A stretch of 28,038 nucleotides of DNA from a virus, in the IMG/VR virus record IMGVR_UViG_3300042197_001115, positions 1 through 28,038 of that record; one strand, given 5' to 3'. The translations under genes and the position numbers were made by a program. This document shows positions 1 to 28,038 of this stretch, in pieces. The first letter of the stretch is position 1. Every line of letters starts with the position of its first letter. Below the pieces are notes generated by a model. It worked only from the letters and a program-made list of their open reading frames with translations. It was not told where the DNA came from and did no database searches.

Positions 1-1002
1 TATAATTGCTTTAGTATTTCCTGTTACAAGATTTTCTTTTTCTAAGATGTAATTTTTTACTTCTTGGTAATCGTGTAGGGTAATGAAGTCGCTATCAAGG
101 TTTTGTATTCTATCGCTTACATTTAGCAATACGGGATACTTCTGTTTTAGATACTCTAAACATTTGTTTTCTATGTGCATGTTAATAACTCTGCAACTAA
201 AAACAAAGTTTACTATATTACCAACATCAGCGTGTTTATCACCTTTGGTTTCTATAGAAATGAATCCTACTAATCCATAGTATCCGTATTTGTCCCAGGC
301 AAATACTGAATAACTAGACACATCATTTCTAAGTATGTAAGTATTAGCACTTGATGGTATAACTAATTTACCATTTTTATATTTTGTTTCTTTGCTATAC
401 TGAGTATTATCAAATATAGTTTTAGAATAGTTTAATTGATTAGAACGATTAACTAACTCTTCTATGCGATCTTGAAATGGTATGTTGTCATATCTTTCAA
501 CGATTGCTATGTGTATATCCGAATCTTTTAAAAAGGACACGTTATCAGTATTAGATTTAACTATATGTTTTTGTTCTAAGATTTTATAAAAGTTAGTACG
601 AGATTTGCCTATAGGCAAATCTATGTTATTGATGAACGTAAAAGGATTATTGTAAGTTGTTAAGTTTGGGCAATAGAATGTTGCTTCATTGGTGTTAATA
701 ACATTATCGTCAATGAACACTACATCAGCATCCCTTAATTGACAATTTTCAATAATTTGTTTTACTCTATGGCCTTTAGGTTCTAGATTAATACTAGGAA
801 AGACAAACAGGTCCCATATGCTTGATAGTTTTTTCCTAACAGATTGTAAGTTATTGATAGAGCATATCGAATGGATTATGCCAAGTTTTTCAGACTGTTG
901 TATGAAAGCAACAATATTTGGGTCTAGGGTAGTCTCACCGCCCTCGGTTATACTACCCTTCCAGAGTACGCCGTCAATATCCCAGATGATAAGTTTAACC
1001 AT
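1..1002 (-). CDS. FkbH-like HAD/GNAT protein (3' end outside window)
   Basis: The first 334 residues are visible and the frame is still open at base 1. An N-terminal HAD phosphatase-like domain begins with WDIDGVLWKG (Asp8 and Asp10 at the nucleophile positions) and has a later FIDDN acidic motif. The second half carries the family marks SNQLN, DKYGYYGLVG and SCRV of the GNAT-like domain. In polyketide pathways FkbH proteins load a glyceryl unit from 1,3-bisphosphoglycerate onto an acyl carrier protein, while HAD-GNAT relatives also occur in surface-glycan loci. No carrier protein is visible here, so the substrate is unknown. There is no Shine-Dalgarno site; a perfect TATAAATA lies 5 bases before the ATG, which predicts a leaderless late mRNA. 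Family fairly sure, role unknown. Confidence 0.8.
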   Translation of the reverse strand, partial: MVKLIIWDIDGVLWKGSITEGGETTLDPNIVAFIQQSEKLGIIHSICSINNLQSVRKKLSSIWDLFVFPSINLEPKGHRVKQIIENCQLRDADVVFIDDNVINTNEATFYCPNLTTYNNPFTFINNIDLPIGKSRTNFYKILEQKHIVKSNTDNVSFLKDSDIHIAIVERYDNIPFQDRIEELVNRSNQLNYSKTIFDNTQYSKETKYKNGKLVIPSSANTYILRNDVSSYSVFAWDKYGYYGLVGFISIETKGDKHADVGNIVNFVFSCRVINMHIENKCLEYLKQKYPVLLNVSDRIQNLDSDFITLHDYQEVKNYILEKENLVTGNTKAII

Positions 1003-1007
1003 GTAAA

Positions 1008-1015
1008 TATTTATA
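1008..1015 (-). promoter_or_regulatory. T4-type late promoter motif of the FkbH-like gene
   Basis: On the minus strand this reads TATAAATA, the T4 late consensus. Five bases separate it from the ATG. With the T4 spacing (last A of the motif at -6) transcription would start on the A of the start codon. Confidence 0.6.
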
Positions 1016-1023
1016 TATGAGTA

Positions 1024-1052
1024 TTGACATAAAAAGTAAAATGAATTAGAAT
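1024..1052 (+). promoter_or_regulatory. Sigma70 promoter of the tRNA array
   Basis: TTGACA (1024-1029), 17-base spacer, TAGAAT (1047-1052). The predicted start is at about 1059, one base before tRNA-Gln, so it should drive the first tRNA and the two genes after it. Confidence 0.85.
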
Positions 1053-1059
1053 AAGATAT

Positions 1060-1134
1060 TGGGGATTCGCCAAGCGGTAAGGCATCGGATTTTGATTCCG
1101 ACATTCCCAGGTTCGATCCCTGGATCCCCAGCCA
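1060..1134 (+). tRNA. tRNA-Gln (TTG)
   Basis: Full cloverleaf with acceptor TGGGGAT/ATCCCCA, anticodon loop TTTTGAT giving TTG, T-loop TTCGATC and encoded CCA. The U1-A72 start is typical of bacterial tRNA-Gln. Confidence 0.96.
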
Positions 1135-1149
1135 TACAAGGAGATTATC

Positions 1150-1326
1150 ATGAAAACAGTAACATTTGAAAGTGTATATAACAAAGAAAAATTTACTTGC
1201 AACGGTAAATCCTTGCAGGATGTTAGAGTTATTGATGGTATAGAATATCTACGTGTCTTTAAGTTCGGGACGCAACGTGAGGTATTGGTTCGTAAAGATA
1301 CCCTAAAACGGGTGTCTAAAAAATAA
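1150..1326 (+). CDS. Small basic hypothetical protein (58 aa)
   Basis: A 58-residue protein beginning MKTVTFESVYNKEKF and ending in a Lys/Arg-rich tail (LKRVSKK). A good ribosome site (AAGGAGAT) lies 5 bases before the ATG, so the start is secure. It sits 15 bases after tRNA-Gln and 29 bases before the HNH gene, in the same transcript from the promoter at 1024. I recognise no family, signal peptide or membrane segment. The predicted content is mostly beta strand with a positively charged end, which would fit nucleic-acid or small-protein binding, but this is only a guess. Confidence 0.8.
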   Translation: MKTVTFESVYNKEKFTCNGKSLQDVRVIDGIEYLRVFKFGTQREVLVRKDTLKRVSKK

Positions 1327-1355
1327 GATGTAAATATATAAAGATAGGAGTTATC

Positions 1356-1919
1356 ATGGCTGTTTTAGCATTGGATATCTCAGGAATTCCGCGGCAGTGG
1401 ATCTCCTTTGATGACGCTATTGTATATCATGCAAAGGAACTTGTTGCATGGAGCCTGGGTGATGTAGTAGCACGGTATCGTGGTGGAATTCAAAACGACG
1501 GTACTGAAAGTTATTTAGAAACACCTAGCATCATTGCGATTAGAGGTCATGGGTTTGACCCTGCACGCCACAATAGAGTTAGTCTAACTAATCGAACATT
1601 GTTCGGGCGAGACAGACATGTATGTGCATATTGTGGAGGACATTTCCCAAACTATCATCATCTAAGTCGTGACCATATATTGCCTAAGAGCAGGGGAGGT
1701 ACTGATGTTTGGATGAACGTAGTGACCGCTTGCAAAGAATGTAACGGTAAAAAAGGTAGTAAGACATTGAAAGAAGCACGTATGGAGTTATTATATGTAC
1801 CATATGTGCCGAATCATTTTGAAAATCTGATCTTGCAGAACCGCAACATCCTTGCGGATCAAATGGAGTACTTGTTATCAGGTGTTCCAAAACATAGCAG
1901 AATTTTAAAAATGTCTTGA
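1356..1919 (+). CDS. HNH endonuclease
   Basis: A 187-residue protein with a complete zinc-type HNH core: CxxC (Cys90, Cys93), SRDHILPKSRGG with Asp106-His107, Asn121 and a second CxxC pair (Cys126, Cys129) followed by Asn130. The HNH core cuts DNA using one metal ion held by the His/Asn residues, while the four Cys bind a structural zinc. A ribosome site (AGGAG) precedes the ATG by 7 bases. The N-terminal 80 residues match nothing I know. HNH proteins in phage tRNA arrays are usually free-standing homing nucleases; it could also act in packaging or host-DNA attack, but no terminase gene is next to it. Its TGA stop lies inside the -35 box of the next promoter. Confidence 0.9.
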   Translation: MAVLALDISGIPRQWISFDDAIVYHAKELVAWSLGDVVARYRGGIQNDGTESYLETPSIIAIRGHGFDPARHNRVSLTNRTLFGRDRHVCAYCGGHFPNYHHLSRDHILPKSRGGTDVWMNVVTACKECNGKKGSKTLKEARMELLYVPYVPNHFENLILQNRNILADQMEYLLSGVPKHSRILKMS

Positions 1920-1944
1920 CAAAAAAACATTTGTCATGTATACT
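1916..1944 (+). promoter_or_regulatory. Sigma70 promoter before tRNA-Asn
   Basis: TTGACA (1916-1921), 17-base spacer, TATACT (1939-1944). The -35 box contains the TGA stop of the HNH gene. Confidence 0.85.
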
Positions 1945-1968
1945 ATAGATTAAATAGTTAAGTTCGAT

Positions 1969-2044
<76 letters not shown>

Positions 2045-2055
2045 TTTTAGAATAT

Positions 2056-2131
2056 GCTGGTTTAGCTCAGTTGGTAGAGCATCTGCCTTGTAAGCAGGAG
2101 GTCGTCAGTTCGAATCCGACAACCAGCACCA
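2056..2131 (+). tRNA. tRNA-Thr (TGT)
   Basis: Acceptor GCTGGTT/AACCAGC, anticodon loop CTTGTAA, T-loop TTCGAAT, encoded CCA. It is followed directly by the EF-hand gene. Confidence 0.96.
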
Positions 2132-2156
2132 TATGACACACAGGAGTATTGAGTTT

Positions 2157-2393
2157 ATGAAGAAGTTTATTGTATTGGGATTGTTTGCCATTTCTGCTAA
2201 TGCAATGGCCGTTGATAGGGTAACACAGTTTGATACGGACTTGGATGGTAAAGTTTCATACAAGGAACTTACTTCGGTATGTGACGTTTCAAAGTCACTG
2301 TTTGACCGAGCAGATAAGAATAACGATGGGTATTTGAATAACGCTGAATTGCGTACAGCAAAGTCCTATCTACTGTCAACTTGCAGTAAGTAA
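2157..2393 (+). CDS. Secreted two-EF-hand calcium-binding protein
   Basis: A 78-residue protein. Residues 1-18 form a signal peptide: KK, a hydrophobic stretch, then an ANA or AMA cleavage site. Two full 12-residue EF-hand loops follow, Asp26-Glu37 (DTDLDGKVSYKE) and Asp53-Glu64 (DKNNDGYLNNAE), each with D/N at loop positions 1, 3 and 5, Gly at 6 and Glu at 12. Cys42 and Cys76 could form a disulfide outside the cytoplasm. The ATG at 2157 is chosen because it starts the signal peptide, although AGGAGT is 9-10 bases upstream; an earlier in-frame ATG at 2133 would put eight residues before the signal and has no ribosome site. The gene is squeezed between tRNA-Thr and tRNA-Arg. Calcium binding is predicted; its role in infection is unknown. 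Confidence 0.88.
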   Translation: MKKFIVLGLFAISANAMAVDRVTQFDTDLDGKVSYKELTSVCDVSKSLFDRADKNNDGYLNNAELRTAKSYLLSTCSK

Positions 2394-2400
2394 AAATTAT

Positions 2401-2477
2401 CTGCCCGTAGCTCAGTTGGATAGAGCAATGGCCTTCTAAGCCATCGGTCGGACGTTCGAATCGTCTCGGGCAGGCCA
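2401..2477 (+). tRNA. tRNA-Arg (TCT)
   Basis: Acceptor CTGCCCG/CGGGCAG, anticodon loop CTTCTAA, T-loop TTCGAAT, discriminator G, encoded CCA. It reads AGA, a codon common in AT-rich genes. Confidence 0.95.
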
Positions 2478-2516
2478 AATTAGTAGCGAAAGTTTTATTG
2501 ATTAAATAAGTTTATT

Positions 2517-2594
2517 CGGGGTGTAGCGCAGTCTGGTTAGCGCATCTGCTTTGGGAGCAGAGGGTCGTGAGTTCGAATCCCACCACCCCGACCA
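2517..2594 (+). tRNA. tRNA-Pro (TGG)
   Basis: Acceptor CGGGGTG/CACCCCG, anticodon loop TTTGGGA, T-loop TTCGAAT, encoded CCA. The C1-G72 pair is typical of bacterial tRNA-Pro. Confidence 0.96.
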
Positions 2595-2599
2595 TTTTA

Positions 2600-2675
2600 G
2601 GAAGTTTAGCTCAGTTGGTAGAGCGGCGCCCTTACAAGGCGTAGGTCAGAGGTTCGACCCCTCTAACTTCCACCA
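2600..2675 (+). tRNA. tRNA-Val (TAC)
   Basis: Acceptor GGAAGTT/AACTTCC, anticodon loop CTTACAA, T-loop TTCGACC, encoded CCA. Confidence 0.95.
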
Positions 2676-2693
2676 ATTCTTTGATTGTAATAA

Positions 2694-2703
2694 TTCTTTA
2701 ACA
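2694..2703 (+). promoter_or_regulatory. boxA-like sequence
   Basis: TTCTTTAACA resembles the boxA antitermination signal of bacterial rRNA leaders (TGCTCTTTAACA). It lies just after tRNA-Val. In an AT-rich spacer this could be chance. Confidence 0.3.
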
Positions 2704-2721
2704 CAATTTTCTCAGAGGTGT

Positions 2722-2744
2722 AATAAATACACATATTATAAATA
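2722..2744 (+). promoter_or_regulatory. Two T4-type late promoter motifs
   Basis: AATAAATA (2722-2729) and a perfect TATAAATA (2737-2744) lie before the GNAT-like gene at 2759. The first would leave a leader of about 24 bases that keeps the AAAGGTAG ribosome site; the second would cut into that site. Confidence 0.5.
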
Positions 2745-2758
2745 TCAAAGGTAGCGAC

Positions 2759-3193
2759 ATGTTAAACATCATCAACAATATCAACGATCCGCTACTAAGT
2801 TACATCAAAGATGATCCAGTGAGACCCGAAATTCCTGTAGAGTTTCGGGTTTCTAATTTTAGATTTGTTGGCGCCTTAGTAGAGGACACACCAGAAGCAA
2901 TGGTCTGCGTAAGTCTGCATGACTTCATCCCTGAATCTGTAGAAGATTTATCTAAGGAATCAGAAAATCCTGATACTGCTATATTCTATACCATATGGAG
3001 TTATAAAGCAGGTGCGGCAAGAGATTTACTGTTTTCAACAGTTAAAGAAATACAACGCATGTTTCCTAACATTACACGTTTTGTAACACTCAGTCCTAAA
3101 ACTGAAATGGCTAAACGTTTTCATTTACGCAATGGAGCGTCGGTGTTAAAAGAAAATGCTAATACGGTCAACTACGAATATAAAGTAGTTTGA
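2759..3193 (+). CDS. GNAT-like phage protein
   Basis: A 144-residue protein. The C-terminal half (YTIWSYKAGAARDLLFS, then FVTLSPKTEMAKRFHLRNGA and TVNYEY) looks like a small GNAT fold found in many phages: a helix after a G/A-rich turn where acetyl-CoA would sit, then the SPKTEMAKRFHLRNGA segment resembling the last helix and strand of acetyltransferases. The usual R/QxxGxG/A loop is only partly kept (AGAARD), so activity is uncertain. AAAGGTAG precedes the ATG. Late-type motifs upstream suggest late or two-phase expression. The TGA stop lies within the -35 box of the next promoter. The substrate is unknown. Confidence 0.75.
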   Translation: MLNIINNINDPLLSYIKDDPVRPEIPVEFRVSNFRFVGALVEDTPEAMVCVSLHDFIPESVEDLSKESENPDTAIFYTIWSYKAGAARDLLFSTVKEIQRMFPNITRFVTLSPKTEMAKRFHLRNGASVLKENANTVNYEYKVV

Positions 3194-3218
3194 CAATAAA
3201 TTACAAATAGCGTATACT
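3190..3218 (+). promoter_or_regulatory. Sigma70 promoter before tRNA-Trp
   Basis: TTGACA (3190-3195), 17-base spacer, TATACT (3213-3218). The stop codon of the GNAT-like gene is inside the -35 box. Confidence 0.85.
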
Positions 3219-3235
3219 ACACGCATTAGTTCAGT

Positions 3236-3310
3236 ATCTCGGTGGTGTCAACGGCAGCATGACGGTCTCCAAAACCGCTGGTGGGGGTTCGAATCCCTCC
3301 CGGGATGCCA
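3236..3310 (+). tRNA. tRNA-Trp (CCA)
   Basis: Acceptor ATCTCGG/CCGGGAT, D-stem GTGT/GCAT, anticodon loop CTCCAAA, T-loop TTCGAAT, discriminator G, encoded CCA. Its first base pair is A-T, unlike E. coli tRNA-Trp. Confidence 0.93.
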
Positions 3311-3344
3311 AAAATCTGATGAAAAACAAGCACTTACGAGAGGC

Positions 3345-3373
3345 TTGACAAATAATCAGGTTTAGTGTAGAAT
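3345..3373 (+). promoter_or_regulatory. Sigma70 promoter before tRNA-Leu
   Basis: AGGC-TTGACA (3345-3350), 17-base spacer beginning AATAATCAGG, TAGAAT (3368-3373). It shares its upstream and spacer sequence with the early promoters at 4781, 15794 and 19279. Confidence 0.85.
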
Positions 3374-3400
3374 ACGCATATACGCTGAGAAATCAGCAAC

Positions 3401-3414
3401 GCTCTTTAAAAATT
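3401..3414 (+). promoter_or_regulatory. boxA-like antitermination sequence in the tRNA-Leu leader
   Basis: GCTCTTTAAAAATT closely matches the rRNA-leader boxA (GCTCTTTAACAATT). It sits between a strong promoter and a stable-RNA gene, the same place as in rRNA operons. If real, NusB-S10 binding here would let polymerase read through the structured tRNA array. Confidence 0.5.
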
Positions 3415-3428
3415 GTTGTAAATTTTTT

Positions 3429-3516
3429 GCCCGGATGGTGAAATAGGTAGACACAAGGGACTTAAAATCCCTCGCCCTAAAACGGCATGCCGGTTCGATT
3501 CCGGCTCCGGGCACCA
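3429..3516 (+). tRNA. tRNA-Leu (TAA)
   Basis: Acceptor GCCCGGA/TCCGGGC, anticodon loop CTTAAAA, class II variable arm, T-loop TTCGATT, encoded CCA. Confidence 0.96.
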
Positions 3517-3633
3517 TATTGAAGCACATTGTAAGCCATGGGCTTGATCATGCCTGAGTAACTATGTACATAATTGCGGTAATTCTAGACAATCCCGCAT
3601 GAGCATAGCAAATAGTGCAGTGTGTTTCAATAT
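3516..3633 (+). ncRNA. Structured spacer RNA, element A
   Basis: Starts on the last base of the tRNA-Leu CCA. Its ends (3516-3531 and 3618-3633) pair along 16 bases with two G-U pairs and no mismatch: ATATTGAAGCACATTG against CAGTGTGTTTCAATAT. Inside is a hairpin whose loop holds CTTGATCA. The terminal stem keeps the CATT/AGTG segment shared with elements B (4993) and C (6583). No reading frame of note. Function unknown; it could be a small RNA freed by tRNA end processing. Confidence 0.6.
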
Positions 3634-3646
3634 GGTTTCTATAACA

Positions 3647-3742
3647 AAGGGGGAGTGGCGGATATGTCTCAATGTCATATTCATCGCCTATTGTAAAACT
3701 CTTAAACGACAGCATATGCCTCACTCGCAGGTTGTGCCCCTT
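3647..3742 (+). ncRNA. Self-complementary spacer RNA between tRNA-Leu and tRNA-Met
   Basis: Nested pairings: AAGGGG (3647-3652) with CCCCTT (3737-3742), GAGTG (3653-3657) with CACTC (3722-3726), and ATATG (3662-3666) with CATAT (3713-3717). It lacks the CATT/AGTG mark of elements A to C. No coding frame is seen. It is either a processing stem between tRNAs or a separate small RNA. Confidence 0.4.
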
Positions 3743-3750
3743 ATAAATTT

Positions 3751-3827
3751 GCCTCTGTAGCTCAATTGGTTAGAGCAGTGGACTCATAATCCATTGGTTA
3801 CAGGTTCGAGTCCTGTCGGAGGCACCA
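3751..3827 (+). tRNA. tRNA with CAT anticodon (elongator Met or Ile2)
   Basis: Acceptor GCCTCTG/CGGAGGC, anticodon loop CTCATAA, T-loop TTCGAGT, encoded CCA. G1-C72 rules out an initiator. Whether it is Met or the lysidine-modified Ile reading AUA cannot be settled by eye. Confidence 0.93.
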
Positions 3828-3832
3828 ATATT

Positions 3833-3922
3833 GGAAGTGTGGCAGAGTGGTTGAATGCACTAGTCTTGAAAACTAGCGATTCCGCAAGGGGTCCGTGAGT
3901 TCGAATCTCACCGCTTCCACCA
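3833..3922 (+). tRNA. tRNA-Ser (TGA)
   Basis: Acceptor GGAAGTG/CGCTTCC, anticodon loop CTTGAAA, class II variable arm, T-loop TTCGAAT, encoded CCA. Confidence 0.95.
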
Positions 3923-3929
3923 GTGTACA

Positions 3930-4021
3930 GGAGAGGTGCCCGAGAGGCCTAAGGGAGCGGTTTGCTAAACCGTCGATTCACGAAAGTGGGTCCGTGGGTT
4001 CGAATCCCACTCTCTCCACCA
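3930..4021 (+). tRNA. tRNA-Ser (GCT)
   Basis: Acceptor GGAGAGG/TCTCTCC, anticodon loop TTGCTAA, long variable arm, T-loop TTCGAAT, encoded CCA. Confidence 0.95.
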
Positions 4022-4032
4022 AAGGATTTATC

Positions 4033-4395
4033 ATGTACTTTGAAATTGATGAACAATACATTTGTGACGTAATGGTTAAGCAGGAATACGATTTTATCAA
4101 AGATCGTAATAACCCTACACATGATGACCTAATCAAAATTCTAAAAGGTTGGGACAAGAGTTATAGCATCAGTAACAAAGACCATGATGAATTCACAAAA
4201 TTGCGCAATCAATTAGAAGAACAAGGTTATATTCAAACAAGGCGTAACTGTTGGAATGGTGATACTGTATTGAAGCCATTCTATTTGAACGGTTGGCGAT
4301 TCAAAAAGAATCATAGATTTCCTTGCGCGGCAGCACTAAAGAATAGTATCACTTGCGCTAAGAAATATAAATGGAAAAGTATTAGTAGTTTATAA
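4033..4395 (+). CDS. Hypothetical protein (120 aa)
   Basis: A 120-residue protein beginning MYFEIDEQYICDVMV, with a Lys-rich C-terminus (KYKWKSISSL). AAAGGAT lies 7 bases before the ATG, which fixes the start; a longer reading of the frame would run back into tRNA-Ser. Acidic in the first half and basic in the second, with a Trp/Asn segment (RRNCWNGDTV), and no signal peptide or membrane helix. It sits between tRNA-Ser 12 bases before and tRNA-Cys 2 bases after. I do not recognise the family. Confidence 0.82.
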   Translation: MYFEIDEQYICDVMVKQEYDFIKDRNNPTHDDLIKILKGWDKSYSISNKDHDEFTKLRNQLEEQGYIQTRRNCWNGDTVLKPFYLNGWRFKKNHRFPCAAALKNSITCAKKYKWKSISSL

Positions 4396-4396
4396 T

Positions 4397-4474
4397 GCAT
4401 CGGTACCAGAGCGGTCTAATGGCGCGGATTGCAAATCCGTTGATTCGCAGGTTCGAATCCTGCCCGTTGCTCCA
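4397..4474 (+). tRNA. tRNA-Cys (GCA)
   Basis: Anticodon loop TTGCAAA, T-loop TTCGAAT, discriminator T as in tRNA-Cys, encoded CCA. The acceptor GCATCGG/CCGTTGC has a T-T mismatch at pair 4. Confidence 0.9.
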
Positions 4475-4481
4475 ATAAATA
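4475..4481 (+). promoter_or_regulatory. Late promoter motif before the 68-aa gene
   Basis: ATAAATA, preceded by A, ends 5 bases before the ATG at 4487. It starts immediately after the CCA of tRNA-Cys. The predicted start is on the A of ATG. Confidence 0.5.
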
Positions 4482-4486
4482 CATCT

Positions 4487-4693
4487 ATGCAAGTAGATAC
4501 AGTATCACAAGTCTTAGGTTGGGTTAACAACTTAAGAGTAACAGAAACTAGAAACACCTACAATTATGACAAGGGTAATAGTGTTACTATGGTATCAACA
4601 CGTACAGATGCATTTACCATAACAGGATATAATCCTGACGGAACCCCAGTCTCTAATGTTGAGAAGGGTTCCAAAGTAGACGTTAAAGTTTAA
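4487..4693 (+). CDS. Small hypothetical protein (68 aa), probably leaderless
   Basis: A 68-residue protein beginning MQVDTVSQVLGWVNN, rich in Thr, Val and Asn, probably beta-strand, and ending GSKVDVKV. No ribosome site exists, because the 12 bases between tRNA-Cys and the ATG hold only the late motif, so translation would start on the first base of the mRNA. It ends 2 bases before tRNA-Ile. I recognise no family. The frame is short and could be chance, but its late-motif placement matches five other genes in the window, which raises confidence. Confidence 0.62.
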   Translation: MQVDTVSQVLGWVNNLRVTETRNTYNYDKGNSVTMVSTRTDAFTITGYNPDGTPVSNVEKGSKVDVKV

Positions 4694-4695
4694 CT

Positions 4696-4772
4696 GCCTG
4701 TTTAGCTCAGATGGTTAGAGCACCGTCTTGATAAGGCGGGGGTCCTTGGTTCGATCCCAAGAACAGGCACCA
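4696..4772 (+). tRNA. tRNA-Ile (GAT)
   Basis: Acceptor GCCTGTT/AACAGGC, anticodon loop TTGATAA, T-loop TTCGATC, encoded CCA. Confidence 0.95.
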
Positions 4773-4780
4773 AATAAGGC

Positions 4781-4809
4781 TTGACAAATAATTCAAGTTA
4801 GTGTATTAT
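4781..4809 (+). promoter_or_regulatory. Sigma70 promoter before tRNA-Lys
   Basis: AGGC-TTGACA (4781-4786), 17-base spacer, TATTAT (4804-4809). Same promoter group as 3345 and 15794. Confidence 0.85.
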
Positions 4810-4829
4810 ACATATATTGATTAGGAGAT

Positions 4830-4919
4830 ATGACATGAAACGAGGTAAACTCTAGTGTCATTTTAGTTCCAATGTACGGACTAAGATGGCACGTTAAATC
4901 GACTTAGTACAAACATTGG
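4830..4919 (+). promoter_or_regulatory. Structured leader of tRNA-Lys with a six-codon frame
   Basis: About 100 bases lie between the promoter start and tRNA-Lys. A ribosome site (AGGAGATA, 4823-4830) is followed by a tiny frame, MKRGKL (4835-4855). ATGACA (4830-4835) pairs with TGTCAT (4856-4861) around this frame. A second stem, CCAATGT (4869-4875) with ACATTGG (4913-4919), encloses ACTAAG (4880-4885) with CTTAGT (4903-4908) and takes in the first two bases of the tRNA. The layout resembles a translated attenuation leader, but no terminator hairpin with a T-run is seen. Confidence 0.4.
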
Positions 4920-4993
4920 GACGTTAGCTCAGTTGGTAGAGCAGTAGACTTTTAATCTATTGGTCGTGGGTTCGAACCCCGCACGTCCTACCA
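4918..4993 (+). tRNA. tRNA-Lys (TTT)
   Basis: Acceptor GGGACGT/ACGTCCT with a G1-U72 pair, anticodon loop CTTTTAA, T-loop TTCGAAC, encoded CCA. Confidence 0.95.
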
Positions 4994-5065
4994 TATTATA
5001 GCACATTGCCGAACAGTCAAATTGCCTACTCAAGCGGGAAGCAGATGAGTAGTGTGCTATAATAT
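4993..5065 (+). ncRNA. Structured spacer RNA, element B
   Basis: Fills exactly the gap between the tRNA-Lys CCA and the first base of the next tRNA. Ends 4993-5005 and 5053-5065 are a perfect 13 bp inverted repeat (ATATTATAGCACA / TGTGCTATAATAT), extended by a G-U and an A-U pair into the CATT/AGTG segment shared with elements A and C. An inner hairpin pairs CTACTCA with TGAGTAG. The right arm also contains TGCTATAAT, an extended -10 box, so a promoter role for the next tRNA is possible. Confidence 0.6.
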
Positions 5066-5140
5066 GGTAGAGTAGCATAACGGTAGTGCAACACCTTCAT
5101 ACGGTGCGCTGTGAGAGTTCGATTCCCTCCTCTACTACCA
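5066..5140 (+). tRNA. tRNA with CAT anticodon (Met or Ile2)
   Basis: Acceptor GGTAGAG/CTCTACT with G1-U72, D-stem GCAT/GTGC, anticodon loop TTCATAC, T-loop TTCGATT with one T-stem mismatch, encoded CCA. It lacks initiator marks. The loop differs from the usual CTCATAA, so its identity as Met or Ile2 is open. Confidence 0.85.
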
Positions 5141-5149
5141 AAGTTTTTT

Positions 5150-5225
5150 GCTCGGTTCGTCTATCGGTTTAGGACGCTAGCCTTTCACGCTGGAAAGACG
5201 GGTTCGATTCCCGTACCGAGTACCA
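5150..5225 (+). tRNA. tRNA-Glu (TTC)
   Basis: Acceptor GCTCGGT/ACCGAGT, anticodon loop CTTTCAC, T-loop TTCGATT, encoded CCA. Confidence 0.94.
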
Positions 5226-5231
5226 ATATAA

Positions 5232-5318
5232 GGGTGTTGCCCCCTACGGCGGACTGTAAATCCGTTCCTAAAGGTAGGGAAGTCAAGGCACGTGGAGCGT
5301 TACCATCAGCACCCACCA
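5232..5318 (+). tRNA. Aberrant tRNA-Tyr-like gene (GTA)
   Basis: Acceptor GGGTGTT/AGCACCC with discriminator A and encoded CCA, and an anticodon arm with loop CTGTAAA (GTA, Tyr). But only about 10 bases lie between acceptor and anticodon stem, too few for a D-arm, and the T-loop position reads AGCGTTA, not TTCRANY. CCCTAC before the anticodon stem can pair with GTAGGG after it, suggesting a different fold. It may be a rearranged or dead tRNA, or a tRNA-like RNA. Confidence 0.5.
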
Positions 5319-5323
5319 AAAGG

Positions 5324-5331
5324 CATAAATA
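5324..5331 (+). promoter_or_regulatory. Late promoter motif before the 28-aa membrane protein
   Basis: CATAAATA, with a predicted start at about 5337. This leaves a leader that keeps the AGGAGG ribosome site of the gene at 5363. Confidence 0.45.
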
Positions 5332-5362
5332 TATCTCTTTTGAACACACAGGAGGACACAGA

Positions 5363-5449
5363 ATGGAATTTATAGGAATGAATGTTCTAGCAATTTTGAT
5401 TTTATCGTTATCGATTATCGTTAGCGACATTGTTTCAATGCTAGAGTAA
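5363..5449 (+). CDS. Single-span membrane microprotein (28 aa)
   Basis: A 28-residue frame too short for routine calling. It has an unusually strong ribosome site (AGGAGG) 7 bases before the ATG, and almost the whole product is one hydrophobic helix (NVLAILILSLSIIVSDIV) ending MLE. A late-type motif lies upstream and tRNA-Asp starts 6 bases downstream. Such microproteins can act as lysis or membrane-effect factors, but nothing here shows which, and no lysis genes are nearby. The strong ribosome site and membrane character make it likely to be translated. Confidence 0.65.
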   Translation: MEFIGMNVLAILILSLSIIVSDIVSMLE

Positions 5450-5455
5450 GAATAA

Positions 5456-5533
5456 GGTTCGTTAGTATAGTTGGCCTAATATGCCTGCCTGTCACGCAGG
5501 AGATCACGGGTTCGAATCCCGTACGGACCGCCA
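5456..5533 (+). tRNA. tRNA-Asp (GTC)
   Basis: Acceptor GGTTCGT/ACGGACC, anticodon loop CTGTCAC, T-loop TTCGAAT, discriminator G, encoded CCA. Confidence 0.95.
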
Positions 5534-5610
5534 AGAATAAAAACTATTACTTATCGCTTGTTTCTCCACTAAATATTAGTGTCTGAAAAATGACATTAAG
5601 GAGAAATACT

Positions 5611-5775
5611 ATGGATATGGACGTTATAGTTCCTGTAGTGATAGCGATAGTAGTAGCAGGCTTTTTCTTTTGGAAAAAGAAGAGCAAAAGTTCCGATAGT
5701 GATGCATCAGCAGAAGGTGGTTTAGCCGGGGGCGGCAAACCCTCTGATCATGGTGGTAATCAGCACTTGAAGTAA
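5611..5775 (+). CDS. Small N-terminal membrane-anchored protein (54 aa)
   Basis: A 54-residue protein. A short acidic start (MDMD) is followed by one membrane helix, VIVPVVIAIVVAGFFFW (about residues 5-21), a positive cluster KKKSK and a low-complexity Ser/Asp/Gly tail ending HLK. By the positive-inside rule the tail is cytoplasmic. AAGGAG lies 9 bases before the ATG at 5611; an upstream ATG at 5590 precedes that site and is rejected. A near-palindrome (CACTAA/TTAGTG) at 5567-5581 lies just upstream. No family recognised. Confidence 0.75.
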   Translation: MDMDVIVPVVIAIVVAGFFFWKKKSKSSDSDASAEGGLAGGGKPSDHGGNQHLK

Positions 5776-5789
5776 CAGACCCCGGTTTA

Positions 5790-5940
5790 CACTTTTACGT
5801 AATATAAAGTGGGCAATTGTCGTCGCCATACTGACACGGTGTACACTGAACTACCGCAAGGCCCGCTATATGGGCGACTTGAGAAACTAGTGGGTAAGGT
5901 TCGCAGCCTGTTCCATAAGAATAAATGCGTGGACAGGGTA
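5790..5940 (+). ncRNA. Structured spacer of unknown function
   Basis: The 214 bases before the oxygenase gene hold no credible frame but several stems: CACTTT/AAAGTG (5790-5795, 5806-5811); CGGT/ACCG around 5837-5856; GCCC/GGGC flanked by CAAG/CTTG around 5857-5881, which competes with a longer pairing of 5822-5830 and 5869-5878; and CCTGTTCC/GGACAGG (5907-5914, 5931-5937). The mutually exclusive pairings could mean a switch. It may be a small RNA or a long leader of the gene at 5990. I recognise no known RNA class. Confidence 0.4.
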
Positions 5941-5989
5941 ACAACTCAGTTTTGGGCTTATTGGGGAAGTAGCAAAACACTTTAAAATT

Positions 5990-6529
5990 ATGAATATAAA
6001 AGACTATATTTTCGTTACTAAGATTTTTGATTCGCAGGAATGTGATGAGATTGTAAGAAAGGCCGACCAGTATAATTGGCGCCAGCATAAATGGAATGAT
6101 GCTAATACTAAATCAAAAGGCATGGAAGAAATTGATGACATACTAGTATGTAACATTGATCCTATACTTGAATCTAAAATAGCACCTAAATTATTTAATG
6201 TGTTCGGAAAATATAGTTTACTATTTGGACCTAAGAATGTTCCAATTCAATTGATTAATCAATGGGACACAATTAGAATAAACAAATATACAAAAGATGT
6301 TGGTATGAGAAGTCATATTGATCATGGTATTGACAGAGAGCATCCTGTACTGACTATCATTGCATTGTTGAATGACGAATTTACCGGCGGAAGCACTAAA
6401 ATATTAGGAGAGGCTGTTACTTTATCAAAGGGTAGTGCTGTTATATTTCCTAGCAATTTTATGTTTCCACATGAAATAGAACCAGTAATTTCGGGCATAC
6501 GCTATTCGATAACTACTTGGGCTTATTAA
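5990..6529 (+). CDS. 2OG-Fe(II) oxygenase, prolyl-4-hydroxylase type
   Basis: A 179-residue protein with the whole iron and 2-oxoglutarate site of the P4H-like family: HxD at His109/Asp111, distal His161 in FPHEIEPV, and Arg171 in GIRYSI to hold 2OG. The spacing and GGST turn (residues 133-136) fit the double-stranded beta-helix. Such enzymes hydroxylate proline or other residues in proteins, using O2 and 2OG in the cytoplasm. No ribosome site is seen before the ATG. The structured spacer lies directly upstream and may affect initiation. The substrate is unknown. It is one of four 2OG-oxygenase folds in the window. Confidence 0.88.
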   Translation: MNIKDYIFVTKIFDSQECDEIVRKADQYNWRQHKWNDANTKSKGMEEIDDILVCNIDPILESKIAPKLFNVFGKYSLLFGPKNVPIQLINQWDTIRINKYTKDVGMRSHIDHGIDREHPVLTIIALLNDEFTGGSTKILGEAVTLSKGSAVIFPSNFMFPHEIEPVISGIRYSITTWAY

Positions 6530-6547
6530 TTTTGGGTCAACAAGTAA

Positions 6548-6576
6548 TTGACAATCAATACTAATTCAGTTATACT
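6548..6576 (+). promoter_or_regulatory. Sigma70 promoter of element C
   Basis: TTGACA (6548-6553), 17-base spacer, TATACT (6571-6576). Predicted start 6583, the first base of the inverted repeat of element C. Confidence 0.85.
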
Positions 6577-6582
6577 AACATC

Positions 6583-6669
6583 ATTATATTCAAGTACATT
6601 TTGATGCCTATAAGGTTGTAGACTTGATCACCTACAATACGGTGTGCGATAAGTGTACTTCAATATAAT
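6583..6669 (+). ncRNA. Structured RNA, element C, with its own promoter
   Basis: Terminal arms 6583-6598 and 6654-6669 pair over 16 bases with one C-C mismatch (ATTATATTCAAGTACA / TGTACTTCAATATAAT). They continue into the CATT/AGTG segment shared with A and B. An inner hairpin TTGTAG/CTACAA carries CTTGATCA in its loop, as in element A. The promoter start coincides with the first base of the left arm. No coding frame. This is the best evidence that the family is expressed as RNA. Confidence 0.65.
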
Positions 6670-6970
6670 AGTTTTGGTAGTTATGCAGGACGTGAGAATC
6701 TGCAAACTACCCAGAGTTGAGATTGGGACGAGAACTGACAAAATCATTATGGGACTTTTTATCCTATAACGAACTTAAGGCAATACGTCTTGAAAACGTA
6801 TCGTGCTTATGTGATCTAGTCAAATGTTTTAATTAACCTTCTTGTATTTTGCTGACTAGGAATATATAAGCCTCTGTGCTTTGTTGATTGCAATTTGAAA
6901 TTTGCATTTTGTCACGTTGGTTACTTACTTTCTTAACTCTGTCTTATTTTTTAACATTAAAGGTAATATC
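6670..6970 (+). other. Non-coding stretch with hairpins before the coiled-coil gene
   Basis: No convincing gene. It holds a two-part hairpin (GGTAGTT 6676-6682 with AACTACC 6705-6711, GCAG 6685-6688 with CTGC 6700-6703) and a second one (ATACGT 6783-6788 with ACGTAT 6796-6801, loop CTTGAAA). The last 100 bases are T-rich, and AAAGGTAAT serves as ribosome site for the gene at 6971. It could be the long leader of that gene from the promoter at 6548, or further RNA parts. Confidence 0.45.
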
Positions 6971-7543
6971 ATGGAAATCACACTTCGTAAAGCAAATGCA
7001 CTTCAAAACAATGTTAATGACCTACTGAAGGGTATTAGTGTTGTTGATAGTGTAACCCTCAATGAGTTTGAGGATGCTGAGGTAATTCTCAGCAACAAGG
7101 CGCGTGAAGCACGTGTGTCATTCGACCGCCAGGTCGCATTGACTAAAGCACTGTACGATATTCGTACAGAAGTGGCTAACGCTAACCACTTCTCACGCAT
7201 CACAACCATGTTGACTCAGGTTGCGTTGCTTGACAAGTTGATTGGTTTCAATCAGAAAATGGCCGAACGTCAGGTTCGTGTTAGCCCTGAAGTAGTACAG
7301 GGTAAGGTTCAAAAGTTGCGTACAGTAAAGGAAGACAGCCGTATGTCACTGTATGATCGTTTCAATGAATTCACTTCAGGTGTTACAACCGATGCTGAAG
7401 TGAAGGAGTTTAAGGATAGTGTTTCTGCGCTTAAGCGTGAGAAGCAAGCACTTCAGGATCAAATCTTGGAAGCGAATGTAAGCACTAAGGTAAATCTTAG
7501 TGAGGTTACTGCAAACGTTTTGCGTAGCGAAGGTTTGCTATAA
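6971..7543 (+). CDS. Coiled-coil hypothetical protein (190 aa)
   Basis: A 190-residue, almost fully helical protein beginning MEITLRKANALQNNVND, with heptad-like stretches near residues 30-60 and 140-175 (DSVSALKREKQALQDQILEAN), so probably a coiled-coil oligomer. AAAGGTAAT lies before the ATG at 6971; a longer frame starting at 6902 lacks a ribosome site. Codon use looks more balanced and GC-richer than in the AT-rich oxygenase upstream. It has no signal peptide and I recognise no family. Its 3' end carries a perfect late motif for the initiator tRNA. Confidence 0.85.
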   Translation: MEITLRKANALQNNVNDLLKGISVVDSVTLNEFEDAEVILSNKAREARVSFDRQVALTKALYDIRTEVANANHFSRITTMLTQVALLDKLIGFNQKMAERQVRVSPEVVQGKVQKLRTVKEDSRMSLYDRFNEFTSGVTTDAEVKEFKDSVSALKREKQALQDQILEANVSTKVNLSEVTANVLRSEGLL

Positions 7544-7546
7544 ATA
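7539..7546 (+). promoter_or_regulatory. Perfect T4-type late motif in front of the initiator tRNA
   Basis: TATAAATA overlaps the stop codon of the coiled-coil gene. With T4 spacing the transcript starts at 7552, exactly the first base of tRNA-fMet. The tRNA could thus be made with a mature 5' end late in infection. Confidence 0.55.
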
Positions 7547-7551
7547 TATGG

Positions 7552-7627
7552 CGCAGAGTAGAGAAGGTGGCATCTCGTCAGGCTCATAACCTGAAGGTCG
7601 GCGGTTCGAGTCCGTCCTCTGCAACCA
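7552..7627 (+). tRNA. Initiator tRNA-fMet (CAT)
   Basis: Acceptor CGCAGAG/CTCTGCA leaves C1 opposite A72 unpaired, the hallmark recognised by methionyl-tRNA formyltransferase. The D-stem GAGA/TCTC has the A11-U24 pair of bacterial initiators. The anticodon stem is TCAGG/CCTGA, so the usual three G-C pairs are here A-U, G-C, G-C. Loop CTCATAA, discriminator A, encoded CCA. Confidence 0.92.
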
Positions 7628-7631
7628 ATAT

Positions 7632-7709
7632 GCGGGTAGACAGGACAAGGGGCGTCCAGCAGCCTTCCAAGCTGAAGATCGCGGAGTTCGACTCTCCCTA
7701 CCCGCTCCA
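7632..7709 (+). tRNA. tRNA-Gly (TCC)
   Basis: Acceptor GCGGGTA/TACCCGC, anticodon loop CTTCCAA, T-loop TTCGACT, discriminator T, encoded CCA. Confidence 0.93.
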
Positions 7710-7754
7710 AAAAATTTAATGCATGTTGTCAAACAGTAAATACATATACTCAAT

Positions 7755-7830
7755 GGGGGTGTAGCTCAGTTGGGAGAGCGGCGGCTTTGCAAGCCGTAGG
7801 TCGCAGGTTCGATCCCTGTCACCTCCACCA
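7755..7830 (+). tRNA. tRNA-Ala (TGC)
   Basis: Acceptor GGGGGTG/CACCTCC with the G3-U70 identity pair of alanine tRNAs, anticodon loop TTTGCAA, T-loop TTCGATC, encoded CCA. Confidence 0.96.
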
Positions 7831-7854
7831 TTAACTTAAGGAGTCTACGACAAC

Positions 7855-7986
7855 ATGGCAAAGAGTTCAGGTAGTAAAATTAATTCAGTTGTAAAAAGAA
7901 CAAAGCAAGGCGGCAAAGTAAAAACAAGTAGCCTTAATAAAACTGAAAAGAAAAATTTTAAAAAATATCGAGGACAAGGTAGATGA
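7855..7986 (+). CDS. Small highly basic protein (43 aa)
   Basis: A 43-residue protein (MAKSSGSKINSVVKRTKQ...KKYRGQGR) with about a third Lys/Arg and no hydrophobic core, so probably disordered and nucleic-acid or ribosome binding. AAGGAG lies 12-13 bases before the ATG. Its TGA stop overlaps the ATG of the next gene (ATGA), so the two are translationally coupled. No family assigned; small basic proteins of this kind are common beside phage tRNA genes. Confidence 0.72.
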   Translation: MAKSSGSKINSVVKRTKQGGKVKTSSLNKTEKKNFKKYRGQGR

Positions 7987-8180
7987 GTGGTAAAGGTAGT
8001 AAACCTAGACCATATAGCGTAGACCAAAAGACCTTTGATAGTAATTGGGACGCTATCTTTGGTAAGAAAAATAAAGAAGAGCCTAAGCAAGAACAAAGCG
8101 GGTATAATTCAGGGGTAGAATGTTTGCTTGCCAAGCAAAATGTCGTCGGTTCGAATCCGACTACCCGCTCCAAATCATAA
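7983..8180 (+). CDS. Small conserved-looking phage protein running through a tRNA gene (65 aa)
   Basis: The first 31 residues (MSGKGSKPRPYSVDQKTFDS and on to WDAIFGKK) match my memory of a small protein seen in many phages, which normally ends soon after FGKK. Here the frame goes on without a stop through all of tRNA-Gly (8098-8172) and ends at 8180. About 26 C-terminal residues are therefore encoded by tRNA bases, including the T-arm read as VGSNPTT. It overlaps the previous gene by ATGA. Translation through the tRNA would compete with tRNA folding and cleavage by RNase P, so the full-length product may be rare. Confidence 0.7.
   Translation: MSGKGSKPRPYSVDQKTFDSNWDAIFGKKNKEEPKQEQSGYNSGVECLLAKQNVVGSNPTTRSKS
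8098..8172 (+). tRNA. tRNA-Gly (GCC), embedded in a coding frame
   Basis: Acceptor GCGGGTA/TACCCGC, anticodon loop TTGCCAA, T-loop TTCGAAT, discriminator T, encoded CCA. It lies wholly inside the 3' part of the gene at 7983, on the same strand. Confidence 0.94.
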
Positions 8181-8183
8181 ATA
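8177..8183 (+). promoter_or_regulatory. Late promoter motif of the GDPD-like gene
   Basis: ATAAATA ends 4 bases before the ATG at 8188, one base closer than in the other five leaderless cases. Confidence 0.5.
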
Positions 8184-8187
8184 CTAG

Positions 8188-8673
8188 ATGCTATTCATAT
8201 CGTATCGTGGTATTTTTGACGGACAAAATTTCGAAGATGAAAATACACCAGACCAAATAGGAAGATCCTTTAATGCAGGATTTTCCTGTATGGTCGATGT
8301 TTGGCGTGTAGACGATAAGATATATTTAGGCAGTGAGCAGCCGTTGGTTGAAGTTACTCCTAGATATTTACAAGGCAATCGTTTTTGGCTTAATGCTAGA
8401 AACAATGATATGTATACATGGTTGCAAGCACAACCCATTAAGTTATATCCTAATTACTTCACAGTACCCAACCCAACACCCAACTATGTAACTACAAGTA
8501 GTGGGCATGATTGGGTGTTTGGTAATGTTCCTACAAACAACAATAGCATTGTTGTATTACCTGAGATACCTGACAGAGGTTTATTCAGTACAGTAAAGTT
8601 GCGCAACTACGGTATTTGTAGTTGTTATCTCACATTCAGTAAACGCTGGCGCAACGAAGGCGTTTGGTATTAA
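8188..8673 (+). CDS. Decayed GDPD-like (TIM-barrel phosphodiesterase) protein
   Basis: A 161-residue protein with the layout of short glycerophosphodiester phosphodiesterase-like proteins: a start like HRG..G...ENT, then a DVW strand, an LGHD-like turn and an HAKN-like strand. But the catalytic residues are changed: Tyr6-Arg-Gly in place of His-Arg-Gly, MVDVW in place of an EIDVW type, LGSE in place of LGHD, and WLNARN in place of an HAKN type; Glu18 of ENTP is kept. It is likely an inactive, binding or structural relative. There is no ribosome site; a late motif is 4 bases before the ATG. Its stop overlaps the stop of the GNAT gene on the other strand. Confidence 0.65.
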   Translation: MLFISYRGIFDGQNFEDENTPDQIGRSFNAGFSCMVDVWRVDDKIYLGSEQPLVEVTPRYLQGNRFWLNARNNDMYTWLQAQPIKLYPNYFTVPNPTPNYVTTSSGHDWVFGNVPTNNNSIVVLPEIPDRGLFSTVKLRNYGICSCYLTFSKRWRNEGVWY

Positions 8674-9119
8674 TAATCAAAACAACAGTAAGCATTACTG
8701 TCACTTGTCTCACTTGATTCCCATTCTGAGACTAAGGTAAATCCCGCACTACGATAAGTACTCCAACTTGTTTGTCGTGGGTAACTCCAACATAGGCTAG
8801 CACCTTCACTACGACCTTGGTCGATAGTCGCAAGTAGCAAATCTCTGCCTATATATAATCCCCTAAAATTTTCTTTAACGTACAAGCCGCGTGAACGATA
8901 GTGTTTATCCTTGCACATATGACCACTGTTAACACCAACTATATCTCCGTGTAATTTATACGCAAAGAATGTTGGTTCAGTGTTCATGTTATACATATCA
9001 TAACCACCTAATAGACACATTGCACTATTAGGTTCTATTTTACTTTCTCTATTTGGCCATAGAAGAGTATTCCAAATTGGTAGAATATCTTCAAATGTAA
9101 TCTTACATATCCTTGTCAT
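8670..9119 (-). CDS. GNAT acetyltransferase
   Basis: A 149-residue protein with a GNAT core: a strand GLYVKENFRG leading into the acetyl-CoA loop RGLYIGRDLL (the RxxGxG/A site, here with Ile before Gly), then a helix and the late YRSAGFTLVSEWE segment usual for motif B. It transfers an acetyl group to an amine; the substrate is unknown. It is the last gene of a minus-strand operon after the S8 protease and a 2OG oxygenase; its ATG lies 17 bases inside the oxygenase gene, so translation is coupled. At the 3' end it overlaps the convergent GDPD-like gene by 4 bases. Confidence 0.85.
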   Translation of the reverse strand: MTRICKITFEDILPIWNTLLWPNRESKIEPNSAMCLLGGYDMYNMNTEPTFFAYKLHGDIVGVNSGHMCKDKHYRSRGLYVKENFRGLYIGRDLLLATIDQGRSEGASLCWSYPRQTSWSTYRSAGFTLVSEWESSETSDSNAYCCFDY

Positions 9120-9897
9120 AAGAATTTTCTAATTTATAAAGTAATTTGTTCGGGTGTCCAGGCAGCAACAAATCATCTATATGTGCCCATCGTGTGGTAA
9201 ATGCCATTCTTGGATCCTTCTTAGTGTCATCTAAATCCATGTTGCAATTGACACCGTGATGCACTTCATTGCCGTTCACACATAGACCTGTGTTTATCTT
9301 CGGTCTATAAACGAATCCACTTTCAGACCAAAACTCTCCACCTGTATTTTCTTTTTGATCATCCAAATAAAATGTTACACTAAATGCTTTAGCATAACAG
9401 GCACTTTTAGTGTTAAAATATTGGTCGTTCATATCAAAATGAGAACTTAGAAATTTGTCATATGACAGTACGTTAGCATGCCAACGAATCGGTATCCAAC
9501 AGTTGGGCTCATAATTAAACGGAGGTTGCCCTTCAAAGAACTGCAAGTATTTGTAGAAAACAGGATTGATGTTATTCATCAACCATTTGTTAGACCATTC
9601 TTTAACTGTGTCTTTTGTTTGATAGAACCATTCATCTTCAAACGTTAAATCATATACTACTTGTTGTTCTCTTTTATTAGAGCCATGTGATACAATCTTT
9701 TGATTCTCTCCATCAAAAACAAATGTAGTTCTATGAGTTTTGTATGTTATGGAGTTGTTTTTAAATAAAACCTTAATAGAGTTTTTTAGTTTATTAAAAA
9801 AAGGTTCATCAAAAACATCTTGGTAGATGTATGCATGAACCTTTTTTTCAAACCAATGTACTGAGGCTTTATCTTCTATATACTCAGTTATCTTCAT
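9103..9897 (-). CDS. 2OG-Fe(II) oxygenase (264 aa)
   Basis: A 264-residue protein. The iron site is HxD at His153/Asp155 (SSHFDMND), with the distal His at 213 or 214 (NEVHHGVN) and a 2OG-binding Arg in RMAFTTRW (230 or 236). The strand FSVTFYLDD followed by TGGEFW is typical of P4H-like beta-helix folds. The N-terminal 130 residues form an extra domain that I cannot place. The ATG overlaps the stop of the S8 protease gene (TAATG), so the two are made together. It may hydroxylate a virion or host protein, or a nearby gene's product; this is inference. Confidence 0.85.
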   Translation of the reverse strand: MKITEYIEDKASVHWFEKKVHAYIYQDVFDEPFFNKLKNSIKVLFKNNSITYKTHRTTFVFDGENQKIVSHGSNKREQQVVYDLTFEDEWFYQTKDTVKEWSNKWLMNNINPVFYKYLQFFEGQPPFNYEPNCWIPIRWHANVLSYDKFLSSHFDMNDQYFNTKSACYAKAFSVTFYLDDQKENTGGEFWSESGFVYRPKINTGLCVNGNEVHHGVNCNMDLDDTKKDPRMAFTTRWAHIDDLLLPGHPNKLLYKLENSYDKDM

Positions 9898-11642
9898 TAT
9901 TTAATAGGGGTATTCCAAGTTCCAAAGAAACTGATACTGTTAACATCGGTTAATGCAAGTGTAACATCTGACTCTAATGTATCTTGATACATTGGATTGT
10001 TGTAGAAGAAAAATATAGTATTGGTTTTAACCTTAATTCTTGATGTTGTTGCAACACCAACAAACTTAACCATAACTAATTTAGTTTCTTCAGGCAAAGC
10101 AACTGTAGGTTTTTTAATTGTAATTATACCTGTAGCAGAATCTATTTCTACAAAAGGGCCGTATATTGGATCTTGTGCAGGATCGACCCATTCGACAGAA
10201 TATGATACTGTATCATCTGGATACAATGTTTTAAAATGTTCTATGTCAATAGAACTATTTAAGTCTGCAACAATCGTACTTGTAGGATCAGATGAATGAA
10301 TTCCTAAATATGAAACCATGTCAGCATTTTTATACATTGACATTGGATCAGCGGTGTACAGGTATACTAATCTATTCTGATTCTCGCTGAATCTGTCATC
10401 CTCAAACAGTAGTGCGTGTTCTGTTGCAGTGTTAATAATTGTATTCTTTACAAAATCATAGTAGCATGGAGTACTATTTAAAGCACATATCTCTAATGCT
10501 ACGCCTGCAACTAATGGACATGCAAAAGATGTACCTGAATCAACAGAGTATTGATTGTTAGTGGTGCCATTAGCAACAATTACTTCATCACCGGGTGCAA
10601 ATATATCTAAACTTAAACCAGATGATGTTACAAGACCTGAGTCGCTTGGGCTGATGTTATTGAAGCCTGCAGGGATATCATAACGGTCAGTAGCACCTAC
10701 AGTGATAACGCTATCTAATCCTGCTGGGCTTATATCTTCAACACTGATGCCTGAATTACCGGCAGCGCAAACTACAGTTACACCCGCATCAATCAAACTT
10801 TGAACCTTAGCATCTAACCAACTTGATCTTGCAATACCCCAAGACATATTAACAACTCTTGAGACTGTTGGATTAGAAGAAACTTCAGTAAGAATAGCAT
10901 CAATAGCCATACCTACTTCCATCAAATTGGCAGCATGTGTTGAACTACCGATCTTCACGTTCATTACTTTTGCATTTCTAGCAACACCTAAATTTTTACC
11001 AACTGCCATACTTGTGACAGCAGTTCCGTGACCTACATCATCGGAGAAGTCTCCGTTAAACACAGGCAGACTATAAAAATTTACTTTAATTAGACCATCA
11101 TAATCAAATTCTTGGTGATTAAAATTGATACCTGTATCCATAACATAAAATTCTGGAGTGCTTAAATGGTTGAGTTCATGGATACTGAAACTGGATAATA
11201 GAGGACGATATCTACTTGCTACACGAATTCTTGCCCATTGACCATCAGCAGAAAGAGGGTCAACTGAAGAGGGTGTGCCGTTCATAGCAGTAATGTTACT
11301 GACTGCTAGATAGGTCATAGGTTGACTGTTAATGTCAATAGATTCTACATGACCGCTAAGATTTACACCGTCTGTTGTAGATACTAAGAAGAAGCCCATT
11401 CCTAAATCTTGTTTAATAGTAGCATGTTGGGCTATGGTATCACGATCACCCTTTACAATAAACTCATGCTCTGTTGACGTATCCAATGCGGTCGCATTAG
11501 AAACACTGTCATGGTTTTTAACGTGATTCAACAGGTGCCATGGCACATCTAAATGATCTACCCCTGCAGGCACTTCAAGTTTGAATCTGTCAGCAAAGGC
11601 ATCACGTTGTTCGGTGCCGCTGAAATTCACTCTTATGGTCAT
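9897..11642 (-). CDS. Subtilisin-like serine protease (peptidase S8)
   Basis: A 581-residue protein with a complete S8 catalytic set: Asp169 in YVMDTGIN, His205 in VGHGTAVTS, oxyanion Asn296 in AAGNSG, and Ser372 in SGTSFACPLVAG. Residues 1-150 come before the protease domain and may be a propeptide or a virion-docking part. Residues after about 430 form a beta-rich C-terminal domain. There is no signal peptide, so it acts in the cytoplasm or is carried in the virion. The start has a good ribosome site (GGAG) and a late motif upstream at 11669. First gene of the protease-oxygenase-GNAT operon. Late timing would fit head or tail protein maturation, or attack on host surface proteins. Confidence 0.95.
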   Translation of the reverse strand: MTIRVNFSGTEQRDAFADRFKLEVPAGVDHLDVPWHLLNHVKNHDSVSNATALDTSTEHEFIVKGDRDTIAQHATIKQDLGMGFFLVSTTDGVNLSGHVESIDINSQPMTYLAVSNITAMNGTPSSVDPLSADGQWARIRVASRYRPLLSSFSIHELNHLSTPEFYVMDTGINFNHQEFDYDGLIKVNFYSLPVFNGDFSDDVGHGTAVTSMAVGKNLGVARNAKVMNVKIGSSTHAANLMEVGMAIDAILTEVSSNPTVSRVVNMSWGIARSSWLDAKVQSLIDAGVTVVCAAGNSGISVEDISPAGLDSVITVGATDRYDIPAGFNNISPSDSGLVTSSGLSLDIFAPGDEVIVANGTTNNQYSVDSGTSFACPLVAGVALEICALNSTPCYYDFVKNTIINTATEHALLFEDDRFSENQNRLVYLYTADPMSMYKNADMVSYLGIHSSDPTSTIVADLNSSIDIEHFKTLYPDDTVSYSVEWVDPAQDPIYGPFVEIDSATGIITIKKPTVALPEETKLVMVKFVGVATTSRIKVKTNTIFFFYNNPMYQDTLESDVTLALTDVNSISFFGTWNTPIK

Positions 11643-11668
11643 ATTTTAAACTCCAGTAATTTATTATG

Positions 11669-11676
11669 TATTTATC
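11669..11676 (-). promoter_or_regulatory. Late promoter motif of the protease operon
   Basis: On the minus strand it reads GATAAATA. The predicted start is near 11663, leaving a leader of about 21 bases that includes the GGAG ribosome site. This is a normally led late gene, in contrast to the leaderless ones. Confidence 0.5.
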
Positions 11677-11718
11677 TTTTTACCTAAAATCGAAAAAAAA
11701 CAAGGATCATACGCATCG

Positions 11719-11725
11719 TTAAATA
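11719..11725 (+). promoter_or_regulatory. Late promoter motif of the degenerate phosphoesterase gene
   Basis: TTAAATA ends 5 bases before the ATG at 11731, so the predicted start is on the A of ATG. Confidence 0.5.
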
Positions 11726-11730
11726 TATTG

Positions 11731-12531
11731 ATGATAAAAGTTCATGTTATAAGCGACCTAGATTTGGGCTTCAATGAGTTTGCAGACCCTGTAGATGAGA
11801 CTATTCCTGATGTAGATTTAGTAATAATCAACGGAAATATAGGAAATTTAAAGCGTAGTGCATTATATACAGAGTCATTGTGTCTCAAGTACCCAGACGT
11901 ACAATTTGTTTGGAACTTAGGAGAACTTGAAAGATATTGGAGAGTGACTGGTAAGTTTACAGGGGAAACAGAAGAGAACATTAGATTTAGAAAAAAAACC
12001 AATTCTAAGTGGCCTAAAAACTTGCATTGGGCTCCGGACGAACGCACATTTGTAAAACTTAGAACTGGCCAAGTTGTTGATATATTTTGTACATACGGTT
12101 TCCCCTATATAGAAAGTTATACAGGTAACTGGGAAGATATCCATTGGTATAAACACTATGTTGCAGGGATAACATACAACGTTGATGAGTACCTTGAAAA
12201 ACCTAAAGGTACTAGTCATGTAAGTCATGGCGCTATGCCTATATGGGCAACTAAAGAATGGATAAATGAGCATCATACTAGAGTTGAAAACCTAGTACGT
12301 AAATGGGAAACAGATGTGACAGGATTTAAGATATTAGTTACACATGTAAACCCTTATAAAGATACTAGATTTAAAAATCAATCCGTTTCTCCATATAGAA
12401 TACATCTATTAAACATGCTTTGGGTAGCCGCCAATACACCTATTGATAATGTTAATTTTTTGGGTGCTAAGTTAGTGTCTAATCCCGGCAGAGGATTAGC
12501 CGCTAGAAGTAAAGTTGTTGAGGTAGATTGA
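11731..12531 (+). CDS. Calcineurin-like phosphoesterase fold lacking metal ligands
   Basis: A 266-residue protein arranged like a metallophosphoesterase, but with most ligands changed. The DxH motif is Asp9-Leu-Asp11, the GD motif is INGNIGN, the GNHE motif is WNLGELERYW without His, and the final GHxH is FLGAKL. Only Asp9 and the THVNP His205 look kept. It is likely a non-catalytic relative that binds a ligand or partner. A TTG three bases before the ATG is in frame, but the late-motif spacing points to the ATG. No ribosome site, so leaderless. Its last 36 bases overlap the convergent Asn-synthetase-like gene. Confidence 0.7.
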   Translation: MIKVHVISDLDLGFNEFADPVDETIPDVDLVIINGNIGNLKRSALYTESLCLKYPDVQFVWNLGELERYWRVTGKFTGETEENIRFRKKTNSKWPKNLHWAPDERTFVKLRTGQVVDIFCTYGFPYIESYTGNWEDIHWYKHYVAGITYNVDEYLEKPKGTSHVSHGAMPIWATKEWINEHHTRVENLVRKWETDVTGFKILVTHVNPYKDTRFKNQSVSPYRIHLLNMLWVAANTPIDNVNFLGAKLVSNPGRGLAARSKVVEVD

Positions 12532-13518
12532 TTCAAGTATAGTTCGTTGAGATTCAGTGAGATTAAACTTGTAAGTATGATAATCTGTATTGAACATTTT
12601 TGCTAACGGATAACGAAATCTCTTTTCAAAAGTCCAACCATCTCCAGTAATCTCTTCATAATATTTTTTAACTAGTTCAAAACCAGTATACTTTGTGGCT
12701 TGTGGTATCACATTAAATCCTGCTTTTATGTACCCTGCAACCTTTAGTGGATATCTAATATCAATAAGTTTTAAAAACTCTTTTGCAGTTCGTCCATTTT
12801 CAACTTCGTGTACTTCATCAAATGATTTAGTTAGTAGAGTAACAGCCCAACTTAGTTGGGGATAAAAACTTAAGAAACTACCCTGTACAGGAATCTCAAA
12901 TACATCTTGTATGCTTACAAAATGAAATGCATTCTTGTCAAAATTTTTACCCCAATCATTTAAATTTTTAGTGGGCGTTAGTCCACCAAAACAAACTCCA
13001 GTGTGCCCTCTATCACGTAGTAGTTCTACTAACTTGTAGTGTACATTAAAGTGTGGACTACCTGATTTGTATTTTATACCTAAGTTATAATTGTCTCTGG
13101 ATAAAAAGGTGACAACATCAAAGTTAATAACATGGTATGAAACATTATTGATACGGCAGAAGTCAATAGCGTGATCATAATCTTGTTTATTCAATTCATT
13201 ATTAAATCTAAGTATGTACGTGTCAAATGACAACCCAGCTTCTTGCCATGCTAACACCATAGCCTGACTATCTACACCGCCACTGAGACACAGTGCAGGA
13301 TTGTTTCCTAATGTACTAGCACAGATACGTGCGGCTTCTGTTCTATATTGCTTTAGACTTTGGTCATCGAACCGCAATTGCTCAAAAAACGTTGAATCTA
13401 AATTTACAATATGGTCTCTTCCGTTGGCGTTAGACATTCCTAAAATGTCCAACCAATCGTCATGAAAACATTTAAAGGGCAACAATTTTCTTAACCATCT
13501 TGCTAAGTATTTTTTCAT
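12496..13518 (-). CDS. Asparagine-synthetase-like ATP pyrophosphatase
   Basis: A 340-residue protein with the N-type PP-loop ALCLSGGVDSQAMVLAW (Ser79-Gly-Gly-Val-Asp83-Ser84), which binds ATP and activates a carboxylate as acyl-AMP. It looks like the synthetase domain of asparagine synthetase B, without the N-terminal glutaminase domain, so it must use another nitrogen source or nucleophile. Relatives include beta-lactam and carbapenam synthetases. The ATG at 13518 lies 47 bases inside the oxygenase gene upstream, so expression is coupled; a TTG codon just before it is less likely. It ends the three-gene operon that begins at 14716. AT-rich, like its two partners. Confidence 0.8.
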   Translation of the reverse strand: MKKYLARWLRKLLPFKCFHDDWLDILGMSNANGRDHIVNLDSTFFEQLRFDDQSLKQYRTEAARICASTLGNNPALCLSGGVDSQAMVLAWQEAGLSFDTYILRFNNELNKQDYDHAIDFCRINNVSYHVINFDVVTFLSRDNYNLGIKYKSGSPHFNVHYKLVELLRDRGHTGVCFGGLTPTKNLNDWGKNFDKNAFHFVSIQDVFEIPVQGSFLSFYPQLSWAVTLLTKSFDEVHEVENGRTAKEFLKLIDIRYPLKVAGYIKAGFNVIPQATKYTGFELVKKYYEEITGDGWTFEKRFRYPLAKMFNTDYHTYKFNLTESQRTILESIYLNNFTSSG

Positions 13519-14107
13519 CAACGCCTATGTTTAATACCAGCATAACGCAGTTGTCTACATAACTAAAGAGGCTATGTAATCTACTAGTGTTGATAAAGTA
13601 TGTTTGACCTAAAGTCAAATTCAGTACACGTTCTTCTTGTATCCATTTCATGTCGTTGATGCCAAAGTTATGTATAGGCACAAGAATACGAAATGTAGGT
13701 ACTGCTACTAGTGCGCCGTTATCACGATGCGGAGGAAAGAATCCTCCTCTATCTAATCGTAAGAAGTGTGTGCGACCTAAATTAGGTTCCCAAAAATCTA
13801 AGAACTCATTTAGTTCAGGTAAAAATTGCACAATGTTAGTACGTTTAGTGAAACTCATTTCATTATATGATTCACCGTACATAGTTTGATATTCACGTAA
13901 ACTACACAAATCAGGTTTGCCACTGAAGCCACCGTCTAGACTAGTGACGCTCAATCCATATCTATTGTAACCCGGCTTGTGTGGTTGATATTCTTTCCAA
14001 CCTGAATGCTTATTAAGGACGTTCATCATCTTACTTAAATCCCATTTTGGGAAATCTAACTCAATGACTTCACCCCAATTAATAATAAAATCTGTTAATG
14101 CTGTCAT
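13472..14107 (-). CDS. Aspartyl/asparaginyl hydroxylase-like 2OG oxygenase
   Basis: A 211-residue protein with the AspH-type layout: GGFFPPHRD (His127, Asp129 for iron), then FRILVPI with Arg140 as in the RxHxP strand, a Trp-containing loop (MKWIQEE), GQTYFINTSRLHSL with distal His178, and a final strand. These enzymes hydroxylate Asp or Asn residues using 2OG and O2. It starts directly after the stop of the upstream gene and overlaps the downstream Asn-synthetase-like gene by 47 bases, so the three proteins probably act in one process. The substrate is unknown. Confidence 0.8.
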   Translation of the reverse strand: MTALTDFIINWGEVIELDFPKWDLSKMMNVLNKHSGWKEYQPHKPGYNRYGLSVTSLDGGFSGKPDLCSLREYQTMYGESYNEMSFTKRTNIVQFLPELNEFLDFWEPNLGRTHFLRLDRGGFFPPHRDNGALVAVPTFRILVPIHNFGINDMKWIQEERVLNLTLGQTYFINTSRLHSLFSYVDNCVMLVLNIGVDEKILSKMVKKIVAL

Positions 14108-14716
14108 TTAAATTTCATGAAAAGAAAAAATGTGTGTGCAACGAGAATTGCTTAATTCTGTTCCAAACAATTCTCCGTATGAATGAAATATAGAACTATC
14201 AAACAAAACCATTCTATTCCAAACTAACGATACTGAACAATCTAAACTCCACACAGTTGGGTTATAAAAATCATGTTGTATGAACCCATTATCACTAATG
14301 GATAAAATTCTATTCGTGTTAGTTTTCTTATGTTTATAAAAGTTAGTTCCTGTTTTACTGATCGACTGTTCAGGGGGATTCAAGTAGATTACTGCTTGAT
14401 ATTGTCTTTTTCCTGATATCAAAGGGTCACTATCAGTATGACAAAATTGATCCACTATATCATTACTATTTGATATTCTAAAGTAACCTCCCCTAACCCT
14501 ATCGCTGCGAACAGGTTTACCTAATATATCAGTAATTGTTTTATCTAAATTAAAAGGGAAAACTCTATCCCTACTCACGCATCCCGGCCATAAGCCGGTG
14601 CCATTGGGATAACTTTCTGAATGTTTAGGTAAATGATATTCTGCGGACAATGCTCGGTCTCTCATTGAAAAAGGATCATCGTAAAAGTTGTCCACTATGA
14701 TTATAGAATGTTCCAT
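14108..14716 (-). CDS. DUF6445-like 2OG-oxygenase-fold protein
   Basis: A 202-residue protein beginning MEHSIIIVDNFYDDPFSMRDRAL, the start usual for this family. A probable iron site is His93/Asp95 (FCHTDSDP) with distal His178 (SSIFHSYGELFG). YQAVIYLNPP and GTNFYKHK are also characteristic, and RMVLFDSSIFHS forms the last strands. The family is thought to be 2OG-Fe(II)-oxygenase-like but has no assigned reaction. First gene of the operon with the AspH-like enzyme and the Asn-synthetase-like protein. No ribosome site; a TTAAATA motif 5 bases before the ATG predicts a leaderless late mRNA. Confidence 0.75.
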   Translation of the reverse strand: MEHSIIIVDNFYDDPFSMRDRALSAEYHLPKHSESYPNGTGLWPGCVSRDRVFPFNLDKTITDILGKPVRSDRVRGGYFRISNSNDIVDQFCHTDSDPLISGKRQYQAVIYLNPPEQSISKTGTNFYKHKKTNTNRILSISDNGFIQHDFYNPTVWSLDCSVSLVWNRMVLFDSSIFHSYGELFGTELSNSRCTHIFSFHEI

Positions 14717-14721
14717 ATGAA

Positions 14722-14728
14722 TATTTAA
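14722..14728 (-). promoter_or_regulatory. Late promoter motif of the oxygenase/Asn-synthetase operon
   Basis: On the minus strand TTAAATA, then TTCAT, then ATG. The predicted start is on the A of the ATG at 14716. It lies back to back with the early promoter at 14733. Confidence 0.5.
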
Positions 14729-14732
14729 TCGG

Positions 14733-14761
14733 TTGACAAATAACCTATAATTTGTTATTAT
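14733..14761 (+). promoter_or_regulatory. Sigma70 promoter of the phosphoesterase gene
   Basis: TTGACA (14733-14738), 17-base spacer, TATTAT (14756-14761). It starts the rightward early block. Confidence 0.82.
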
Positions 14762-14781
14762 ACTATATTAAGGAGAGTATC

Positions 14782-15348
14782 ATGCCTAGCGTATTTTTAA
14801 CTAGCGACACACATTTTGGGCATTTAGGTGTTTGCCATTTTACACGTAGTGATGGTGTAACTAAGTTACGCCCATGGGATACTCCGGAAGAAATGGATGA
14901 AGAAATGGTCAAGCGTTGGAACGAAGTTGTGAAGCCCAACGACAAAGTGTACCATTTAGGTGATGTGGTTATCAACCGCCGTGCTTTAAAGACATTACAC
15001 CGATTGAACGGTGATAAGGTATTGATCAAGGGTAACCATGATATCTTTAAGTTGAGTGATTACACGGAACACTTTAGAGATATCCGAGGATATCATGTCA
15101 TGAACGGTATGATCTTAAGTCATATCCCAATGCATCATGAATCACTGGGTCGATTTGGTGTCAACATTCACGGTCACTTACATGCTAATCGTGTTTTAGA
15201 CAATCATGGTAATGTTGATGTTAGGTACCATTGCGTTTGTGTTGAACAGACCGATTTTAGACCTATCTTATTTGAGGATGTTATCAAACGAATCAAAGAT
15301 GAAGGTGGTACAGTTGGTATGCGTAGTGGTAACGGTCCTATCATGTAA
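14782..15348 (+). CDS. Calcineurin-like metallophosphoesterase
   Basis: A 188-residue protein with every family motif intact: DTHFGH (Asp9, His11), GD (Asp61), GNHD (Asn85, His86), SHIP (His114) and HGHLH (His130-His134 region). These residues hold two metal ions to hydrolyse phosphate esters; small phage members of this type may act on cyclic or nucleotide phosphates, but the substrate is not known. AAGGAGAG lies just before the ATG at 14782; an upstream in-frame ATG at 14752 falls within the promoter and is rejected. It contrasts with the motif-poor relative at 11731. Confidence 0.93.
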   Translation: MPSVFLTSDTHFGHLGVCHFTRSDGVTKLRPWDTPEEMDEEMVKRWNEVVKPNDKVYHLGDVVINRRALKTLHRLNGDKVLIKGNHDIFKLSDYTEHFRDIRGYHVMNGMILSHIPMHHESLGRFGVNIHGHLHANRVLDNHGNVDVRYHCVCVEQTDFRPILFEDVIKRIKDEGGTVGMRSGNGPIM

Positions 15349-15355
15349 ATAAATA
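15349..15355 (+). promoter_or_regulatory. Late promoter motif of the HExxH gene
   Basis: ATAAATA begins directly after the upstream stop codon and ends 5 bases before the ATG at 15361. Confidence 0.5.
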
Positions 15356-15360
15356 TTCTG

Positions 15361-15780
15361 ATGCAAGTCAAAATATTTTATGCTAAAGGACTGTATGATA
15401 GTAACAAAGAAAGCCTAGCCTGTAAGATTGTCGAGCAGGCTAGGACTCATATAACGTTACCTGACATTGTTGAAATTGAATTTCAACGTATGGGCCCTAG
15501 CATGTACGGACAAACTGATGTATCACGCAAAAGGATCACAATCAATTTCGATTTAGATTTAAACGACATTTTTATACCCCTATTGCATGAACTAATTCAC
15601 TTAGAGCAGATACACACAGGGAAGTTGGCCAAGAGTCGAGAGGGCAAGTATGTGTGGGAAGGGGCTGTATACAGGGTCGATCCTGCAAGAATGTTGTATA
15701 AAGACTACAGTAAACTTCCATGGGAACTAGATGTTGCTAAAAAACAACAAGATTTGCTGGAAAAATTGCTTAAAAATTAA
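15361..15780 (+). CDS. HExxH zinc metallopeptidase-like protein
   Basis: A 139-residue protein with LLHELIHLEQ (His76, Glu77, His80), the zinc-protease active helix, and a later PWELDVAKKQ where Glu122 probably gives the third ligand, an arrangement seen in small phage and plasmid HExxH proteins. The fold before it (a beta-hairpin MGPSMYGQTD then ITINFDLDL) fits a minimal metallopeptidase. No signal peptide. There is no ribosome site and the late motif is 5 bases upstream, so it is probably leaderless and late, although it sits in an early block. The substrate is unknown. Confidence 0.82.
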   Translation: MQVKIFYAKGLYDSNKESLACKIVEQARTHITLPDIVEIEFQRMGPSMYGQTDVSRKRITINFDLDLNDIFIPLLHELIHLEQIHTGKLAKSREGKYVWEGAVYRVDPARMLYKDYSKLPWELDVAKKQQDLLEKLLKN

Positions 15781-15793
15781 GCACTTACAAGGC

Positions 15794-15822
15794 TTGACAA
15801 ATAATCAATTTGGGCATATAAT
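15794..15822 (+). promoter_or_regulatory. Sigma70 promoter giving a leaderless GIY-YIG mRNA
   Basis: AGGC-TTGACA (15794-15799), 17-base spacer, TATAAT (15817-15822). The predicted +1 is 15829, the A of the start codon. Confidence 0.88.
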
Positions 15823-15828
15823 ACACAT

Positions 15829-16161
15829 ATGCTGAAAACACGTAAACGCAGGTCTGATCGTAATCAGGTCATCTACTACATTGAACATGTAGCAACTGGC
15901 GATTATTACATTGGTCTTACTGCACTTAACTACAACGGTAACGTCAAGCGTACTTTACACCGTCGCATGCAAAAGCATTGGCAACGTGCTTTGACAGAAA
16001 ACAAGACTTGGGGCCTATCACGTGCCCTGCGCAAGTTTGGCGCCGAGGCTTTTGTATATGGTGTTGTAGAGGTTGTGCGTGGTAAGAAGGCTGCTCATGC
16101 AAAGGAAACTGAATTAATTAATACATATCAGCCCCGGCTAAATACTTTTGGAGTCAAGTGA
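15829..16161 (+). CDS. GIY-YIG nuclease
   Basis: A 110-residue single-domain protein: YYI (16-18) and YIG (27-29) form the name motif, Arg46 lies in the HRRMQKHW helix as the catalytic arginine, Glu93 in KETELI is the metal ligand, and Asn105 closes the fold. The enzyme cuts DNA by a one-metal mechanism. No DNA-binding domain is attached, apart from a basic N-terminus (KTRKRRSDR). It may be a homing nuclease, a repair nuclease or a host-DNA attack enzyme. No ribosome site fits before the ATG, which is the predicted first base of the mRNA. Its stop overlaps the next start (TGATG). Confidence 0.9.
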   Translation: MLKTRKRRSDRNQVIYYIEHVATGDYYIGLTALNYNGNVKRTLHRRMQKHWQRALTENKTWGLSRALRKFGAEAFVYGVVEVVRGKKAAHAKETELINTYQPRLNTFGVK

Positions 16162-16316
16162 TGCGAGTTTATGTTGTACTAGAAGAAGATCGTGGATGTG
16201 GACCTTCAGTGGCAGGAGTGTTTGCCTCACTAGAAGCAGCACAGGCATACTTAGCAGGTCCTCTAGGTTCCAATTGCTATCTCTATTCTGATTTGGGTGA
16301 GGAGGTACAAGAATGA
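16161..16316 (+). CDS. Small hypothetical protein (51 aa)
   Basis: A 51-residue protein (MRVYVVLEEDRGCGPSVAGV...) with a beta strand, a helix (SLEAAQAYLAG) and an acidic end. It overlaps the upstream stop (TGATG) and the downstream start (ATGA), so it is held in a tightly coupled run of genes. The layout recalls small phage proteins that report a value and have a matching helix-strand C-terminal half, but I cannot name a family. Confidence 0.72.
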   Translation: MRVYVVLEEDRGCGPSVAGVFASLEAAQAYLAGPLGSNCYLYSDLGEEVQE

Positions 16317-16519
16317 ACGAACGAATTTGGAAACTTGCTGAACAGGCTGGATTTGAAAATGGTCATCAAGACCGCAACGGTAATTCACTATCGTATGAAT
16401 TAGAAAAGTTCGCCGAGTTGATTGTTCGGGAATGTGCCGATAAAGTTGATTGGATTCTCGCCGAAGGTGGCAAGACACAAGGTGATTTGATTAGAAAACA
16501 TTTCGGAGTTGAAGAATGA
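16313..16519 (+). CDS. MNERI-family protein, copy 1
   Basis: A 68-residue protein starting MNERIWKLAEQAGF, with KFAELIVRECAD and ending RKHFGVEE. The same frame of motifs returns at 16724 and 16921, so this is one of three tandem relatives. Members of this small helical family are frequent in phages of Gram-negative bacteria; no function is known to me. The start overlaps the upstream stop by ATGA and its own stop overlaps the next ATG. GAGGAGGT lies upstream as ribosome site. Confidence 0.85.
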   Translation: MNERIWKLAEQAGFENGHQDRNGNSLSYELEKFAELIVRECADKVDWILAEGGKTQGDLIRKHFGVEE

Positions 16520-16722
16520 AAAAGTTTGTATACTCAGTATGGTTTGGTAATGCACCAAATCGTCAACAAAAAGTCTTTGTCAAATGGACCGATGTTGTGA
16601 AGTACATTAAGAAAGAAGTTGATAGTGGATCAATCATTCATTCCATCCAAAAGGAATGGGCAGAAGATTTTGATTACGGTGACAGGTTAGTAAAAGCACT
16701 GGATGTAATTGGAGATCGGTAA
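16516..16722 (+). CDS. Hypothetical protein (68 aa)
   Basis: A 68-residue protein beginning MKKFVYSVWFGNAPNRQQKV, with a mixed strand-helix pattern and a charged middle (KYIKKEVDSG). Its start overlaps the stop of MNERI copy 1 (ATGA), and the next MNERI copy starts 2 bases after it, so it interrupts the paralogue row. No ribosome site is needed if it is coupled. Family not recognised. Confidence 0.8.
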   Translation: MKKFVYSVWFGNAPNRQQKVFVKWTDVVKYIKKEVDSGSIIHSIQKEWAEDFDYGDRLVKALDVIGDR

Positions 16723-16723
16723 A

Positions 16724-16924
16724 ATGAACGAACGAATCAAGGAGCTTGCCATCAAAGCCGGGTGGAGTGAAGATATTAGATATGCTCCACGAGCAAAAGA
16801 AATTGAAAAGTTCGCCGAGTTGATTGTAAAGGAATGTGCCAATGTTGCTGATGAGAATTACATTCATCGCGGTAGTAGGACTTGTGGGTTAGCGATTAGA
16901 CTACATTTTGGAGTTGAAGAATGA
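16724..16924 (+). CDS. MNERI-family protein, copy 2
   Basis: A 66-residue protein, MNERIKELAIKAGW...EKFAELIVKECANVAD...LHFGVEE. It is closest to copy 1 at both ends and differs most in the middle. GGAG lies 11 bases before the ATG at 16724; a TTG codon upstream in frame is less likely. Its stop overlaps the start of copy 3. Confidence 0.85.
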   Translation: MNERIKELAIKAGWSEDIRYAPRAKEIEKFAELIVKECANVADENYIHRGSRTCGLAIRLHFGVEE

Positions 16925-17181
16925 ACGAACGAATTAAAGAATTATACAAACAGGCACATAGTATTCGCTACTATGACGGTGATCCTATGCGTGACGGTAA
17001 TCCTCCTACCGTATACTGGGAAGGGGAAGTTAGTGCCGCAAAGTTTGCTGAGTTGATCATTCTAGAATGCATGGATGTGTTGGAAGATTTTACTTCAGAC
17101 ATTAATGTGCGTGGTAATGAATATACTGTTGTAGATGCGAGAGAGACATTAGAAGAACATTTTGGAATTAAAGGAGACTGA
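16921..17181 (+). CDS. MNERI-family protein, copy 3
   Basis: An 86-residue protein, MNERIKELYKQAHS...AAKFAELIILECMDVLED...LEEHFGIKGD. The shared ends are kept, but the middle has grown by about 20 residues (a Gly/Pro/Asp-rich loop, GDPMRDGNPPTVYW). Such growth suggests that the copies have taken on different partners. It overlaps copy 2 by ATGA and ends one base before the next gene. Confidence 0.85.
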   Translation: MNERIKELYKQAHSIRYYDGDPMRDGNPPTVYWEGEVSAAKFAELIILECMDVLEDFTSDINVRGNEYTVVDARETLEEHFGIKGD

Positions 17182-17182
17182 T

Positions 17183-17401
17183 ATGGATCGGTTTGATTTG
17201 GAACAACAAATTTTGGAATGCTGGAATGTAACCAATGATGTGCATCATGTTACAGAATATATATTGGATGCCCCACTAGAGGGTAATCGTGAGGACGTGG
17301 CTGCTAATATGCTAATTGGTATTGAGGCATTGTATAATCGAAAATTCGAAAAGTTGTTTGCCACTTTTGAAAAGTTAATTGCAGAGAAAAAGGTAACATA
17401 A
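17183..17401 (+). CDS. Small acidic helical protein (72 aa)
   Basis: A 72-residue protein, MDRFDLEQQILECWNVTNDV..., with helices throughout and the end FEKLFATFEKLIAEKKVT. It looks like a small early protein found in many T4-like phages, without known function. AAGGAG lies 7 bases before the ATG at 17183; an upstream frame start at 17162 is inside the previous gene and is not used. Last gene of the tightly packed set started at 15829. Confidence 0.82.
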   Translation: MDRFDLEQQILECWNVTNDVHHVTEYILDAPLEGNREDVAANMLIGIEALYNRKFEKLFATFEKLIAEKKVT

Positions 17402-17404
17402 AGG

Positions 17405-17433
17405 TTGACACAATACCCCAAGTATAGTAGACT
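17405..17433 (+). promoter_or_regulatory. Sigma70 promoter before the RHH-like gene
   Basis: TTGACA (17405-17410), 17-base spacer, TAGACT (17428-17433). Confidence 0.75.
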
Positions 17434-17458
17434 ATACGTATTGTTATAGGAATAAATC

Positions 17459-17971
17459 ATGCAACTTAAAGACCTTTGCGAAACGTTTGAATTTAAAATT
17501 ACCGGAGGCAGTGATTATCATTGGGACTGCTATGGACCTAATGTCAGATATATGGATTTTGAATCTGATCATGCACACGGTTCTTGTCTGTTCGATACAG
17601 TGACACAGGAAATCTATGAGGTTAATGTTGACCGTAAGGAAGAAAATATGCGTCCTTATCGTTGGCTTAACCCCAATACTAAAGATGAATACTTGCAGGA
17701 GTGTATCGTTAGAGGTATTGATCCCAATCAAGCATGGGATGATACAAAATGGTGTGACCTAGAAGTAGAAAGTGATTTCCATGAAAAAGCGAACGCTATT
17801 TTTAGAGGTGAGCCGTTTGACGATAGGATCCAAGTGCCCTTAGATTTTACAGATAAAGAAATGCTAGAATTAGCATTGGAAGCGCATCGCCGTGATATGA
17901 CCATTAATGAGTTTGTTGAAGAGGCATTGCGTTATGCCATTGAAAAACATAAGGTAGAACAGGGATCGTAA
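17459..17971 (+). CDS. Hypothetical protein with a ribbon-helix-helix-like C-terminus (170 aa)
   Basis: A 170-residue protein. The C-terminal 45 residues (IQVPLDFTDKEMLELALEAH, then DMTINEFVEEALRYAIE) read as a strand and two helices of the MetJ/Arc type, which would bind DNA as a dimer. The N-terminal two thirds hold aromatic/acidic segments (SDYHWDCYGPN, AWDDTKWCDLEVES) with no assignment. AGGAAT lies before the ATG. It could be a transcription regulator of the early region; only the C-terminal likeness supports this. Confidence 0.78.
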   Translation: MQLKDLCETFEFKITGGSDYHWDCYGPNVRYMDFESDHAHGSCLFDTVTQEIYEVNVDRKEENMRPYRWLNPNTKDEYLQECIVRGIDPNQAWDDTKWCDLEVESDFHEKANAIFRGEPFDDRIQVPLDFTDKEMLELALEAHRRDMTINEFVEEALRYAIEKHKVEQGS

Positions 17972-17972
17972 T

Positions 17973-18725
17973 ATGCCTACCTTAGGTGTTTGCGGTGATA
18001 GTTATTGGGGTGCCACTCTAAACGAAGGCAACGGCATAACACCGCCATCCGATGACCTTATTGATAGTGAAGGTAAACATTTTACTGAACTATTAGCAAA
18101 GGCTATCGGTTATGATTATTTTACTTTGGCTAGAGCAGGATGTAGCAATTCTGTTATTAGGCTTCAAATAGAAGAAATGGTTAATAGAAAGGTTGACTTT
18201 GTTATATTTGGTAACACCACTGAAAATAGAATCGAACTTCCAATTAGCACCTTTCATAGATCGTTGGGTATACATAATATTTCTTATGAACGTTACCCAA
18301 ATCAAAGTAAAAAAAATATTACCAAAAAGCCAACTACAATCAGTGAAAATCTTTTAACCATAGAACGAAACTTTTTTAATAATCTCAATGAGTTCCAAGT
18401 AGAAAGTGTTAAACATTATATCAAGGACATATTTGATTTTGAATATAAACGACACCAAGATACTTGGATATTGGCTAGTGGGGTTCAAGCACTAAAAGAT
18501 GCTAAAATTCCTTATCTATTTCTTCCTAGTTGGGAATGGATAAAGCGTGATAGATACTTTGAGAAACCAGATGTAAGAATTAGTTTAGATCGTGAACTAC
18601 ATCCTCAAAGTTATGACAGACAACCAAATAATAGGTTATGGCATACATCTGATGAATCACAAGTTGTATTATTCAATAAAGTATTAAATTATATTAACAC
18701 TCACAATCTATTAGAATGGAATTAA
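17973..18725 (+). CDS. SGNH-hydrolase-like protein
   Basis: A 250-residue protein with SGNH marks in order: GDSYWGA (Ser10 as nucleophile), ARAGCSNS (Gly56), FGNTTENR (Gly80, Asn81) and WHTSDES (His224). Phage proteins of this type are often annotated as SGNH hydrolases or GDSL-like; they may remove acyl or acetyl groups from glycans. The usual D-x-x-H spacing before the final His is not clear, so activity is likely but not certain. The gene is AT-richer than its neighbours, which hints at separate acquisition. It follows the previous stop by one base. Confidence 0.75.
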   Translation: MPTLGVCGDSYWGATLNEGNGITPPSDDLIDSEGKHFTELLAKAIGYDYFTLARAGCSNSVIRLQIEEMVNRKVDFVIFGNTTENRIELPISTFHRSLGIHNISYERYPNQSKKNITKKPTTISENLLTIERNFFNNLNEFQVESVKHYIKDIFDFEYKRHQDTWILASGVQALKDAKIPYLFLPSWEWIKRDRYFEKPDVRISLDRELHPQSYDRQPNNRLWHTSDESQVVLFNKVLNYINTHNLLEWN

Positions 18726-18726
18726 A

Positions 18727-19053
18727 ATGGAAAGACTTGATGTATTAGCAGAGAATTATAAGCCAACTGAACATTGGACTGAAAAAGATTGGTCTAAGTT
18801 TATACATTGGCTTAAAGGTATGTTGCAAGTAAATGATAAAGTTACAGTTACCTTTAACAAAAAGGATGGTACTGAGCGTGTCATGAATTGCACATTGAAT
18901 CCCGAACATCTACCCAAAGTAGAAGTAAAGGAAGGTGCTGAACCCAAACGTAAAAAATCTGAGGACGTATTAGCCGTCTATGATTTGGATGCAAAGGGTT
19001 GGCGTAGTTTCACAATTAAATCTGTAACCAGTGTACGATTTTCAATCGAATAA
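18727..19053 (+). CDS. WYL_2/DUF2693-like SH3-fold protein
   Basis: A 108-residue protein. The pattern TVTFNKKDGTERVMNCTLNP...LP, a Lys-rich linker, then DVLAVYDLDAKGWRSFTIKSV is that of a small beta-barrel protein shared by many T4-like phages (WYL_2, formerly DUF2693). A nucleotide-binding role has been suggested for WYL-type folds, but none is shown for this one. It starts one base after the SGNH-like gene. Confidence 0.78.
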   Translation: MERLDVLAENYKPTEHWTEKDWSKFIHWLKGMLQVNDKVTVTFNKKDGTERVMNCTLNPEHLPKVEVKEGAEPKRKKSEDVLAVYDLDAKGWRSFTIKSVTSVRFSIE

Positions 19054-19066
19054 ATAGAGTTACACA

Positions 19067-19282
19067 ATGTCTAAACTTCAATATTACTGTAGACCGTATG
19101 TAGCGTTTGATCCTAACAATAAGGATCATAGACGTTGGTTCGCTAGTTTTAACGAAAACCGTTCTTGGGGCCGATGCCCAGTAAGGTTCATTATTGACGA
19201 TGATCACGGCGATCTTATAACCATGATCCAGCGTAAACTTATCCAATATTACGTGGATAAGGAATTCAAGAAAAAGGCTTGA
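19067..19282 (+). CDS. Hypothetical protein (71 aa)
   Basis: A 71-residue protein, MSKLQYYCRPYVAFDPNNKD..., with many aromatic and basic residues in the first half and a helix at the end (MIQRKLIQYYVDKEFKKKA). The ribosome site is weak (GAGTTA). An AATAAATA-like motif overlaps the upstream stop, so late expression is possible. Its TGA stop forms part of the -35 box of the next promoter. No family recognised. Confidence 0.8.
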   Translation: MSKLQYYCRPYVAFDPNNKDHRRWFASFNENRSWGRCPVRFIIDDDHGDLITMIQRKLIQYYVDKEFKKKA

Positions 19283-19307
19283 CAAATAATCGGTTTGGGT
19301 ATATACT
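19279..19307 (+). promoter_or_regulatory. Sigma70 promoter of the 53-aa gene
   Basis: AGGC-TTGACA (19279-19284), 17-base spacer, TATACT (19302-19307). The predicted start at 19314 leaves a 3-base leader. Confidence 0.85.
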
Positions 19308-19316
19308 ACTCATATC

Positions 19317-19478
19317 ATGAAAAAAGAAACTCTTTCGTTCAAGATTCAGCGCCCGAAAACCCGTGCCCACAAGCCGCTGTTTGATCGGGATCTACCCTTC
19401 CAACCTAAGGTTGTAAACCCTAAAAATCAATATAAGCGCCGTCCCAAGCACCGTAACGGTGACTGGGAGGATGCGTAA
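19317..19478 (+). CDS. Small highly basic protein (53 aa), near-leaderless
   Basis: A 53-residue protein (MKKETLSFKIQRPKTRAHKP...KRRPKHRNGDWEDA) too short for routine calling. It is very rich in Lys, Arg and Pro, so probably disordered and nucleic-acid or polymerase binding. No ribosome site fits, because the predicted mRNA has only three bases before the ATG. It has its own strong promoter and is followed by an inverted repeat with a T-run, so it looks like a self-contained unit. Function unknown. Confidence 0.72.
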   Translation: MKKETLSFKIQRPKTRAHKPLFDRDLPFQPKVVNPKNQYKRRPKHRNGDWEDA

Positions 19479-19479
19479 G

Positions 19480-19505
19480 TTGTTGTTTTTAAACAACAAT
19501 TTTCT
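19480..19505 (+). terminator. Possible weak terminator
   Basis: TTGTTGTTT (19480-19488) pairs perfectly with AAACAACAA (19491-19499) and is followed by TTTTCTT. The stem is AT-rich and the loop very tight, so efficiency is doubtful. Confidence 0.4.
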
Positions 19506-19509
19506 TGCC

Positions 19510-19569
19510 TAAAAAGGCTTGACAATAAATCGATTTGGGTTTATAATACATAGTATTGAAACTGATAAA
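19510..19569 (+). repeat. 60-base promoter/leader direct repeat, copy 1
   Basis: Matches 21055-21114 in 59 of 60 bases by eye (T against C just before the -10 box). It contains the promoter and the leader ATAGTATTGAAACTGATAAA. A third, less exact copy begins at about 21625. Confidence 0.85.
19519..19547 (+). promoter_or_regulatory. Sigma70 promoter in repeat copy 1
   Basis: TTGACA (19519-19524), 17-base spacer, TATAAT (19542-19547): a perfect consensus. Confidence 0.92.
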
Positions 19570-19581
19570 CAGGAAACAGAA

Positions 19582-20031
19582 ATGAATTGCAATGTTACTC
19601 TGACCGCTGAAGAATTCAAGACCATTCACAACACCCTCTGGGCTATGGAATATAAGGGCATGGATTCTAAGACGGCCGCTGAAAAAATCCGTGAGGCACT
19701 TAGCGGTGCGTATGCTCAGGAGAGCAAGGCATTCAGTACTAAGTCCGATCATTTTGATCAGGTCAAGAAGGATCTCGGCCTCTCTGCAATTTGGTCAATC
19801 TATGAGGTTGACAATCTTAGCGACCGTCATACGTTTGAGGGTGTGACCCGTGTGGTCTACAAGGATCATTGGGGTAGCCGTCAGGTTTCAACCGAAATCA
19901 ACGGTGGCACTTGGGCCGCTCTCTATGTTGCGGCTAATGCTTGCATCCGTGACAGTGGCGATGACCATCATGTTTTTATTGAGAATTTCAAGAAGTTTGG
20001 GGACACCCTAATTCTAAGTACCGGATCTTAA
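19582..20031 (+). CDS. Hypothetical protein (149 aa)
   Basis: A 149-residue protein starting MNCNVTLTAEEFKTIHNTLW, with a helical N-terminal half and a mixed C-terminal half (SIYEVDNLSDRHTFEGVTRV, then GGTWAALYVAANACIRDSGD). The ATG at 19582 follows AGGAAA by 6 bases; an earlier frame start at 19519 lies inside the promoter. Codon use is GC-richer than the methyltransferase gene downstream. It is probably a highly expressed early protein, since it has a perfect promoter. No family recognised. Confidence 0.85.
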   Translation: MNCNVTLTAEEFKTIHNTLWAMEYKGMDSKTAAEKIREALSGAYAQESKAFSTKSDHFDQVKKDLGLSAIWSIYEVDNLSDRHTFEGVTRVVYKDHWGSRQVSTEINGGTWAALYVAANACIRDSGDDHHVFIENFKKFGDTLILSTGS

Positions 20032-20039
20032 GTTTAGTA

Positions 20040-21032
20040 TTGTCAATCGTGCAAACCCATAGAATTTTTAAAAATAATCATACCATAAACTATGCAGAAT
20101 TATTTAACGATAGTTGGCGTAATAGATTTTTTCAAAAAGCACTCATTAAACACGCCTATAATAAAGTAGTATTGGATATGGGTACTGGTACTGGTATACT
20201 AGCATTTTATGCATTGTCAGCCGGAGCCAAATTTGTTTACTGTATTGATGTGGATTCAAAAAGTTGCGCCATAACAGAAAAGTTACTATCTAAACAATTC
20301 GATAAGTCTAGATTTAAAGTAATAAATGGGAACTTTTGGAGTAATCACATATTTGGTTGGCATAATAATATAGATAATACTATAAACCATGAAATCGACA
20401 TATTAGTGACAGAGACAATAGGTCCTGGTTTATTTGATCAAGGAATGTTCCATACGTGGCATTATATAAAACCATTCTTATCTAAAGAAGCCATTAGCAT
20501 TCCTGATCGTTTACACGCAGATATTTGGTTTTGGAATAAAGATAATTTTGATCTAGAATCAAACCCAAAAAATACTATTATTTGTGATAATCTGTTAGAT
20601 AAAGATTTGGCTAAGGCTATGATTGAAATTGATATTGAGATTAGAGAATTTTACGCCTCAATAAGTATGGAATGGGTAAATATTAATGCGATAAAAAATT
20701 CCCCATCTAAAATATATAAAGATATTTTTAGTTACGGAATGCATGAAATGCCAAATCTATTGTTCCACTCAAATCGTTATCCTAAGGTTAATCATATTAT
20801 ACCAAACATATCATTTGATCTAATCATAGACAAACCCGAAAAACTATCGATAGTTAACAAATTATCATTTGAGCAGGAAACTCTCTATATAAAAGATGCA
20901 ATGTATATGCCTTGGCAAGAAAATCCCTTATTCCACATTGAACACCCTGGTCAATACCAATTCACTTATAGTAATTTCGATTTAATACATAAATTCACTA
21001 GTGAATGGGTATGTACCAGTCTAAGTCATTGA
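20040..21032 (+). CDS. PRMT-like SAM-dependent methyltransferase
   Basis: About 330 residues. The SAM loop is VLDMGTGTGILAFYALSAGA (Gly48, Gly50, Gly52) with CIDVD as the acidic end of strand 2. DILVTETIGPGLFDQGMF resembles the double-E loop of protein arginine methyltransferases: Glu125 is kept, but the second Glu is Asp or Gln. KPFLSKEAISIPD fits the start of the PRMT barrel. The target could be a host protein, but with the second Glu changed, Arg specificity is doubtful. The start is unclear: TTG at 20040 or GTG at 20049, neither with a ribosome site. Strongly AT-rich, and flanked by the two 60-base repeats, so probably a recent insertion. Confidence 0.75.
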   Translation: MSIVQTHRIFKNNHTINYAELFNDSWRNRFFQKALIKHAYNKVVLDMGTGTGILAFYALSAGAKFVYCIDVDSKSCAITEKLLSKQFDKSRFKVINGNFWSNHIFGWHNNIDNTINHEIDILVTETIGPGLFDQGMFHTWHYIKPFLSKEAISIPDRLHADIWFWNKDNFDLESNPKNTIICDNLLDKDLAKAMIEIDIEIREFYASISMEWVNINAIKNSPSKIYKDIFSYGMHEMPNLLFHSNRYPKVNHIIPNISFDLIIDKPEKLSIVNKLSFEQETLYIKDAMYMPWQENPLFHIEHPGQYQFTYSNFDLIHKFTSEWVCTSLSH

Positions 21033-21054
21033 TTTATAATAAGAAAAAAGTTGC

Positions 21055-21114
21055 TAAAAAGGCTTGACAATAAATCGATTTGGGTCTATAATACATAGTA
21101 TTGAAACTGATAAA
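21055..21114 (+). repeat. 60-base promoter/leader direct repeat, copy 2
   Basis: Near-identical to 19510-19569. The two copies bracket the genes at 19582 and 20040, so recombination between them would remove both as one unit. Confidence 0.85.
21064..21092 (+). promoter_or_regulatory. Sigma70 promoter in repeat copy 2
   Basis: TTGACA (21064-21069), 17-base spacer, TATAAT (21087-21092): a perfect consensus. Confidence 0.92.
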
Positions 21115-21126
21115 GAGGACTTGCAA

Positions 21127-21426
21127 ATGACTACGATTCAAGATGTTAATACTGCTATCATGTTTGGTGACTTCACTAATGACCAGTTGAATTCAATTCT
21201 TGGTGCTATAAAGTTCCGTAGGGGCCAAATCACTAAGGAAGTTAAGCGAGGCTTGACTATCGGTGAGAAGGTCAAGTTTGTCAATAGCCGAACTGGTGGT
21301 GTTGTTATTGGTAATGTGACCAAGGTCAATCGCAAGTTTGTGATTGTGCGTGAGGCTACTAAGGCTAATGGATTTTTTGCTACCCAGTGGCGAGTCCCTG
21401 CTAGCATGTTGGAAGTGACAGAATGA
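21127..21426 (+). CDS. Hypothetical protein with a KOW/SH3-like middle (99 aa)
   Basis: A 99-residue protein, MTTIQDVNTAIMFGDFTNDQ... The middle, LTIGEKVKFVNSRTGGVVIGNVTKVNRKFVIVRE, reads as a small beta-barrel of the KOW/Tudor kind (G-V-x-G-x-V turn) often seen in RNA or ribosome binders. The last part ends VPASMLEVTE. GAGGA lies 9 bases before the ATG at 21127; the earlier frame start at 21064 is in the promoter. The stop overlaps the next gene (ATGA). Confidence 0.8.
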   Translation: MTTIQDVNTAIMFGDFTNDQLNSILGAIKFRRGQITKEVKRGLTIGEKVKFVNSRTGGVVIGNVTKVNRKFVIVREATKANGFFATQWRVPASMLEVTE

Positions 21427-21593
21427 GTAAGATGAGCGATATTAATATCCAAATTCAGGAGTATCTGATGCAGGGTGTGGAACCAGAGAAGGTTGCAAAA
21501 CTGCTAAATGTGCCCCTAATTTGGGTTACGGACACGCTAGATTCCATGATGGAAAGCGATGAACCGGACTTTACTTACGGACAGGAACTGTAA
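21423..21593 (+). CDS. Small HTH-like protein (56 aa)
   Basis: A 56-residue protein too short for routine calling, starting MSKMSDINIQIQEYLMQGVE. The stretch VEPEKVAKLLNVPLIWVTDT looks like a helix-turn-helix of the kind found in small DNA-binding proteins, followed by an acidic tail (MMESDEPDFTYGQEL). It overlaps the upstream stop by ATGA, so translation is coupled. It could be a small regulator, but the acidic tail could also mean a DNA mimic or inhibitor. Confidence 0.75.
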   Translation: MSKMSDINIQIQEYLMQGVEPEKVAKLLNVPLIWVTDTLDSMMESDEPDFTYGQEL

Positions 21594-21632
21594 GTTGTTG
21601 ATTTGCAACAGGAAAAAAGTTGCAAAAAAGGC

Positions 21633-21661
21633 TTGACAAATAATCGGTTTGGCTGTATAAT
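21633..21661 (+). promoter_or_regulatory. Sigma70 promoter of the LPD29-like gene
   Basis: AGGC-TTGACA (21633-21638), 17-base spacer, TATAAT (21656-21661). The leader shares ATAGTATTGAAACTGA with the two repeats. Confidence 0.92.
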
Positions 21662-21696
21662 ACATAGTATTGAAACTGAGAAAACGGAGATACGAA

Positions 21697-22143
21697 ATGG
21701 CTTACATGAATCAGGAACGCAAAGCAAAGATCGCACAAGCCCTCAAGCCTGTATTGGCTAAGTATAAGGTCAAGGGTACGCTAAGTGTCCGCAATCATAT
21801 GGCAATCTGTCTGACCCTCAAGTCTGGTCCTATCGACTTTATCGGTAACAGCAACCGTGTCTGTGGTTCTAGTCACTATCAGGTGTCACGTGGTTTTCGC
21901 CCCAACACTAGTAACTATTCTGATGTAAACCCTTACTGGTTTCAGGATCACTACGATGGTGTTGCTAAGGATTTCTTGACCGAGGCTTTCGCCGCACTCA
22001 AGTCTGCTGATTATTATGACCGTAGCGATGCGATGACCGATTATTTCGACACCGCATACTATTACGATCTCCATATCGGTAAGTGGAACAAGCCCTACCA
22101 ATTGACGGGCACTCCTGATTCTTGGGAAAAGGTCACAGTATAA
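21697..22143 (+). CDS. LPD29-like phage protein
   Basis: A 148-residue protein. The C-terminal pattern YYDRSDAMTDYFDTAYYYDL, then HIGKWNKPYQL is that of a domain found alone in phages and inside very large polyvalent proteins (LPD29-like). The first part has a KVKGTLSVRNHMAICLTLKSG beta-hairpin and an IDFIGN turn. No catalytic residues are evident. CGGAG lies 6-7 bases before the ATG at 21697. It is followed directly by a membrane microprotein whose start overlaps the stop (TAATG). Confidence 0.8.
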   Translation: MAYMNQERKAKIAQALKPVLAKYKVKGTLSVRNHMAICLTLKSGPIDFIGNSNRVCGSSHYQVSRGFRPNTSNYSDVNPYWFQDHYDGVAKDFLTEAFAALKSADYYDRSDAMTDYFDTAYYYDLHIGKWNKPYQLTGTPDSWEKVTV

Positions 22144-22253
22144 TGCTTGACAAAATTAAGGAAATCTTGTATACTTATTTTTGGTGGCTAGAGTCTGCTT
22201 TTTGGTTTGCTCTAGTCGTTGTTAGTGTAACTTTTCTTTGGTACAATCGATGA
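22143..22253 (+). CDS. Single-span membrane microprotein (36 aa)
   Basis: A 36-residue frame: charged start MLDKIKEILYTYFWWLES, then the membrane helix AFWFALVVVSVTFLW and the end YNR. Its ATG overlaps the upstream stop (TAATG) and its stop overlaps the next ATG, which supports real coupled translation. Against this, a strong promoter lies within its first codons and would give mRNAs lacking its start. The clear membrane-helix pattern argues for a true gene. Confidence 0.55.
   Translation: MLDKIKEILYTYFWWLESAFWFALVVVSVTFLWYNR
22147..22175 (+). promoter_or_regulatory. Sigma70 promoter inside the microprotein gene
   Basis: TTGACA (22147-22152), 17-base spacer, TATACT (22170-22175). It would give a leader of about 68 bases for the gene at 22250. 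Confidence 0.7.
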
Positions 22254-22405
22254 ACAGTTATTGGGTACTTGTGAAATATAAGGATGAGCCGGGTGCAGGA
22301 TTCGGTCGTGTTGTTCTCAATGCCGACAACCCTTACCAAGCAATCCAAATGGCCAAGGCGATGTACGGTCGTCTGCTAATTTCAGAATCGGCTTGCCCCG
22401 TATAA
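22250..22405 (+). CDS. Small hypothetical protein (51 aa)
   Basis: A 51-residue protein, MNSYWVLVKYKDEPGAGFGR..., with a strand, a turn rich in Gly/Pro, a second strand (VVLNADNPYQ) and a helix (AIQMAKAMYGRLL). This beta-beta-alpha pattern (a strand, then 'ADNPYQAIQMAKAMYG') is seen in many small phage proteins whose role is unknown. It overlaps the upstream stop (ATGA) and lacks its own ribosome site, so it relies on coupling. Confidence 0.72.
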   Translation: MNSYWVLVKYKDEPGAGFGRVVLNADNPYQAIQMAKAMYGRLLISESACPV

Positions 22406-22422
22406 ATTGGGTAAGATAATGG

Positions 22423-22451
22423 TTGACACAATCCGCGACATGTGTTATCAT
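22423..22451 (+). promoter_or_regulatory. Sigma70 promoter of the last early gene
   Basis: TTGACA (22423-22428), 17-base spacer, TATCAT (22446-22451). Confidence 0.75.
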
Positions 22452-22498
22452 TATACTTGTGCAATGTCGCACTTTGTTAATTAAATGAGGTAATTGTT

Positions 22499-22879
22499 AT
22501 GTCTAGTCAGACTTTTAAGGTTGTTGGTATTACTGTTCACAATGGCAACGCTAAGGTGCGTTTTACTGATGACATGGTTCGCCGTGTTAAGCAGTTCACT
22601 AAAGGTGGAGCCACTCGTTGTGAGTTTATTGAGTTGCCGTCAGAAATGACTAAGGTTGAGGCACTCAAGTACATGCTTATTCGTCCCGAGTATGCTAGCC
22701 CCAGTGATCAGGCAACTATCACTGATAGTCTTTCTGATCGTGAGAAGGAAGCACGTAAGGGTGAAGTGAAGGTTAAGGCATCTAAGGCTAAGCCCTCGCT
22801 TGACGCTATCAAGAGCCGTGCTAAGAAGCCACAGGCTACTGTTGAGGATGTTCTCAACGCTGTGACCCCTGCTGAGTAA
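22499..22879 (+). CDS. Hypothetical protein with a basic tail (126 aa)
   Basis: A 126-residue protein. Residues 1-75 look folded (TFKVVGITVHNGNAKVRFTD, then CEFIELPSEMTKVEALKYM). The rest is charged and Lys/Ala-rich (KARKGEVKV-type runs, KSRAKKPQ), then an acidic-ended helix (VEDVLNAVTPAE). TGAGGT lies upstream of the ATG. Codon use is GC-richer, suggesting high expression. It may bind nucleic acid through its tail. It is the last rightward gene and is followed by a strong terminator. Confidence 0.82.
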   Translation: MSSQTFKVVGITVHNGNAKVRFTDDMVRRVKQFTKGGATRCEFIELPSEMTKVEALKYMLIRPEYASPSDQATITDSLSDREKEARKGEVKVKASKAKPSLDAIKSRAKKPQATVEDVLNAVTPAE

Positions 22880-22902
22880 AACTCGCAAGTGCCCAAAAAG
22901 GT

Positions 22903-22925
22903 AGGCCCCGCAAGGGGCCTTTCCT
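22903..22925 (+). terminator. Two-way rho-independent terminator
   Basis: AGGCCCC (22903-22909), loop GCAA, GGGGCCT (22914-22920), then TTCCTTT. Read on the minus strand the same hairpin is followed by ACCTTTTT. It ends both the rightward early block and the leftward fibre operon. Confidence 0.92.
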
Positions 22926-22938
22926 TTGGTCAGTTATA

Positions 22939-25524
22939 TTACCAACTTGTTGTGCCAGTAAACTTAGCCCAAGTGTCCGTAGCGACACAAACATACAAGT
23001 TACCGCCTGAATCATAAGCAGCCTGTCCTGCACTACCGTTTGAGGTATTTGCAACAGGAGCAGTACTCCAAACTACAGTATTAGCATTGATGACAGGTAA
23101 TGCAACAAACGTTCCGTTACCAGTCAACACATTGCTTACATTACCGTCTAAGTTAACACCAGAAATGTTACCGATGTTTGTAGCACTTATAGTACCAGTT
23201 AATGATATGTTACCACCGGACATTGTATCATTAGCACTATCATAACCAAACTGTGTATCATATACATCACGGTTGCTGTTAGTATATAAGAATGCGTTGG
23301 TACCTAAATTATTTAAATTCAAGTCATTGAATAATGCAACATTACCGCTTACGTTACCAGAGAATGAAGCGGTATTGGCAGCAAAGTGTCCGTTACTATA
23401 AATGTTAGCGTTACCTACTGTAATAGAATCAACAGCAGTTAAACTACTAAATCCGCTTAATGTTGGTGCAGGACTTGCTCCACTTGCCACTAAGTTACCT
23501 GGTATAGTTAATACGCTATCGTTGCCAAATGTCCAAGTATGACTATTACTGTGAATTAAAGCCTGATTGTTAGATCCTGATGTAATCTCAAAACTAGTAT
23601 CTTCACCACCTAAGAAGATGTTGGCTGCTGGGTCATCAATGTTACTGAAACAATATGCTCTTAAGTGAATGTGCCCTGGAGCAGTTGGATCTAGTACCAA
23701 TATTTGTGAACCATAATTACTATCCGGTGTCAATACCATCGTGCTGACATTTGGAAGTGTTGGGTCTAAACTACTGTTAGCAATACTTTGAATCAAGCTG
23801 CCGCCACCTGCAAGATTCAATATACCATCATCACCAAAAACCCATTCATAGTTGGCATTGTCAGACTTTAATACAATATTTCCTGTTGCTCTTAAGTCTA
23901 CGATACCATTCGCTGCATATATGTAAACATCACTTGCACTTTCTAAACTATTAGCAACAATAGTACCGTTGCCGTCAAGTTGCATAGCACCAGGAGGTCC
24001 AATCTCTAATGTGCCTCCACTGACACCATCAACGAATGTTAAGTTAGCGGTTGATGCGAATGCTCCACTGTTATTAAACTGTATCTCTCCGGTGTTTCCT
24101 GCTGCCGCTGCTGCAGGAGCGGCTGCAAATGCACCGTTACCATAAAGAACATTACTATTGCTACCATCTAAATTTACCGTTGCTATATTTCCAATATTAC
24201 TTACGTTAGCAACATCTACTGTTCCTGTCCATGCGGTATCTTGTACGCTAGTATCGGGAAATATTAAATTTCCTGTGTTAGTGAATATAAAACTGTAAAT
24301 ACCATTTGCCAAATTGGTATCTATTTGAAAACTTCCGTTTGTTGATAAGAACGCATTGCCATTTGATTGAAATTCAATACCGTCAGTATTGGCAACACCA
24401 TTAGCCCATAGACCAAAATAATTAGCAGCAGATACTAATTCTGATGATCCGCCGGGAAATTCTATACGACCTGCAGTATCAAATAACCATTGACCTGAAC
24501 CTGCGTTAATAGTTACGTTGCCATTAGCGGCAGGTATAGTTATATTTGATGAGCCATTAGCAATACTGCTACCAGTAACTTCTACTGGTCCAAATGTTCC
24601 ATCACCTAATAATGCATTACTTGCATTACCATCTAGATTTATTGTTGCAATGTTTCCAACTGGTAAGTTAGTAATATTGCTACCATCGCCGTATAAGAAG
24701 TTTGCATTTACTACATTAGCGTTAACATCAAATGCAATGTTTGCATAATTTGCAGTAATTAAATTACCTAAGGCAGCATTACCGGAAGAAATATTACCTG
24801 TATATGTTGGTAGATAATTAGCGACATTTGAGTTACCGTAATCAGTAATGTCAGCACTCCAAGTACCATCGCCGTGCAATACGTTGGCGGCATTTCCATC
24901 ATAATTAGTAGCCGCAATGTTACCTAAGTTAGTAGCACTTATGTTGCCAACACTAACGTTACCTGTTGTGGTTATTGTGTTACTACCAAAACTTGCTAAT
25001 AATGATACTACATTACTATTACCATACGAACTATTAGCATCTGCTCCCCATGTACCATCACCACGTAATACACTATTAACGTTTCCGTTTAAGTTTACGC
25101 TAACAATATTACCAAATGCAGTGTTTGATGATACAGTGACAACCCCTGTACCACTTGCACCAGTAGAAGTGATAATAACTCCAGTACCTGCTAAAATTTG
25201 ACTTACACCGGAATCTACACTAGTATACTGATTAACAGTTTCGTTGACTGCGGTCACTGTGATTCCACCTGTAGTACGATATACAGTTACCACATCTCCT
25301 ACATCATTTGCTGGAGAAGAGGTTACGGTCAATGTACTGGTTTGACCTGGAGCAGCATTGGCTGCCGATGCAGTTGCTTGATTAAAAAGCGTTTCTGTAT
25401 TCGTTACAACAACAGGATTGGTACTTCCCGTTGCTTGCTCCTGTGCCACTGTTCTAGCAAGTTGTCTTGCTACTGTAGGGTCGGATACAGTTACTACTTG
25501 TGGGTTTGAACGTGTTGCAGACAT
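22939..25524 (-). CDS. Fibre-like structural protein 1 (861 aa)
   Basis: An 861-residue protein almost free of Cys and rich in Gly, Asn, Thr, Ser and Ala, as in trimeric beta-structured phage fibres. It contains a motif repeated at irregular distances: NVLHGDGTW, NALLGDGTF, NVLYGNGAF and NVLTGNGTF among others. The end (TVVWSTAPVANTSNGSAGQA, then YVCVATDTWAKFTGTTSW) looks like a compact C-terminal cap. MSATRSNPQ at 25524 is chosen because AAAGGAAAT precedes it; the longer frame to 25575 lies across the upstream stop. Probably an adsorption or capsid fibre; receptor specificity unknown. Confidence 0.85.
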   Translation of the reverse strand: MSATRSNPQVVTVSDPTVARQLARTVAQEQATGSTNPVVVTNTETLFNQATASAANAAPGQTSTLTVTSSPANDVGDVVTVYRTTGGITVTAVNETVNQYTSVDSGVSQILAGTGVIITSTGASGTGVVTVSSNTAFGNIVSVNLNGNVNSVLRGDGTWGADANSSYGNSNVVSLLASFGSNTITTTGNVSVGNISATNLGNIAATNYDGNAANVLHGDGTWSADITDYGNSNVANYLPTYTGNISSGNAALGNLITANYANIAFDVNANVVNANFLYGDGSNITNLPVGNIATINLDGNASNALLGDGTFGPVEVTGSSIANGSSNITIPAANGNVTINAGSGQWLFDTAGRIEFPGGSSELVSAANYFGLWANGVANTDGIEFQSNGNAFLSTNGSFQIDTNLANGIYSFIFTNTGNLIFPDTSVQDTAWTGTVDVANVSNIGNIATVNLDGSNSNVLYGNGAFAAAPAAAAAGNTGEIQFNNSGAFASTANLTFVDGVSGGTLEIGPPGAMQLDGNGTIVANSLESASDVYIYAANGIVDLRATGNIVLKSDNANYEWVFGDDGILNLAGGGSLIQSIANSSLDPTLPNVSTMVLTPDSNYGSQILVLDPTAPGHIHLRAYCFSNIDDPAANIFLGGEDTSFEITSGSNNQALIHSNSHTWTFGNDSVLTIPGNLVASGASPAPTLSGFSSLTAVDSITVGNANIYSNGHFAANTASFSGNVSGNVALFNDLNLNNLGTNAFLYTNSNRDVYDTQFGYDSANDTMSGGNISLTGTISATNIGNISGVNLDGNVSNVLTGNGTFVALPVINANTVVWSTAPVANTSNGSAGQAAYDSGGNLYVCVATDTWAKFTGTTSW

Positions 25525-25549
25525 TTTTTTATTTCCTTTATTTTTATTA

Positions 25550-26911
25550 TTATCCAATAAACCAACCAGTTCCATTACTGAACACTGGCATAGAGTTTCC
25601 TGCTCCGCCTACTGCAGGAGCGTTAAATGTTGTTGAATCTGCGTCAGTAACAAATGCTCTTGCACCTGCACCAACTGTCGCTGCCAAAGGCAATGCGCTG
25701 ACAGTAACCGCAGTAGTTTTAACTACTGTAGCAACAATGGCTGCATTTGCTCTTGCTAATTCAAATGCATTATTTGCATCTGACATTCTAGCAAACTCTG
25801 CGTTTGCTGTAAATCCGCCAGTACCAAATATAATATCTTTGGTAGATCCGTTGGTACCAGTAGCAATAATTAAGTTACCCCCAGTACCACTAGCATATGT
25901 TTCTACAAAGAAATAACCATCGCCGGCACCAGTTAAACTGTAATTAGCATCAGCAAAAGTGTTGCCATTAAAACCAAAATCTGAGTAACCTTCAGTATCA
26001 GTACCGTCAGCACCTTGTGCTATCCAATCACTTGATCCGGTATTGTCTTGGTTAATTAATACGGCTTGTGTATACGTATTAGATGTACTTGAGATAACAA
26101 TTGTAGGAGCAGTTAATGTATTACCTGCTGCCTCTGCATTTGGTCCAACAAACAATGTTGTACCTGAAAGAACTACGTTGCTCGGGGCTCTAAATATTCC
26201 AGCAGTATCAAATGTAAAATGTGAGTTTGCATTTGCAGTATCAGTGGAAATAACAACATTACTTTCGCTATGTATTTCAAATTCATTTGTAAAATTAGGT
26301 TCAATTGCCCATTGATATGGACCTGGCCAATACAATGCACCACCGGCACCAAACGTCCATGTAGCATTTACGTTTCCTGCATCAGTAACAATATGAACAT
26401 TAGTTACGCTTTGAATAGTTTCAACACCTAAATTACCTGCTACATCTAAATCATTTAGTATATTAACACCTGTTAAAGTTGATAAACCTGTAGAAGTAAT
26501 ATTATTTGCACCAATGTTACCAGTATAATTAGGTAGATAGTTGGCAACTGCTGAGTTACCATATACATTACTTAAGAATCCACCATCGCCTGAAAAGAAA
26601 TTAGCGACAACTAAGTTTCCTAAATTAGCATTAGCACCACTAATGTTACCGGTTACTGATAAACCTGTCAATGTACCAACACTCGTAATATTTGGTTGAG
26701 CGGCATTAGTAACTGATTGAGAAAGAATGGACTGAGCCGCTGCAGGAAAATATGATCCGCCGGCACCATTAAGAATTAGGTTGCCGACAATTTGTAAATT
26801 AGCCTTTTGCGTCTCTGGAGTACCACTCATGTTAACTACTGGGACTAGAGTAGTGTATGCGATGTTTGCACCAATTGGATTAAGTGCTGTTATTTTAATA
26901 CTTTGTGTCAT
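25550..26911 (-). CDS. Fibre-like structural protein 2 (453 aa)
   Basis: A 453-residue protein with the same Gly/Asn/Thr-rich beta-pattern. The start MTQSIKITALNPIGANIAYT resembles an attachment domain of tail-associated fibres. The middle includes GNI-type repeats and FSGDGGFLSNVYGN, related to the repeats in protein 1. The end (GARAFVTDADSTTFNAPAVG, then MPVFSNGTGWFIG) is a different cap from those of its two neighbours, seen in many environmental phage fibres. AGGGAAAA lies before the ATG. It is 14 bases downstream of fibre 3 and 25 bases upstream of fibre 1. Confidence 0.85.
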   Translation of the reverse strand: MTQSIKITALNPIGANIAYTTLVPVVNMSGTPETQKANLQIVGNLILNGAGGSYFPAAAQSILSQSVTNAAQPNITSVGTLTGLSVTGNISGANANLGNLVVANFFSGDGGFLSNVYGNSAVANYLPNYTGNIGANNITSTGLSTLTGVNILNDLDVAGNLGVETIQSVTNVHIVTDAGNVNATWTFGAGGALYWPGPYQWAIEPNFTNEFEIHSESNVVISTDTANANSHFTFDTAGIFRAPSNVVLSGTTLFVGPNAEAAGNTLTAPTIVISSTSNTYTQAVLINQDNTGSSDWIAQGADGTDTEGYSDFGFNGNTFADANYSLTGAGDGYFFVETYASGTGGNLIIATGTNGSTKDIIFGTGGFTANAEFARMSDANNAFELARANAAIVATVVKTTAVTVSALPLAATVGAGARAFVTDADSTTFNAPAVGGAGNSMPVFSNGTGWFIG

Positions 26912-26925
26912 TTTATTTTCCCTTG

Positions 26926-28038
26926 TTATGCAAATGCAACACCGTTATTACCTATGCAGAACCACTTACCTGATATATATTGTAATATGCATCCTTGACC
27001 TGAGGCAGTGAAACTCATTGTACCTCCACCGCCCCAGGCAGCGTTAGTTACCGTAATCACCATTGATCCGGTATATGCTTTCATCATAAACGTTTTAATC
27101 TGTCCTTCAGTACCGGCAGCAAGAGTTGCTGTTTCTGATAATGATGTTGAAAAATATGAAGCAGTTACGGCTAAATTAACACTAGCGCCAGATGCAAGGT
27201 CTTCGCTGCCGTTTAACAATACTGTGCCATTGGCTATAACATTACTTGTTGTAATTGTATTGCTTATAGTAATACTGCTAGGCAAATTAATATTAATAGT
27301 GCCGGCACCTACTATAGGACTTCCTGTTACTAATAATTGACTGCTTGCTACACCTACACTTGTAACTGTACCGCCTAATGTGGTTGTAGATATGGTAACA
27401 TTACCGTTACCACTGCTTACGCTAATACCTGAACCTGCATTAATTCTTGTAACGCCTGTATTGGTAACTGTTATATTACCGCTAGATGTTATTGGGCCAC
27501 CGTTAATTTGTATACCTGATCCAGGTGTGATGCCTACGCTCGTAACGGTTCCTGAAGTGGCTCCGTTGCTAGCACTTGTAATTCTACCGTAAGCATCTAT
27601 GCTCACATTAGGGTTAGTATACGTGCCCGCTGTGACTCCGCTAATTGCTAAGTCTATGCTCATATTTCCGTCAGAGACTAACGGTGATCCGGTAACAGTT
27701 AATCTAGCATTGCTAGCAGGAATAAGTCCTACGCTAGTTAATGTTCCTCCACCGTTTCCATTACCGCCGGTGCTTGCTATTGTAACATTGCCGTTACTTT
27801 GATTTATCACAATACCAGATCCGGCTGTGATACTAGTCACGCCGGTATTATTTATATTAACAATACCGGTATTTGCATCCGATGTTATACCTATTCCGTT
27901 TCCAGGATTGAAGGTATTATACGGACTGGCATTGCCAAACAATGTAGCAAAGTTAACGTTTGTTTTAGTGAATGCAGTATATAGGCTGTCACTACCCGTA
28001 CTTTCGTTGGGTAAACCTATACTGATTACCTGTATATT
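26926..28038 (-). CDS. Fibre-like structural protein 3 (5' end outside window)
   Basis: The frame is open to the right edge, giving 370 visible residues. The first visible ones (VISIGLPNESTGSDSLYTAF, then TKTNVNFATLFG) match the N-terminal part of many marine and freshwater phage fibres, so only a few residues are missing. A TTG at 27942 is not the start. The middle has repeats of a TSVGI..GSGIQ..GGPIT pattern; the end (TLAAGTEGQIKTFMMKAYTG, then MSFTASGQGCILQYISGKWF) is a third, different cap. First visible gene of the leftward fibre operon. Confidence 0.85.
   Translation of the reverse strand, partial: NIQVISIGLPNESTGSDSLYTAFTKTNVNFATLFGNASPYNTFNPGNGIGITSDANTGIVNINNTGVTSITAGSGIVINQSNGNVTIASTGGNGNGGGTLTSVGLIPASNARLTVTGSPLVSDGNMSIDLAISGVTAGTYTNPNVSIDAYGRITSASNGATSGTVTSVGITPGSGIQINGGPITSSGNITVTNTGVTRINAGSGISVSSGNGNVTISTTTLGGTVTSVGVASSQLLVTGSPIVGAGTININLPSSITISNTITTSNVIANGTVLLNGSEDLASGASVNLAVTASYFSTSLSETATLAAGTEGQIKTFMMKAYTGSMVITVTNAAWGGGGTMSFTASGQGCILQYISGKWFCIGNNGVAFA

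Follow-up and report, generated by a model that had tools for sequence, protein, structure and literature searches.

Candidate structured RNAs in a phage tRNA array share a closing helix that, in two of the three, pairs the CCA end of the preceding tRNA

Three hairpin elements in the tRNA array

The window analyzed here is the whole 28,038-nucleotide stretch of viral DNA (IMG/VR record IMGVR_UViG_3300042197_001115, positions 1 to 28,038). Three hairpin elements, A, B and C, lie in its tRNA array, with the following features, in which fold z-scores are relative to dinucleotide shuffles.

3429–3516, plus strand: tRNA-Leu(taa), whose 3' ACCA (3513–3516) is the outer end of the A helix (ARAGORN, Rfam)
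3513–3636, plus strand: element A, a family A RNA (fold z-score -4.7; nhmmer; covariation)
3513–3530/3619–3636, plus strand: closing helix of A, which GTA/TGC then extends inward
3531–3536, plus strand: GTAAGC, invariant across family A in the 62-sequence alignment and also required by the search pattern
3545–3550, plus strand: TGATCA, a palindrome in the loop of the first hairpin of A; across the family such palindromes do not exceed chance
3584–3589, plus strand: TCTAGA, the palindrome of the A apical loop, a predicted homodimer kissing loop
3608–3618, plus strand: GCAAATAGTGC, a conserved family A segment that is itself part of the search pattern
4918–4993, plus strand: tRNA-Lys(ttt), whose ACCA (4990–4993) opens the B helix (ARAGORN, inverted repeat)
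4988–5070, plus strand: element B (fold z-score -6.2; inverted repeat; family comparison)
4990–5007/5051–5068, plus strand: closing helix of B, extended by two further pairs to 4988–5007/5051–5070
5066–5140, plus strand: tRNA-Met(cat), directly after B, its first bases GGT belonging to the B 3' arm (ARAGORN)
6548–6576, plus strand: promoter-like site before C, TTGACA-17-TATACT, with 11 of 12 consensus bases
6583–6669, plus strand: element C (fold z-score -3.1; helix 6583–6600/6652–6669)
6625–6630, plus strand: TGATCA in the hairpin loop of C

An initial annotation of this DNA had described these hairpins, and their presence at the positions it gave was borne out by the fold z-scores and by an unbiased inverted-repeat search of positions 1000–8400, whose two longest pairs were those of B (arms of 18 nt, 100%) and A (19 nt, 89%). 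All three elements had the ACA/TGT core and the CATT/AGTG segment, including its T.G wobble, and A and C had the loop CTTGATCA in common. The ends of the elements are indeed paired, but over approximately 18 bp rather than the 13–16 pairs first proposed. Furthermore, the helices of A and B reach back beyond the final CCA base given in the initial annotation: they begin at the discriminator base of the upstream tRNA and contain its entire ACCA. Element B had been said to end exactly at the next tRNA, and while there is no spacer, its 3' arm enters the first three bases of tRNA-Met.

Beyond its closing helix, element A was predicted to form a short hairpin and then a second arm that bears the apical loop, and it matched a 62-sequence family A alignment, in which A itself is included, with an nhmmer E-value of 4e-21. 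Element C has a C.C mismatch at position 9 of its helix, which is intact though neither a tRNA nor GOLLD precedes it. The initial annotation placed the start of C at the +1 of a strong promoter; the site is present, and its 11/12 consensus bases make a +1 near 6583 plausible at most. None of the three elements has an intrinsic terminator (a GC-rich stem followed by a T run) or a tRNA (RF00005) match in ARAGORN or Rfam, and some interiors of elements other than these three contain a T-arm-like hairpin.

The closing helix and its interiors in uncultured phages

Helices of 18 nt opened by a CCA were found at no fewer than 133 of 2004 tRNA CCA ends in IMG/VR phages, compared with 0 in shuffles. 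Among 126 tRNA-adjacent elements, helix positions 2–8, 10–16 and 18 were paired in 91–100%, most positions showed several types of pair, and the CCA bases themselves were paired in 91, 98 and 100%. A mismatch recurred at position 9 (55% of the 126), pairing dropped off inside the tRNA acceptor stem, and 40 of these elements stopped exactly at the next tRNA; the helix often finishes on that tRNA's first bases. The arms take the form ACCATATN-N-AAACACATT / AGTGTGTTT-N-NATATGGT, and the elements range from 65 to 400 nt. At the level of sequence comparison, this establishes the helix and its pairing with the CCA. Interiors were highly variable among tRNA-adjacent elements and, taken as a set, did not exceed shuffled sequence in stability (z -0.47, versus -0.41 in controls). 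As relatives were gathered by pattern, family and locus counts are lower bounds; since the sequences are related, independent events are fewer than the counts. The upstream tRNA was tRNA-Lys(ttt) in 52 and tRNA-Glu(ttc) in 29 of at least 140 distinct matches, a bias that stems partly from the pattern-based harvest; loci found through proteins were dominated by Lys and Leu.

The initial annotation considered A, B and C to be one RNA family of different lengths. The helix is common to them, but the interiors are not related, and A, B and C each have their own relatives, so they do not form one such family. We counted at least 89 distinct members of family A, at least 31 of family B, and, among the matches listed, one relative of C (L083, behind tRNA-Gly), with no further C relatives in the pattern search. 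The B interior (GCCGAACAGTCAAAT...GATGAGT) occurred in at least 30 other sequences, behind tRNA-Leu in L006 and tRNA-Gln in L167 in B-like form, and B interiors were also found within a larger predicted RNA. A given interior could be found with more than one closing stem and behind more than one tRNA, which indicates that stem and interior are modular; near-identical closing stems likewise bore unrelated interiors. Thus the further homologues with covarying stems that the initial annotation proposed to seek were found (families A and B), and its proposal of a real set of RNAs with a compensating outer stem is strongly supported, by 16 of 19 closing-helix pairs in family A and by the several pair types in the 126 elements. 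A, B and C, as judged from sequence, belong to previously unnamed RNA families in the tRNA/GOLLD islands of many uncultured phages, some of them very large.

Rfam searches of the window, of L003 and of the family A loci, at relaxed E-values and with one further search covering the best 150 matches, returned only tRNA, GOLLD and chance matches and none to these families. Searching cultured phages by blastn with element A and with a class III element gave nothing useful, nor did a comparison of a neighbor protein with phages. The tRNA arrays of XacN1 and Erythrobacter phage vB_EliS-L02, the Sinorhizobium phage Phosso region and a MAG scaffold contained no such hairpins except for one weak score (11.2), and thus no cultured host was found.

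Hairpins of this kind also lay behind GOLLD. At all 20 of 20 GOLLD loci, which were not selected for a hairpin, one of the A/B/C kind directly followed the GOLLD match, and the elements were outside that match; the position of C corresponds to that of the hairpin behind GOLLD in L003. The GOLLD (RF02032) covariance model had no match in the window, and nhmmer of family A against all loci gave no link to GOLLD. Separately, boxB/boxA-like leader sequences are present in these tRNA/GOLLD islands.

Covariation and the apical loop of family A

The 16 closing-helix pairs of family A noted above showed double changes that kept the pair, and the inner helix was intact in 80% of members in fixed register versus 33% when permuted. 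As loops differ in length, RNAalifold on a MAFFT alignment recovered the closing helix alone, and the inner helices were therefore counted by anchored position. A palindrome of 6–10 nt was present in the apical loop of 89 of the 89 family A members listed. The loop centers differed between members, a GTGGCCAC member also being found, and comprised 24 different sequences, every one of which was self-complementary (24/24, versus a permuted mean of 0.11, or 11%). Palindromes in the first hairpin of family A were not above chance and those outside family A were not enriched, and so we make this claim for the apical palindrome only. That the loop centers change yet all remain self-complementary is the hallmark of an intermolecular kissing loop, and in a structural study of OLE and GOLLD, palindromes that switch in this way are taken to support intermolecular loops (PMC12286853). 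Family A RNA therefore probably homodimerizes through its palindromic apical loop.

Interpretation and comparison with known systems

We favor, at a probability of roughly 0.55, the reading that A, B and C are small structured non-coding phage RNAs that are co-transcribed with tRNA/GOLLD precursors and excised from them by means of the CCA-pairing helix, and that family A acts as a homodimer. The elements would be transcribed together with the tRNAs and released by tRNA end processing, by RNase III-type cleavage of the helix, or by both, which would leave a separate RNA with a double-stranded end; its interior would be the working part. Family A RNAs would dimerize by the 6–10 nt palindromic kissing loop, as in OLE and GOLLD, and might in this way contribute to larger assemblies, made of RNA only, in the GOLLD island.

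It is possible, though rather unlikely, that the hairpins merely signal 3' processing or protection of the upstream tRNA or GOLLD; the helix would mask the CCA until the tRNA is matured by a double-strand-specific cut and trimming, and the interior would lack a function of its own. A helix that begins at the discriminator base and pairs the CCA, hairpins that follow both tRNAs and GOLLD 3' ends, and interiors that vary widely and are not unusually stable would all suit such signals; conservation of the A and B interiors across many phages, where they keep invariant motifs and inner helices that covary, the presence of B interiors within a larger predicted RNA, and the helix that C keeps without a tRNA or GOLLD before it would not. 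We consider it improbable that the elements are mobile DNA, MITE-like or attC-like cassettes that are flanked by terminal inverted repeats and insert downstream of RNA genes: although unrelated interiors do sit on near-identical stems and change sites, as the B-like interior does, the arms have no single fixed sequence and vary by compensation, which fits a folding RNA, they lack the attC core GTTRRRY / RYYYAAC boxes, and their register on the CCA is exact. Least credible is that CCA pairing shields phage tRNAs from host tRNA-cleaving defenses or makes the elements decoys for tRNA-end enzymes, as the many elements after tRNA-Lys(ttt) and tRNA-Glu(ttc) and a passage in PMC10264068 proposing evasion of tRNA-targeting defenses for phage tRNAs might suggest, given that this bias is partly a harvest effect, that copies lie behind GOLLD or a promoter without a tRNA, and that a mature tRNA needs an exposed CCA.

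A more far-reaching reading, possible but doubtful, is that tRNA/GOLLD islands encode small RNAs that self-assemble, perhaps with GOLLD, into RNA-only particles, each tied by the helix to its neighbor's mature 3' end. The specificity of family A would come from its fast-changing palindromic kissing loop, such that each phage's RNA would recognize its own kind.

Phage T4 RNAs C and D are small stable non-tRNA RNAs inside a phage tRNA cluster, and the present elements are likened to them by position in the cluster alone. The RNase III stems around pre-16S and pre-23S rRNA are also long helices that close a precursor RNA, a likeness in length and pairing alone; unlike them, the helix described here pairs the CCA of another RNA, spans ~18 bp with a recurrent position-9 mismatch, and is cleaved only putatively. 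We found no Rfam family or paper describing a closing helix that uses the CCA tail of a neighboring tRNA, a layout that may tie tRNA maturation to that of other RNAs. The kissing loop L9.3 of OLE resembles the family A loop in that it is symmetric and its palindrome switches while staying self-complementary (PMC12286853), although OLE is unrelated to family A. The 24 self-complementary loop centers of family A make RNA self-recognition directly testable with 125-nt transcripts. GOLLD and ROOL are phage non-coding RNAs near tRNA islands that form RNA-only homo-oligomers with kissing loops (PMC12286853). The elements share with them a phage origin and proximity to tRNA islands, and sit directly after GOLLD (RF02032); they differ in size (65–400 nt, versus roughly 500–800), in having no GOLLD sequence match, and in a bounding helix that pairs the CCA of the neighboring tRNA. 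GOLLD and ROOL demonstrate that phages encode RNA-only multimers beside their tRNAs, and the new families would add many small, easily synthesized RNAs from the same islands.

A closing helix shared by three elements

Among the 21 tRNAs that ARAGORN placed between 1060 and 8172 of the window (28,038 bp, IMG/VR virus record) lie three hairpin-bounded elements:

3513-3636 (+), element A
4988-5070 (+), element B
6583-6669 (+), element C

In the tRNA region no inverted repeats were longer than A and B, and the hairpin folding energies lay below those of dinucleotide shuffles by 4.7 (A), 6.2 (B) and 3.1 (C) standard deviations. The closing helix described in the initial annotation was present but had been drawn too short for A and B, where it extended further to include the discriminator base and CCA of the preceding tRNA (ACCATATT.../...AATATGGT); in B it also reached the first three bases of the following tRNA. 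C was directly preceded by a promoter-like site, and the phage non-coding RNA GOLLD was absent there.

The related contig L003, reached through the neighbouring 189-aa protein and nearly identical to the window in tRNA order, carried hairpins at the window's places (after tRNA-Leu(taa), after tRNA-Lys and upstream of the 189-aa protein), with one extra after tRNA-Leu(tag). Their interiors differed from those of the window, and their arms differed yet stayed paired. At C's place L003 had GOLLD (RF02032, 213.6 bits, E 6e-60), with a C-like hairpin immediately after it.

Pairing of CCA ends and hairpins behind GOLLD

We surveyed 198 loci to which neighbouring proteins or a single DNA pattern had led. 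The tRNA CCA ends in them were scored, independently of sequence, for an 18-nt arm beginning at the discriminator base. At a threshold passed by no shuffled control, 133 of 2004 distinct tRNA CCA ends scored above it (shuffled controls, 0). In 126 curated cases, pairing was 91-100% at most helix positions, with several pair types at most of them; the discriminator (position 1) was paired in 82% and the CCA positions in 91, 98 and 100%, while position 9 was mismatched in 55%, mostly as A.C, and position 17 was U.G in 69%. Inside the tRNA pairing dropped: the last acceptor base was paired in 66%, and bases deeper in were paired in 28-44%. In 40 of the 126, the element ended precisely on the opening bases of the tRNA that follows. 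Since the searches relied on patterns, the numbers given for elements and families are minima, and part of the apparent bias towards tRNA-Lys and tRNA-Glu comes from the search pattern itself. The tRNA arrays of the cultured phages XacN1 and vB_EliS-L02 (about 30 tRNAs each), which contained no such elements, are a natural negative control; all relatives came from uncultured phages.

GOLLD was present in 20 of 34 records reached via neighbouring proteins and picked without regard to the presence of elements. In all 20 (nine plus eleven) a hairpin of this kind lay at most 10 nt from where the GOLLD match ended, and most of these hairpins had a CACATT/AGTGTG core; one shuffled control attained the threshold. 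The same neighbourhood recurred in other loci, partly selected for such neighbours. The cultured, 469-kb Sinorhizobium phage Phosso (PV764938.1, L336 15968-16436) also encodes GOLLD (186.6 bits); no element of the A/B/C kind was detected in that region, and Phosso is a possible laboratory system.

Further features were found in the tRNA islands:

Window 3384-3413, rrn-like boxB hairpin and boxA (GCTGAGAAATCAGC AACGCTCTTTAAAAATTG), before tRNA-Leu/A
L003 4463 and 7655, rrn-like boxB hairpin and boxA, in L003 also before GOLLD
Window 3637-3750, between A and tRNA-Met, identity 85% in L003 and 81% in L006
Window 4774-4917, between tRNA-Ile and tRNA-Lys, 92% identity to L003, matched by several other loci; fold z -3.9 for 4800-4917
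Window 5229-5317, a probable tRNA-Tyr(gta) whose variable arm is long, conserved in relatives (L003 84%), not called by ARAGORN or Rfam
Window 5776-5985, intergenic, about 210 nt, 74-78% conserved in relatives (32 blastn rows including overlapping loci), resembling a further structured RNA
Window 6673-6973, leader preceding the gene for the 189-aa protein, L003 identity 81% across 270 nt; it includes a hairpin whose loop resembles a tRNA-Ser anticodon loop, CTTGAAAA
L155 6826-7224 (-), L139 754-1160 (+) and L368 905-1319 (+), phage-encoded permuted (two-piece) tmRNA

The rrn-like boxB and boxA before tRNA-Leu/A and GOLLD suggest that island transcripts may be under rRNA-type antitermination. 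A similar arrangement was seen in 16 loci.

Exchangeable interiors and the proposed role of the helix

Because the interiors of A, B and C each define their own relatives, the single family initially annotated is better described as several, joined by a common helix with exchangeable interiors. Clustering of interiors gave recurrent classes plus many singletons, and as a set the interiors were no more stable than shuffles. A search with the A interior returned at least 120 stretches in IMG/VR; the matches listed held 91 distinct sequences, or 89 without two chance matches. RNAalifold recovered the family A closing helix, with double changes supporting 16 of 19 pairs, although among related sequences change counts exceed independent events and distinct pair types or palindromes are the safer measure. 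Distant members folded one at a time agreed in architecture: the closing helix, then a short hairpin, and a second arm that bears a large apical loop; the first helix of this arm was intact in fixed register in 80% of members, versus 33% with arms permuted among members. Family B comprised 31 distinct sequences among the matches listed, with two or more clearly different closing stems, and in some phages its interior sat within a larger predicted RNA. At L365 (about 1800-2010) a longer stem embeds it in such an RNA without Rfam match. For C, one clear relative was found, L083 behind tRNA-Gly (mean column identity 89%), its stem different and compensated. GTAAGC, GTAAC, GCANATAGTGC and the B motifs belonged to the search patterns and are invariant by construction. 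Some interiors end in a T-arm-like tRNA hairpin (GGTTCGAATCC) beside the closing helix (L073 5266, L139 71, L145 5902, L099, L176, L107).

We propose that the elements would be transcribed as portions of tRNA or GOLLD precursors, the closing helix concealing the CCA until the element is released. As an element lies between one RNA's mature 3' end and the mature 5' end of the next, tRNA maturation by itself would free many, and the remainder could be freed by RNase III-type cleavage of the helix. The interior would be the functional module, in family A joining two copies as a predicted dimer. The main rival, that the hairpins have a purely 3'-processing role, accounts for the register and constancy of the helix but leaves unexplained the conserved interiors, the embedded B copies and C, where the helix is kept without tRNA or GOLLD upstream. 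Mobile DNA would account for the interior shuffling but not for the compensatory arms. No description of these RNAs was found in the literature searched, which took in few subscription journals.

A palindrome in the family A loop

The apical loop region contained a 6-10 nt palindrome in 89 of 89 family A members, compared with roughly a third of shuffled regions at any centre and 2% at a fixed centre. All 24 distinct loop centres were self-complementary across the inner six bases; random re-pairing of left and right loop halves gave 11% on average and 33% at most. Taking the longest palindrome in the loop as centre slightly favours the observed value, but the fixed-centre and permutation controls were far lower. 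Palindromes were no commoner than chance in family A's first hairpin, and for this reason a contact between A and C through their common palindromic loop, TGATCA, is only possible. Since adjacent bases at a palindrome centre are unable to pair within one strand, the covariation of the family A loop points to pairing between two RNA copies. The same argument has been applied to OLE L9.3 and GOLLD L21a in the OLE/GOLLD structure paper (PMC12286853), where fewer palindrome switches were reported than we observed in family A.

Follow-up and report, generated by a model that had tools for sequence, protein, structure and literature searches.

An initiator tRNA gene behind a T4-type late-promoter motif in a phage genome fragment: a candidate for late initiator supply

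An initiator tRNA gene among the 21 tRNA genes of the window

The window, i.e. the whole stretch of DNA analysed, is a virus record of 28,038 bases with 21 tRNA genes, which constitute a near-full tRNA set, and three of these genes have the anticodon CAT. One of the three, located at 7552-7627 on the plus strand, was called by both ARAGORN and Rfam (57.2 bits) and reads CGCAGAG TA GAGA AGGTGGCA TCTC G TCAGG CTCATAA CCTGA AGGTC GGCGG TTCGAGT CCGTC CTCTGCA ACCA, the CCA being encoded. The absence of a Watson-Crick pair at 1-72 is the formylation signal of bacterial initiator tRNAs, and the acceptor stem found here (CGCAGAG/CTCTGCA) places C1 opposite A72. The D stem GAGA/TCTC gives the pair A11-U24, and the anticodon stem TCAGG/CCTGA gives A29-U41, G30-C40 and G31-C39. 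Thus, two of the three initiator G-C pairs (29-41, 30-40 and 31-39) are present and 29-41 is A-U, and both the anticodon loop CTCATAA and C39 are normal.

The earlier note had assigned this tRNA to the initiator class, and a class check supports the assignment. Against a profile built from 98 distinct bacterial initiators collected in a scan of bacterial genomes, the tRNA scored 50.7 bits, and no other tRNA of the window exceeded 18.2; the Escherichia coli controls metT and ileX reached 13.6 and 16.0 bits with the same profile. On sequence grounds, the 7552-7627 tRNA is a true initiator. The second tRNA(CAT), at 3751-3827 on the plus strand, was rejected as an initiator on account of its G1-C72 pair and its score of only 18.2 bits; it is of the elongator Met or Ile2 type (identity of 0.79 to metT and 0.78 to ileX of E. 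coli). The third, at 5066-5140 on the same strand, has the loop TTCATAC, did not match the initiator profile and is of the elongator type (0.71 identity to metT).

Upstream of the initiator lies a gene for a protein of 189 aa (6974-7543, plus strand) to which no family could be assigned, searches of PHROG, Pfam and NCBIfam being without match. Downstream, a tRNA-Gly(TCC) at 7632-7709 begins 4 bases past the initiator and is therefore probably part of the same transcript, and a tRNA-Ala(TGC) follows at 7755-7830, both on the plus strand. The initiator also shares its strand with the upstream tRNA array and gene, and it may be produced by read-through from them. The array itself contains an HNH endonuclease gene (1356-1919; 2.2e-24 to phrog_16726).

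The A29-U41 pair is ordinary among bacterial initiators

The earlier note had suggested that the A29-U41 pair may tune entry into the P site. A special status of the pair was not supported, since it occurs in 20 of 122 (16%) initiator-pattern matches from bacterial genomes, alphaproteobacterial ones included; carriers are found in Bradyrhizobium, Agrobacterium, Microvirga and Pelagibacteraceae. The pattern fixes C1, G2, C3, G7, A11-U24 and the loop and leaves the anticodon stem free, so that this count is not biased by the pattern. We consequently rejected A29-U41 as an adaptation of the window phage. As a separate observation, initiators of viral arrays (e.g. L003 9742-9816, L412 and L018) frequently lack the full set of three G-C pairs: position 29-41 is other than G-C in 25 of 40 versus 24 of the 122 bacterial matches, and C39, which adjoins the anticodon loop, is lost in 8-9 of the 40 versus 2 of the 122. 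The neighbourhood of the anticodon loop, where this viral loss occurs, is the region targeted by VapC-type nucleases.

A late-promoter motif is positioned at the 5' end of the initiator

The sequence TATAAATA, a T4-type late promoter motif resembling a -10 element, occupies positions 7539-7546 on the plus strand, and transcription is predicted to begin at about 7551-7552. Base 1 of the initiator (7552) is the sixth base past the motif, i.e. the gap is 5, and the two bases directly 5' of C1 are G G. The motif overlaps the last codon and the stop (CTA TAA, stop at 7541-7543) of the upstream gene. By eye, no -35-like hexamer was seen in the window 16-18 bases before TATAAA. TATAAATA occurs four times in the window versus 4.26 expected, a chance frequency; the evidence for a promoter is the position of the motif, not its number. 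For ATAAATA at a gap of 4-5 before any of the 21 tRNAs of the window, ∼0.008 cases are expected.

Three gene starts of the window show a comparable spacing on the plus strand. CATAAATA and 4 further bases (8176-8187) precede the ATG at 8188, and AATAAATA and 5 further bases precede the ATGs at 4487 (4474-4486) and 15361 (15348-15360). Two of these leaderless-type starts, at 8188 (AATAAATACTAG ATG in the relative L003) and at 15361, are conserved in L003 with the same gap. Upstream ATAAATA sites lie at a gap of 4-5 to an ATG in 3 of 7 cases in the window, 7 of 11 in the related contig G002, 22 of 51 in G015 and 10 of 32 in G017; the overall number of ATAAATA is below expectation (21 versus 31 in G002, 131 versus 238 in G015). 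A late promoter whose transcripts begin with the A of the start codon would give such a pattern; in several large phages (the window phage, G015 and G017), the motif ATAAATA with an ATG 4-5 bases past it marks a group of genes that are likely leaderless and late, and elsewhere in these genomes the motif is less frequent than expected. In the genes at 2759 and 9897-11642, the motif lies 26-30 bases upstream in both the window phage and L003, indicating that late genes with leaders exist too.

Base 1 of the initiator shares the register of these gene starts (gap 5 versus gene gaps of 4-5). If the initiator is started like the leaderless-type genes, transcription would begin on 7551 (G) or 7552 (C). 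Since bacterial RNA polymerase prefers purine start bases, a start on G(-1), with a leader of one base, is no less likely than a start on C1. A transcript beginning exactly on C1, as the earlier note had it, is open to doubt, since C makes a poor start base, a G stands at -1 and the gaps in relatives range from 3 to 9. With the gap of 3 in one group, the usual start would fall 1-2 bases inside the tRNA. Moreover, the base before C1 is mostly T in the phages with gaps of 3-4, which fits RNase P processing of longer transcripts and argues against a strict start rule.

Conservation and recurrence of the motif-initiator pairing

When the protein of the gene preceding the initiator (6974-7543) was used as query, three relatives were found, at 96%, 72% and 45% identity. 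The closest (L002/L005) has the same arrangement as the window. In L003 (72% amino acid identity), CTATAAATA and the initiator are retained with a gap of 4, the initiator has A29-U41 and U31-G39, and a tRNA-Arg(CCT) follows in place of the tRNA-Gly. The most distant relative, L004, has neither an initiator tRNA nor the motif at this locus; its version of the upstream gene has a different last codon and stop and is followed by a terminator-like hairpin. The motif is therefore not forced by the protein.

Viral stretches with ATAAATA upstream of an initiator numbered 28 for gaps of 2-9 bases and one for gaps of 10-17. With the window included (n = 30), the gaps were 3 (nine rows), 4 (seven), 5 (five), 6 (two), 7 (four), and 8, 9 and 16 (one each), so that 21 rows have gaps of 3-5; by flanking sequence, counted by eye, the motif-bearing initiators fall in roughly 17 groups. 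Thus the late motif that had been described five bases before base 1 recurs in L003 and in many other phages, and its placement is not that of chance. As a control, we used elongator tRNAs with TAGCTCAG, where the motif is present in at least 120 stretches. Among the 94 distinct flanks examined, the gap was 2-9 in 63 and 10-17 in 31, and TATAAATA stood most often at gaps 7, 9 and 10. A gap of at most 5 was seen for ATAAATA in 21/30 initiators versus 22/94 of the elongators examined (p = 6e-6), and for TATAAATA in 13/19 versus 3/34 (p = 1e-5); after hand clustering of flanks, the latter comparison became 7/12 versus 3/28 (p = 0.003).

In samples drawn regardless of the motif, a gap of 2-9 was found in 3 of 199 viral initiators versus 5 of 848 other tRNAs (p = 0.18). 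A universal pairing of late motif and initiator is ruled out by the 3 of 199; the pairing recurs as a trait in some phages and is not general.

A late sigma factor and comparison with known systems

A gp55-like late sigma factor was detected in 4 of the 20 tested contigs with the pairing (G010, G012, G015 and G023). No gp55 gene was found in the nearest relatives of the window or in G001, G002 and G003, all of them fragments; G002, of 54.5 kb, encodes a head maturation protease (phrog_94) and a dCMP deaminase, and no late sigma factor was found there. G012 matches the cultured Agrobacterium phage Atu_ph07. In the record of this phage (L018, NC_042013), which has a gp55-like sigma factor, TATAAATA is located 6 bases before an initiator tRNA, near 303,600, and a translation initiation factor is annotated at 244-747. 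According to its published description (PMC6102473), the phage has 33 tRNAs, 16 T4 core homologues and a late sigma factor; IF3 genes have been mentioned in a few jumbo phages (PMC7824862).

The arrangement resembles a T4-type (gp55) late promoter in its motif (TATAAATA or NATAAATA, the latter published for T4-like cyanophages as their late motif (PMC2984593)), in lacking a -35 element and in the gp55-like sigma factor of some contigs with the same arrangement. However, here a tRNA or an ATG stands at the predicted start and not well downstream of it. With bacterial tRNA-fMet and its phage copies (one is annotated as tRNA-fMet in Stenotrophomonas phage vB_Sm_QDWS359), the window tRNA shares C1xA72, A11-U24, the CTCATAA loop, G30-C40 and G31-C39; it differs by A29-U41, common to many Alphaproteobacteria, and by the late motif at its 5' end. 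A further parallel is Nanoarchaeum equitans, which has leaderless tRNAs and no RNase P, and in which an extra G-1 serves as the start of a C1 tRNA (PMC3491384): as in its leaderless tRNA genes, the promoter is placed for RNA to start at the tRNA end, a start that is predicted in the present case, and a G precedes C1. Unlike in N. equitans, the bacterial host has RNase P, the tight placement is found at the initiator only, and the 5' end is a prediction from sequence. A search of the open-licence literature brought up no account of a phage initiator tRNA with a late promoter at its 5' end.

Late supply of initiator tRNA and alternative explanations

We consider it fairly probable that the initiator tRNA stands under its own T4-type (gp55) late promoter, with a start no more than about 2 bases from the mature 5' end, and that it provides a late top-up of fMet-tRNA. 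The motif would set RNA polymerase to start at or within 1-2 bases of this end, and the predicted late transcript would carry the initiator, then Gly and perhaps Ala and the genes beyond. Such a transcript would yield an initiator tRNA without a 5' leader or with a leader of 1-2 bases. fMet-tRNA would then be topped up late, while virion proteins are made, and the leaderless messages of the lineage would be favoured most. Extra initiator tRNA strongly raises the translation of leaderless mRNA and only mildly that of messages with leaders (PMC9031893), which makes the link that the earlier note drew between initiator supply and leaderless late genes a reasonable one. As a requirement, the link does not stand, the co-occurrence being mixed. 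Both the pairing and genes of the leaderless type are present in the window, G002, G015, G017, G021 and G022, whereas the pairing was found without ATAAATA-N4-5-ATG genes in G009, G010, G023 and Atu_ph07 (400 of 490 kb read), and in L196 and L275, each with at least two leaderless-type genes, the initiator is not preceded by the motif. The four cases of pairing only rule out, as a general rule, that the pairing needs leaderless genes beside it.

The late promoter could be real and yet not be aimed at the initiator, a possibility to which we give some, though clearly lesser, weight. It would then drive the initiator-Gly-Ala block and the genes beyond from a start 1-3 bases upstream, and host RNase P would trim the product. 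The closeness of the tRNA-Gly agrees with this, as do the G G at -2 and -1, which are better start bases than C1, the T at -1 in many initiators and the short leader left by gaps of 6-9 (8/30 initiator rows and most elongators examined). However, between relatives the motif and the initiator are constant and the downstream tRNA changes (tRNA-Gly or tRNA-Arg), and the motif is closer at initiators than at elongators. A further case, which we regard as improbable, is that there is no promoter, an AT-rich spacer and a stop codon (CTA TAA ATA) giving the motif by accident and the tRNA being cut from a long array transcript. TATAAATA is indeed at chance frequency in the window, the final codon and stop of the gene before it contribute five of its bases, and most viral initiators are without motif; but an accident has against it the ratio of 28 to 1 between gaps of 2-9 and 10-17, the 0.008 cases expected in the window, the three bases past the stop that are retained in L003 and L004, which ends the same gene without the motif.

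Two other alternatives concern purpose and timing. The tRNA might replace host initiator tRNA destroyed during infection, by VapC-type nucleases or by general tRNA decay, and not serve leaderless translation, which we hold to be rather unlikely. VapC toxins cut tRNA-fMet, and phage tRNAs have been proposed to counter tRNA depletion (PMC10264068); the frequent loss of C39 in viral-array initiators, the near-full tRNA set of the window phage and the pairing in phages without leaderless-type genes point in this direction. Against it, the window tRNA retains the normal CTCATAA loop and C39, and Shigella phages generally avoid encoding tRNA-fMet (PMC10264068). It is very improbable that the motif is the -10 element (TATAAA) of a host sigma-70 promoter and the tRNA early instead of late: TTGACA does lie 17 bases before TATAAATA at the initiator in the four related contigs L407, L408, L414 and L418, but the window has no such -35, its early-type promoters read TTGACA-N17-TATAAT (one stands at 19519) and no -35 accompanies the NATAAATA sites that precede its genes.

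A bolder form of the preferred reading, late initiator supply from a dedicated promoter, is that a group of large phages makes the late initiator tRNA as a primary transcript from tRNA base 1 (or G-1), bypassing RNase P, and that the resulting surge of fMet-tRNA turns ribosomes to leaderless late messages with the same promoter and register; this we regard as unlikely. A start truly on base 1 would mean a tRNA produced with no 5' leader in bacteria possessing RNase P. The shared register and the closer placement at initiators were unexpected. A late promoter fused to the initiator would suggest a timed, testable role for the initiator tRNAs that phages carry, and Atu_ph07 offers a cultured test case of the arrangement.

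Additional promoter and RNA features

Host-type promoters of the form TTGACA-N17-TATAAT, strong and with a shared spacer, recur in the window at 14725-15850 and 19500-21700, ahead of small genes of early type; examples stand at 19519 and 21064. In L407, L408, L414 and L418, the initiator is the only listed tRNA of each contig and lies behind TTGACA-N17-TATAAATA, a promoter that might be usable by both the host and the late sigma factor; the contig of L408 (G023) carries a clear gp55 homologue. Finally, a tmRNA gene (tag ANDEQFALAA, with an ARAGORN asterisk flag) is present at L011 4118-4489, in the tRNA array of a 146 kb phage contig.
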